A stretch of 64,000 nt of DNA, taken from assembly GCF_003073045.1 (NCBI RefSeq), contig NC_037600.1, forward strand, positions 14,589,188 through 14,653,187, read 5' to 3'. Positions 1 to 64,000 of this stretch are shown here, one piece after another; the stretch's first letter is position 1, and every line of letters begins with the position of its first letter. Below the pieces are notes generated by a model that ran no database searches, was not told where the DNA came from, and worked only from the letters and a program-made list of their open reading frames with translations. The DNA comes from Pomacea canaliculata. Its lineage: Eukaryota > Mollusca > Gastropoda > Architaenioglossa > Ampullariidae. The position numbers and the translations under genes are program-made.

Positions 1-1088
1 CACATGTGGGGCAAGTGCATCACGAGCAGGAAGGACAAAATTCACGTGACCTGTCCTCTCGGCTACGTCATCTACCGCCCGGTCTTCTACGTCGCTGCGC
101 ACACGCGTCACGACAAAGAATCCTGCGGCTTCTCGGCCACCGACTGTCACGGACAAGCACGTGACACGAGCGTTCAGGTGATGCTGGTTGCAGGGTTTCT
201 GTAACAATTGTAACCGGGAACGTTTATTTAAAAAAAAAATCAAAAACGAGAAGGAAGTGGAATCGATCTCGCTTTCATTGTTAAAAGAAACGCTCTTTCA
301 TCTTTAAAAGACTTCCCCAGTGTGGACTTAGCGTTAGTAGAGTGATGTCAAGGATAAACGTCTTGTTTCCGAAATTATAGAGTGGTGTCTAGACCCCGCA
401 GATGTTATTTTTCCCCTAAAGCCGTTATTATAAGACGGAGGGAAATGTACCCTGAGGTCAAGAAACATGAAAAAATGTCCACGATTTCTTGAAACTGCTT
501 TATGATTTTGGAAACAAGACGCTTTTCCTTGAGTTCCCCATTTTCGCTCTGAGAAAAGACCATACACTCACTTTACAACTATGGCCCCTGGTGATTTGAA
601 AAATGTTCCTGAACAATTATAAATTCTGCGTTCCTAACAGAAGAACGATGAATTGATGACCAGTAGGTCTGAGTTCGTGACTCACCAACATTTTGGTCTG
701 TGATAAGGATGTGAACCTGAATAACACCGACCCATGGCTTCCATTAACTTCCCAGAGCCAGCCACAGAATTAGTGTCCTTGTGCTGTGTTCTATTTACTA
801 TTTTGTTTGTTTAGTTGTGCTTCCTTATTAGAGAGGACAAGAGACAATTTTTTTTCTTAACGTTCTTTGTTTTTATTTTCATGCTTATTCTTATTATAAG
901 TATGTGTTGGTCTGTCTTTCTGTCTATCTTGTATATTGTGTCTATATTTTTCTTTTACTTTGTCTGGGTTTTTGATCAGTTAATGCCCTATTAATAAGAA
1001 AAAATATTCAACTCTTTCGCTAACCGATTCCGCGAAAGAGATTTACTGAATCCAGCTTTTGTTAACCCGAATACACTCTCGTTAACAT

Positions 1089-1124
<36 letters not shown>

Positions 1125-1282
1125 GTTGTCTTTGATGAAACAGATAAACAAGTGTCTTTGGGAAAACACCTGCACATTGAGATGGCATGAGCACATGCCT
1201 ATTGTGAAATCATCCAACTCCAGCTGTGTAGGAGTCACCCCGAACTACGTCGCCTTCAACAATCCACTTTGCCTTCCCTCAG
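1..1282 (+). CDS. Gene A SUEL-like domain 1 (two exons)
   Basis: Exon 1-177 ends phase 0 at CAG|GTGATG. Exon 1144-1282 starts after AAACAG and ends phase 1 at CAG|GTGAG. Together they give the Cys order of a SUEL lectin: VTCP, SCGFSATDC, KCLWENTC, SSCVG and a final PLC. This domain retains the SC-x5-DC pair that genes B-D have lost. The acceptor at 1143 has a poor pyrimidine tract, and the (GAT)n repeat lies just upstream of it. Confidence 0.75.
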
Positions 1283-4189
1283 GTGAGAGAATCAACTCCA
1301 TGTTTACAGACTTCGTTAGGATTTTATTTAGGAAGAATAGCAAAGCCATTCCAAAAAACAAAAAACAAAAACGTGTGCATGTGCGAGATACATGTCTACA
1401 AACATCGCCTTGTACAGAAATGTCGAACTCGTGACGTCACGTTTGTACACAGATACCTATATGCAATTACCATACTTTTCCACAGACCGAGGCCTTCATT
1501 AACCTTTATAAAAGGTTCATGTACACTCATGTCTCTCCACAATACTGACCTATTTCTTACTGGAAGGTTTGTTGACAAGTATTTTGAGAACGAAACTGGG
1601 GTATCTACGCAGACTTGGATGGAAGAAGTATCTTCCACTGCGCTTTACCCAATTATTGAGGAAAATAAATTGCACCCCAAGTAAGAGTACTTTAAGATGT
1701 GTTCACCGATTTACTTCTTCCCCTCACCCAGAATCCTATTTTTGCTTGCAATGACCTGGGGATCAGTTTTCTGGGAATGAGGAAGTCGAGAAAATAGCTG
1801 ATGCAGCACTTTTGTAAACTGCCTTGAATGTCGTGCCTACCCCGGCCCTCACTCGGGCAGATGAACTGCAGGACGGTGGTGAACTGTCAGGTCTTTTTTC
1901 GAGAAATTTCAGTCGAAACTGAGTCGAATTGTCGACAGAGAGGAAGAGTTTTCTCTACATCCTCCTCACCTTCCACAACTCCTCCTCACGTCCGGCTACC
2001 GCTTCTGCGAGGAAGCTTGCTCTGTGAAATTATTTGGCTGAAACTGAAAGAAAGGACAAAGTTTATAGAAGAACGAAAGTGGGAGGGTCTGAGTCGTGGA
2101 GGAGGGGGTGGATAAGACTTCGTACTTATTCCTGATCGTTTGTGATCGTTTAAACTCATGTGAACTGAGTGAACTTCCCTATTCTGCCTCACAGGACTTA
2201 GATTATTGCTGGTGGACAAAAGTGTTTTTTGCGATAAGAACCTTCTAACCGTGAAGATTGGTGCTTGCGACACTTCCTTGTCCTTCAATGTTTGGCCATC
2301 GTATAAAACTTATCAATCCACCCGTTAATAACGAGGAACGTAGAAACGTGGGGTAGGGGGCTAGTCAGCTGTGTCGACTTTATCAACAGGGTGTCTGTGT
2401 ACAGAGATATGTGCTCACGTGATCGCAGGCTCTAGCTCTGTGTGTGTGTGTGAGAGAGAGAGCAAAATGACTTGTGTAGTTTCTTGTCGGTGAAAGGAAG
2501 TCTTTAAATTTATACATTTTAAATGGAGGAATGGTAGTCGTCAGGAATAGAAGGGGAGAAAAAACGAGAGAAAGAGAGAAATTAATTTTAACTGAATTCG
2601 AATTCGCATTCATTAAATTAAATCCGCCGTCTGCCTATTCCATGGTGTCTAAAACAATAATAACAAAATAATGTATCACATTACAATCATGATATATGCA
2701 CGTACGCACATAATGTGCACATAATACTATTAGTATTACATACAGGCTACATCAAACGAGAGAGAATGAAAGTTTGCAGAATCTTTTCATAAAGTAACGA
2801 ATGAATGAATACAAGGAGGGAGGCAGGAGGGAGACAAAAAACAAACATGTTTAAACAAAGAGACTAGATAATACATTTGCAAGTATCGGAGTGTAAGTAA
2901 AAGTAAGTAAATGTGACGTACGTATGTGAATGTGTGTGTGTGATATCTATAATTACCTGTAGGTAATTATGCGCATATTTCTTCTATCTCCTTTTGTATC
3001 CCCGCTGTCATTTCAAGAACATTATCTCTTCGTTGTGATATAATAATCAACGAGAAAACTGCACACACACACACACACGAAGACGCGTATACACACGTTC
3101 ACACACCACCACACACGCACACAACTCTCTCTCCCACACACACAGAGTTACATTTACTTACACAATCTCACTCTACTCTCACACTCACACACTCTTATAC
3201 ACGTACACACACAGTTTGTACCCACTTTATTATCATGTTTTACACTCATGTCAGCAAGCACTCAAGCTCATTTTTTACTTCTCTTCAGACATCAACAACG
3301 TTTTACTTTTAGCATCCTTTTCATTAAAGTATTTTCAAGGAGCTAAATTCTGTCATAAACGCACCCACAGACGCTAATCTACCAACAGACAGCCGCCTGT
3401 CACCTCCCACCCCGTATCACCGCGCAATCGCGACACTGTTCCGGGTATACAAGGACTCCAGTACTCCTGTATGTCACGTGGGGCCATTGTCACGCCGGAA
3501 CACTTCCGACTGTACGGGTGGGCGATACGCAAAAAGATAATAATGCGTCGTGTCTGCATTTTTTTTTATTGCTAGGGATGGGGTGGGAGGATAGGCGGTG
3601 AGTGTTGTCAGTTTAATTTACAGCCACTGCGTGCACATGCAGGTCATTTTCCCGATTAATGAGGACCTTTAACCTGAGACACACACTGACGAATTTTGTG
3701 ACAGTAATTTTTTGATGGGGTTGTTGTATGAACAGTTTTCTTATCATTGTCATCTACTTGCCAGTGTGTCCGGTTGAGAAGGTCCTAAACTAGAAGTGCG
3801 AAGTTTTCTAATGTTTATTTTATTTTTATTTTTATTTTTATGTTTATAATTATTTGAAAGACGTGCACAGGTTTGCTTAAGAGGTTTCCATTGCAAGATA
3901 GGTTGATTGTTCAGCCGCTGAGGCTGTATTGTGGGGGAGACAGAGTAACAATTCTAGATGATTTTTGACAAGACAAGTCAGACAGGCTTGGTAAGACAGA
4001 GTTTCATAATAAAGTTTGTCCGTCATACATCTTACATCTTATTGGCTGGTTCACACCAATGCTAACATTCCGGAAGTCTTGTCATGAATGCCATTACAAG
4101 GAGCACTTGCGGATCTCCGGACATTATCATACGACTGAAGTCCCGTTTACACGTACAAAAAGTTTACATATTCATATAATGCAGAACAG

Positions 4190-4236
<47 letters not shown>

Positions 4237-7200
4237 CTTCTTCTTCTTCTTCTTCTTCTTCTTCTTCAAAACAACGCGTGATTTATATAGCGCATACTCA
4301 CTCTCGTTAGGATCGTGCCTTTAGTGCTTGATGGGATGGGCATGGGCAACAAGCGACAGACGAAAATATAAAAGCAGGACCGATAACTGATACAAGATGA
4401 CCAACAAAAGATCAAATATAAAACGCAAAAAGGAATCAGGTAACAAGAACTGAGAGTATCTGATTCTGCAGAGTAAGAGGAGTAGAAGTTTGAGGATGGA
4501 CTAGCATTGCGTGGGCTGTTCTTGGGAGTGATGTTCGAGGAAGAGATGTGTCTTTAATGAACATTTAAAGAATTCAATGGTGGGTAGATGGCGGATATGG
4601 AAGGGGAGAGAGTTCTATTGTTTTCACTGCACAGTAATGTTGTTGTTTTGGTGACAGTAAGATACCCCACTGTAATGTTTTAACCATTCTTATCTAACAT
4701 AAACAAGTAACTGAGAGTCCAAACATTAATTAAAAGGTTTAAAATTTTATCTTCCTTCTTTCAGACAAACTCTACGACATCTGCGACTACAACGCTTCTG
4801 TCATTGACGCCGACTCTGGTGTCCTTAGCAACCGTCAGTCGTCGCTTCACAGCTACAACGATCGTGGGTTGTGGCGGTCGTTCTGTGGTCAGACTGAGAC
4901 CCAAACCCAATCAGACACTTCAGTGACAGTCGACGCTGCCACTCACTGCAACGAAGGCTCCTTCAGGCTGAGTTATGTTCCCTCGAGTGGTCACGAGCAA
5001 CCACTTGCATGCGGGACCCGTCTTCACTCCATCTTTGCTGTGACGTCAGGAGAGATCGTGGTCGACTTCTTCTCACACCTCGGACATGGCGGATCGGACG
5101 AGACTTTCGTTATCCTGTTTGAGCGTAAATATTTTATTTATTATAATGATCCTTTGGTCAAAAAGTGTTTGTCAACAAGTGTCAAAATATTGTTCTGTCT
5201 CTCTTCTTGTCCATTCCTCTATCGTGTTTACAAAGACAAGATTTTAGCCGCAAGTAGCGTGAATATTATCTACTTACTCACCCCAACGCAGTTTTTGTCA
5301 TTTAATATCTCTTTATTTTTTTCGATTGCCCTATATGTAGCCCTCAGTGCAGATTTAGTTTCCTTGTGAACTTTAACCCTCTCTTATTACAGTGTGTCCA
5401 CATTCTGTGCCCACACGATGAAACGTTTACTTGCTTTAAGCCAACAGGTTAATGATACCTGCCACTTTTCATGTTTCTACTTTCTGCTTTTCCAGTAATT
5501 TCTTCACAAGTATGAAAGAAATATCGTAATAATAGGCCAGGAAAATTTGTACAAAATAAGGATAGCATGTATAAGGGTTCAAAAAAAAAAGATATTTTTC
5601 TCCTCAATATTCAAGCAATAAAGTTTTCTTTGAATTCATGATCTACAAGTAACAGTATCTTTTTTTTCCAGAAAAGCCATTTCAGCATCAAACACAGGAA
5701 ATTTTGCTTGGGGACGACGCCCGTGTCATATCAACGTTTGGAGAAACTTCGTTTAATGGTAAAGTCGTTAGCCTTGAATATTTGCAATGAAGATGAACTG
5801 CGGACGACTGAGAAAAATTTGTATAGGGCATATATATCTATATATATATAACTCCTAATTTTGTCCTTTAAGAGGATATCTGGAATGTAAAACCAGGGAG
5901 GCAATGAAGCCAGAATCTAGATCTCACCATTTTGCAAGGTTTTCCGCTGCTTTATATTAAAGTAGAACATAAAACAGTCAGCAAAATATACATATCAACA
6001 TATAACACTTAGTATTACACCTCGTCTCACTGAAACTGATGTTTGAAGCACTTCAGCTTGTTTCAAACGATACGATTTGAGAGGAAAATAATCGAATATA
6101 ACAATAAATAAAATTTAATAATAATAGTCTGTAAACAATAATTTTAACTGGTAAAGCGTGTGTGGAAATAAATGTAAACTTTAGTAGCTTGAAAAACTTG
6201 TTGTGTTGAACCAAACTTCTTACACTCATTTACATTTTGTTATTCACAATATAAATGAGATTATTTTGAAACCTTGGTTAGAATATGATAATAGTTATGG
6301 TCCAGGATCTCTAAACATAGCGGCTCTATAATATTTTATTTGTAATAGTAATTGTCTCTCAAGGAAAGTAATGACTACATCACTATACTTTATAGTGCAT
6401 TTATGTAGCCTTTATATAGCCTGACAAACATGGTTTGTAGTCCGGATGGTTGTGGGTTTGGGTAAAGATAATAAATCGAGCTTTCGCATAAACTTGTGTC
6501 AACTGTAGCTTTGTAGCAGGGGTGGGAAACAGGTCCGCAAAATCAGAAAGACTCGAAAGTCAGTAAATCTAGGCTTTGGTTGTTTTTTGGGGAGTTTTTT
6601 TGTTTGTTTGTTTTGTTGTTTTTTTTGTTTGTTTGTTTTGTTTTGTTTGTTTGTTTTGTTTGTTTTGTTGTTGTTTTTATTTTGGGGGGTGTTGTTTTTT
6701 TAAAATAACAGTATAAATTTACATTAAGCGAATCATTATAACGCAGATTGTGAAGGACAAGAAAGGAACGTATACAGGACGTAGTGACGTAGACATGACG
6801 TAGGGACGTAGGCAGGATGCATAGAAGTAAATAGAAGTCTCCTGCCCGCGGCCTGTGCTGAGGTGACTGTGTTTACACTGTCGTCAAACTAGGAGCTTAC
6901 CAAAGACAACAGCCTAAGTTTTCAGTTGATAATATGTATATGTCCGGCGAATGATTTAAATATTCAAACGGACTTTGGAGAACAAAACTTCTCCACTCAT
7001 GTAAAATATTTGACAAATCCATTTTTAACAAATGTTTTCGCACACTTTGTACTGTGGTGAAGTAGAGACTACAAGTGTGTTTCTCGCTCTTCCTCAGTGC
7101 GAGCCTTCCATCAGCAGCTGCCTGCCCCTGACGGAGGAGTCGGTGACCCTGAACTGCCCCTGGGGTGGTGTGATCTTTGACCCACGGGTGCGCATGGGGT

Positions 7201-10200
7201 CTTCGGGGTGGGACCGGAGCTGCAGCGCGGTGAATGGTGACTGTGTGGGGGAGACCCCCAACTCTCTGGTGCAGCGCTTGCAGTGCTACTGGCAGCCCAC
7301 GTGTCGGATGTCATGGCAACGGGGCATGCCGATTCTGAGAGTGACTCACGAGCGATGCTTGGCTCGCCTGCCGGACTACTTCGACCTCGTCGGTGCCTCG
7401 TGTGTGCCAAAAGGTCAGATTGCTTACTCAAAACTACAAATGATAATGAACGCTAAAATGCTATTAAAAAAAGTTTTAAAAAATGTGTCTCATTGCTTTG
7501 TTGCCATAAACTGTAAGTGGTGCATCGTATCTAGGTAACGGAAGAGTCATTTTTTCCTTCTGTTGCATGTAGCCTTGCCTGGTTAATCAGATACCCGCCT
7601 GTTAGGTGAAAAATAATAAATAAATGTGGTTGTATCATACAACTAGTGTTACACTCCACCCATAGCTGGGTTAGCCTCACAGACTATTTAGAAATGTGTT
7701 TGTAGATTACGGATGTTAAAAAATAGCTACAACAATAAATCAACAGATTTATTCAATAAAGATGCAGCTAAGTTCAGGACCGCTACATTCTCCATGTTTC
7801 ATTGTTAGTTCCCTGTGTGGGTGTGTTTGTGTGCGCATGCATTTTTGGGAAACTGAGGGTGTGTCCCTTTCTGTGCGTGTGTGTGTTTTCCTACGTGCTT
7901 CGGTCTATTTGTTTTGATGGGTATGCTAAATCCGATTCCTAATAGTTTATTTCTGAAAACGTATTTACACATTAATCGCCTACAGAAGGTAACACAATAA
8001 AGGGTTTCGAAAACATCGGCCGTTGGGCAAACAACCGACAGAAGCCTTTGACATCTCTCCTTCCTTATAAACAGCGAATTCAAATGCAGAAGAAACTGTA
8101 TCACAATGCTAGCAATTCAAAACTGATGACACAATAAACAGGCACATACACAGAAAAAAAGAGAACTTAGGTGTTTTAACAAATCTCATAATAACAAAAA
8201 TAAGGATTCTACCATTGAGGCTAAAAAAATCCCCACGGTATCCTTCAACTTGTTTTGGTAAAACTATTCTACATCACGAAATAGCTTTAACTCCTTCAGT
8301 TTCGTATTTTTCCTGCTTGAAGTTGATTTTTATTTGACAGGTTGTGTCTCCTTTTCGGTCACCATCGAAAAAAAAAAAAAAAAAATCAGATCAGTAACAC
8401 ACATCATCTAACATCATATTTTCATTCCTTTAAACTGCTCCTTTGTGTTGGTTGAGGTGAATTTAAAATAACTGTCAGCTGTACTGTTCATACCTGTGGT
8501 AGCCTCCATCCACCAATAGATTGTAATCAATGTATCAATTCCCAAAGGTAGTTATTTTGGTGAGCAATAAATTTTTTTATTTAAAGAAACATACGTTCCA
8601 TGCGTCTGACGGTCAACAGATGGGATTCGACACCCAGCAGTGAACAGGTTAAACTGCTTCGTGACATTTAATTTAGGGACCTTCGCTCCATTACCTTAAT
8701 TATCCAGGTGTAGAATCTTTCCTCGACATGTCATTGAAGTTAATTATAATCAATGAATTTTATTAGTTTGTTGACATAAGAGCGAACAAACAATGTGGGT
8801 CGTCCTTTTTGCTTGGCTGCTTCGTTTAGTTTGACACACCCTTAATCTTGTCCGGGTACTTTTAAAGTACTGAACTTCACATGTTAAGTACATCGTCGAA
8901 TGTTTGACTAAATTTGGCAAGACTGTGTTTAAAAATCTCAGGAAAACAGTGGTTTGAACTTGTTCTCTTAATACACTTTACTAGTTTAACATAAGAACGA
9001 ATAGAATAAAGGTCGAGCTTTTTTCCTTCGCTGCTTCACTTGGTTTGACACACCCTCAATCTTTTCTCTCTCTTTTTCTCTGAAAGGGTCGTTGACCCAT
9101 CAAATAAATAATCATTCAATTCAATTCAATTCAATTCAATTCAATTCAATTCAATACTCTTTCTCTGAAGTGTGTGCGTGCTTGAGTGCGTGCCTGCCTG
9201 CGTGAGACATATAGAATCAGTCATTTAGTCAGTGAGTGAATGAGTAAAAGCTCTTTTTTTTTCTTTACAGACTTCCTTATTGTATACTCTAGATTTATGT
9301 TGGCTAACTTTAAAATTCCTAATTTAAAAATTAAATCTGTCGTTCGATTTCTCCATTTAAATAAACCAAATCTGTCAGATGTAAAGACATGCAAAGAGGA
9401 AAGTAAACCGAGGGCATTCAATATTTCCAATCATTTGCTGTGCAGAATCCGTGTACAACCTCTGTGACAAAGGAATTGGAGGAAATGAACCTCACAAGCG
9501 CCATCTTGCTGAGCCACGAGGATTACCCGTGGAACTACGAAACGCACCCTCTCACGTGCCAAAAGCGACTGCGAGTGCACCGGAAGTATGGACTGCGCAT
9601 ACTCAGCAACCACCTGGACTTACCTCCTCGATCAAAGAACGGGGATCTGTTAAGACTGTGGGATGTCAGCGAGAATAACCGTCGAACATTGCGAAAGGAT
9701 TTTGCCGGAAATGATGTTTTGGAAGAAACTTTTCTGTCGGGCTGCGTGGACATCGAGTTCAGAAAGGGAAAACACTCCATGCATGGACAAGGCTTTGCTC
9801 TGAAACTCGAACGTGAGTTTTAAAAAATTATTTTGTATCTATTTCTGTCAGTCGAGATGTGACATTTGCTGTCTTCTTGAAAGGTGAGTTATGAGAACTT
9901 GTTACCTTTGTCTGAGTTTAATAATGATGTGACCATTTTTTTTTTAGCTGTTGTCCCCATGACAGGACCTGTGGATCCTGACTTCTATGACTGTGGCAGT
10001 CTGTCTGATACAATAAAAGAAAACAAGAAGAGACGACGGTCAAAGAATTCTAAGAAAAAAGGTAAAGAAATGAACCAATCTTTGACTTTTCTATCTCCTG
10101 ACTAGTTACTTTTACAAACAATAATACTTTTACTACGGTTTAACATACTGTCATGTTATGATAGTCAGACATGGTCCTCAGAATGCTGGACAATGTCTAG

Positions 10201-10461
10201 AAAGATTAAAATTTCATCGAGAGGACTAATTTCGTAAAGATTCATAGGGAAAAAAACAATGTTAATCACGAATGTCCGAGTTACTCAAGGTGGGATAGTA
10301 CAAGCTAATTTACAAGACTAAAGTTCACACTATGACCAGTAACCAGTGGACAAATAATAAATGTTTTTGACTATCCTAGTAAACTCTGACACTCTTTTGC
10401 AGGGCGAAGAGGGAACAGGATTCCGAAATCAAAGGGAGAGATGAAGCGACGAGGAAGTTGA
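1..10461 (+). CDS. Gene A: secreted SUEL-CUB-SUEL-CUB protein with basic tail, 5' partial, frame inconsistent
   Basis: First gene of a tandem family; its 5' end lies before the window. Exons seen: 1-177 and 1144-1282 (SUEL/Gal_lectin-like domain 1, split by a phase-0 intron), 4765-5124 (CUB-like domain 1), 5672-5758 (29-residue linker), 7098-7413 (SUEL domain 2 in one exon), 9446-9812 (CUB domain 2), 9948-10061 (Cys plus NKKRRRSKNSKKK) and 10403-10461 (tail, TGA stop). Boundaries are AG/GT. The lectin domains keep the family pattern C-x13-C-x-W-x2-[ST]-C. Phases agree through 5758 and from 9812 to the stop. They disagree at 5758/7098 and 7413/9446 (phase 1 meeting phase 0). So the gene may carry two 1-nt shifts, miss small exons, or be two genes. 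SUEL and CUB folds are extracellular binding modules; the ligand is unknown. Confidence 0.72.
1090..1121 (+). repeat. (GAT)n microsatellite
   Basis: About ten GAT units just before the acceptor of the second SUEL half-exon of gene A. Confidence 0.95.
1283..4764 (+). other. Gene A intron, simple-sequence rich
   Basis: Long intron with CA-rich tracts at about 3060-3210, GT tracts near 2440 and 2935, and the GTT/TTC array at 4189-4267. The small ORFs here lack family similarity, and I see no gene. Confidence 0.6.
4189..4267 (+). repeat. Compound (GTT)n(TTC)n microsatellite
   Basis: Perfect GTT units run directly into TTC units. The array makes a spurious poly-Cys/poly-Ser ORF. Confidence 0.95.
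4765..5124 (+). CDS. Gene A CUB-like domain 1 exon
   Basis: Open exon in phase 1 on both sides (TTTCAG|AC ... GAGC|GTAAAT). It contains a CUB-like start (ICDYN, then GVLSNR, HSYND) and a CUB-like end (GEIVVDFFSHLG, then TFVILFE). It is a single exon, whereas the CUB domains of genes B-D are split by a phase-0 intron. It is more divergent than the other CUBs because the SHxxYPW motif is absent. Confidence 0.65.
5672..5758 (+). CDS. Gene A linker exon
   Basis: An 87-nt open exon, phase 1 to phase 1, between TTTCCAG and G|GTAAAG. It encodes a polar linker with no Cys and no recognised domain. Without splicing, the frame runs to a TGA at 5788-5790, so it could also be a terminal exon. That would make 7098-10461 a separate gene. 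Confidence 0.5.
6570..6705 (+). repeat. GT-only (TTTG)n tract in gene A intron
   Basis: About 130 bases almost entirely T and G, made of TTTG and TTTTG units, in the 5759-7097 intron. The rest of that intron is AT-rich with no recognised feature. Confidence 0.85.
7098..7413 (+). CDS. Gene A SUEL-like domain 2 exon
   Basis: Complete SUEL-like domain in one exon after CTCTTCCTCAG: TLNCPWGG, SCSAVNGDC, then 13 residues, CYWQPTC, and a closing GASC before AAAG|GTCAGA. Its base composition is more GC-rich than the flanks. It reads in phase 0 at its start although the upstream exon ends in phase 1. Its length is 316 nt, one more than a multiple of three. Confidence 0.75.
7414..9445 (+). other. Gene A intron, no gene seen
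   Basis: AT-rich spacer between SUEL domain 2 and CUB domain 2. It contains an A-run near 8369 and the TTCAA array. I see no missing exon that would fix the phase clash at its two sides. Confidence 0.55.
9114..9155 (+). repeat. (TTCAA)n pentanucleotide repeat
   Basis: Eight or so perfect TTCAA units in the intron before the second CUB exon of gene A. Confidence 0.95.
9446..9812 (+). CDS. Gene A CUB-like domain 2 exon with apparent frameshift
   Basis: Entered in the expected phase 1, the first codons read ESVYNLCDK. This matches DKLYDICDY at the start of the first CUB exon. The CUB body (ILLSHEDYPWNY, then GDLLRLWD, GCVDIEF, QGFALKLE) is open only one frame over. The exon is 367 nt, one over a multiple of three. 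The donor is C|GTGAGT. A single extra base near 9475-9500 would explain it. Alternatively the exon starts phase 0 after a different upstream exon. Confidence 0.68.
9948..10461 (+). CDS. Gene A Cys linker and basic tail exons
   Basis: Exon 9948-10061 joins the CUB exon in phase 1 and encodes YDCGSL followed by NKKRRRSKNSKKK. Exon 10403-10461 joins in phase 1 and encodes GRRGNRIPKSKGEMKRRGS before TGA. The same order (one Cys exon, then a K/R-rich last exon) occurs in genes B-D, which supports this as the gene end. Overlapping AATAAA signals follow at 10,744-10,753. Confidence 0.8.
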
Positions 10462-10743
10462 CATATCACCCTGAAGTAGTCGTAGTTGCTTGTTGATGTT
10501 GGACATATGTGAGGTCGTCGTGCACCTCCACCTTTGCCTTGTGTCCTAAAGGCCGTTGTTCACTGGATTCATGTCCTAGAATATGTTTCTGTTTGTCAAA
10601 GTTTTGTACAACAGTTTGCTAAACATATCTACATATTTTATGACAAATGTCCGGCTGAGGGACCTTATGACATACACTACCTCCTCTTCCGCTTTTTGTT
10701 TTGAATATAAAACGTACGCACGTACGCACACGCGTATGTATAT

Positions 10744-10753
10744 AATAAATAAA
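10744..10753 (+). terminator. Poly(A) signals of gene A
   Basis: Two overlapping AATAAA hexamers about 280 nt after the gene A stop codon. There is no better candidate before the AT-rich spacer. Confidence 0.5.
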
Positions 10754-13263
10754 CATCACACACTGGTGCATAAGATGCGATAAACTGCCGTTCAATTATT
10801 TTAATCGTGAATATTTACGAACACGATTCGTATAAACAAGATTACTGTACATACCAATTTACCTGCAAAATGTAAATATTTTGTTTAATCTTTATGATAA
10901 GCTTTTTTAAGGTAGCAATGTTCGTGATTAAAAAAAAACAAACTTTAAACTCAGTTTATGTCTGTTCATTGGATGGCTGGGAAATATTATTTGTGTCGCT
11001 CTGCTGTACGGACTGAAGCTACGCCCCCCTACATTAATTTGATAAACTATAGCTTTTGCTTAATTTATCATCAGAAAACCGTTACACATGTACTGTGTGA
11101 ACAACGATGAAGACCACAACCTGTAATCTGCATGTGTCTCGAGCTCTACGTTTCTCTAAGGTCAACAAGTCACCGCTGAAGCATAAAATAAAGAAATAAA
11201 TTCTTGTTTTGCTCGTGTTTTTATACCTTCCCCGCATTAACACTCTCAGCCCTTCAAGATTTTACTGGGGAGCTCGTCTTTTGTTCCTGGATCGCGAGAG
11301 GGAGGACTTCAAAAGAGGGAGGCGTGAACCCGCCAAAAGGTCAACTGTATGCACAGGGGGCAGCGTCCGCTTTCGGGGCCTCGTTCTCGCGCTTCCTGGA
11401 CTGTAAGACTTCCTGGATGAGCTTCTGGACTCTAGAAATGTGCCGCTATTGTATATGTACAAACACGCACACGCGCACACACACGTCTGAAGAAATAGCA
11501 AAGGTCAACTCACACGCGACTAGGAATTGGGGGCACCAATGGGTGATAGTAGGTACATATGTGTATGTGTGTATGGTGTGTGTGTGTGTGTGTTCACCTA
11601 TCTCACACATATGTACGAGGATAGGGGAGGAAGCCTAACACTAACTCAGTGTTGAAATTAACTCAATTCGCTCAAAAAATGGAGCCAGTCATACTCACAC
11701 TCAAAACCACATTTTATGTACCGCAAACAATTTCTGCAGTAGAGACTTTCTTTTGCCCACATCATGAAAGTATACGAAACATTAGCTTCTGTATCTCTAG
11801 TAATCATTTATTTCCTTCAAGCCTAAAGCTAATTGCTCAAAACAATTCTTCCCCTCCATTCTACTCTACTGGAAATTATTCTCCAACTATAATAAAATAT
11901 TAAAAAACAAAATAATAAATACAAGTGGTCAATAGCTTCGTGACACCATGATTGTAACCAAGAGCTCCTAACTCCTTTATTAAAAACAAAAACAACAAAA
12001 CAATTGAAGATGTGATGGCTGAATTATTCTCACTGCGATATTCATTTGTTGAAGATTGGGGAAGATTGCTTTCTTGTAGAGCGCAGTCCAGCAACGGGGT
12101 CTCCAAACGGTCTAGCTTCCCCAGTAGGACGACTAGGTTACCACTTCCTGGATTTTTCTCATCTCCTGCCGCTTCACATGGATACCTCCCCTATGAGAAC
12201 CTCCTCCACCCCCCATACTTTCTAACCTCCTTCCCCCTTCGTGCTCTGCTACCTCGTTTGCGTGACCTTTCTGTTTGTCTCGTGAAGACAACAGTGGAAT
12301 GACTGATGTGAAACTAATGGAGAGACCTTGCCCACATGCCGCCATGATTGACTCTTAATTTGTAAGAAAAGGTCAACGTTGAATAATTTTTTTTTTTTTA
12401 TTTAAAAAAAGATGTCAAGAAATTCAGTATCCACGTTGGTTTGCATGGCATTGTGAGTAGTAGTATGTCTCTGCGCGGTGGCTTCAACAAGTTCTATTAC
12501 ATTTTAAATTCAGTGGCCCTACATTCATTTATTTATTGTTGATTCGTACGTTCGCCCATTTCGTAGTTTATTCCACCACCACACACAGTCAAGCGGAGAA
12601 AGAATCAGTCATTCCTTCCTGAACTTTGAAAGAGACCAATGCACACATTCAGCGAAATTTGGCATTTGATTGCACACTGCACCCGACTTACAATGAGTTG
12701 GTTTATCGTAAGGTAATCTCTTTGTAAGTCGAGGACCATCTGTGTTATACAAGGTTTCATACCGTGGTGACCTTTCAACCTTCTATTATGCCTTTTTTTA
12801 TCTACAGCGGCATACCTTTCTTCATGACTACAGCCAACTGAAAGAAGTTGAGAGGAAAATAAACTTTATTACAGACCATAAACCGCAGCAGGTTGTGTCA
12901 CGTGACTTACTTTTTAGTCTCGTCTCGAGCAAACTCTTTGAACCCCACGTCAAGCGCACCAGACAGAGTTACCTCTGAAAGACTTGATACAATCTGAAGC
13001 TTTAGCATTTCGTGTTTTATCTGCGACACCAGAGTCTTAACCGTGCGACTTCCTGATTGTCTTTATCTCACGAAATAAAACAATTGATTTGGTTAGTCCA
13101 GCTCATTGCGGAGTGCAACCCATGACTAGATCGAGAAATTAAAAGCAAGGACACTCTCCTTCCTCTTTTTCAAGAAAAGGGTAACCCTCGAGGGCAAGCC
13201 ATAAGGACAAGCAGGGAGCAATAAAGAAGCCCATTTGCTACACGAACCACTTGGGACAGCGCC
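10754..13263. other. Spacer between genes A and B
   Basis: Mostly AT-rich. A GC-richer stretch at 11,260-11,430 gives overlapping ORFs on both strands with no recognisable domain. A polyadenylation-like AATAAA cluster lies near 11,188-11,200. No supported gene. Confidence 0.5.
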
Positions 13264-13339
13264 ATGCAAATCTCGCTTTTTCTCGTGTTGATTTCGAGTA
13301 TTCTCTTTATGAGCACAACGGCGACACGCAGGATAAAGG
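13264..13339 (+). CDS. Gene B signal-peptide exon
   Basis: Found by searching upstream of the first SUEL exon for an ATG, hydrophobic core and phase-1 donor. The core (LFLVLISSILFM) and small residues before TRRIK fit a cleaved signal. The frame meets TAA immediately after, at 13,345, so splicing is required. The donor is GC-type; the GT at 13,344 would give the wrong phase. Confidence 0.75.
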
Positions 13340-16300
13340 GCAAGTAACCATTTTGTTATTGTGCCTAAGCAATCAATGTTAAGCATGTAGATTTTGGCAC
13401 TTACCTGTACAAGCAGTACAGCACGAGTGGCAGAGGGTTAAAACTGTGTGATGTGTGCACTTACGACAGTTCTCGCTTCTGTCACTTTTTTTTCTTTGAT
13501 TCTTCATGTCTGTGGTTCTTTATTTTTTAATTCAGCCTTAGACCTTCTGTTCTGTCTTTCTTTCCTGTGATTTGCTTCTCTACATGCTCCCCCCCACTCT
13601 CTCTCTCTCTCTCACATACACCATGCACCCATGAGCACACAAACACGTGCACATATACAGAAAAATACATGCAGATACACATCCACACATACACATATAT
13701 TCACACATACAAGGACACATACACAGATATTCACATGTGCAAATATGCACACATAAAGAGACATGCTCCCACATGTACACATAGACACAGACGCATATAT
13801 GGACACATACTCACACATACACATGTGGATTTATGCTCGCTTTTCGTGAGGGTGTTGTTGTTACTTCAGTGTACTCAAGACGTGGCAAATATTTTTAAAG
13901 CAAATGTCTCATTTTTAAGGTAAACAAAAATGGTAAAGGTCGTACCATGACCTTTTCAGGTCATGAGGAAGTGAGGTATTAGAGACCTCACATTTCTTGG
14001 AGCTAGCTTTACATGACGGGGTTGAATGCGGCATCTGTTTACAGGGCTGGCTGCCTTGCTGGGATATAGCCTTAGTTGCTGGCTTTTAGTAACACCAATA
14101 CCCCCCAACCTCTTGTACAAGATGAAAAAAGTACTGTACAATAGATAAAATATTAGTTAGATCTCATATCTTATATTAGATCTCAGTTATGGTATAAAAA
14201 CAACTACTACACCACAAAAAGCTTTACGTTGCATTTATAGACTTCAAAAAAGCATTTGATTCTATTGTACAGGGAAAGTTGTGTAACATTTTGAATATAA
14301 ATGGGGCCAAAGGTAAAACCTAAACGCTTTCCAGAGTATTATAACGTCGTTCAGGAAGAAGTTAGGGTAGGTTGTGATGCTACTGTTTCTTTCTTCTGCC
14401 CCAGAGGGTTAAACCAGGTAACATGTGGTTCTGTCCTCTTTTCTTTCTATCGACTTGTTAGCAAAGAATATTATTGAGCATGGTAAACTTGGAGTGCAGC
14501 TAAGCCCCGACCTACTACATATCATTAATTCTGTTATTCGCTGACGACGTAGTCCTCACTTCAGATACACCACAAGGCCTTCAAACTCAACTAGATATTT
14601 TGTGTAGTACTAGCAAGCAACAATGTGTAATATCTGAATGATGTCCAACACATAGGAATTTGTAATGATTTAATACAGTTTCGACTTGGGGTTTCATGTC
14701 TGAAGCCACATCGTTTGCGTTTTGGGAACAAGCAAATTGACAATCCTAACATCCCATTATGTCCCTTTTGTCCTGGTGTTGTAGAGTCGGAATTGCATGT
14801 TGTGTTCGTATGTCTAATATACAATGTATTGAGAAAGAAATTGTACATAAAACGTATTACCTGTAACTATCTCCCTTTAGTTTATCCATGCTACTAGCAA
14901 ATACTACCCAGTATATCGTTAATAATGTAGCAAATTGCATCTATGAGGCATTTGAAGAACAAAATTTAACTAATAGTTTACTATTTCATCACACTGTTTG
15001 TGTATCTAAGGATGTATATTTTATTGCATTGTTTTATTTTGTACTGTGTACTGTTTGGATTTCCCTTGAAATGGGCCGATCAGTCTCTCATTCGCTCTAC
15101 CGGATCTTTAACCTTAATCATCCTGAAAACGCATGAGCCATCATTCCTGGCATCAATTTCAGGAGGGAAAAAGTGTCGAAGCTCCATCACAGAACGAAAG
15201 TTCCGGAAAGACCTGCTCGTCACCTGCCCTAGGGATAGTCTTCTTACCTCTGCCAACATTGTCGGAGTCAATGGCGGGTGTGAGGGCATCTCCCCCGAGT
15301 TGTACGTACAGGTAAGAGTGAAAAAAGAAAGCCAATGCTCCTGAAAAAAAACATAGTTTATCTTTCAAACAGTTTGGGCTTCCAGTTTTCTTGCTATTCT
15401 AGAAGTGCTTATTTACAGTTAAGCAACATAAGAGAGGTAAGTCCCATTCCTCTTACTCTACACCTTTAGTTGACGAAACATCACCATCTACGTCTAGAGA
15501 AGTTGCTAAATTTATAACTTTAAGCTCATTGAAACAAGAAGCTTTTTTACAACCTATCCAGTCCACAGTGTACATCTTTGTAGAAGGGAGGGAAATCTGG
15601 ACTCTCAATTTTTTTTTTTTTTTTTGTTCATGTATTTACATTCCTAAATAGTGCAAAGTTGAAAAACAATAGCACGTTGTACAATTTATGCACCACGTAC
15701 ATTCATGTTTAATGACATCAAATTAACGCGCATGCGTAACAGGACTTTTGTACATTTACTTTTATATTTGGAAGATTATTTAAAACCCGAAACTGACATC
15801 TGATATCGGTAACAAACTACACGTTTTATTGTAATTATATTTTTCTCATTACTTTGTGACATACTGGATTTGAATTATTTTCTGCTCACTTTCCCCTGCT
15901 TTACAGGAGCTACTGTGCCACTGGAAACCTTCTTGCCAGATCGTAAACAATAAGAAACCCACCTATTTGCTCATGCCCAAGGGAGGTAGTCCTTCAAACC
16001 TCCCTACAAGCCAAGAATGTTTAGCAAAGACTGCGAAGAGCTTCAAATTGAACTTTGAATGCACGAAAGGTATATCAGGAAGGAAAAAACTTTCAATGAC
16101 ATGATGCACCCAATAAAAAAAGTAACAATGCTCAAAAAGAAAAAAAGCAGAAGAAGATTACTCTGGAAACGACCTGTGATTGTTTATTTATTAAACAGTC
16201 ACACGGACAATTTACGTTCTTTCAATGCTGGGATAAAATTCAAATGAGCATTTTCATGTTTAACTTTATTGTATGTTGTGCTTTGACACAATCAATGAAC

Positions 16301-19262
16301 ATTTTTACTTTCAGATATCCATACACACCGGTTTTTTTTTCTATTTTATCTTTAATTATTCTGAGCTAACTGCCACTAATTAAAATCCTTCTATTTCATC
16401 GAACAAGTTGCAATGATAGGTTCCTTTGTCCTTCCTTCGTTCCTTCCTTCCTTCCTTCCTTCATTCATTCATTCATTCATTCATTCATTCATTCATTAGC
16501 ACAGCTTGTACGAGAATTTGAAGTAAACATTCAGGGTTAATCAGACCATCTATGTTTTCAGGCACACACGTGATGAATATGCCTCACCGCACCCAGACAA
16601 GGGAGACAACTGCCCGAAAGGGGCTCATCCGTAGCCACGAGGAGCACCCATGGTTGTACAGCCGAGCTGACCACACACTGACCCTCTTGAACCCTGACCC
16701 GGCAAGGTCTATGAACCTGCAGTATACGGTGAGTTCACTTGTTAAATGTAGGATTCCCCTGTTCACTGCTACTATGAGCTGGAAATTACCTGCAGTGGCT
16801 CTTTCAATATTCTTTTGCCTGGAACTGATTTGCGAAACATTTTATAATGGTCTCTGTCTGTCGGTCCGTCCGTCCGTCTGTATCTATGTATGTCCTAACA
16901 GCATTTTCCCTTCTTTCTGATTTTTTTTTTTTTTCACCTCAAACTGACTTTTCTAGCAAGTCAGAAGGGAACATTATCCATGCTCGCTTACTCAGTTCCA
17001 TCACTTTATTGCCTTGGATCTTTTAAAGTTCTGTCTGATCCAAACTATAATGCAAAGCATACCACAGAAACAAAATAAAATGACCCCGTAGTTTAAGGTA
17101 AAAAGTCTCATCGCTCAGTGGCCACAGGATATGGTTCACCGTGTCAAGGGCGGGGCGTGTTGCCGGCAGATCCAAACGTCTCCATCCGCCGTCCTCACCT
17201 CACCTGCTGAATCACTTCCATGTTGTTATTGTACATGACCATACTAAATGAATTGTTTTTCCATCCACCATTCCGGGTACACTTACCCGTCATAACACAG
17301 TATGCCAAGTTTTCAAGCTGTCTTTAAATATTTTGTGTGTGTGTGTTTTCGTGTGTGTGTTATCAGTTCCGTAGCTTTCATCTGTGGGACAAAGACTACT
17401 TGACTGTCACCTGGATCGATCAGGACACTGGTGCCATAAGTACCGAGATCTTCAGGTCCAACTTTACTCTTAGTAAAGACCACGTCAGCAAGCTAGCCAC
17501 CAATGCTGAGAGAGTGACCTTTGCCCTTCAAACGATTACCAGTAATGGAGGCAGCGGCTTTGTCATCTGCTTTGCGTGTAAGTGCGAGCAGATAATTATT
17601 TAATTATTATATAACTATACAATGCACACCTTTTATTGTATGAATTGCATGTTATTATAGGACAAGACAATGGATTTTTTTCATATTTTTAGAAAATTAA
17701 TCAATTATCTCCTAGGGTTTCTTTGTATTTGCTCTCTCTTTTCTGTGTATTGCCAAAAGCGCAATGAACTGCAAACAGAAGTTGTTCAGTGGAGACTGGT
17801 GCTGTCTTGCACAATTTATTTCATTCAAAACTAAATATATGTTTTTAAAGTCAAGATTTGTTGGATTCAAAATGAAATACATATTTTTAAACCCGCGACT
17901 TATTGGATTCAAAACTAAGACTTTGTTTTTAAAAATCATGATTTACAGGAATAAAAACAAAATATCTGTGTTTAACTTCACGATTTACCTTTACAGGGTC
18001 ACATCCAGACGAAAACCCCAAAAACTCAGGAGCATGTGAAGGCCTGTTCCACAAAGGTGACAAATGCTTTGTTTATGTCTGTTTTACATTCTTTTTACGT
18101 TTGTGGGTTGTCGTGTTTATGATCAATACACAACCAGGTAAACTGCATGTCTTTAAAATTTAGTATTCCAACCATTGGTATCTAGGGTCTAACATTCGAT
18201 GAATAGTGAGATCTCGTATGAAATCTGAGAATCTCGTTTGCTTTGTTCTGTAAAGTGAAAATTAAAAATTAAATCAGGGCTGGTCCAACATTCCTGGACC
18301 TAGATTGCAGAGATATTGATAATTATATTAGGCTTGGGGCTGTGGGTGTTGCAATGGATCTTGGGAAAAACCAGGACAAACCCACATTTATTTCCTCACT
18401 CATTAGGGACCCACCTAGGTCGCCATTGATTTCCAGTATTAATGCCAAGGAAAAGCTTGCAAGTGTTGGTGGGAGTGTTTCTAGGGACCAAAGTCTAAAC
18501 TAGCCAAGCGTTAGGAAATTGTAGAGAGAGGAAAATAATATCTAAGGGATTTCCTTGGCCAAGAATGCACCAAATATTATATTTCTTCTTCATACGGGGA
18601 AAAATCGTGACTGGGTTTTCTATCATTCCTTGCTAATGAGTGGGTGTGATCAGGGTTTCTTTTCGTTATCCTGTCTGGAATGACGTGCAAACGGTTCCAA
18701 ATGCACTCATGTGATGTGGGGTGGAACCGAAAACACAAAGAAAAAGAGGATTGGGGCGTAATTAAGATATGAACTCACAAAAGCGGATTGATACTTCTGA
18801 TGTTAAATTGCGACTCTGTGTATAAATTTTTCCGGCATATTCTATGGAGAAATGACCCAAACGCTTTCATATCACAGACAGTACAGATGTACTTTGTTGT
18901 CCCTTCTTTCCCTCTCTCACACACAATCACTCTTTCCCTTTCCCAGTTTTTCTTCACTTCTACTCTCACTTTCTTTAACTCTCACATACACCACCCTCAC
19001 ACCACCTACTGATATAATAATATATGTACACACACACTCTTCATACACTAACGATGTTCTTTCATTAAAATGCTTTTCTATGTACCCACAAAAGCTGTGT
19101 CTTACTCTGATTACTTATTTTAACTTTTACCCTTATGTGTGTGCGTGCGTGCGTGCTTCCGTACGTGTGCGTGCGTATGTGTCTGTGTGTCTGCGAGCAG
19201 CCAACTGTTCTTTCATCAGTAAGACAAGACGACAGCGCAGACAGAAGCTGAAGCAGTCGTAG
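13264..19262 (+). CDS. Gene B: secreted SUEL-CUB protein with basic tail
   Basis: Seven exons: 13264-13339, 15163-15311, 15907-16069, 16562-16728, 17367-17577, 17997-18056, 19201-19262. They sum to 888 nt, 295 residues plus TAG, with every phase matching. Exon 1 starts at GCGCCATG and encodes a signal peptide (MQISLFLVLISSILFM) and TRRIK. Its donor is GC (AAGG|GCAAGT), which alone gives the phase 1 needed. Exons 2-3 form the SUEL-like domain (VTCP, GGC, CHWKPSC, QEC, FEC). Exons 4-5 form the CUB-like domain (GLIRSHEEHPWLY, GFVICFAW). Exon 6 has GACEGLF. Exon 7 has NCSF then KTRRQRRQKLKQS. The protein is predicted to be extracellular; its ligand is unknown. Confidence 0.85.
13570..13835 (+). 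repeat. Degenerate CA/CATA-rich minisatellite, gene B intron 1
   Basis: Begins with a CT run, then about 230 bases of CACATA/CACATG units with ATATTCACACATAC recurring. It produces low-complexity ORFs on both strands that are not genes. Confidence 0.85.
14028..14107 (+). mobile_element. SINE 3' fragment
   Basis: Matches the 3' half of the tRNA-type SINE at 47,521: CATCTGTTTACAGGGCTGGC, then GATATAGCC, ending AACACCAATACCCC. The tRNA-like head is missing. It lies in intron 1 of gene B. Confidence 0.75.
14219..15030 (+). pseudogene. Degraded non-LTR retrotransposon fragment
   Basis: Remnant of a reverse transcriptase in intron 1 of gene B. A first segment reads YVAFIDFKKAFDS (RT motif), then frame breaks. 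About 14,529 reads LLFADDVVLTSDTPQGL, the FADD catalytic box. About 14,690-14,800 reads a C-terminal zinc-knuckle-like LCPFCPG followed by ESELHVVFVC. The three pieces lie in different frames with internal deletions, so it cannot be functional. It resembles, but is not the same copy as, the element in gene C. Confidence 0.75.
16430..16497 (+). repeat. (TTCC)n(TTCA)n microsatellite
   Basis: TTCC units change to TTCA units; it lies just upstream of the gene B exon at 16,562. Confidence 0.95.
17815..17990 (+). repeat. 42-bp minisatellite in gene B intron
   Basis: About four degenerate units of roughly 42 bp, each starting near ATTTATTGGATTCAAAACTA and ending in TTTTTAAA plus a short GC-richer tail. 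The array ends right at the acceptor of exon 17,997. Because 42 is a multiple of three, it yields 14-residue repeats in spurious ORFs on both strands. Confidence 0.75.
18057..19200 (+). other. Gene B last intron
   Basis: Spacer before the tail exon. It ends in TG- and TC-rich simple sequence that serves as the acceptor tract at 19,200. Nothing else recognised. Confidence 0.55.
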
Positions 19263-19887
19263 AGCCCCGTCTTGGTCACGTGACAGAGAGCCTGACAATA
19301 TTGTGCTATGATGATGAACTGCGGGCATCGAACGCTTTCGTGCAAGTACTTGTATGTGCGTTCGACTACGTGTGTGTCTGCTACTGTACGTGTACTGATG
19401 GATTAGTTAATATTTATGTGCATGCGTGTATACGTATTCAACAGAGAAATAACAAATACATTTCGGGAGGTAAATTTTGGAGAAATGTTGATATTATAGC
19501 AACCTCACTTTTTTACTATTTCACACTTTATTCACATACTTGTGTGTGTGCGTGTGTGTGTGTTAGTCCTTTAATACTACGTCACATTCAACTTGAATTT
19601 AGGGAATTTGCTATTCATGTGTAAGTGCTGGGGAATGCCCAGTGATGGACCATACATGTGTGATCTGATTTACAAAATCGACCCAACACTGCCTCTCTGG
19701 AACTTTAACTCGTTTGTAACCTGGAGACCGCTTGTAGAAGTGTTTTAGTCAAGAAGACCTGAGAAAGGTACCTAGTCTTAGAAGCCTTGTCATTGTACAT
19801 TATGTCGTTTGTAATTCTATAAGTGCCGATGAAAAAAAAAATCTGTTATTTTTAATGCTCGGCATCATTTAGGCTTTTTTTATTGTC

Positions 19888-19893
19888 AATAAA
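19888..19893 (+). terminator. Poly(A) signal of gene B
   Basis: AATAAA about 625 nt after the stop, followed by a T/GT-rich stretch (GTTCTGTTCTGCTGTG) typical of a cleavage region. Confidence 0.6.
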
Positions 19894-22800
19894 AGTTCTG
19901 TTCTGCTGTGCTACTGACTTTGTTCTCTTTAAGAAAAAAATATTCTATGCACATTTCTGTTGGCCGAAAGCTGCTTAAATATGATCACCAAAATGCTAAT
20001 GTCATCTGACCAACCGATCTTCCTGTCCTTTTATCACAACCTTCCTACAATTTAAACGATCAAAGTATTGTGCGCATCTTATTTCATTTTTCACGAAGGA
20101 CGCTTAGAACCACCAGTGAAGATTTCGCAAAATTATGTAAATTTATAAATACTCCTTTTACTACTTCCCTACTTCGGAATTCAGTCTGATATCCATACAC
20201 TACTCAAGAAATCTCCTAAACCAGTTTCTATTAATTAGGTAGAGTGAGAGAGGCGGTTAAAGTTATTTCCTGGGTATAGAGACTTCTAGTTACCTAGCTT
20301 TAAACCTCCAGACAATTTTACTTCTGTACACATTAATTACTTTCAAATGAAAGAACAATATACTATTTACTTTTTGCTGACCCACCCATGACCTTTGTAC
20401 CTGCACAAAAAGTTAAAATAAAAATACATGAACTCAAGGCACAACTGGCCTGAGGTGGCAGGGGCTGGAGGAGGGAGAAGATGACACCACGAACTTCCAT
20501 GGTGAGATGTGCCGGTCTAAGGGACGTAACTGCCATTCCTCAATCTCCTCATACTCGTTTACCTCCCATGAGCAGACACGTCTGCAATCCGCATCCGCGA
20601 AGAAATAATAATAATGACGAAAATAACACTAGAGAAATATGAAAGAAGACGAGACAAACTAAAAGAAAGAAAGAGAAAAGAAAGATATCGTGTTGTGACA
20701 AGACACTGTTAAAAAAAGATGGTGTGGTAGTGCTGTGACCTAGGTCCTAGGGAAGCTTTTTGCTAGAATAAGCTAGATCCTTATCTCATTTGAATAGATG
20801 GTTCTAATCTCCACTCCCACACTCCCTCAGCATCAATCTATGATATCAGGTACAAATTCTATCGTTGGATCAACTGGGGGATGTGCGAACCCGAGTATCG
20901 CGGCAGCTATAGTGTGTACGTCTGTGCAGGTCTGTATAACAGAGTTGTATAGACAAGGAGCTGTATAGACAGATCATGTGTCTGTGGATGCCGCTGGTCT
21001 AGTTACCAGGCTATCTATCCACTTCACAGACTATTGAGCGACATCATACTAAAATATATTTTAGCTGCTATGTATTGTTTGCCTTCCTGTGATTTAGTTT
21101 GGTTTGGTCGAGTATTACACAGGCGCAGTGGTTGACCCACACAAAATCGGGTATGACGGGTTCGGATCTCTTCTCCGCCAAGCCTTATTGTTTTCTATAT
21201 GTGTCATCTGTCAACAGCGCAGCCACAGACCACAGATTATAGAAATTATTGAACTTAGCCTTCAAGGAAGGTTCCCAGTGCTACCCTCCCTTCTAATTAT
21301 CCCCCTTCTCAAATGGTGCTAAAGCTTGATGGTGGTGGTTGGGACTTTCCATTTAAAATAAACAATCCAACAGTGTTTTGATGATTATTATTATGTTTGC
21401 AAAATCTATTTCTGATGTTGATGTTCGCTCATACCACTTTTTTTTTTTTTTTTTTTTTTTACAACACATGCATACACATATCTAGATCGTTACTTCTTCC
21501 GAGTGCCGAGGAACAATTGGAGCTAAAAGTGGAACTAAATCTGACCTGCAACTCTGACCTCATCATTGTACTTCCTGTCGTCAAGATGCAAGTGTCATTG
21601 TACACGTACGCATGTTTGTGTATGTTTGTGTTTGTGTGTGCTGGCGGCCATGAACTTTAAGCAATGTCGTCTCTTATTCATTTCTGCCTAACTTTCGACA
21701 AGGTGACTAAAAATACCAGAATTTCCTCTAAACCTTATTTAGATGGCAGCTGCTGGTTTGAAAGCTAGTCCTTAGCACATATCACTTGACCTCTTCAAGA
21801 GCTGCTCTTGGGATTTCCGAATATCATTTCACTCTCATCCTTTTTTTTTTCGTTCTTCGTGCATCCCATTCTCCTCTCCAACTCTTCCTCCTGTAGATGC
21901 TTCGTCTTCTTGTAAACATTTAGATGTTCGCCCTAGTGGAAACTGGGTAACATTGTCTGACACAAAGCTATTAATAGGATGCGACACTCTTTTGTTTCAC
22001 CGTGCGATTGTCGACCACGAGTGCTGAAAACTAGGACACTGTGACACGAGCAGAAACAATTAATAAAGACTCCAGAATCTTCTATTATCAGCGGAAATAC
22101 TGTGCAATGCTCTGTGTGTGTGCATGCGTGCGTGCGTGCGTGTCTGTTCTTTGTGTTCTCATTTTGTGTGTTCTTAGCGGTGTTGACTGCCATGTCAAGT
22201 ACCGGAATACTCGCAAGATGGAGAGGGATGCGGGGCGAAACGTTAAGTGCTAGCAAGAGAAGCTTCTTGCAAAACAAAGAGTAAAATAGGAAAGAAAAAA
22301 GAACTTCATAATCAAATATCTTGAGTTCAAGAGTCTATAAAAGCCAATAAAACACTCATCCTGTTGTGTGTGTGTGTGTGTGCGTGCGCGTGTACAATTG
22401 TACTTTTAGCTGCTGGTTTGGGTCAGTAATCACCACAGCAACATGTCAAGTCACAAGGATCCGCTTGGCCTCTAGCCAGAAAAGACTTACACAGATGGCC
22501 ATGAAGTCTGTGACAATTGAACATGGTGCACCCCTCCCCCAACTCACCCCTCACACGGTCCTTGAAAGCAATTGGCTTGAGCATTGTGAAATCTCTTCTT
22601 CCGTTTTTAAAAACTCGAAAGCAGAAGTTTATCATCGTCTAAAAGTTATGCGCCTTAAATAAACCTCAATTGTTATTTCACTCCTAAAACTGCATTTATT
22701 TTATGAATCGAACGAATTCGATGAATTGACAAAAAACAAAAAAAAAATTTCAATGAATGTATATTTTTCTTGTAGCGATGTCAAACCGTTTCAAGAGCTT

Positions 22801-23129
22801 CTCAGTCACCTAGGCAAAAAAAAAAAGACAAATTTTATTTTAACCAGAAAAGCCAGACATCTTAATAACAGGCTTGTAAACCCTTCCAGATCACTCCTGG
22901 AGTCGATGTGTGTAATGCACGAAGGGATGCACACTTTTCTTTTGCAATGGACTCCTGGCGCTAGATGGCAGAGGACAACAATTACATGCACACAAAAAAT
23001 TTTTAAAAAAGAGAGAGCGCCAAGAGTTTTTCTTTTAAATCAGAAAGAGACTTGCTAGCTGTTAAACGGCTGTAAGTTGCAAAGAATATCATCTACAGTA
23101 TCTGCCGTTTTCAACTTCGTGTTGCAAAT
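19894..23129. other. Spacer between genes B and C
   Basis: AT-rich with a poly-T near 21,439-21,461 and TG tracts near 22,115 and 22,363. ORFs of up to 114 codons lack recognisable domains. No gene supported. Confidence 0.5.
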
Positions 23130-26100
23130 ATGCGCTTTTCTCTCATTTTCTTCCTGTTTCTGCTGGGTCTCCTCTTAACTGAGGAGAAAAAAGAGAGAAA
23201 CGGACAGAAAAAAAATAAAGGCGGAAAAAAGAAAGGCGAGTACATCATCTTCATTTTCGTTTCAGTGCAGTCAGTCTGCGTTCGCAGTAAACATTTTAAT
23301 TTCATTTGTTATTTCGATTTAGTCAGAAATTTTCCAAACAACTCTTTTGCTGCTGAAAGGTCTGTTTATATATTTTGATTATCATACTCTCAAAGCAGTA
23401 TACAATACAACTTTTTATCCGATGTGCTTGGTTTTATAGGATTATCTTCCACTGTTGGACCTGTTACTTCTGGTGCCAAAGGCATTGACTATCGTCTTTT
23501 CTGTAGTTCTTTGTCTTGTTTTTTCATTATCTCTTTATTTTTCTTCTTAGATTCCAAAGGGAAACCTTCATGTCCTAACCCAATGAGTGTCGAAGACCTC
23601 GAGCAAGGACTGAATGCTACCTGTCCTGGAGGAGTCCTTGCCTCTGTCAACATCATAGGTGTCAATGAAACCTGTAGGGGCATCACACATGACCTCTTCG
23701 TACAGGTAACTCACTTTTTTTTTCTTACACAAACGCTCCCTTCTTACGTTCTGGGCACTTTAGAGTGGATTAAATTATCACCTTTATTTCTTTCATTTTT
23801 TTCGAAAGTTTAAACATGTCTCAATAACACAGCTACAGCAGACTGGTTCGCATTTTCGTTAAAAGAATTTTTTTGTTAGTTTAAGAAATGCAAATAAATC
23901 AGCACTAACGTTTGAATTGTTTTTTTTTTTTTTGTTTTGTTTTTTTAGGTCTTGGGGTTTTTTTTTCTTAATATCATCATTTATTTGACTGTCCAACACA
24001 GCTTCTGGACTGTTGATATCATTACAAGATTCAAGATTCAAGATTCAAGATTCTTTTATTCTGTCGCCCTCCAGGGGGTATTGAGAAATTAGGAAGTATC
24101 AATGCATATACATTCACATTCTTATCATTAAATATAGGGTGTCTCTCATTTACATATATTCAAAATCATCCACTCATTCTTTCCTTTCCAATCATTTCGT
24201 GTAAACTTGGATATTGTAATCGAGTAGGTTAAAGCATCTGGACATATCAGAACATAGGATAACCACTCTCTTGTTCTCCCTCACTCTCTTTCACAGGTGT
24301 TCTGTATTCTTTACTATTTCTTTATCACAGGGGTAATGCACTCCCATCCATCCTGTGTACAATATATCCCACACACACACACGTTTTATCAATTTAAACT
24401 AATTTACTGTTCTTAGTAATATCTTTACAAATTGAGATAGTCTACTAAGGGTCTTTTTTATTTTTGAGGCTAATAAAGATTGGAATTTGTAAAGCATTTG
24501 GGTTACGAGTATAGTAGCTTGGTAAGTATTTTTTTCGCTGGGTATCAAATTTGTTACAATTAAAAAGATAGTGGAATTCATCCCCTATGTCCTTGGTGTT
24601 GCAGAGTCTACAGAACCTTTCATTTCTAGGGATATCTGTTTGCCTACCTTTATTCACTGGAAAGTGGTTATTCAATGACCTAAAATTTTATTAAAGGGAG
24701 GTAATCATGTGGGGGTAGGATTTTTAAGTAGGGTTCTAGTAAGAAGCTGCTTTTAAACATTCTATAATTTGAGTATATTTGTTTGGAGTCTAGTTCCCCT
24801 AACCAATTCTGGATATACTGGTCCTGTAGGGACCTATCTACTTTCTTCTTGAACCAATCACCTGTTTATGTTTATGCTTTTCTGGTTTATCCATATTCCA
24901 CTTAGGCCAAGGTCTTGCAGCGTTGTCTGGATAGTACTGATATAGCTAGACTTAAGAATGTTTGTTTCGTGTAGATTTAAGAGCATTCTATATGTAGTGC
25001 TTGATAGTTTATTACTGTTGCTAATCAATTTAAACCAAAAGCTAAGCATCCTACTTTAATAAGAAGACTAACAGGAAGCGACCACATTCTCCAAGCACTA
25101 TACAAGATGGGGTGGACTTTCTTATTTTTGAGGACCATTTTATAAAATCTTAGCTGTAGTTTACCACAAATGTCACTAATTCCTGATGCCCATATTTCAC
25201 AACCATAGGTAAGTACTGGAAGAACAATTCTGTCAAACATGTCGAGTTGAATATCTAGTGGTAGCTGTGACTTTTTACATTTTTTCAGTAAAGCAAACAT
25301 GGCTCTTGAGGCTCTGTCATATAGGTCTTTTTGTGCTACTAGAAATTTGTTATTGTAGTTTAGTTTCAGGCCAAGATAGGAGTAATAGTCTACTATTTCA
25401 AGTTTCTCACCGTTATAAACAAATGTTGGTTTCTTTCTTATTTTACCTCTAGAGAAAATAACTATTTTTGTTTTGTCTGAGTTAATTGTCAGGTTCCACT
25501 TGTCACAGTATTTTTTCATGCTGTCTAAAGCATTCTGTAGATTTTCTGGTGTTTCGGATAAAATGACAGTATCATCTGCATATAGGAGTATGAATAATTT
25601 TAAGAAGCACATCAGTTCTTGGGGGGTGAGGTTTATTTGGTGTCAGTTTGGCTAGTTCTGGGAGACCACTAACAGAGTCTGCTAAGAGATGCGTTTTCAG
25701 ATCATTAAGATAAATTGCAAAATAATAGAGGAGATAGGTTCTCCCCTTGTCTGACACCATGACTACTTTTAAAAAACTCTGACTGGTTTCCATTAATCTT
25801 AAACACAGGATTTGCCTTTTTGTATATATCCTTGATTATATTCATGAATCTTCCCTTCGCTCCAAGATCTAGCAATTTTTCCCACAAGTAAGTTCTATCT
25901 ATCTTGTCGAATGCTTTCTGGTAATCTATAAACGCGCAGAAAACTCGTTTTTTTTCTACTTAGTAAAATTTCGAGGATGCTTTGCATGGTGAATAGGTGG
26001 TCAAGGGTGGATAACCCCTGCCGAAAGCCTGCTTGTTCCTGTCCTATGAGATCATTTTCCTCTAGGTAATGTTTTAAGCGTACATTAAGGACACTTGTGA

Positions 26101-29100
26101 ATAGCTTACCAAAACAGCTAAGGATTGTAATGCCACGGTAGTTATTTGGATCACTTTGTTCTCCTTTGTTTTTAAAAACTGGTGTTATAATACCTGTTGC
26201 CCATTCTGTGGGGGCATGACCTGTTGCTAATATGAGGTTAAAGAGGGCTGTGAATAGGGTCAGAGTCTTTGGTTGAGAAAATTTTAAAAATTCATTTATT
26301 ATATTGTCATTTCCACAAGCTTTATTTCCTTTTAGCTTTTTTAGGCAATTAGCAACCTCACTCTCTGTTACTTCACTGTTGAGATAGTTATTGCTAGTTT
26401 CAGTGGTATTCACAAGTAGGTCAGTTTCAGGTGTGTAATTGCCAGGATTGTTTATCTCCATGAAGTGCTGTAAAAATTCATTACAGGTTGGGGTTTCCTT
26501 CTTTATTTTATCACTGTTATTCTTGTTCAGAATGTTCCAGAAAACCTTTGGGTCCTTACTTCTTAAGTGTCTAATTTTCCTAAACCATTTTTGCTGGTAG
26601 AGTTTAAACTGCTTTCTTATTTCTCTCTTGTAATCCTGTCCAGCTCTATTCATGCGTGATTGGGATTCTGGGTTGTTACACGTTTTCGCTTGGCGCCGTG
26701 CTTTAAAGAATTCGCGTCTTTTCCTGCGACAGTTGGGGTTAAACCATGGTTTGGTTTTAGGTTTTTGACTAGGGACTTGCTGTTTCTTTGGGTTGCTGGC
26801 ATAAGGGAGTAGGCCACATCTACTAGCACTATCCAGCATAATATTACATACCTCTTGGGTTAGTGCATCAATCTTGTGTAAGTCTACTTCATGATTTCTT
26901 TGTAACAGCTCGTTGACTTCATTTGTTAAGTGGCTAATCTTGTTTGAATCTAGGGAACTAATAAAGTCATCTTTCATTCTGTTTTTCCATTTGGGTTTCT
27001 TTAGTGTTGTGTCCTTCTTTACTTTATCATCATTTAGTAATGGGAGTACTTTGGGTTGAAGGTTTTGTTTGGAAGGTAGTTTGAGGTGGAGTTCTAGTGG
27101 ACAGTGAATATCAGAATATAACTCATTAAATTCTAGGACATTAAAGTCTTCAATTATATTAAAGAGTTCTCCAGACAGTATGAAGTAATCTACTATGCTT
27201 GAGTTTTTACAGGTAAGCTTTCCTGTGTTTTTGTCGGGACCTGCTCTTCCATTGACAATTGCAAGGTTTAGGTTTCTGCATAATTCAATTAGTTTTTTAC
27301 CATTGTTATTAGTACTTTTGTCTTGGGAGACACGTTTTGGTAGATCATAATAATTATTGAGACTACAATCAGGGTTCAGTGGTTCATCACTCAGGTTTTC
27401 TGAGATTTGCCCAGTTCTAGCATTTAGGTCTCCCATTATACATATATGTTCTGTTTTAAGAGCAAGAAGGGTCTCCTCGAGTTCACTAAATGCATCTAAA
27501 TTTACATAGTGTGACCCTTCAGGTGGTATGTACATGCCCACAAACATAATATCCTGTCCTATGGCTTCCTTTTTTACTTTTAGAAATAAGGCATCCTGGT
27601 TTATCTTGTGATCAACAAAAGAGTAATAATGCACACTATCGCTATCTATATTATTTTTTCCAGATTGCTCTTCAAAAATAGTTACATATTGAGCGAGCGA
27701 TTCCCTTACTAGCATAAGAACACCTCCCGATCTTCTTACGCATTTGCTACGGTTCTTGTAGAAAGACACATAGCCATCAATGTGGATCGAATCAGTGTTG
27801 TCTAACTTGCTTTCACACAGGCAACAAATATCAGCTAAGCATATCTAAAAACATTGTGAAAACGCTCTCAAATTTATTTAATAGTTTTAATACTGTATGT
27901 TCTGCTCTGTGTGACAACGAGTTGTAATAGAGACTGTTCATTCTATTTCCTGTATGTTATAGGCTGCAGTTTGTTTTTAATGATTGAGAAAGCCCTGGGC
28001 AAGATTCTATTTATCATCTTTCTCGGTAAATGATCCTCTAATCTCCAGATACACGCCTACAAACATCGCCAAGCACAGAAAAAGTCAAAATCGTGGCATC
28101 ATTTTTGTTTACAAACACGCCTAATAAACAGATGGTCCCAGCTCTCCCATTGGTTGCAGAATTCACAACATAAATGCACTGATGTGCATTTCTGACTGTT
28201 TTGTTGTTGACTTCAGAAGGGAGGTATCTGGGGAGATAGCATCTTGCACTGAACTTTACTCGCTCAATGGAACAACATTTTCCATCCTATTAGGCCTTTA
28301 AGCATGTCGAATAGAGATTGTGAACACACTGTCGTATCTGTTAGTAGCTTCAATACAAATTGTTGACACACACTGTTACTGTTATTCATCGATGCTAAAC
28401 TAGTATGTTTTGACTGTCCTTCCTTAGGAAAACCAATGCTACTGGAAGACCTCTTGCTTAATTAAATACAACAAAGCTCGGAGTTTTAACTTCATGCTAA
28501 AACTCAAGGAACTCAGTACAGATGAGCTACTGAAGAACGGCCACTGCATGACCAAATCGCCGGGGACCTTCCATGTGCACTTTAACTGCACTAAGAGTAA
28601 GCTAAAATACAACAAAAAGATACCACCAACATAACAACAGCAACAACAATAACAAAACCTATCCCGAACCTTATCAATACATTGTCAGTAGTAGTCATTC
28701 GGTTTTTTTTTATCAGGTCATTTTTTATATTCCTCACTAAAGTGTGTTGGTGGTAGGTGGGAAAAAAGTATGCTTGGTTCATTTCACTTTTATTTCTTCT
28801 TCTAGTGAGAATTTTTTAAATTGTGTCTGCGTCGTTTCCGATAGTATAATAAGCGACCATAAATGAGATGAGGAAGAAGTTTAAAACAAAATGGCTAATC
28901 AAACAAGGGGAGATGGAATTTCATGATCTTTTCATTCATTCTCGATTACAGACAAAGTCGAAGTCTTTCCCATTCTTCATGAAAGCAACACAAGGGAGAT
29001 AAACGCTGACAGAGGTATTCTCATAAGCCACCCCGATTATCCTTGGAATTACGATCGCGCCGACCACAATGTAACCCTTCGGAGACCCGCCAACGGAGGA

Positions 29101-31576
29101 AAGAAATTTGTGTACACGGTGAGAAGGAGACCTGTCTAGGATAAACACTTGATTGGTTTGTTTGATGGGAAAGGGAGGACGCTAGCATTCTAGCCTGTCC
29201 TTTTCTTTCTTTACTTTTTTTTTTTTTGTCCAGATGGTACAGAGTCTGGATGTGTATTCTGTTGATCGTTGTACCGATGGACCGATTCTCTCTCTCTCTC
29301 TTTGCCTGCCACCTCTCTCCATCTTTTTTCTCTACTCTGTGCTTTTTGTCTTATCACCATTTTCATGCTGAAGTGTTCCTGACCTTCACAACTCCTTCCA
29401 GTTTCTTTATTTTTTTCCCCCACCAGTTTCGGGATTTCCGTCTCTGGCACAAAGACGTGCTGACTGTGAGCTGGACAAAGGACAACAAAATTTTGTTCGA
29501 GTCCTACAACGAAACCTTCATGAGGGCTGAGCCCTCCCCGGAGGAAACCAGAAAACTCGACGATGCTGAAACGGTGAACTTTGCCTTCAATGCAGGGGTC
29601 AGTTATGGAGCCAAAGGCTTCGTCATCTGCTTCACCTGTAAGTACCTCTGTACTCGAAATTGTCACTAATGTTGTGGTCTTACGGTAAGTGATCCCACAG
29701 CCAGCTGCTGTATGGGCAGTGGTTCACAGTGTCTAAACATTGTGCCCAATTCATAAATAGGCTGAAGGCAGGACCTATACAGTACTTAAAATCCAAGCTT
29801 TATTCCTTAGCAGAGAAAAAGATCGAAGAGAGGGCTGAACTGAAAATCCCCCTCCCTTAAAAGAAATCAAATAGAGATACGGTAGAAGGAGAACCAAACC
29901 TTGACACACAAGAAACATCATAGAAGCATTCACTTTTTTGAAGACATCCTTTAAGGTGCAATTTATTGAAACTGCAGACCGATTACAACATAAAATGATG
30001 AATACATAAGTGTTCAAACGTAAAAAAAGATGCAGGTAAAAAAGAGGTCAAAAGAGAATTGTTTATCTTGTTTTACGACACCCAAACACAGAAAGACAGG
30101 TAGAGATGGGGTAAAAAAAATGTCTATTTTCCTTTACAGTACTCGAGCACAAATATATAAACAGAGCTGAGGTTCAAAAAAGATTGTTTATCTTGTTTTG
30201 GAACTCCATGTACGACACAACAGTATAACATGAATGATTTTAACAACAAACTTATTGTAACTTACTTGTCAATATTTTTATATTCAAGGGTCAGACATCA
30301 AGAACGCTTGTGAGCCTTTGTTTGAAAACGGTAAGCGATTTTCTTTTACTTAAAACTTTTCTGTTTAATTTTTCATTAAGAACTATTTTTCTGCAAACTT
30401 TATAGTTTAGTGTGCATCAATGAATTCATGAAAACAGCATAGAAAGCAAAGTCATTTGCAAGAAACATTTTTTTCTTTCTTTAAAGATCAAAAGTTATGC
30501 ACGAAAGCAAGAAGCGTGAGTTGAGTTTACATTTAAATGCCATTAGCTTCAATAAATATTTTGCGTGATTTGTATAGCAATGTATAACTTCCGGTTTCAT
30601 TGAAACTCAACCTGCGAATGTTTTTTTATTTATACAAAAATCTGCATTTATTCTAATTCAGTCATGTCATCTTCTGCGACATCGTCATAACTCTCTAAAC
30701 CCTGACTTCAGGCCTGAATTTCTTGCTACTCCATTTCCCATTAAATTATTGTCCATTATAGTTTATATTATCATTTATTTTTAGTATTACTGTAAATATG
30801 AATATCATTGCTTTATGATTCAATACGTCCGTCATGTGTTTCAACTGACGAGAGAAATCCCTTCGTCTGGCTGACGATCTGAACTAGGGCTTATATCTGG
30901 GGTTAGGCTGATATCAAGAGAATCCAGAAAAATCATTGTACCAATTTTCACAAAGAATAAATTCTTTTGCACAAATATTCACAAAGGAGAAATCCCTGTT
31001 CACAAAGAAATTCCTTTCACGAAATTGCATAATGAACGCCCTTTGTACCAAAGTGGAATTTCTTTTCACCTGTTTGTACAAAGAAAAGTTTCTTTGGCAC
31101 AAAGTTTGCAAGTAGAAAAAATTCATTTTTTATAGAATTCTTTAAACGATGATTTTCAAGCATTCCTAATGAAATCATATATGTGTGTCTTGCCAGGAAT
31201 ACCTACCTGCTCACAAAAGAAAGGTGGCAAGAAGGAAAGGACACCAAAACCTAAAAAGGGCAACAAAATGGAGGCAAGAAGTCATAGAAGAACAATGAAA
31301 ACTACTTTAAAGAACAAGGACAAGGACAAGAAATATTGTAATATTACTTACCTACTTAAAAGGCTAATTTCATCTCCAATACTTCAATCGTTCTTCTCAG
31401 AATGTGTACAGTATTCGCTTACCACGTCTATTGATGTGCTTACTACATGCAACGATATGTGTATTCTGTGTTCAGGTCCTAAGCTTTCACGTCTTTTGAA
31501 AGACACATTTAAAACAGTTTATTTAATGGCAATCTTTCTTCTTGTATCAAGCTACCCTGCATGCATTTCTGCGTAA
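23130..31576 (+). CDS. Gene C: secreted SUEL-CUB protein with long basic C-terminal region
   Basis: Exons 23130-23235, 23551-23705, 28428-28596, 28952-29118, 29427-29637, 30289-30330, 31197-31576. They sum to 1230 nt, 409 residues, with all phases consistent. Exon 1 has a signal peptide (MRFSLIFFLFLLGLLL) and a Lys-rich stretch; its donor is GC-type (AAAG|GCGAGT). The SUEL-like domain (ATCPGG, ETCRG, CYWKTSC, GHC, FNC) spans exons 2-3, whose phase-0 intron holds a 3.8-kb antisense LINE. The CUB-like domain (GILISHPDYPWNY, GFVICFTW) spans exons 4-5. Exon 6 gives ACEPLFENG. Exon 7 starts IPTCSQKKGGKKER, is K/R-rich, and then reads on into a hydrophobic end. AATAAA lies at 31,739. Confidence 0.83.
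24028..27847 (-). mobile_element. 5'-truncated, frameshifted non-LTR retrotransposon (CR1/L2-like) in gene C intron
   Basis: Reads antisense to gene C. From the high-coordinate end: a truncated AP endonuclease (CESKLD, then IMGDLNARTG near 27,430 and YSDIHCPLEL near 27,110), then reverse transcriptase (NNYRGITILSC, QAGFRQGLSTLDHLF, AFIDYQKAFDK, GVRQGENLSPLLF, LLYADDTVILSETPE), then a C-terminal CCHC-like motif (FCRLCN, FHYLFNC near 24,600). It ends in tandem GAATCTT heptamers at 24,028-24,052 rather than poly(A), which fits the CR1/L2 group. At least three frame breaks occur: about 25,950 (an A-run), about 25,730 and about 25,590. No flanking target duplication is clear. Confidence 0.88.
25895..27769 (-). 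pseudogene. Endonuclease-RT ORF of the LINE in gene C
   Basis: The longest open stretch of the window, 624 codons. It holds most of the endonuclease, the linker and the first RT blocks, then drops out of frame at an A-run just before the AFIDYQKAFDK block. The RT continues in other frames at 25,572-25,887 and 25,025-25,612. The catalytic YADD is present, but on a separate frame. It is antisense to gene C and cannot be part of it. Confidence 0.88.
29638..31196 (+). other. Gene C distal introns
   Basis: Contain only the 42-nt exon at 30,289. At 30,930-31,120 the motif TTCACAAAG and its complement recur, making a quasi-palindromic degenerate repeat. No other gene seen. Confidence 0.5.
31338..31475 (+). 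other. Possible optional in-frame intron in gene C last exon
   Basis: ATT|GTAATA to TGTTCAG is 138 nt, exactly 46 codons, phase 1 on both sides. Removing or retaining it leaves the frame and the stop at 31,576 unchanged. The donor is mediocre. The basic tail ends just before it, so the downstream hydrophobic segment may be a real C-terminus or an accidental read-through. Confidence 0.4.
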
Positions 31577-31738
31577 GAATGTGCATTTCTCGGTTTGTGA
31601 CAGTAATTCGTTACCAGGTGATTAATTTACCGTGACCTTGCTATTAACTAAATTACAATTAAATCATTCTTACACCTGACTCAAGAGTGTGCGCAAGTAG
31701 TCACTGAAGAAAAACTTTATAGTATTATCCTTTAAAGA

Positions 31739-31744
31739 AAATAA
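31739..31744 (+). terminator. Poly(A) signal of gene C
   Basis: AATAAA 163 nt after the gene C stop. Confidence 0.5.
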
Positions 31745-31865
31745 AGCAGTTTAATTTTTCTAGATTTGTTAACACTTATCTTTCCGCATTTAGCAGATCG
31801 ATTTTTAAATAGTGGTAAAATTGTTCCCCACACTTTGAGATCTCTTCTTTTTTTACATTTATGTG

Positions 31866-32056
31866 ATTTATTTTTTTTTTTTTTTTATTTTGTTGGTTTT
31901 TGTTTGGTTGGTTGGTTGGTTTTTTGTTGTTTTTTTTTTTTTTTTTTGGGTTTTGTTTTGTTTTGCTTTTTTTTTTTTGTTCTTTTTTTTGTTTGCTTTT
32001 TTGTTTGTTTGTTTTTTCGGGTTTTTTTTTTTTTTTTTTGCTTGCTTTTTTATTTT
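31866..32056 (+). repeat. T/G-only tract
   Basis: About 190 bases of T-runs broken by G, GG and GGG with almost no A or C. It generates poly-Phe and poly-Lys ORFs on the two strands, which are artefacts. Confidence 0.9.
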
Positions 32057-32582
32057 TACGAAACAATCTGAAGGAGTTGTCAATAGTTTTCATAATTTTC
32101 ACAACTCTCATAATTCGTAATTTTCGTAACTCACGATCGTAACTGTTGTAAGTCCCATAACTCTCTTTGGTCATTAGTCTCAAGGTATCGATAGAGTTAC
32201 CTGCGCTTTCTTTGTCATTCGCTGTTCCTGCTTTCTCTTTGTGCTATTTCGCTGGGCATTGTGCGAAATAAAAAAAAGGTAAAGTTTAAAATGCGTGTTC
32301 CTTCCAATCTTTCAGCTAAGTTGTTTGCTTTTGCTTTTATTTCAGTTTGATGTCAGTGTATGGTTTTGGTGTATTAAATAACGGACGCCCAGAGGCACAA
32401 AAGTGTTCTTCTTCCTTTTTTAAAAAAAAAAAAAAAAAAAAGATTTTACACGGCATTTCCTAACTGCAGAGTCTACTCAGCGCACTCAGTGTTAAAAACC
32501 GGGGCAAAATGAATAAACAAACACTAGCTTCCAACACTGCCTAAATTAAGGTTAATGAATCAAAGAATATTAGAAAGGATTA

Positions 32583-33124
32583 CAGGGCTTCTGTTAAGGT
32601 TTAATTCTTTGGGGTCCCAGGAACCCCTTCTTCAGATTTCTTAGGAGTCCCAGGCTAACTCTAAGGTGTCCCTTTACTAAGTTGAAAAAAAACCAAAACA
32701 AATCGACTACTTTGTTCAACTGCCTTTTAGGCACACAAAGCACTGTAATGTCTAGTCAGAAACGGCGATATTTCTGTGCCATGAAGTCTGTGCAAACATC
32801 TGTGATGAGCTTATGCTCACTGTACTTGAGGTGCTCACTTTCTTTCCGTTTCTGAGACGATGATTCTATCCACGCTGTCAACGACATCTTGGAACTCTTC
32901 CCAGTAAGGAAAAAATCTCAGCGCAAGGGAAGTAACTCTCACCTTGTAGCAGACGACAATAATAGATTAAGCTACGATGTCAGACACTACACTTACCCAA
33001 TTTTGTATCTGTTCTTCGCCAAAATTTGAAGGGGTCCCCTGGGATCCCATTGACGAAAATTGAAGGGGTCCTCCGAACTTTTAATGCGTACTGTACGCAA
33101 TTTTTTGCGTAAGCAGAAGCCCTG
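32583..33124 (-). mobile_element. hAT-like MITE, copy 1
   Basis: 542-bp element with perfect 11-bp terminal inverted repeats CAGGGCTTCTG / CAGAAGCCCTG. It is flanked by direct repeat GGATTA (32,577-32,582 and 33,125-33,130). A second copy in the opposite orientation lies at 51,746-52,280. CAGGG ends are common in hAT elements, but the flanking repeat is 6 bp rather than the usual 8, so the superfamily is tentative. Confidence 0.85.
32756..32887 (-). CDS. 43-codon ORF conserved in the MITE (copy 1)
   Basis: Starts MSLTAW and ends KYRRF before TGA. The same 44-codon frame with the same start and stop is open in the other copy, with only substitutions between them. It may be the N-terminal stub of a transposase left by internal deletion. 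Function unknown. Confidence 0.45.
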   Translation of the reverse strand: MSLTAWIESSSQKRKESEHLKYSEHKLITDVCTDFMAQKYRRF

Positions 33125-34071
33125 GGATTACAAAGATAATTTTGGTTTTATCCTTGCGTAGAAAGGATCTAACAAAGTATCACGTGACTGTTGTGAGGCG
33201 TTACGACCTGTCGTGAATGACATGCTAGTTCATGGCACAATTTCTTTTTATTTCTAAAGTCAGACAAACTTTTCCCCGTAAGAACCTTTCATTTTTGGTC
33301 AACAGACGAGGTGATCCATGCTGTGGCCATAATATTAGGTTTAGGCGACTGTTTACGACTACTACTGCTGCTGCGCCATTTGTCGGATCGGATGACTTAG
33401 ACGAAACTAAGTAAAATCGCCTGACACCCACTGGCCTTGAAATCACGGAGCAAACTAGAACACGATTGTAGTCATGCTTTCCCAGGACACCGAACGACAG
33501 TGACGACCACAACGCTAGTCCCATCCTACGTCGGCCTGTTTTCTTTCCTCGCTGTTTGTCGAGGGCAAAGGGCAAAGTGCAAAGGAAGAAGCTCCTTGTA
33601 TCGTTCCTGAAGCGACATTATTTTCATGGGACTGGATCCGTTGTGTTCACAGAAGAGCAGTGTCGTCCTTAAGTGGATGAATCATCGAAAGGACCCAATT
33701 AAGTAATTAGACCACTAAATTTGACGACAGTGACAGAGACTTTCTAGCAATTGTTTTGATGGTCGTAAATGACAATCTGATGCCAGGGTTTTAGTTCCAT
33801 TTGCTGACGACCGCTTCTTCAACAAACGCATTATACCGCTTAGAAATTCGTCGTTGTAGACTGAAGGTCTGAAAGAGGGAGGAAAGAAAGCCAGACAGAT
33901 GGCTTGCATGCGACGTCCGTTTGGTAGAACGCCGCTATCGTATATTTTAAAGAATAATATTACATAATATTATTACCGCATTAGCATTGGCATTTCTGCC
34001 TGCATTTGGTCAAAAGATAAGCCATATTTAATTATATAATAGGCTGTCTAATTTAATTTTTACTAAAATAA

Positions 34072-34650
34072 TACAGTAGAACCTCGATTCTCCGGTCTTT
34101 AATTAACAGTGCATTTGGTTATCCGTGAGCTCCTAAAAAAGAAGCTGCTAGACATCTGAGAGCATATGTAAGACCTTTCTGGCTTTTGCTAGGTGTGATG
34201 ACAAAGCCTTTCAGCGTCCCTTGTAATCCTGGTCGCCTCATTGACCCGACTGAAACAATCGTCCCTGGTGTAAACCCTAGTACCACAGTGTAGATCCGTC
34301 ATCTGCCAGGTGGTCTCTGCTAAAAGATGTGTGACACGCCAGTCCCCCCCATCTCCAAACGGTAGGTTCAGCAGACACTTCGAGAAATGACCTACAACCC
34401 TCGACAAACATGAATAAGTACAATACTAGAGTGCTAGATGTGTATGGGTTGCATCGTCCGTCAAACTTTCATCGGAAATCAAACAGTGTGTGATATTGTT
34501 CAGAAGAAAGAAGAACTCTACAAGTTCGTAACTTCATCCGATACATTTAATGGGATGAGTGCTCGCAAGACAACAAAAGGTTTAAAATCTGACGATCTGG
34601 ATAGAGATGTGTTCGAATGGTTCAAACAAAATCGCGTGATTCGCACATAA
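34072..34650 (+). mobile_element. Tigger/pogo remnant, itself interrupted
   Basis: Starts with TACAGTAGAACCTCGATT, the typical Tigger/pogo end. After an inserted repeat (34,145-34,405) it resumes with a CENP-B-like DNA-binding segment at 34,438-34,650: GNQTVCDIVQKKEELY, then KSDDLDRDVFEWFKQNR. The DDE catalytic domain and the 3' end are missing. The encoded fragment cannot transpose. Confidence 0.75.
34145..34405 (-). repeat. Dispersed repeat of about 240 bp, copy 1
   Basis: In reverse orientation it matches 41,712-41,962: shared blocks include CACACATCTTTTAGCAGAGA, GCTGAAAGGCT and GCCAGAAAGGTCTT. The copies are clearly diverged. Class unknown; no terminal repeats seen. Confidence 0.7.
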
Positions 34651-35038
34651 TTAAACTTGTATGCATTGAAAAGGTCTAAGAATCCACTATCATTTAAGTG
34701 CGCCATTTTCCTGTCCTTTATTCTGGGAGAAAACCAAAGTCCGTGTCCCCGAGACCTTACGACCCTCAGAATAACGACGACGAGCGAGCGGTTCCCCAGC
34801 TGGTGGTCCTCCCCTTCGTTACCTCACTCCCCCTACACACACACAGACACACCTCCTACCCACACGCACACGCGAACCATTGACCACTGTCACTGACTTG
34901 GCAAACAAACAAAAAAACCCAAAACTCTTGCCAACAAAAGACAACAAGAGCACAGCCGGAAGTCACACCGGCGCACGCGCGGATCTGGTTTGGAGGAGAA
35001 AGGGGGGTGACAACTATTCTCCACTCGGCCTCGTAACC

Positions 35039-38000
35039 ATGAAGGTGCTGCTGGTGCTACTGGTGTTGCTGTGTTTTGCAAGCGCCGTTAGAACTCCCCG
35101 AGGAAGGAAAGGACCTGCCCAGGGATCTGCATCGCGACGAAATTCGCAGCAAGGTACGATGGGATGGCGACGATAGGATAATAGATTGCACCTGCCACGA
35201 TGTAGACACTGCTTTCTCACTTTCCAAAACCCACGTATAGCTCAACTCCATTCACTCTTCAAGCCCTGCAATCATACTTTATTATTATTATAACATGAAC
35301 CGAAATGAATCTGCTTGTGAATGTTTGTATGTTTGCATGCGTGTCTGTTATCTGTGGTCATGCATCTGTGTGGAGTAATACTGATTATTTCTTTGCTTCT
35401 CTATAATTTACACTAAATTATTATGAGCTCTTGATTTTAAAAAAGGAAAAGCATGTTATAATTAAATTAAAATGTTGGTTCTAGTATCATTATTTTGTAC
35501 ACTTACAAAAAAAATATTTGTAAGTGCGCGTGTCTGTCCGGTGTCTGAACGTTTAGAACAGTTGGATCAGTACTTTCTAGTATTCTCTGATTCATTAACC
35601 TTAATTTAGGCAGTGTTGGAAGCTTGTGTTTCACTCCATTACTATGTTCCCCTTCATCTGGAAAAAAGGACTGAAAATGTGTTTTTCACAATAGCAGTTT
35701 TGAGAAAAGGTGAAGGAAGTAATTATCAAAGTATTACTACGTCTTATTCAAGTACGTATGAACAAACCACTAATGTACAGGTCCGGTTCTACCATTAGGT
35801 TAACTACGCAGTTGCCTCGGAGGCACTATAGTATTCACAGGGGAAGTGAGTCGCATCGATAAAATAAAACATTAAAAATCCTTCCGCTAACTATAAAATG
35901 TTTATAAATATGCCATAATATACCATCTGGAAAAATGTCCGATAGCCATCATCAGTATTGAGATCGACAGACCTACTTTACTGCGGACTGCAGAATATTT
36001 TGAACGACTGTTATAAAGACATCTGGTGCCATTAATAGTTCCATCTCTTCTTTGGTCTGTATGTCTGTCTGTTTGCCCAGGTCTTTCGTTCCTTTTCTTT
36101 TTTCTTGTGTTTTCTACTTGTTTATCAGGAGTGTGATGAGAGAGAAAGATGCCTTGTACGGTATATGCCTTGATAATGTATCACTGAGCGATTTTTTTTT
36201 CTAGCAGCAACATGCAAAGACAGGAACAACTTTTTGCTTCCATCCAACGATCTAAGAACCAAGCCTTTCAGCTTCAAGTGCCCCAGCGGTCCTGTCTTTG
36301 AAGTCAACGCCACCGCCGTGGCCGGGGAGTGCAGGGGATACACCCAGCTCCTCCTTGCCGAGGCCAGAAGATGCAAGTGGAATAAAACGTGCAGTTTGAC
36401 CTACAGGGGTCACCCAATCATAACGATAGACAAGGACTGGTCAGGACAATGTGTCGGCAAAACTCCGGAGTCGTTCGAAATTAGCTTCTCGTGCATCAAA
36501 AACAAGAGTAAGCCCAATTGTCAAATTGTCTGGTGTCTTCTTCATTCCATTCTTCAAAAATTCTTCTCTCTCTCTCTCTTTCTCTATCGTCAACAATGAT
36601 AGCACCAGCAGCAGTCCTCTTTGCTTCTGCTTTTGTGATAAAGCCTCCCGTCCTAGCAGTAACAGTAGAGCACAGATGGCAGCTATGAAAAAATATCGTC
36701 ACTCGACACGAGCCTGATATGCCTTCCTAATACATCTTGTATATCTCAAAACTCCCACGAGTGCTGTCAAACTGGCATGCGACCATGAGGTCTTCCCAAC
36801 CATCCAGCTATGCCGCGATCTCGGATACACACAATTATGTATGCAAGTGAAATTTATCTAAGGACATCTACTTGGTGGTGGAGTGTTTGGACTCCTCTGT
36901 TTCCCAGCCAACATTGTTAAAAACATCATGTTGTCTGATGGTGGTGCTTTACAAGCAAGGAAACACTAGGCCTTTGTTTTACCCAAATCATTGTACCATT
37001 GTACCAATCATGAGGAATTACCTTTTAGGTTTTGGCATCCCTAGTAATTCACTTCTACTATAAAGATATTTTCATTATGAAAAAAATAAAAAAGAAGGTC
37101 GATGAAATTCTTTTCTTCTATTTACAGTGAAATAGAAAAGAATTTAAAGACATTTATCCAATCGTCTATTTTTTGATTAATTGTTTTGTTTCTTTCTTAT
37201 GTATATAATACTTTTAAACGGTTTACTTTAGCTTTAAAATATTATAATCATTGGGCTGAATCAAATGATTAGTCGTGGATTACCAAAAACAAAGTCAGTG
37301 ATTATTGCGTCATTATATTCATAATGCGATTTTTTGAAGGAGGAAGGTGGTGAGTATCATCTAGCCATCCATCTGCTTGATTTTCTTTTCTTTTTTGTCT
37401 CACTCCACTCAGCGCCTGTTCTTGATGTGTTGGGAAATATATCTACAACCAACAAAGAGTCAGGGCTGGTTCGAAGCCACACGTTGTATCCATGGAGCTA
37501 CAGAGATGGTTCCAAGTATGGCATTCTATACTTCACTCGTCCACAGAAACCCGGAATTAAGAATCTATGGTTTACGGTGAGACGTCTCACTCATATTCAT
37601 ATATATGTGTGTGTGTGCCTGAACACGTGCTTTGATGACATATCCATTAAGTTTAAACAACAATAGACAACTCATACGCAAGTAAGACTCTCATAAAGTA
37701 TTTTTTAAATTTGAATATTTGCATCAAATGCATTAACCTAGCAGTCGTTCCTTCAACGTATTTTGTCCCATTTTAAAAAAAAAAAAACTTGTTATCTACC
37801 TTTGTTCTGCTGCTTATTAATTTTTAAATGTTTATGATTCTTGCAAATTTTCATTGTATTTCGATACATATCTCTAATTCTGCGTGAACCTTTTCGGAGC
37901 CCGCCGTTGACTCTCATACAGCATTTTTTTTTATTATTATTTATTTATTTTCTTTTCATAGGTGCAAGACTTCGGGATACGGCACAGCGATTTCCTGGTT

Positions 38001-39480
38001 CTGTTGTACACCAACTCCTCCAAGCAAAATGTCACGAGGTTTATCGATGCACACGACACAACATTTCCGGTGAAGGATGTCTCCAAGATCGAGATGTTGT
38101 TTTACGCTAACTACACTCTGCATCACTCCATGCTCCATGGGGAGGAGAAAGGATTCCTCCTCTGCTTCCAATGTGAGGGTTATGCTGGTTAAGGTTATCA
38201 CTCTGTGGATTTTCTCCATTTCACAGCAATTTTACTTTTGGTTTTTTTGGTTTTTTTTTCTCTTATCATTTTTTTCTTTGAGGGGGACGATCTGTTTTGT
38301 TACCTGCTCTTGCTATATTTTTTTTTTGTTTTTGCTGTTTGTTGAGTTTCTGTTTACTTTTTTTTATTTGCTTATTTTCTTTTTCTCTTACCACTTTGAA
38401 CGGCATTCACTTTAGACAACTTTGATGATACTTTGAATAAAATTAAAAATTGCAGTCACATTGCAGTCAGCTTCTTTTATTGTTGCCTCTCCATCCCAAC
38501 ATACTCCCCACCAAATGATCAGAAAACTGATTATGTTGTATTTAAAATAACTTTGTCTTTATTAAGGTATATGAATATAAGATGGTCTTTATCATGTTAT
38601 ATGTGGAGTTGTGTGTAGTCCTGTGAACTTATTTGAAAATAACTTCTAGAGTAAACGTTTGTGTAACACGAAATTCCGAGACCGCTAGCAATAATCTACA
38701 AAAATGCCAGGCTGTTGCCTCCCTAAGTTTTTGAGCAGAATTTTTGTTCGGGGTTTTTTCAGGTTTTGGGGGCTCTTGTTTTGTTTTATTTTACTGATTT
38801 GGATATAAAACTAAATGATGTTACTTTATATTATATTTCTTTATATTTTTGTATTTTTGTTCTTTATATTTCACTTTGACACAGGGCTTAAAGCGAATGC
38901 CACTCCCAAAGGTAACTCCGTTCTGTTCGGGGATTATCCAAACCAGTAAGTGTACACCTGTATTTTTAATATTTCATTTTTCTCTTTACCCTCCCTCCCT
39001 CCCTCTATCTCATCTGCCACTTATCACAACTCAAAATTCATCTGTCTCTTGACTCTCTTTCGTCTGTTTGTGTTGCCCACCTGTCTGTGACACGCATCAG
39101 ACGAGAGAAATTCGGTAGACGCTTATTTTCCTAATCATGCCCCAATGTTTGGAGTTCTCTGCCTCTTCAGAACGTGTTTGCAGTGCATGGTGAACACGCG
39201 TCCACACAGGGAAATGTATTTAACAAATTGTTGTTATTGTTGTTTTTTCTAGATTAGTGAAAAATAATTTCAAACAACTTTATGCTGGTGTAATTTGTTC
39301 CTTTCTTTTGTGGCCGACATATGAGGTTATTGGTTTGCCCGTGTGTCCATCATCTCGTTCAATCCCATTCATTTATTCACTTATCTACTGATTGCAGAGA
39401 AATGCGGAGAAAGTGTCAGAACAAAGGCATCCAGCCGACGATCAGGTAGAAGAGGAAGACGGGGTCAACAAAAATACTGA
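35039..39480 (+). CDS. Gene D: secreted SUEL-CUB protein with basic tail
   Basis: Exons 35039-35153, 36205-36507, 37413-37576, 37962-38172, 38885-38911 and 39398-39480 sum to 903 nt (300 residues). The signal peptide MKVLLVLLVLLCFASA is followed by a basic stretch; intron 1 is GT-AG, phase 1. An in-frame ATG upstream at 34,880 is ignored because it would bury the signal. The whole SUEL-like domain (FKCPSG, GECRG, CKWNKTC, GQCVG, FSC) is in one exon, unlike B and C. The CUB-like domain (GLVRSHTLYPWSY, GFLLCFQW) keeps the phase-0 intron. The tail reads EKCGESVRTKASSRRSGRRG. An alternative stronger donor at 38,945 would shift the tail into another frame (stop 39,449). Confidence 0.82.
36205..36507 (+). 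CDS. Gene D SUEL-like domain exon
   Basis: A single 303-nt exon, phase 1 on both sides. The acceptor is a tandem TAGCAG (NAGNAG) site, so the exon may start at 36,205 or 36,208, adding or dropping one Ala. The Cys pattern matches genes B and C and lacks the third SUEL cysteine. Confidence 0.85.
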
Positions 39481-40137
39481 TCCGTTGGACCATCTTACGG
39501 GCCTTATGTGACAACCATCAGATGCAAGCTTTCGTGGGGAAAAATGTACCATCTAGTTTTTTGACTGAATTCTTTCAGTTTCGCCATTCGCTGGTTATGA
39601 CATATGCATGAATATCACCAGGCAAGTAAATTAAGTAACCTGTCAAAATACGGATGACAAAGAAACCAGAGGTCGCTAAAAGTCTCGAAAACATGACCCA
39701 GAGGGAGGATCTGGCAAAGAGGCCATCACTTCCAGCTGGCCAATGCACAACCACACTGTTTTCTAGGTTCTGATTGATTGCAATTTGAACATTTTTTAGA
39801 ACTCACTTTCACCTTAAACCCAATATTTTGCTTATCTGAAATCAACTGAGGCTTGCTTCCGCTCCCATGGTGACTGGTTGCTTTTCTGGGCAGTAAAACA
39901 CGCATTATTTTCTTTTAATGTCTCTGAGCCTGTATACGTGTACTCACACGTACGTGCGTGCTTTTGTGCATGCATGTGTGTGTTTGCGTGCATGCATGTG
40001 CGTGTATTCAACTGTCACTTTAATTGTATAATTATTTTAATCCATAGTGAGAATTTGGAATTTTTGTGTCAAATAGGTAATGATCGAGGAGCAGCTAGAG
40101 CTCGACATAAAAAAAAAAATTAGTCTGAATCATTACA

Positions 40138-40143
40138 AATAAA
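40138..40143 (+). terminator. Poly(A) signal of gene D
   Basis: AATAAA about 660 nt after the gene D stop, followed by a GT-rich stretch. Confidence 0.5.
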
Positions 40144-40149
40144 GACTGG

Positions 40150-41710
40150 TTATGGATTAATTATTTGTGGTCTCGTATTTTCTTATTCTGAACTTTTGCT
40201 GAGATTTTTTTCCTGTGTGTCTTTATTCACGTCTGTGATTTGACAAAGGATATTCAGTAACGTTTGGGGGTTTATTTGTTTGGGTTTTTGTTTTTTTAAT
40301 TCCAAGTAGACTAAGGGAAGTAACTACGAATACATTGTTTTGCATTTATCGTTCTTAGTCAGGTCCATCCGGGCGAGTCGCTGCTATTTGAATTTCGCTG
40401 ACCAGTAACGTCGTTGAGACTTTAGCTAGAAGCAAACCAACGATCAGAGTGTATCACGATTCTCAGCGCAGAAAATACTCTTATTTCGAGAAGCAGACAT
40501 AGTTGCTTCAAGGAAATTCAACGATGAAGGTTGTATTCTACTTCAGATATGTTTGTTTAAATGTAAAACTTCTGCACGAGGAGTGAATTTGGAACGATGA
40601 AGATGCCCATCCATCATGGCGAGTGATGAAGCACGTTATGTGCCGATGGCTACCAAAGAAAACTTGATGGCCGTAGGTCTTATTGTAGACTTGATAGCTA
40701 TTTTTACGCATGTGAAAAAGACTAAATATAAATAATGGTGCTCAAATTCACAGTAATGTATCACCTCACGTTCAAGGCATCACCCGAACTTCAAGGGCCT
40801 TCAAACTGCTGCCCTCAGAAGAACGCAATTCGGTTGAGTTTTTTTTATTGTAGTACGTTGCAGTTTGAAAACCTGCTACGATCAACGAGATATCACACTT
40901 GCAACTCTCTTCACATAAGGAGTGTGGAAAAAAAAAACAGGATTGTTGACGTCTACAAATTCAGTACTGAACATCCAAGCATATGAAGAGAAAGAGAGGT
41001 TTATACAAATTTTGTCCTTCCACATAAATGACAACATTACCGAGGAGTCTACCCCGTTGTGATCACTTGCATAAGCTGAGACCACTGATTGAACACTTGA
41101 ATCATGTAAGTTCTTTAACTTTTCGTAGTATGAAAATTATTTCAAATTCTCTTTTCATTGCAAGGTTGCAAAAAGTACCACTGCATAAAAGTCTGTAGAT
41201 ATTTCAGCTAGGTGTCATATGCACTTTTCTTTCCTTTGTTTACATTGTTTTTCTTCATGTTAATGTACTGTACTATAATTTATTTTGTTTTACTTTTTTG
41301 CATGCGTGTAATAAAACTGCAGGAAATCTTCCACTTGGGTCATCTTGTAAACATTCCTTAACATCATTTTGGTGTTGATGTGGCACTGTATGTGAAGGGG
41401 AAGGATTGCCAGTAGAGTCAGTATTAAAGTTAAGCCTGTCAAGTGGGGCATGCATCTGTATGAGTGCCAATTGGCTATGCCTCGTAGTACCAACAAGTGT
41501 CTAAAGTACAGTGAAATCTCAGTTCTATGTCTAGCCCTCGAACAAAGGCAGAAATAAAAACATTGACTGAAAACAAGGCAATAAAAACATAGAAATTATG
41601 ATATGTACATTCTGTTGTGTAAGCATCAATCTGCACATCTAAAACAACAATTCCATTGCTTTCCAGCATTTTTGTGCTTTTATTTTATTGTGTTGCACTC
41701 TCGTGGTATA
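40150..41710. other. Spacer after gene D
   Basis: AT-rich, with short ORFs that match nothing I recognise. A possible second pogo-like end (ACAGTGAAATCTCAGTTCTA) occurs near 41,508 but has no partner. Confidence 0.4.
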
Positions 41711-41711
41711 C

Positions 41712-41962
41712 TAAGTTATCTAGCGGGTAGTTCCCATCAGTGTCTGGCTGAACCTATTGTTTGGGGAGAGGACCATTGTGTCACACATCTTTTAGCAGAG
41801 AACATCTGACAGATGACAGGGTCTGTCTGACAAATGATGGATCTGTGAACAATTGAGTGGGTCAGTGAGGTGAGGATTACAGGGTCGCTGAAAGGCTGGG
41901 CATTGTCAGATACTGTCACATTGGCATACACCTAACAAGGCCAGAAAGGTCTTGCACACTCC
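41712..41962 (+). repeat. Dispersed repeat of about 240 bp, copy 2
   Basis: Inverted relative to the copy at 34,145. It carries the same ordered blocks but several indels. Confidence 0.7.
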
Positions 41963-42098
41963 ACATGGCAGGTCTGGCCTAGGACTTGGGGGTGGGGAGA
42001 GTTGGATGGTCACTGTATAGGGTAGGAAATGGTTTCTGAAATGTTTGGCTGTGGTGTGGGTTTGGAGTATCATATTGATTTATCAGGGATGGGAGTTC

Positions 42099-42147
42099 TC
42101 CGTCCGGGGGACGGATTTCCGTCCTGAGAAAAAATCTCAGGACGGAA
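42099..42147. repeat. Double hairpin, foldback/MITE-end-like
   Basis: Two adjacent perfect inverted repeats. The first, at 42,099-42,115, has a 7-bp stem (TCCGTCC / GGACGGA) with a GGG loop. The second, at 42,117-42,147, has a 13-bp stem (TTCCGTCCTGAGA / TCTCAGGACGGAA) with an A5 loop. The GTCC/GGAC core is shared, so alternative pairings between the two are possible. Confidence 0.85.
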
Positions 42148-42244
42148 CTGGGATGGAAAGTAAAATTCAAAATTTTCACTGATTACGAAGGACCAGGGAC
42201 TATGAATAAAAAAGCGAAAATTTCTCGTATCATGAACGATACCA

Positions 42245-42330
42245 TACGCTAGTGGTAATAGGCAGAGGCGGCGTTAGGACCACGCGGGGCCTGGGGCCGA
42301 CCATCCGCGCGGGGCCAGGGTCATGGAGTA
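42245..42330 (+). mobile_element. Possible hAT end fragment
   Basis: CAGAGGCGGCGTTAGGACC followed by GGGGCCTGGGGCC resembles the start of hAT/Charlie-type elements (CAG-rich end, then GGGGCC). No opposite end or coding part was found, so the call is weak. Confidence 0.35.
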
Positions 42331-42899
42331 CATGTATCAACATCCCTATTGATATGATGCCGGAAGCACTGATTTATATACAGTTAGATAGGTTGGATTA
42401 ATTTCGCCAAATAACGCACGAATTTAGTGTTTTCATTGTTTGTAACCTAGCTTTCCCACTGTCTGTGATAGTACCGGATTTTTCTTACAGCGAAATAATA
42501 TGGTGACGATAACTTAATAAACTGCTTGTTATTATTGTCGGGCTTAACGTGAAGACATGGGTTCAATAATTTGCTTAATTATAACTTAGAAGTGTTTTCT
42601 GAACTTCAATTTTTTTGTCACAACTTGTTTAACACAGCTAGCAATAAGTCAGAAAGATGACCTCGGGTAAGGTGGTCAGACGTTTCGGGAGCGAAAGCAA
42701 GACACGTGCCGATGATGCTGTCGTCACCGACAAAGAACGCCGATAAATAGGGGGAGGGGGCTGTGTGGGGACTTTCCTCTGACTTTACCGAGCAGTGATG
42801 CTTTCAACGGCAGATCTGTCCACGCCACTACAGTATTCCATTTTAAATAGAAAACCGGTATTTAAAATTTAAATTAAAATATTCCTACCTTATCTCCCG

Positions 42900-43200
42900 C
42901 TCAGCCAACTTTGCGGACGTGCAGGTGAGGCGCTGTATAAATTATCGTGCTAATAATGGTCCAGCACCTTTGTCATCTTGCGGGGCTGTTACTCCAAAAC
43001 CGTACTTCATAGACCGTGAATCTCCTTGTAAAGTTTCAGTCATTGCAAGATTGTGTCATACATTTTTTCACAAGGATTTCGTGAATTTTCGCTGTCAAAG
43101 TTGCACTTCACAATTAAAAGTCCTTTTAGTGTTTCCACCTTTATCTGTCTTTTCACTGGCGATGTTCGTATCGTCCCCGACATAAGTTTAGTCACTGATC
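42900..43200 (-). pseudogene. hAT transposase 3' end fragment, copy 1
   Basis: On the minus strand 43,190-43,046 reads VETLKGLLIVKCNFDSEN then CEKMYDTIL and a stop, the C-terminal tail of hAT transposases after the dimerisation region. The flank down to 42,900 matches 47,279-47,510 (CTCAGCCAACTTTGCGGA and following). It serves as the empty site for the SINE in the other copy. Confidence 0.75.
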
Positions 43201-43264
43201 CGTACTCAAAGAAAACGATTACTGGAAGCGAATAAAATGCCGGGCAGAGGGAACCTTTAATATT

Positions 43265-43741
43265 ATGGATGACATTGTTGAAAAAGACAGAACCAACCTT
43301 ACACCTAAAAATGTTGAAGCCATTGGGTTTATTAAGTATGATTTAAGGGCCAGAGGACTGAGAGCCATACAGATGGTCCCCAGTGACCAAATGATAAAAA
43401 ATGTGATTTCTGCACATGCATCATATACAGTGCATTTGGAAAGAGAGGCTCATCTGGCTAAAAAAAAACAACAAAAAAAACAGGACACTATTTGCCAGAA
43501 TGCTGTCCAAAAAAGGAAGTTGGAGGACTGCATCAGCTTCCAGCCGACTAAGAAGCAGCAGTTACCTCATCCAGCAACTGAGCCATCAACCCAGACAGCT
43601 AAGAGACCAACAGAAACCACACAGCCTGCCAACATAGTAACTGGACAAATTGACATTTTGACAAATACCCCTGAAAAGTCTGCTACCAGAATGTCAGGGA
43701 GACCAGTGCAAACATCAATCACTGGATTTTTAAAAAAATAA
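43265..43741 (+). CDS. Unrecognised 158-codon ORF with PIP-box-like C-terminus
   Basis: Uninterrupted ORF from ATG to TAA starting MDDIVEKDRTNLTPKNVEAI. It is acidic/mixed at the start, Lys/Gln-rich in the middle (KKKQQKKQ) and Thr/Pro-rich after that. The last residues QTSITGFLKK resemble a PCNA-interacting box (Q-x-x-I-x-x-F-[FY]), with Leu at the final aromatic position. No intron or paralogue is visible in the window. It is flanked by transposon debris, so a transposon-derived C-terminal exon is possible. No function assigned. Confidence 0.45.
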   Translation: MDDIVEKDRTNLTPKNVEAIGFIKYDLRARGLRAIQMVPSDQMIKNVISAHASYTVHLEREAHLAKKKQQKKQDTICQNAVQKRKLEDCISFQPTKKQQLPHPATEPSTQTAKRPTETTQPANIVTGQIDILTNTPEKSATRMSGRPVQTSITGFLKK

Positions 43742-46470
43742 GAAGTGTTAGGTTTTGGTGGGTATTGGAGTTTTTACTTGTTTTTATTTGCCTTATCAAA
43801 ATTAAATGTAGATAAGACAGAAGAGATAGGCATAGACTTTAGGAAAATAAAATTTTGTTTTATTGTGTACCTGTTGAGACAGTAAACTCCTTCAGGTACG
43901 TAGGCTCTGTTTTTTGATTGCAGGCTAAAATGGGATGTAAACATGATCAGCATGTGCACCTTCAATAGCTGAATAGTTTTTCAGTCAGCACAGCAACATT
44001 GAGCTGTTTTTATCAGTCATTCATTGAAAGTCTTTCACTTTTTTCCTTCATATGCTGGTTTTACAGTTTTCTGTCCATGATATGAACAGTCCATACCAGA
44101 ACATGTCCTAGCAGGAGAATTTGTTATATTGAGTTCAGGCAGGCAAACATACTATGCCTATATGCAAAAGCAATAGGGACTTGAAATGGTTTACAACCTC
44201 TGCAGTCCACATGCTTAACCATAGATTATAGATTAATTGTCAGTTGTATGTGTGCATGGATGTGTGATATAGGTGTACCTTAAGAATGTTTTATATATAA
44301 GAATGCACGTTCTTATAATGCACCACTCGCCTAATATTGTAACAAGCCGTTTTTTTAAACTTTTGTAACAGAACACACTTCCCAAGTTATAATTGCCTAT
44401 TAGGGTTAATAAAGTTGGACATTTGTCATTGTTAACTACTAAAGACATTGTATGACTTATGTGTGTTATGTATGTGAAAAACGTGAAACGCGTATGCAAC
44501 CATGTGTCATATAACGTTATATGCATATGCTCTAGTACTACATGGCTCTTGAAAAATCTTCAGTCCCAGGAAAATTTCTGGCTCCCAACCATGATTTATG
44601 TTGAAATAATTGCCTCTGTTTTTGTTTCAGGTTTCGTGAATTGTTTTCGGAACGATTATCGACAAAAACTCTAAGCTTCACTGTATTCCTGTTCTTCAAA
44701 AAGGAAACAAAGGTCTTCTTCAGCTTTCAGCAACACAGGATCATCTATAGAAAGTATGCTTTTCATGTAGTCAATACCCACTACAAAGTATATCTTGATG
44801 TGTGCATAGGGCTCCTCATTCATAACATATCAGGCCATATTCATCCTTGTCATCAATGAACTACCTTGCTCGTTCACCCTTGGAAAGATCAGACTCAATA
44901 TTCTGGCTGTAAGAAGGCTTCTTAAGTCTGATGGAGTGGTTGCTTCTAGAAACCGGTTAGTTCTCTGGGGCTGAAGAGGTATTTGAAGAGCTGGCAGCAG
45001 ATTTCCCATAAGCATGTTCCAAGAAATCCTATTTTGACTTAAAGAAATCCTTCAGAACAGACGAGTTTGAAATTAGGCTATACAGGTACTTGAAGTTTAA
45101 ACATTCTTCTTTTAAACTATTCCAAATAGCAAAGGGTGTATTCTCTTAGCCTGTAGAATGCTTTTATAAACATATTCTTGACAGTTTGTCAGAACAGCAC
45201 TTTTATATATTTTTTTGTCTGGTTGCCTTTAAATTATAAATTAAAATTTGTAGGTGTAGCCTACATGTTTTATTTTGGGCAGCTACAGATGACGAGTTTA
45301 CAAATTATGTAGACAAGTTTAACAGAAGTGTATACAATCACAATTTGTGGATCATCCTACCAAGCTAGATGTTTGTGGGCAGTTGCTCCAGCGAGAGTAA
45401 TGCTATCATTATCAAAGATTTTCTTTGTTTTAGGTAAAAGCATCAACAAGCTGATCAAGAAATCTTTTCTTCATCACAAGATTCCTTTGGAAACTCCTGT
45501 GCATTCAGCAGAGACTGCAAATGTAATGGCTGGGTTTGAAAAGAATGTTTGTGCTTCCATGCAGAAGAAGAATAAGAACCTGCACCATTGTGTCTGTACC
45601 TTGCATCTTGCAGCAGAGAAAGACAGCTGACAGTTCGCCAGTTACACCAGGTGACATACTGACATCTTTTAGTATTTCAAAAGGAGTAGTAAAGGACAAA
45701 AGCTTGGTCAACATCAAACACATGGTTGAGGTAAAATGCCAACATCTGTGGTGGTTTGCAGACATAAAACATCAAACATGACTATAAAAAACAAGCTTTC
45801 AGAGAATGATAGAAATATTCACAGCAACATAGTGTGTGCATCATAATAATCTTCCTATATTGTCATGACCAATTGTTTGAAGAAAGTTATGCAAGACTAG
45901 ATGTGCTTAAAATTTTTGTTAAAAGTTTGTGGGGTATATTGTTAACATTTAAAGCTACCTACTAATTGTCCACCCACCTTCTATAATGGTAGAAACAATC
46001 TCTGAAATTTCCACTTTTTTGTGTTAACAGTTACATTGTTTAAACTTGCTTAACTGGTGTCCTTCCCCCCAATTCAACCTCCACCAGTCCACTGCCCCTC
46101 AACACCCTTATTCCTTATTTGAAACATGGCTACAATCAGTTAGTGTCTTAACAAGTTCGTTTCAGAAAGTGGTATGTGTGGTGTAATGATAACCTTTAAC
46201 AGCAGCATACACGTATATAGTAAACGGTCTTTAACGCATTGTTTGAGTCGTTCCTAAACCACCTGTAAAACAAAGCCCATAGTTTTTTCCTACACAGACT
46301 ATGAATAACAGCTACTTTTAAATACCATGGGTAGTGACTTGTTTCAGATTGCTTAAGCTTGATTCAATCAAAAGAAAACAAATGTTTTCTCTTTGAAAAA
46401 CTGTATAGAAGATAGATGTCATTAGTTTTTGCTGTCTGCCAGTTGCATCAGAGTGTAACTTCTCTCAGCA
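43742..46470. other. Spacer, no supported gene
   Basis: AT-rich with several ORFs of 60-100 codons on both strands (for example 45,328-45,630 and 45,505-45,765) that have no recognised domain and overlap one another. Confidence 0.4.
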
Positions 46471-46479
46471 GACATTGCT

Positions 46480-46695
46480 CACATCTGCTTCAAGGGATTC
46501 TAAAGGCAAAATAAAACTGCTTAGACTCGCGTAAAGAGTAGGATCCACTTGAATCTCATCTATTTTCGTGTCTGTTCATATGGGAAAAGTTGACGGTTTT
46601 GTAGCATGTTGTGTTTAATAAGAAAAATTACATCGGACTCTTTCATTTACTTAGACGAAGTCTCGTTCTCCATCACGTGACCTTATAATATATGA
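46480..46695 (-). repeat. THAP-element 5' repeat, copy 1
   Basis: Its reverse complement matches 59,030-59,235 along its whole length: for example GTCACGTGA, GAACGAGA, CTTCGTC, then TGTAATTT, CTTATTAAACACAAC and TAAGCAGTTTTATTTTGCC. In the other copy this sequence lies directly upstream of a THAP domain, so this is probably the 5' end of a P-like element. Confidence 0.75.
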
Positions 46696-47520
46696 CCAAG
46701 ACTGCTTACCAAGTAAAACAGACTGTTTTCTATAATTTTTAAAACTGTGCTTTGAAAAGTTCACTTTAAAACCTAAATTAACTCATGAGACACCACCGAT
46801 GACGGCGTCAAATCTTCCCAATGGTCACAGACACGTCTCTGACATGACGTCACAAGCAGACTGTCTTAAATACCCATTCCTAAATAACTACTGTATGTAA
46901 ACATAAGCTATAAAATGCATAAAAAAATGAAAAAGTAAATTCTTTTCCTTGCACCTACACAGACCTCCCACCCCTTTGCACAGATGCAAATAAATAGCAC
47001 TTTCTCACTCCCACACTGTACACTACCCGTACATATTAGTTTCACCCCTGACTACATACAGATAAGCCCAAATACTAAAGAAAATTGCATTTCAGGTGGT
47101 AAAATCTGGCCCCAAAAGGTATTCAACAAAATAAGTCGTTTGGTCCAACTCATCAACCACAATCTTACATGCCTTGCGCAGAATGTCTCAGCATGGACAG
47201 TGCCTAAGAAAGGTATTGCCTTGGCTAATAATTCTGGTAGATACACTCCCAGTAAAATTGGACCAAGTCAGATTTCCTGCTCAGCCAACTTTGCGGATGT
47301 GCTGGTAAGGCACTGTAACAAATTATTGTGATGGTGGTGGTCTTGCACCTTCCTCATTTTGCGAGGCTGTTGGTCTGAAACCATACTTCATAGACACATG
47401 AATCTCCTTGTAAAGTTTCAGTTCTTGCAAGATAGTGTCATAATTTTTTTTTCACAAGGATTTCCTGAATTTTCGTTGTCACAATTAAAAGTCTTTTTCA
47501 GTGTTTCCACCTTTAACTGT

Positions 47521-47716
47521 GTAGGCGGTCCGGTGGCACAACGGTTAGCGCCTGTCACCAATACAGTAAAGGTTGGCTGTCCTGGGTTAGACTCTCGTCT
47601 CGGGTACGCTGTTCTTTCTCTGCACGTGACATCTGTTTACAGGGCTGGCTGCCTTGCCATGATATAGCCATACTTACTGGCACGGCGTAAAACACCAATA
47701 CCCCACACACACACAC
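47521..47716 (+). mobile_element. tRNA-derived SINE inserted in the hAT
   Basis: A tRNA-like head with A-box TGGCACAACGG (about 47,533) and B-box-like GGTTAGACTC (47,585), then a tail ending CACCAATACCCC(CA)n. It is flanked by the 5-bp duplication ACTGT (47,516-47,520 and 47,717-47,721). The paralogous hAT end near 43,140 lacks the insertion. Related pieces are at 14,028 and 63,330. Confidence 0.85.
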
Positions 47717-48494
47717 ACTGTCTTTTCACTGGTTCACGTGGTGTTCATATCAGAGAATACTTTTTCAGTAACAGCGTTAGTTCCTGGTAGACACAGAATG
47801 AACTCAACAATCTTTTGTATTTGTCCATAGGGCACAAAATTCTTCTGAAGATCAAAATAAACTTCAACCCATCGAGCATCAATAGTTGTCTTCAGGGAAT
47901 TCCAATCCGAAATCTTGTTTGAGGAAGCGAACTTTGCCACATAGTTAATCTTGTCAAATAACTCATTATCGTTGATCTCCATAGGAGGACGTTTTGACCC
48001 CAATAATTGAAGGCTTTCTGAAATGTTTTCCCTGGATGGAAAATGCAATCCAACCAAAAGCATTGACATTGTCAAATTGGCCGCTTCTCTCTCTGAGATA
48101 CTCGGATCAATTATCATAAAAGGTTAAAATTGTCGCAACTACATCATTTCTTCTAACCAACCCAGTGTGTTCCAAATCAGTAAGTCACACGTATACTTCG
48201 TTGGGGAGGAAGCTTTTCGAACTTCTTTCCGTGCATTTCTGAACCAATTCATCAATGGCAGAAGATACTTCAAGAGCACTGACAGTCTGTCCCTCAATAC
48301 GCAGAACTGTTGCGTGGAATATTGCTGCAATGTTGTGTACAAAATACAGCCACAGTTCAGCACACGGGTTTTCAAAGCTGTTGATTATTGTGGGACACTT
48401 CTCTTGAGACAAGAAATATGATTTAAACCAGGAAATAACTTTAGTGGTCTATTCACGGCAGGCATAAGAGATAACCATCTGGTCTTTCCATATC

Positions 48495-49010
48495 CCTAAA
48501 GGCGGCGCCACACGGGGTTTCGCAAAAACTGTTTTATTGAAACATCAGTTTCATCAGCGATGCCACACACGAGCGGACTTGTTTCCGAAAACGTTACAAA
48601 GTGCGCGACAGTAGCGTCCCTTGATTTCTGCAATGGCGGACTCATCAGAAGACGAAATGTTGATGCTTGCAGCAGTACTTCATTTAAAGAAAAAGAAGAC
48701 AAAGCGAAGGTGGTGGGTTAGACCATGGATTAGAAGAAGAGCCCAGCAAGGCGCCTACAATTCTCTGATGCGGGAGCTGAGTGCTGAGGATTCAGACTCT
48801 TACAATAACTTTGTGAGAATGGATCCTCAGCACTTTCAGATGCTACATATCGAGCCGCACATCACAAGGAAGAGAACAAATATGCGCGAGTGCATCTCAC
48901 CTGCCGAAAGACTTGCTGTGATGCTGAGATTTCTGTTGTATTCTACATTGGCAAATTCCCAGAACTCTTTTGAAGATTCCATTCGAGCGGTGTAAACGTA
49001 AAACTAATAA
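48495..49010 (+). mobile_element. PIF/Harbinger fragment inserted in the hAT
   Basis: Starts GGCGGCGCCACACGGGG after TAA and carries the N-terminal part of a Harbinger nuclease ORF: MADSSEDEMLMLAAVLHL at 48,633, KRRWWVRPWIRRR, then MDPQHFQML, ERLAVMLRFLL and a stop at 48,993-48,995. The DDE catalytic part is missing. It interrupts the hAT reading on the opposite strand. The hAT appears to have lost about 35 codons at this point. Confidence 0.75.
48633..48995 (+). pseudogene. Truncated Harbinger transposase (HARBI1/ALP1-like N-terminus)
   Basis: About 120 codons long, against roughly 350-400 for the family. It holds only the region before the nuclease fold. The Arg/Trp-rich KRRWWVRPWIRRR block is characteristic. 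The next conserved block after LRFLL (SLAFAFRIG-type) is absent and the frame soon ends. Confidence 0.75.
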
Positions 49011-49834
49011 TAAATTTTCATGGTTATTGTTTCCATGCTATTGGTAGACAATCTGCAGCAGTTTGTATGGTGTGTACTAAATGGGTAGCACAGCCAGTTG
49101 CTAATAGTTTTTTGCCAACACTGACAGAATTTTGCAGAAACATTTTGTCCTCTCTGCTTCAGGCCTTCAAAATTAGTATTCGCATTGTCGGTGCAAAAAC
49201 CTACAATTTTCTCTATCGGTCCATGTTTTAGCAAACCATTTGCAATAAATTGGCAAATAATCTCAGCAGTTTCTCCTGGAAGTGATTCTATTTCCAATAT
49301 TTTAATTTGCACGCCCAACAGTGGCACAAAGTATGGTATCATGAGCAGAAATAATCTTACATCTTTGTGGTTCGAAGCATCAGTGAACACTGTCACAAAA
49401 CAGGCATCACTAACCTGCTTCTTTACTTTGTTCATTATCAAAGGGGCCAAGACATTTGTAACAATTGCTTCACAATTGGCTCATGCACATGTGAATTTGG
49501 AATCATACATTTTTTGAAGCAATTTCGACGTGCAGTCCATTGATCTAAAACTGCGATTATGGAAAACTATGATGCGCAAAAGTATCTTCTGCGGCTGCTA
49601 ATTTGACTTCTTTATCGCCGGGTTCAACATTGGAGAAGTACCTTGTGCCCAAAGGTGTTTGGGGTTCTTCTAGGAGTTGGTATTACTCAGTTGGCATGCA
49701 CTGTCTTCAAGGGTGGTGGATTTGACATGAAAAAACACTTCTGTCTCGTGCAAAGAAATTAATAGTTTGTAGGTGTTGCTGCCATCCCATTCATGTCATA
49801 GAGTGGCTGGTTGAGTATTGCTTTTGCTTTGGGG

Positions 49835-49846
49835 GGGGGGGGGGGG
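49835..49846 (+). repeat. Poly-G run
   Basis: Uninterrupted G-run of more than ten bases near 49,832-49,846; likely unstable in sequencing. Confidence 0.8.
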
Positions 49847-49935
49847 ATGTCGAGGCCTTTACGAATTCCCATATTTACATATCCCGCTACCCTGTTGCTA
49901 TATTAATGTTCGCTCGCATACGTATGGACCCGTGT

Positions 49936-50040
49936 GCGGACGTTTTGCCGCCGGACATTTCGGAGTCGGACGTTTAGCCAACGTATGTTTCGTCGATGGA
50001 GGTTTCGTTAACCTGATGTTTCGCAGACAGACTTTTCGAT
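49936..50040 (+). repeat. 15-bp degenerate tandem repeat
   Basis: Seven contiguous 15-bp units with core GGACGTTTCG: starts at 49,936, 49,951, 49,966, 49,981, 49,996, 50,011 and 50,026. An eighth weaker unit lies at 49,921. In one frame it reads as a pentapeptide-like series (CGRFA, AGHFG, VGRLA, NVCFV, DGGFV). That frame has no start of its own, so coding is doubtful. Confidence 0.85.
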
Positions 50041-50196
50041 GCATTATGTCAGAGAGAGAGAGCTTACTTCTCAAAGAATGAAAGTAACTACTAGATTACA
50101 CAACAATTCTTTATTTCAAACAAATTTTACACACAGACTTCACAGACAGTTCACTTTGATTGTGTCACAGATTATGCGCAACAGCTTTGAGAAAAA

Positions 50197-50261
50197 CTAA
50201 AACATCCTCCAGTGTGTACCTTGCAACAAGCGCTTGCAGTCGTGTGTTGACTACTTTGTAC
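50197..50261. repeat. 65-bp target-site duplication, left copy
   Basis: Identical to 51,018-51,082; starts CTAAAACATCCTCCAG and ends GACTACTTTGTAC. It lies in MULE coding sequence. Confidence 0.9.
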
Positions 50262-50922
50262 CATATATGATGTTGTTCCGCCGTGATCTTCCTTCCAAAT
50301 CGTCCACTTTATGTTCTACTTCTTCTAGTTTTCTGTTGAGCTCCATATTTTCTCCTCTTAGCTCTTCGTTTTCTTCTTTGAGTACCTTTATTTCTATCAC
50401 CAAGTCTTTCACTTTATCTTCAAGAGATGTGATGCCAGCACTCACAGAGTTTACGTTTACATTCATATTGTCAATCTTGGTATTCATTTCGGATTTAAGT
50501 TCTTTTAGGAAACTTATCACATCCATTAGGGTAGGTTCTTGCTTAGAAGCTGCCGTAGGTTCAGAACCGTTAGTATTTGAATTCATCTTCTCAGGTGGGG
50601 GTCTGGCAACATTTTCTTCTACAACACTTGTATTACTTCTTAGCCATGGCGAAACCTGTGGTGAAGCAAACGATTTAGAGGCTGCTTTTGTTTGTTTGGG
50701 GGGCCCAGGATTCGTTTCAATGTCACCGCACTGCAGAAGTAATGTAGCGATCGCGAAAGTCAAAACAAGAGACAGCGAGAGGCTGTTCAGTCGCACAGTA
50801 CTCACACGGTTTCGTTGCTTGGCCATGGCGCGTCTCCACATGAAGTGCACAAACACCGCTGTAAAACATCCACAACAAGTACGAAATAGTAAAGGACTGG
50901 CTGGCATGTTTCCTCCAAACAC
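50251..50922 (-). pseudogene. LINE ORF1 fragment with 2A-like peptide and coiled coil
   Basis: An N-terminal hydrophobic stretch (LSLSLVLTFAIATLLLQ) leads directly to GDIETNPGP at 50,701-50,727. This is the 2A ribosome-skipping consensus (D-x-E-x-N-P-G-P) known from CR1/L2-type retrotransposons. After it comes a Pro/Ser/Thr-rich spacer, then heptad-rich coiled coil (VLKEENEELRGENMELN, KLEEVEHKVDDLEGR). The last residues before the stop come from the flanking MULE. The ORF1 RNA-binding end is missing. Confidence 0.82.
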
Positions 50923-51017
50923 TTGTGTTGAGAAAACAAGAATAATCTAAAACTGCTTTCGTAATTAGTGGAAAACTTTGAGATATTCCGGAGACCACAC
51001 TACAAGCGACCTTCTTC
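50262..51017 (-). mobile_element. 3'-truncated non-LTR retrotransposon 5'UTR + ORF1 insertion
   Basis: 756 bp flanked by a perfect 65-bp direct repeat of MULE sequence. On the minus strand it begins with a non-coding leader, runs through ORF1 with a 2A-like motif, and stops in the middle of ORF1 (RRNNIIYG) with no ORF2, 3' repeats or poly(A). Loss of the 3' rather than the 5' end is opposite to normal target-primed insertion. Confidence 0.8.
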
Positions 51018-51082
51018 CTAAAACATCCTCCAGTGTGTACCTTGCAACAAGCGCTTGCAGTCGTGTGTTGACTACTTTGTAC
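51018..51082. repeat. 65-bp target-site duplication, right copy
   Basis: Identical to 50,197-50,261. Confidence 0.9.
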
Positions 51083-51244
51083 TGCTTGTTTTTTCGCATC
51101 CTGACGCCCATGGCAAGCTGTTCCATCATAAGCTCAGTGCTTGCCTGCTCCTTGCGTAACTTTCTGACAAGCCTGCCAAGTGTTGGGTGCGTGACAGACA
51201 TTCGCTTATCAAAGGCACGGTGCCAGCCTTCGACCGAGTTATTG

Positions 51245-51330
51245 CACCTTATACTCAGGCACGCGTACTCGCTCACTTGAACATTCCAGGCCAAATTCGG
51301 CCGCCACAAGCGCGCAGCAGTTGACGTCTA
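51245..51330 (+). repeat. Left 86-bp terminal inverted repeat
   Basis: 85 of 86 bases complement the right repeat. The single difference is C/T in CACAAGCGCG versus CACAAGTGCG. Confidence 0.95.
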
Positions 51331-51712
51331 TCCTTCACCCCTACAGTTTTACCACTTCCTAGACATCTTCTTGAGTTGTGATGCTTGATGTTACAGGCAG
51401 ATTAGTTCTTAATCCTATAATGTAATTCATATGATCCAAATGCCATTTTCATCACTTAACATTTTGCTAAAATCTTGAATGCATTCTTAGTCACAATATA
51501 GAAATGCTTTGTGATATCTAAAATACATACGCAACAACAGAGACATTGCCATTCCTCTGTGATGACACTGCAGCACAGGAGCCTGTCAACTGCTGCTACA
51601 AAGACTGTGCTCTGAGCATAAAAAAGAATGCAGATCTTTTTACCAGATTTCACAACAAATACCTTCATACACTAAGAATATCTATGTGCACAACAAGTTA
51701 TTTTTAATTTTT

Positions 51713-54144
51713 CTAGCACTGTAACAAATGTTGGATATATTAATTCAGGGCTTCTGGTTATGCAAAAAGCGCATTAAAAGTTCGGAGGACCCCATTAATT
51801 TTCGTCAATGCGGTCCCAGGGGACCCCTTCAAATTTGGGCGAAGAACAGATAAAAAATTGGGTAAGTGTAGTGTCTGACATCGTAGCCCAATCTATTGTT
51901 GTCGTCTGCTACAAGGTGAGACTAACTACCCTTGCACTGAGTTTTTTCCTTACCGGGAAGAGTTCCCTATTTCCAAGATGTCGTTGACAGCGTGGCTAGA
52001 ATCATCGTCTCAGAAACAGAAAGAAAGTGAGCACCCCAAGTACAGTGAGCATAAGCTCATCACAGATGCTAGCACAGACTTCATGGCACAGAAATCTCAC
52101 CGTTTCTGACTAGACATTACAGTGCTTTGTGTGCCTGAAAGGCAGTTAAACAAAGTATGTTGATTTGTTGTTGTTTTTTTCATATTGTAAAGGGATCCCT
52201 TAGAGTTAGCCTGGACCCCTTAGAAATCTGAAAAAAGGATCCCTGGGACCCCAAAGAATTTAGCCTTAGCAGAAGCCCTGAATTAATAACAGCAGTATAA
52301 GCTAGCTTGCATTTATGTGCAAACCAGAAGAGAACATTTCCATTTCACATTACCTGATAGCAGGAGTTGTATCCTCTCCTGGTGCCACGTCTTCTGATAA
52401 CAACAAAATGCACAGAATTAGTCATATGAAATTCATAACATGCAAAAAAGTACAATTTCTATGTTAATTTCATGATCTTAGAAATTTAATATTCTAGCAA
52501 CAATAACAACAAAAACAAATAGTGAATTACCTTGCCTGAATTAGATGCATTTGTATTTTATGTTTTTCGGCAATTATGGCTTTTAATGCTGGCAAGCCAT
52601 AGCTGAAGGGTTCCTTGAAAGGAACACCTTCAGGCAGACCTGTCACAGCCACCTCTGGACAGATCTTATGCTTTTTATATGGGAAATTTCCCATACTTCC
52701 AGTGGCTTGGCCTGAAGACAAGAAGACAGTGCAACAATTGGTAAATCTCCAAACTTACATACAACCCAGTGACATAAACTAGTTCATCACCAGTAATACT
52801 GCAAACTCACCATACAGTTCATTGAAGAGGTTTTGAACCTCCCGCCGCAGGTTGGCCCTTTCCTCTTCCTTCGCCCCTTTTGGTGGCCTTGGGATACGTG
52901 TTGGTGGGGGTGTTGGGTTTTGTTGCACGGAAGCAGCTTGGCCTCCTGGAGACTCCAGGATGCTGGTTTCAGTCGTTATTTTATAAAAAAAAACGACCAG
53001 CCAAGCTGCTTCATGAAGTCAGTCTGGAAATGTGGTAAAAACAAGTTTTACAATACATATTTATTGTCTATCCCTGGTCGAAACAGATTTAGAAAGTTTC
53101 CTTTGTTGCTGGGAGCTCCCACAGTCAACTGAGAAAAATATACATAATAACTTTCCAGCACGGGATTACCCACATTTCCTAATGTACAGTACAATAGACT
53201 TGTATTAAGTGTTACATACCAGCTGATTCAATTCAGAGCACACCCTCCTCAAGTATGCAGTTTTTTGTCCTTCATCTTGAGGAAGTTGCCCTCTGCAGGA
53301 CATTGCATCTTTTTTGAATTCTTGTTTTTCATCTGCTCTCAAGCGAGCCCACTCACCTCTCATTCTTGCAAGAAACACAGCTCTCGCTGGAAATAAACAA
53401 TGCAATGTATAAAGTATTGAACAATACATATTCTTACTAGAGCAATCATTGCTACCATTATAACTATTTATTTTAGAACATGCTTAGAAACAGTCATTCA
53501 TGCACACCATAAATATTTCAGCAATTTATTCTGTAGCATAGCTCGAGCTACATATACACACATCATATTTTCATCAACAAGCGTATGCTATTCTTTCGAG
53601 CAGTTGAAATGTCTATATCAACTCGACTAAATCTGAAGTAAACATTTGCCATAACTATGTCGTTTGCATCCAGCTCCATTTCACTGCAAAATAAGAGGGA
53701 TCCTTTTACACATGAAAGAGCTTCATACCTGAGTAGTAAAAAATGCATTTATAAAGTCTCCAGTAACGTATTGACTTACTTTCACCAGGGATACGTGTCC
53801 CTGTTTTGGTGAAATGGCTCAAGGCCGTTGTTCTCTTTTGTCCAATTATCTGAAAACAAAAGTACCAAAGCAATGAGGTCAGCGATGCGCTACATCAAAT
53901 TTCACCTTTATTCGTAATGCAACGCGTGAGAATTTAATGCTTGTAAATCAATGTTTCGGCAGCTTTTATACAGCGATTTTCGGTGATATAGCATTAGTTT
54001 CTGGTAATGAAAAAAACAGTTCCCATCCCCATCAAGAAAGATCACATTTATCTTCCTGTCGATTCCAGATTTCACAGATACAAAAATGTACATTATGAAA
54101 AGGAAACTTACTCGTCGAAACTGCTTAACAACTTTAGCAGACAT
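51713..54144 (-). CDS. Spliced gene inside the TIR element, GTF2I-repeat-like segment
   Basis: Exons (minus): 54144-54112, 53849-53780, 53386-53220, 53023-52811, 52711-52531, 52393-52354, 51718-51713, all with AG/GT borders. Starts MSAKVVKQFRR. Middle exons give an Arg/Glu-rich helix (ARMRGEWARLRADEKQEF). Exons 4-5 join as EVQNLFNELYG plus VTGLPEGVPFKEPFSYGL, which resembles the GTF2I repeat of TFII-I proteins. The last codons before TAG are CYQ and C. Phases match at every join except that exon 4 is one base short; its frame is lost at a run of nine T. Allowing that base, the total is 237 codons. It could be the element's own gene or a captured host gene. Function unknown. Confidence 0.62.
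51746..52280 (+). mobile_element. hAT-like MITE, copy 2
   Basis: 535 bp with the same CAGGGCTTCTG / CAGAAGCCCTG ends as the copy at 32,583, in opposite orientation. ATTAAT lies next to both ends, offset by one base. It lies in the last intron of the TIR-element gene, so it inserted after that element formed or was carried with it. Confidence 0.85.
51978..52109 (+). CDS. 43-codon ORF conserved in the MITE (copy 2)
   Basis: Starts MSLTAW, includes SEHKLITD, ends KSHRF before TGA. It has the same length and frame as the ORF at 32,756-32,887. Confidence 0.45.
   Translation: MSLTAWLESSSQKQKESEHPKYSEHKLITDASTDFMAQKSHRF
53563..53748 (-). other. Possible alternative terminal exon in the TIR-element gene
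   Basis: After TACTCAG an open stretch of about 58 codons (KGSLLFCSEMELDANDIV and on) ends in a stop, with AATAAA (minus strand) at about 53,531-53,536. It lies between exons 2 and 3. It could be a truncated alternative 3' end; weak. Confidence 0.3.
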
Positions 54145-54399
54145 GTTGCTGGTATATAAAAAGACAAGAATGCACTTCACGTGGATGAACCAAAGTATGG
54201 CGCGAATAAAGCAATAAAGTTGGTAGAGTGACAGTTCTTGGCCGTTCCTTTCAAGTAGAAAGAACGATCGTACATAATTCTAATATAATTTTCTCTTTAG
54301 TATACGTGCATCCCTATAGAATTACTAGTTGAAGTCTTTAAATCCTTTTTTTCCCGCTTTAGTTTAAATAAAGACAATTCTTGTAACTTGCACTGACAA

Positions 54400-55140
54400 T
54401 GACGCTATAGCTATATATATATTAATTGCAATATTATATATTTCATACAGGTTTAGATAACAGTTCCTTATTTAAATCTTTTTTTTTTTTTAATCAAGCC
54501 ATATCCATGGGTGCACATGAACGAAGTTTACGTTACACTATTTAGATTATTTTATTCGTATCACGATGTAAATTAAGCTACAATTTACAATTATATACCA
54601 AGTATGATCATATAAAAAAAAAACAACCCTAAATATTTCTGTAAAACTATATGTTAGTTTTAACTAGTGTGAAACTAGAACACGATACGCATTTTACCCT
54701 TCAAAATTTTCCTTTTTTGCTTTTAATTTCGTATTTTGACTTTAGACCACAACGTATATGCATTTTAAAAAAATATATTTTTTTTTAAATTTCGTATCAC
54801 AACGTAAAGAGAAAAAATTTGGATATTTTTAATCTGTGCAAAACTGTACACCATGACACGCACATTATTCAATATAAATTTCTTTCATCTACTTTTTTTT
54901 TTAAACTTTTGTATCACGACGTGAATCCACAATTTACACAATACCACATACGATCATTTTAAAATAAAATAAATCTACATATTACTATAAAATTGTGATA
55001 TTTTTAGTTCTGCTCCTTTTAAATCTGTGCAAAAGTGTAAACCAACACAAGGGCATAAATAATACTTCTTTTATATTTATTTCCTTCAATTTATTTAAGC
55101 TTATGTATCATGATCTCAGACTATACCCAATAACAATCAA
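54400..55140. repeat. AT-rich degenerate subterminal repeats of the TIR element
   Basis: GTATCACGA/ACGT-type motifs recur at about 54,560, 54,797, 54,911 and 55,103. AATCTGTGCAAAA recurs at about 54,831 and 55,021, and CAATTTACA at 54,581 and 54,931. Spacing is irregular, so this is a decayed tandem array near the right TIR rather than coding sequence. Confidence 0.55.
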
Positions 55141-55191
55141 TCTCTCGATCCGATTGGTCAGTCCATGCGGTGGACATGAAACGCTAGAAGT

Positions 55192-55277
55192 TAGACGTCA
55201 ACTGCTGCGCACTTGTGGCGGCCGAATTTGGCCTGGAATGTTCAAGTGAGCGAGTACGCGTGCCTGAGTATAAGGTG
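55192..55277 (-). repeat. Right 86-bp terminal inverted repeat
   Basis: Inverse of 51,245-51,330. Both outer ends abut MULE coding sequence. Confidence 0.95.
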
Positions 55278-55375
55278 GTTATTAGTTCTGGGCAGGTTGT
55301 CTCCCACACGATTGTAGACGTTCCACATGGTGACGTCGAATTTCGGGCGACCATATTGAACTTTTCTTGCAAGTT
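55278..55375 (-). pseudogene. MULE transposase segment upstream of the TIR element
   Basis: The minus strand reads ARKVQYGRPKFDV, TMWNVYNRVGDNLPRTNN up to the element boundary. The MULE continues at 51,244 with SVEGWHRAF, so the two halves were one gene before the insertion. Confidence 0.75.
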
Positions 55376-55443
55376 TATGGCTGTAGGATGACCCAAAAAA
55401 TGTTGTGTCAGGCAATGGGTCTCAACAACATTTTGTCATGCCA

Positions 55444-55701
55444 CTATCAAACATGAAAATCAAGCTGTTTTGTTTGGGTCTTGTGGTTAAGAGAAGCATC
55501 AAACAATAGTACATACTCATGAGAAGATCTAACACTGTCCTGAAGCAGTTTAAAAAAGTGAAGAGCAAGATCACCTGTAATAAGGTATCTGATTTTCATT
55601 TTGTCACACTTAAATTCTGATGCTATCTGGCTATCAGGAAACATGAGGCAGATATCAGCTGATTTTTCTACAAATTTGAAGCTGTAGTGGGATTCAACCA
55701 T
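55444..55701 (-). pseudogene. Transposase-like fragment
   Basis: An open stretch with FPDSQIASEFKC and then HEYVLLFDASLNHKTQTKQL. I recall FDESLN..TQxKQMD motifs from repeated transposase-like proteins of fish and molluscs, but I cannot name the family. No start or neighbouring exon could be placed. Confidence 0.4.
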
Positions 55702-56155
55702 TTTCAGAGTCTACAGGATCTCTGTTTTCAGCCTAGCATTGCGCATTGCTCATCACATAACTTATTCAAAGAATATAGTAAGTTTTGAGTTATGTAATTT
55801 TTGTGCAGGGTGTCTTTTTGGTGACCATGCAGACATAAATTTTTTTATAATGTTTTATTGCAACAAATCTGTAAAGCCAAATAGTGCAAATTAATACAAG
55901 AAGTGATTGCTGAGTTAACGTTATCAGTCATTAAGTTCGTCAGCCAGCCAGCAAATAAATTTGAAAAATTAATCATACAGTGCAAAAAAGGTTTATTTTT
56001 ACATAAAACTAATTGCTTTTACAGTAAAAAGTAGAGTAGATTGCACTGAATCTGCGATCTCAAGCATTGCAAGAACAGCAATCTGCTCTATAACCAATTA
56101 AACATGTAGACTGACTTGTAAAGGAATACAGGAGACAAGGCAGTTTGAGTCCTTG

Positions 56156-56345
56156 TTAGAGTTTTATTTCACTAAATGTGAATCTCCTCCAGTCCTTATA
56201 GGCATGATACCAGTTAAGGACATCATAACCCATGCCTTGTATCAGCCATTAAGGTTAGAAATATGGGGCCACCAAGCTCCACGATGATTAGCCACACAAT
56301 TGCCTAGAGTACTTGTCGTTGTCTCGGTCATGGGTTGTGAAACTA
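56156..56345 (-). pseudogene. Fibrinogen C-terminal domain (FREP-like) 3' exon, copy 1
   Basis: The minus strand reads FTTHDRDNDKYS, then HRGAWWPHISNLNG, a TGA stop, YKA, and after a frame change YDVLNWYHAYKDWRRF, TFSEIKL and TAA. These are the calcium-site and closing motifs of fibrinogen-related domains. The internal TGA and the shift show it is not functional. It is the first of two tandem units of about 235 bp. Confidence 0.82.
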
Positions 56346-56385
56346 TGACGTGTAAAGGAATACAGGAAACAATGCAGTTTCCTTG

Positions 56386-56600
56386 TTAGAGTTTTATTTC
56401 ACTGAATGTGAATCTCCTCTAGTCCTTATAGGCATGATACCAGTTGAGGACATCATAACCCACGGCCCTGTTCGCCTTGTGTCAGCCGTTGAGGTTAGAG
56501 ATGTCACATTGATGGTGCCACCAAGCTCCATGATGATTAGCCACAGTTGCCTAGAGTACTTGTCGTTGTCTCGGTCATGGGATGTGAAACTATGGGTGTT
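56386..56600 (-). pseudogene. Fibrinogen C-terminal domain (FREP-like) 3' exon, copy 2
   Basis: Same order as copy 1: HDRDNDKYS, HGAWWHHQCDISNLNG, TGA, HKANRAVGYDVLNWYHAYKD, TAG, RRFTFSEIKL, TAA. It keeps the Cys that copy 1 lacks, but has a second in-frame stop (TAG for Trp) and a small deletion. Both copies share the NLNG-TGA stop, so it predates the tandem duplication. No upstream fibrinogen exon was found in the window. Confidence 0.82.
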
Positions 56601-57940
56601 GTGATTCAGTGCTGTCACCTGCCCACAGACTCACCTTCCTGCAAACTCGTATCAAAGTCTCTGCACCCTCTCTTTTAGCTGTCCCGAATCTTTCCCTGTA
56701 TGTTTCTGCAGCTAAAACCAATTGGCAACCTTTTTCAATTTATCGTAATCACCAGCATCTTGGTTACTAAGACTTACTTATACTTCCCTATTCTTTCCCT
56801 TTAGCAATGCACCTAGCCTTACCGCCAACCTATTTCAGCCCCAGTTTTGCTTCACAAAAGACCAGGGGCAGTGAGGAGAGGCCGTGTGATTGGAGATGCA
56901 AAAGATGGACTGTTATCTCGTGCAGGAAAGGATTGTGATGAGAGAGGTTTTTGATATGTAAAATAGCATGGTCCCATCAAACTGACCTGCGAGGCTGATT
57001 TAACAATACAAGGTCTTATAGTTTGGGGCAAGGCCATGAAGAAAACAATAGATTCTTCCATATTTTCACTGTTGGATTGCAAGTAAACTTACAATGCACC
57101 AGTAATTGTGTAGATGTCATGTCAGCAGAAAAGCGATGTGAATGCTCACCACTGTGTTTAATTGTGGGCACATGTGTGCCATAAATTTTCTCTTCATCTC
57201 AACAGCCTTTGTGCCAGTGCAGGGGCTACAGTCTCTGCCACCAGTTTTTGTTTTCGTTTTTTTTTTTTTAAAGGCAAGAGAGCTGCAAACTGTCCCCTCC
57301 CCTCCTGTGAAAAATACTGCAATGCCTGTAAATAATTAAAAATAGTTATTTCAAAAACCAGATAATTGCTTATCATCCAAACTGTTGATTTTGGGATGGT
57401 GGCTTAGGAAAAGTGCCTGATTTTCAACAGACATGGGTTAAAGGTCACACTGGTATTTAAGTGGTCTTGCTAAAATGGGATGCTTAGTCTCTTGCTGCCG
57501 CTTGATAAACACTGCCTTTAATGACCCAGATGATAGGGATTTTTTAATAAGATACATGACCTTTTTGTGTTCACCACTTGTTGCCGCTATTTAGGTCCTA
57601 CTACCATGTGGGTATTCTTTCATAAGAAGATGCCAATATAGCATCAGTGTGCCGAATGCTTTTGCTACCAGCAGAGCACATATAATGAGTTGTGTAGAAA
57701 AATCCTGGGATACAAAGACATTTGTCTACGTCGCACAAAGCGTTTGTCTTACCACACTTGTGATCTTCAGTACAGCTTGCACTATTCCAACCCTTTGGCT
57801 TGCTATGTCAGAGCATCCAGAAATTTCATTTTTGAAATTTATTAATGATTTAATGTCATCAGTTACTTTTTCTTCTTAGTTCAACCAAAAAAGAAACCCA
57901 GATCCACAAAACTAGGACCTCAACAGATCCATGTATACTT
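56601..57940. other. Spacer, no supported gene
   Basis: No recognised domain on either strand. Contains a T-run near 57,257. ORFs of 60-76 codons only. Confidence 0.4.
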
Positions 57941-57944
57941 CACT

Positions 57945-58175
57945 TCTATACCCAGCAAACACACTGATATTGGCCCTAGTTTGGTACTTTATTGGCACAA
58001 ATATTGGATTTTTCTTGGTTGCAATATAGAACCAAGCTGGATATGAAAATTGGGTCATACTTGCCCCAAGATTGGCTAAATCCTGGTCATATCTTGGCAC
58101 CAATGTATCACCCATCGTATCCCAATGTTGGATGAGTCTGTATAACAATAGGCTGATTTTGGGCCAAACATGCAT
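57945..58175 (+). repeat. Degenerate TTGG-periodic repeat
   Basis: ATTGG/CTTGG/TTTGG recurs every 11-13 bases (TTGGCCCTAG, TTGGTACTTT, TTGGCACAAA, TTGGATTTTT and on), with occasional CCAA. The 93-codon minus-strand ORF here follows from this periodicity and is not supported as a gene. Confidence 0.55.
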
Positions 58176-58811
58176 ATACATATATCCCATGTGTAAAGTA
58201 TTTACATTTGTGTATCTTCTGAAGTTGACATGTAAGGTGGGTAAGCTGATATTTTAAGGAAAAGTTTAACAAATGTGGAAGCAGTAAACACTAATGTGTT
58301 ACTTTATACTCCTGGTCATTCTTTCATTTCTCATGAACTTTGTTTTACTTACCAGCCTTTGTCTGGTACCTTCCTCTGCCAAAGTATCATTTAACTGCTC
58401 CAGTCCATGGCTTCCACGAACTCAGCTGAGCCAAGTTTGCGGTTAAGTGGGCCATTTAAGAAATTTAAAGGGTTACTCAAGGCTTGTGATAAGGCTGTGG
58501 CGACGGTCAAATGTTTCAAAAATATATTTAGTTACAATTACAGAGCACAAGAGCAATACAGGAGAAATAAATAATTCATTTCTCACTTAATTAGCACTAT
58601 TTCGGCTGCCGATGTTTTATAAAAATCGAAAAAATCCAGTGAAATCGACCCTTGTGTCCTTCCGCCGAGTAATCGAGATATCTTCCCGAGATGGAAGACT
58701 AATTGTCTCCTTATGACATCAGTCCCCTTATGATGTCAGTCTCTGAATGAAGTGTCTGTGGTCATTGGGAAGATTTTGCGTTGAATTAGTGATATCCAAA
58801 CTAATCTACAA

Positions 58812-59003
58812 TCAAGATGGCTTGGAGCATAATACATCCCACTCTTTGGGCTCCCAAAGGTTGTTCGTACTGGGATCGAGCCTTTCTATGGGTATGACCC
58901 ACTCTTTTCGTATCGCCTTGTCTTTAGGAAACTGGTGAAAAGAAACTTTTGACTCTTTTCCCATCTTTTCGTGGCAATCGGGTGCAGCACATTCTCGAGG
59001 CAT
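58812..59003 (-). pseudogene. Truncated THAP zinc-finger domain
   Basis: MPRECAAPDC, then SFHQFPKDKAIRKEWV, NNLWEPKEWDVLCSK: the THAP start (C-x4-C), the FP/W/P core and the second half (C-x2) are visible. The final His is lost because the sequence becomes CSKPSWL and stops. It is probably the DNA-binding end of a P-type transposase, since the upstream 205 bp recur at 46,480. A host THAP gene missing its next exon is less likely. Confidence 0.7.
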
Positions 59004-59029
59004 GGTTCTCACTATGAAAACCACACATC

Positions 59030-59235
59030 ATAGGGTCACGTGACAGAGAACGAGATTTCGTCGAAGCAAACAAAGAGTCCCGTGTAATTTCTCTTATTAA
59101 ACACAACATTCTACTAAAAACCTTCAACGTTTTCCACATGAACACACATATAAATAGACGAGATTCAAATTTATCCTACTCTGTACGCGATTCTAAGCAG
59201 TTTTATTTTGCCTTTAGAATCCCTTTAAGTTCGCT
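59030..59235 (+). repeat. THAP-element 5' repeat, copy 2
   Basis: Lies immediately upstream of the THAP ORF and matches 46,480-46,695 inverted. It begins GGGTCACGTGACAGAGAACG. Confidence 0.75.
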
Positions 59236-59335
59236 TATGCAAATCACTGCCTTTTTCCAACATACTAAACAACACACTAACTATATAACAAGGAAAGGAA
59301 TAAAATACAGAATAGCGTCTCCTGAGTTCAGCAGT

Positions 59336-59745
59336 TGCTCAAAAAAATACACTATGATGGTAAGAAGCCCCGAAAGATGGCATAGGCTTGGCTTTGTATG
59401 CTGCAGGGATTGTGCCATAACATAAATCCAGTTTGGTGTTATTCTGGGTTGTTGGGCAGGTCACATACTGGTTATAGGTTTTGAGAGTCTTCGTTAGATC
59501 GCAGTTGTTAAAGTCACCCAGAATAAATTTTGGTGCATCTGGTGACAAGGAATCGAGTCTGTGTGTCACATCAGCAATGACCCTCCTGGCAGACGTAGAA
59601 TTCGCTCTAGGATGAATAAACACTACCGTGAAGAACAGTTGTGGAAATTCCCTGGGGAGATAGCAGGGGCGAAGGGAGACTGACAGTTCGATATCCGGGG
59701 TGCAGATTGTTTCACGCACTACAACAGCAACTCCCACAATCGAGT
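59336..59745 (-). pseudogene. Non-LTR retrotransposon endonuclease fragment
   Basis: The minus strand reads VAVVVRETICTPDIEL, PKFILGDFNNCDLTKTL, QYVTCPTTQNNTKLDLCYG and then a damaged SDH box (ASYHHSVFF) before a stop. GDFN and LDLCYG mark an AP-type endonuclease of a CR1/L2/Rex-like element different from the one in gene C. No RT follows. Confidence 0.75.
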
Positions 59746-59869
59746 CTCGCGGTCATCCAACACACGGTTTTATTTGGTGACTGCAGGTTAACAGTTGAAC
59801 AGCTCCTACACTGCTCAGACTACTTCACCTTCTTTGCTGCAGACATCTCCCAAATCTCTTAAATCACAT

Positions 59870-61200
59870 TATGCCTATGGATTGGCCAAAGGACTCTTAA
59901 TTTTAAATCCATTTCCACTCTGAAGGATAGCAGGTCTCCATAAACTTTCAAAATTATATATTAAATGTAACAATGCTCAAAGGATAACTATCAGTGAATA
60001 TTTGGACACAGTCACAACTTTCAGACAGATATTGTATTTGACTGCTTGTAGAAACAGGCATATGTTCATGCAGATTTTAAAAACAAATCCCCCAGCTAAA
60101 ACCTTTCATCTGAATCGTGCAGTACAGATAAAAAGTTGAAAATTGTAATACATCTATAGTAATACAGGAAGAAAAAGTTGCAAAACAATGGCTACTTTAT
60201 ATTAGGTACATTATTATTGTTGTGCAGTTAGCCTTTGGCACAAGGGATCCAATGTGCCTGCTATGATTTCTGTGCTTGATTTGTGTGAGATGTGAAAAGA
60301 GCACATACTTGTTTAGCATATTCTGTTGTAAAATTTGTCATTTTCAAATATAATGCATGACTGCAGTGGGTGTTTGTCTTGCATCATGAGCGGCAGCCTG
60401 AGAAAAGATCATAATGAATGCTGTTTCACTCTCTTGTTTTAAAAAAAAATAGATGGTGGGTCACATGACCTTGTGTTGGAGGGTATTCGAAGCAGTTTTA
60501 GATAACAGAAAAGAGCACAAATGTGAGTGAAATATTTCAGATAACTCTGTGACTGGAACAAAAGCTTAAAAGAGTCCTCTGGGAGACTGTTTTAGTTACA
60601 AATGTCTGACAAAGTTTTAATATGACTACTGTATCAAATATTTGCCAAACTTGGTCGAGCATTTCTGCATCAAGTAACACTGCAAGTGAGTAATGTACTT
60701 TTACCTAATCTTTTAGTAAGAAACAAGAAATGCATCTTTCTTTTGGGAATGGTATCTTGTTTAGTGGGTTTTAATTTTTATTACTTGTTTTATCAAGAAG
60801 GACGAGTGCTTAGGTGTGTAATTGTTGAGTTGGGTTGAGCTGAAATCAAGATGCTTAAGTACATTTTTTTTTCAAATAATACAGGATTGAAAACAAAGAT
60901 TCTCGTTTGTTTTGTGTGTGGGTGCGCTTGAGAGAGATCCTGATCGAATTTACTCTGAAGCTTGTTGGTAAAATGACTCGGGTGAAAAGTAATTTTATCT
61001 ATGCATACATATAATTTGAAAAATGATTTCCAATACCCGGGAAAGTCAGTATTTGAAGAAATGCAGTGCCCCTTTTGGTATCAGCCTCCCAATGCCACTC
61101 AATGCAATCGACTCATCGGAAAGCCTGACATCTCAGTTTAATGACCTAGTCCATTCAACGGTTGAGTAAACACACTGACCAAAAGAACAACCCATAGTGG
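59870..61200. other. Spacer, no supported gene
   Basis: AT-rich, few ORFs; nothing recognised. Confidence 0.45.
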
Positions 61201-61256
61201 CTTCAAAGATTTTATTAGCAGACCCTTTTGGGTCTACACACAAAGCCAAGTGATGA

Positions 61257-61262
61257 TTTATT
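61257..61262 (-). terminator. Poly(A) signal of the peritrophin-like gene
   Basis: AATAAA on the minus strand, 131 nt past the stop; another lies at 61,211-61,216. Confidence 0.5.
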
Positions 61263-61392
61263 TGGGAAAATAACAGTGTCAGCAATTCTCCAGCACGATC
61301 ATGATGGACTGTCCAAATTGTTGCCCAATATTTATATATACCAGCATTGAACAGCCCTTTCTGAGTTGAACTTTGCCGAAATCAGGTGTTCA

Positions 61393-61683
61393 CTAGAGCC
61401 TATTATCTTGACCAGGGATGCAGGTGAGGAAAGACTGGTTCCACACCTTCCCTCTCGGGCAGCTCTTGATGAAAGCGTTTCCGTACTGGTCGCACTGGAT
61501 GTACTTGGTGGAGTCGTTCGGGTGTGCATGGAAGAACAGGTCGCCGTCCTTTAATCCCACTGTGCAGTTGAAGGCCAGTGGTGTGGGGTGAGTCACGTAC
61601 TCGCTCGTCTGAGCCACCGCGAACACCGCCCACGTGACGAGTAGCACCAAAACGAGGCGCAGACGAGACATGTTGTCCTCCAT
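61393..61683 (-). CDS. Small secreted peritrophin-like (CBM14) protein
   Basis: 96 residues. An N-terminal signal peptide (RLRLVLVLLVTWAVFAVAQ) is followed by one chitin-binding type-2-like domain: FNCTVG, GDLFFHAHPNDSTKYIQC, YGNAFIKSCPRGKVWN, LTC. The HPxD..KYIQCD..G and CP.G..W motifs are diagnostic, but only four of the six usual cysteines are present, so one or two disulfides are missing. Two ATGs are possible, 61,683 and 61,671; the second gives a cleaner signal. The gene has a TATA box at 62,012, a 5'UTR intron 61,695-61,934 and AATAAA at 61,257-61,262 (minus). It probably acts in an extracellular chitin-containing matrix such as gut lining or shell. Confidence 0.82.
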   Translation of the reverse strand: MEDNMSRLRLVLVLLVTWAVFAVAQTSEYVTHPTPLAFNCTVGLKDGDLFFHAHPNDSTKYIQCDQYGNAFIKSCPRGKVWNQSFLTCIPGQDNRL

Positions 61684-61694
61684 GCCTTCCTGTC

Positions 61695-61934
61695 CTGCTC
61701 AAAATTATTGTGTAAATGTCAGATGTTCCGTGTTCACGACGAAGGTCTGGAAGATAATGGCGTTTTCTCTAACAGCCTAAAAAGTTACATTACATCGGAT
61801 AATCATCGATCAGACGTAACATTATCGGGAGATATGAAGACAATGCCATGACATCGCTTATATTAAAAGTGACAATTCACATTTTCCATTTCTCACACAC
61901 ACTAATATATGCTTCTGTCGCACACGATACTTAC
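61695..61934 (-). other. 5'UTR intron of the peritrophin-like gene
   Basis: Minus-strand GTAAGT donor to TTGAGCAG acceptor. The coding exon starts 11 nt later. Confidence 0.55.
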
Positions 61935-62011
61935 TTTTAGTCAGCAGTTGTAATGCAGAGCTGGACCGATGAAACGAGATGTTGTGCCCTCTATTAGGGA
62001 GTTGTTCCGCC

Positions 62012-62024
62012 TTATATATATATA
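62012..62024 (-). promoter_or_regulatory. TATA box of the peritrophin-like gene
   Basis: Minus-strand TATATATATATAAGG, placing transcription start near 61,985. From there a short non-coding exon ends at AAAA|GTAAGT (61,935). Confidence 0.6.
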
Positions 62025-62029
62025 CTATT

Positions 62030-63320
62030 CATTACCGCGCGGGAAGCGAGCAGTAAGACTGTTAAACACATCTCCACACCTTTCAGAATATTGAGCTCGG
62101 TCCATGAAATCAGTCTGAACGAGCGATATTGTTGTGGAAGGCACGTGCTTTGTAAGATAACATGAGATCTTGTTACAGTCATGCAAGCTTAACTGGAAAA
62201 TGGTTGGTGGGGAGAGGGGATAGCTTGGTTTTCTTCTTTGCCATGACTGTAGCAGACAGATATTAATATATTTTTCAATCTTCGAAAATACTGATAAATA
62301 TTTTCCCACCGGTACATCCGCAATTTTAAGCCGCAGCTTTGTTTGTTGTTGTTTTAGCAGAAAGAAATGTGATGAAAAATCCAAACAGTGGTATGTGCTG
62401 ATCCCAAAACATTATTTCTGTATCGCTTGCTGGCTGGTTTTATGGGAAACCAGATCGTGCCTTAATGATTTTTTCAAAATCAATAGCTCTAGTATAAAAC
62501 ATTGGCGCTTAGCGAAACTGGATACAAAGAAACAATATTTTAATATGTATGGAACGGATACAGTGTATGTATTTAGTTTAGGTTAAATATTGTATGTTGA
62601 AACTGGTTCAGAAATCCTCAGATGTGAAACTAAGCCCTTGCAGCGGTTGTGAAAATATATAACAAGCATATCATAATCACATAAATGTAAATAAATAACA
62701 GTATTTCACAGACTGATTGCGAGGGTGGTGATGATGATGTACCAATGCTGGCAGTGACAGGTGATCTTGAATTTCAAACTCTAGGCTGGTGAGCTGATTT
62801 AGGATGTAAGCAACAGCTGCACGGAAATGGACCCATGGCTACAGTACGACTTGCCTGCTGATTTGCACTGGCATTATCATTAAAGACAAAGCAGACTTTC
62901 ATTAATAAGATGAAAAATAGATAACTTTTTGGCTGTGGCTTCAAGAAGTGAAGATCGACAAAGCCAGGTAAAAATGTCTTTGCGTAAGGAAGGGACACTT
63001 TCGAATAAGGGTATAAATGTCATGAGTAGTGACACGGAAAACAGCAGACACAAGAGACTTCTGTTACAACAATTATCGACGACCACGATAGGTTTTTGTT
63101 GGGTTTTGTTGTTTTTGGTTTTTTTTTTAATTCTACTACTTTCTGTGGTTTTCCATAGTAAGTGGATAATTTCCTTATTATTCCTTGTCGGCCCCAGTGG
63201 ATCATAAGGCCGCAACTACACCACGCGATCGAATCCGGTTCTCGGCGTCCCTTCCCACTTGGGTCCATGTAAAATTAAATAATTTTGGGACAGATTAAAA
63301 TATGTTTTCATTTCTCCTAA
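62030..63320. other. Spacer upstream of the peritrophin-like gene
   Basis: No gene recognised. ORFs on both strands are short and overlap the promoter or T-runs. Confidence 0.45.
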
Positions 63321-63329
63321 ATGTCTCGA

Positions 63330-63445
63330 AACATGTTTGTGGTGTCGGTGCGTGGGCTGGATTAATGGGTTCAGATCCCGTCTCGGGACATTCTGTACGT
63401 GACACCTGTTTGTAGGGCTTGTTTTCTCCGGGTACTCTGCTTTCC
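63330..63445 (+). mobile_element. SINE fragment with intact B-box
   Basis: GGTTCAGATCCCGTCTCGGG followed by GTACGTGACACCTGTTTGTAG aligns with the middle of the SINE at 47,521. The A-box side and the 3' tail are degraded. Confidence 0.65.
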
Positions 63446-64000
63446 TTTCCCCCGTAGTGGGAAATCACCTCAAGGTGGAAGCACATTCCTACCTACTCAA
63501 TCGGAAATAAGTTTAGAGTGCGACATATACATAAACAACCAGCGCTGATCTGGCATGTCACTGCACTAACTGTTTAGGAGCAATTACTCCTGCGAACTTT
63601 TTCAACTGTGATTTCTTCATCAACTTTGAGTGGATTGGTTGATTTGAGCAAAACGTATTCAGTTCAGTATGTATGATGCGTGGTATCAGGATAGTAAGCC
63701 AGTATAAGTCTTTCCCCAAAAACATTCCTATGTGAGAAGTACTGCTCTGCTGTTAATTTAACACATTGTGTCAGTGAGTCAAATTCTTTAACAAAATGTG
63801 TTCTGTGTATTTTTTTTTTTTTTAATTTGGATCAATGGACAACAAGTGACAGAGTTATAGATGAATTAATAGGAAACCTATGAACGCTAGGGACATTGCA
63901 ACTTGGGTCATTAAGCTCAGTCAAGAGATGTTTGCGATACATTTGTGGATCTGAACTCCGAGCTTTAATATCTGCATGTGTGAAAAGATCATCTGTGGAG

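Follow-up and report, generated by a model that had tools for sequence, protein, structure and literature searches.

Structure of the inserted unit

The window analysed here, i.e. the whole stretch of 64,000 nucleotides of Pomacea canaliculata DNA, contains a unit that is bounded by two inverted copies of one 86-bp end and carries a seven-exon gene on its minus strand. Its features are as follows, with L numbers denoting loci elsewhere in the genome:

51238..51244, no strand: left target-site duplication GTTATTG, its 7-bp length taken from L011, L013 and L016
51245..51330, plus: left terminal inverted repeat (86 bp), facing outward (CACC...) at 51245; 12 other genome loci match the end
51331..51530, minus: start of intron 7, where the gene copy terminates
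51531..51611, minus: exon 7, with an in-frame stop at a residue position of the relative
51746..52280, no strand: 535-bp repeat nested in intron 6 and shared with L015, with presumably hAT-like ends
52354..52393, minus: exon 6, the relative's apparent acceptor being lost and the start coordinate uncertain
52531..52711, minus: exon 5, bulk of the GTF2I domain
52811..53023, minus: exon 4, whose reading frame is disrupted at a homopolymer run; the GTF2I domain begins here
53220..53386, minus: exon 3, from exon mapping and relatives
53780..53849, minus: exon 2, from exon mapping and relatives
54112..54144, minus: exon 1 with the start codon, from exon mapping
54145..55191, minus: AT-rich gene-upstream region, which accompanies the end, partly or wholly, in other copies
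55192..55277, minus: right terminal inverted repeat (86 bp), facing outward at 55277, on the side common to the other genome copies
55278..55284, no strand: right target-site duplication GTTATTA, a 6/7 match to the left copy

As originally predicted, the two arms (51245-51330 and 55192-55277) are near-identical inverted copies of each other (85 of 86 bases, the lone mismatch lying at position 67), and GTTATT flanks the unit on both sides. When 20 bases of the end were sought with up to three mismatches, the two arms were the only matches in the window, and none occurred in 100 shuffles. Since three relatives carry exact 7-bp duplications, the target duplication of the window unit is best read as 7 bp, too (GTTATTG/GTTATTA, with one mismatch).

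If the unit is taken out along with a single AATAAC and one additional base next to the left arm, the flanks join as an open frame of 138 codons, with the peptide ...VGDNLPRTNN leading up to the join and SVEGWHRAFDKRM... following it. The claim that the insertion cuts a MULE reading frame holds for the interrupted frame itself, the MULE identity being presumptive, and a Pfam search of the 111-residue joined flank peptide gave no match. The target of the insertion looks like another mobile element. That a segmental duplication or an assembly artefact could mimic such an insertion is extremely improbable, as the flanks read on in frame across the duplicated AATAAC, and 13 further loci with differing flanks carry the end; nothing specific speaks in its favour, and only the homopolymer frame break in exon 4, taken alone, could be a sequencing error.

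No ORF of at least 110 amino acids exists between the arms in any of the six frames, and Pfam recognised GTF2I alone in the spliced product, i.e. no transposase domain, so that the interior is, as predicted, without a recognisable transposase.

The carried gene

On the minus strand, the seven exons show standard splice signals except for the uncertain exon-6 acceptor and are consistent with the Pomacea relatives. The GTF2I-like segment of the original prediction is borne out by Pfam, which finds GTF2I (PF02946) in the typed, read-through product at 5.5e-17 (62.3 bits versus a curated cut-off of 27), and solved human GTF2I domains match the read-through product at 5.6e-11. A gene of seven exons with a single homopolymer fault had been expected: the seven exons are there, but the window copy has three lesions, namely the broken frame of exon 4, a gap of five columns that removes the relative's apparent exon-6 acceptor, and the stop in exon 7, and the relative has further exons. 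These later exons and the C-terminal part are missing from the window gene, the related protein P0003 being approximately 195 residues longer. Because of these lesions, and because L015 continues past the end of the copy into more exons, the window gene is, as judged from its sequence, a truncated, broken copy made at the DNA level, introns included.

Copies of the end in the genome

A genome query with the first 100 bases of the end gave 14 matches, of which two represent the window unit and 12 lie elsewhere; with the diverged copy L018 as query, 15 matches were obtained, including one extra locus, so that occurrence of the end only here is excluded and at least 13 other loci carry it, all counts of end loci being lower bounds. 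Eight of the 12 other loci (L009-L016) align with the end from its first base and extend inward along the gene-upstream side, over the following lengths:

L009, 153 bp
L010, 125 bp
L011, 90 bp
L012, 374 bp
L013, 127 bp
L014, 1506 bp
L015, at least 3928 bp
L016, 89 bp

Among the nine copies that share the end, 33 of the 36 pairs are at least 95% identical. L017-L020 are diverged (87-94%), and their alignments begin at base 3, 4 or 8. L017 represents an older copy that holds parts of the upstream region and of the gene, nearly all of the stretch from exon 1 up to where exon 4 begins, with 91-94% identity. L030 is a short match (42 positions, 93% to the L018 end) that appears rearranged by eye. 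At L019, a second end-like sequence lies in direct orientation at 4950-5100, approximately 130 bp inside the diverged copy.

The fetched stretches covered some 5 kb inward of the end, or some 15 kb at L014, L015 and L017; within them, a high-identity inverted second end was found only in the window unit (86 bp) and in L013 (21 bp), the latter copy measuring 146 bp in all. Exact 7-bp target duplications are present at L011, L013 and L016, and in L011 and L016 they lie precisely where the homology stops; L010 shows a 5/7 match at its junction. No exact 7-base downstream match occurs at L009, L012, L014, L015, L019 or L020, and the distant exact 7- or 8-base matches at L017 and L018 could arise by chance.

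One could imagine that this pattern arises by an RNA route, in which an antisense transcript ending ...GTATAAGGTG is reverse-transcribed at the target, so that one end is fixed and the other truncated to a variable extent, and in which both target strands were primed from the same end in the window unit and L013. Such a route would account for the single fixed end with its varying counterparts, for inverted arms (86 and 21) that are different-length prefixes of the same end, and for L011 and L016, where the target is duplicated and an inverted end is missing. However, all three exact duplications are 7 bp long and their targets are not A/T-rich, the lack of any ORF of that minimal length of 110 residues between the arms means that no reverse transcriptase of such a size is encoded there, and the 90-base strand folds like its shuffles (z 0.02). 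From our point of view, the RNA route is quite improbable. Nor did folding support the idea that the 90-base unit stems from a structured small RNA (z 0.02 and -0.63 for the two strands, -0.46 for L018).

A putative source locus

L015, located on C2 (the window is on C11), is taken for LOC112557917 and contains a GTF2I-family gene, with the transposon end lying approximately 1.1 kb upstream of it. Comparison of the internal gene between copies, as had been suggested, revealed that window and L015 are identical in 3826 of 3898 ungapped columns (98.2%), or in 96.3% of 3977 columns if gaps are included. The differences amount to 13 of 783 columns in exons, 19 of 1491 in introns, 27 of 1091 in the upstream region and 13 of 533 in the shared nested repeat; given these exon and intron rates, the exons are no better conserved than the introns. 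In exons 1, 2, 5 and 7, which the codon count covered (exons 3, 4 and 6 lying outside it), four of the changed codons are synonymous; the other two, one of which is the stop, are not, and the exon-3 translations of window and relative differ in three residues.

L015 is free of the stop and the frame break of the window copy and runs on past the window breakpoint into several further exons. The interior of the unit is hence a 98% copy of a locus that itself bears one end, and the gene may be transposon-borne. The original prediction had offered two possibilities, a cargo-carrying element or a new transposon family with its own small spliced protein. With a longer near-identical relative on another chromosome and the unit as a truncated copy of it, the Pack-type possibility is favoured and the second reading, the new family, is less probable. 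Over 86 bases, the left window arm is identical to the end of L009, and it shows 98% identity to the end of L015 over 84 bases. Because the left arm is closer to L009, the direct parent of the window copy may be a locus other than L015, as far as the arms can tell.

Outside the end, L015/L022 (C2) holds an LTR element, Gypsy-type by eye, whose 171-bp LTR pair is 98.8% identical. The possibility that the L015 end lies inside this Gypsy-type element was rejected, as the LTR pair closes approximately 150 bp outside the end.

Relatives of the gene

Counting the window and L015, PF02946 is matched 20 times in the genome, and 18 of these matches contain no stop; the GTF2I family is thus dispersed in the snail genome. 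Five of the 18 other matches (L025-L029, 7.5-8 kb each) encode relatives that are 44-59% identical in the domain stretch, and BLAST of their DNA against the unit gave no similarity. When L026-L029 were scanned more permissively for the end, allowing 7 mismatches in 21 bases, L027 alone gave matches, namely two weak ones.

At E<=10, protein searches returned two hits among 306 scored proteins, six among 7993 (alignment search) and four among 7998 (including P0003), all from Pomacea; as the length and word limits of these searches exclude the long vertebrate GTF2I proteins, the Pomacea-only result is no proof of absence elsewhere. P0003 (LOC112557917, 468 aa) shows 97% identity over 85% of the window product, and its first approximately 40 residues are the translated intron preceding exon 3, an intron that is also present in the window. 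In the predicted fold of P0002 (mean pLDDT 55), the GTF2I domain alone was recognised. In the public models P0004 and P0006, which are possibly chimeric, pieces of the GTF2I family are fused with a GPCR and with a stretch that its source names hAT.

These data bear on a further possibility, namely that GTF2I is a genuine accessory gene of the transposon family and that the window holds a broken, internally rearranged copy of a full element with a second end and a transposase. The gene-upstream stretch accompanies the end, partly or wholly, in the window, L012, L014, L015 and the older L017, and both the largely stop-free genome matches and the Pomacea-only outcome of the three proteome searches, within their length and word limits, would be in line with such a gene. 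However, within approximately 15 kb inward of the L015 end there is no inverted second end, only weak or direct-orientation partial matches, and no transposase was recognised when the ORFs inward of this end were inspected by eye. The missing DNA similarity between L025-L029 and the unit and the gene-free nature of the 89-90 bp solo copies likewise speak against it, and we consider an accessory gene rather unlikely.

Formation of the unit

From our point of view, the window unit is probably a non-autonomous Pack-TIR element that would have formed by transposition from an end already situated beside the gene. At the putative source L015, or in its lineage, the transposon end (CACCTTATACTCAGG...) adjoins the GTF2I-family gene approximately 1.1 kb upstream of it, and transposition starting from that end could remove neighbouring gene sequence of variable length (end bypass). 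In the case of the window copy, the gene would have been taken as DNA with its introns, as far as intron 7, and the other side would be sealed by an inverted copy of the end, 86 bp long and derived perhaps by template switching or from a nearby solo end. The whole unit may then have inserted into the older reading frame with a 7-bp duplication, presumably by a transposase acting in trans, and the window copy would have drifted neutrally since. Insertion in a single event is suggested by the inverted ends, the duplication and the in-frame join of the flanks taken together. The constant 7-bp duplication and the CA...TG ends would fit the P superfamily, which we mention only as a lead.

Several observations count against a Pack-TIR origin. 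Five of the eight base-1 copies (L009, L010, L012, L014 and L015) lack an exact 7-bp duplication, the inverted arms are of unequal length (86 versus 21 bp) in the two copies that have one, and L011 and L016, with duplicated targets and no inverted second end, do not fit a two-ended transposase well. The duplication of the window unit itself is imperfect by one base. L017 further shows that gene sequence travelled with the end, or was attached to it, prior to the recent copies, so that gene-linked movement was no single recent event. It is because of these misfits that the RNA route and the view of GTF2I as the transposon's own gene both retain some probability. One could also speculate on a mobile family that strictly needs only one end, the other end being variable and sometimes freshly inverted, and that exports the GTF2I region in graded lengths; we would give such a family a rather low probability. 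In the strongest form of this idea, if true, the GTF2I protein itself would be transposon-borne.

Comparison with known systems

How TIR transposons capture host genes has been studied extensively in plants but far less in animals, and the way in which capture begins is debated; 370 Pack-TIRs, the copied pieces having a median size of 224 bp, were described in 100 animal genomes (PMC8277862, Tan et al. 2021). As in the Pack-TIRs of that account (PMC8277862), a unit with terminal inverted repeats holds a copied piece of what may be a host gene, with a putative source elsewhere, and a target duplication is present. The window unit has ends on both sides, a target duplication (6/7, with an in-frame empty site) and no transposase inside. 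It differs from the elements described there in that the putative source already bears one end beside the gene, in that the piece measures approximately 3.9 kb as opposed to the published median of 224 bp, and in that a series of copies has one end in common (PMC8277862). The end-bypass model outlined for P elements in the same source is similar in that flanking DNA is taken and downstream sequence is used as the other end, whereas end bypass is here deduced from a natural family of copies (PMC8277862).

Turmoil-1 of C. elegans also represents host coding sequence in an animal DNA transposon, but its captured pieces are reported to lie inside the inverted repeats, in contrast to the one long piece between them here (PMC2572040). 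Galileo, a member of the P superfamily, is described with mostly 7-bp duplications and inverted repeats of variable length, yet its target consensus GTATTAC is unmatched here, and the likeness is one of resemblance only (PMC4168063). Duplications of 7 or 8 bp, as in the P superfamily (Galileo/1360/P), are seen in L011, L013 and L016, a feature shared by other superfamilies. hAT7 of rust fungi, a DDE transposon group with 7-bp duplications, can be likened by duplication length and is described for fungi (PMC12730594). IS3EU has 6-bp duplications and would be alike if the window duplication were read as 6 bp; it was rejected, as its ends are given as TA..TA versus CACC..GGTG here (PMC10045372). 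Dada was rejected as well, since according to its description it is without terminal inverted repeats and targets small RNA genes, in contrast to the 86-bp repeats and the open-frame insertion seen here (PMC3706591).

Animal Pack-TIRs are thus already known, and the graded series with one common end is unusual. With nine copies that share one end, graded gene lengths and a putative source still in place, the end-bypass step becomes testable. The locus further provides a mollusc case of a mobile GTF2I-domain gene; in one literature search none of the papers listed contained GTF2I, and in another none had a title on molluscs.

Neighbouring sequences

Other elements are present in the window. At 50251-50922 on the minus strand, an ORF contains GDIETNPGP, which we take to be a 2A-like motif, followed by a coiled-coil-like stretch as in ORF1 of non-LTR retrotransposons, and the long ORFs at 25025-27769 on the minus strand are presumably LINE endonuclease and reverse transcriptase-like. 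The repeat of approximately 535 bp nested in intron 6 (51746-52280) has a second copy at 32583-33124 with 88% identity; the ends of the repeat, CAGGGCTTCTG..CAGAAGCCCTG, are assumed to be hAT-like, and TAATCC is found on both sides of the copy at 32583-33124. The sole Rfam match, to mir-263, falls inside the nested repeat and far under its cut-off. Repeated short ORFs, for example at 15000-15344 and 36234-36599 on the plus strand, presumably represent galactose-binding lectin repeats of one host gene.
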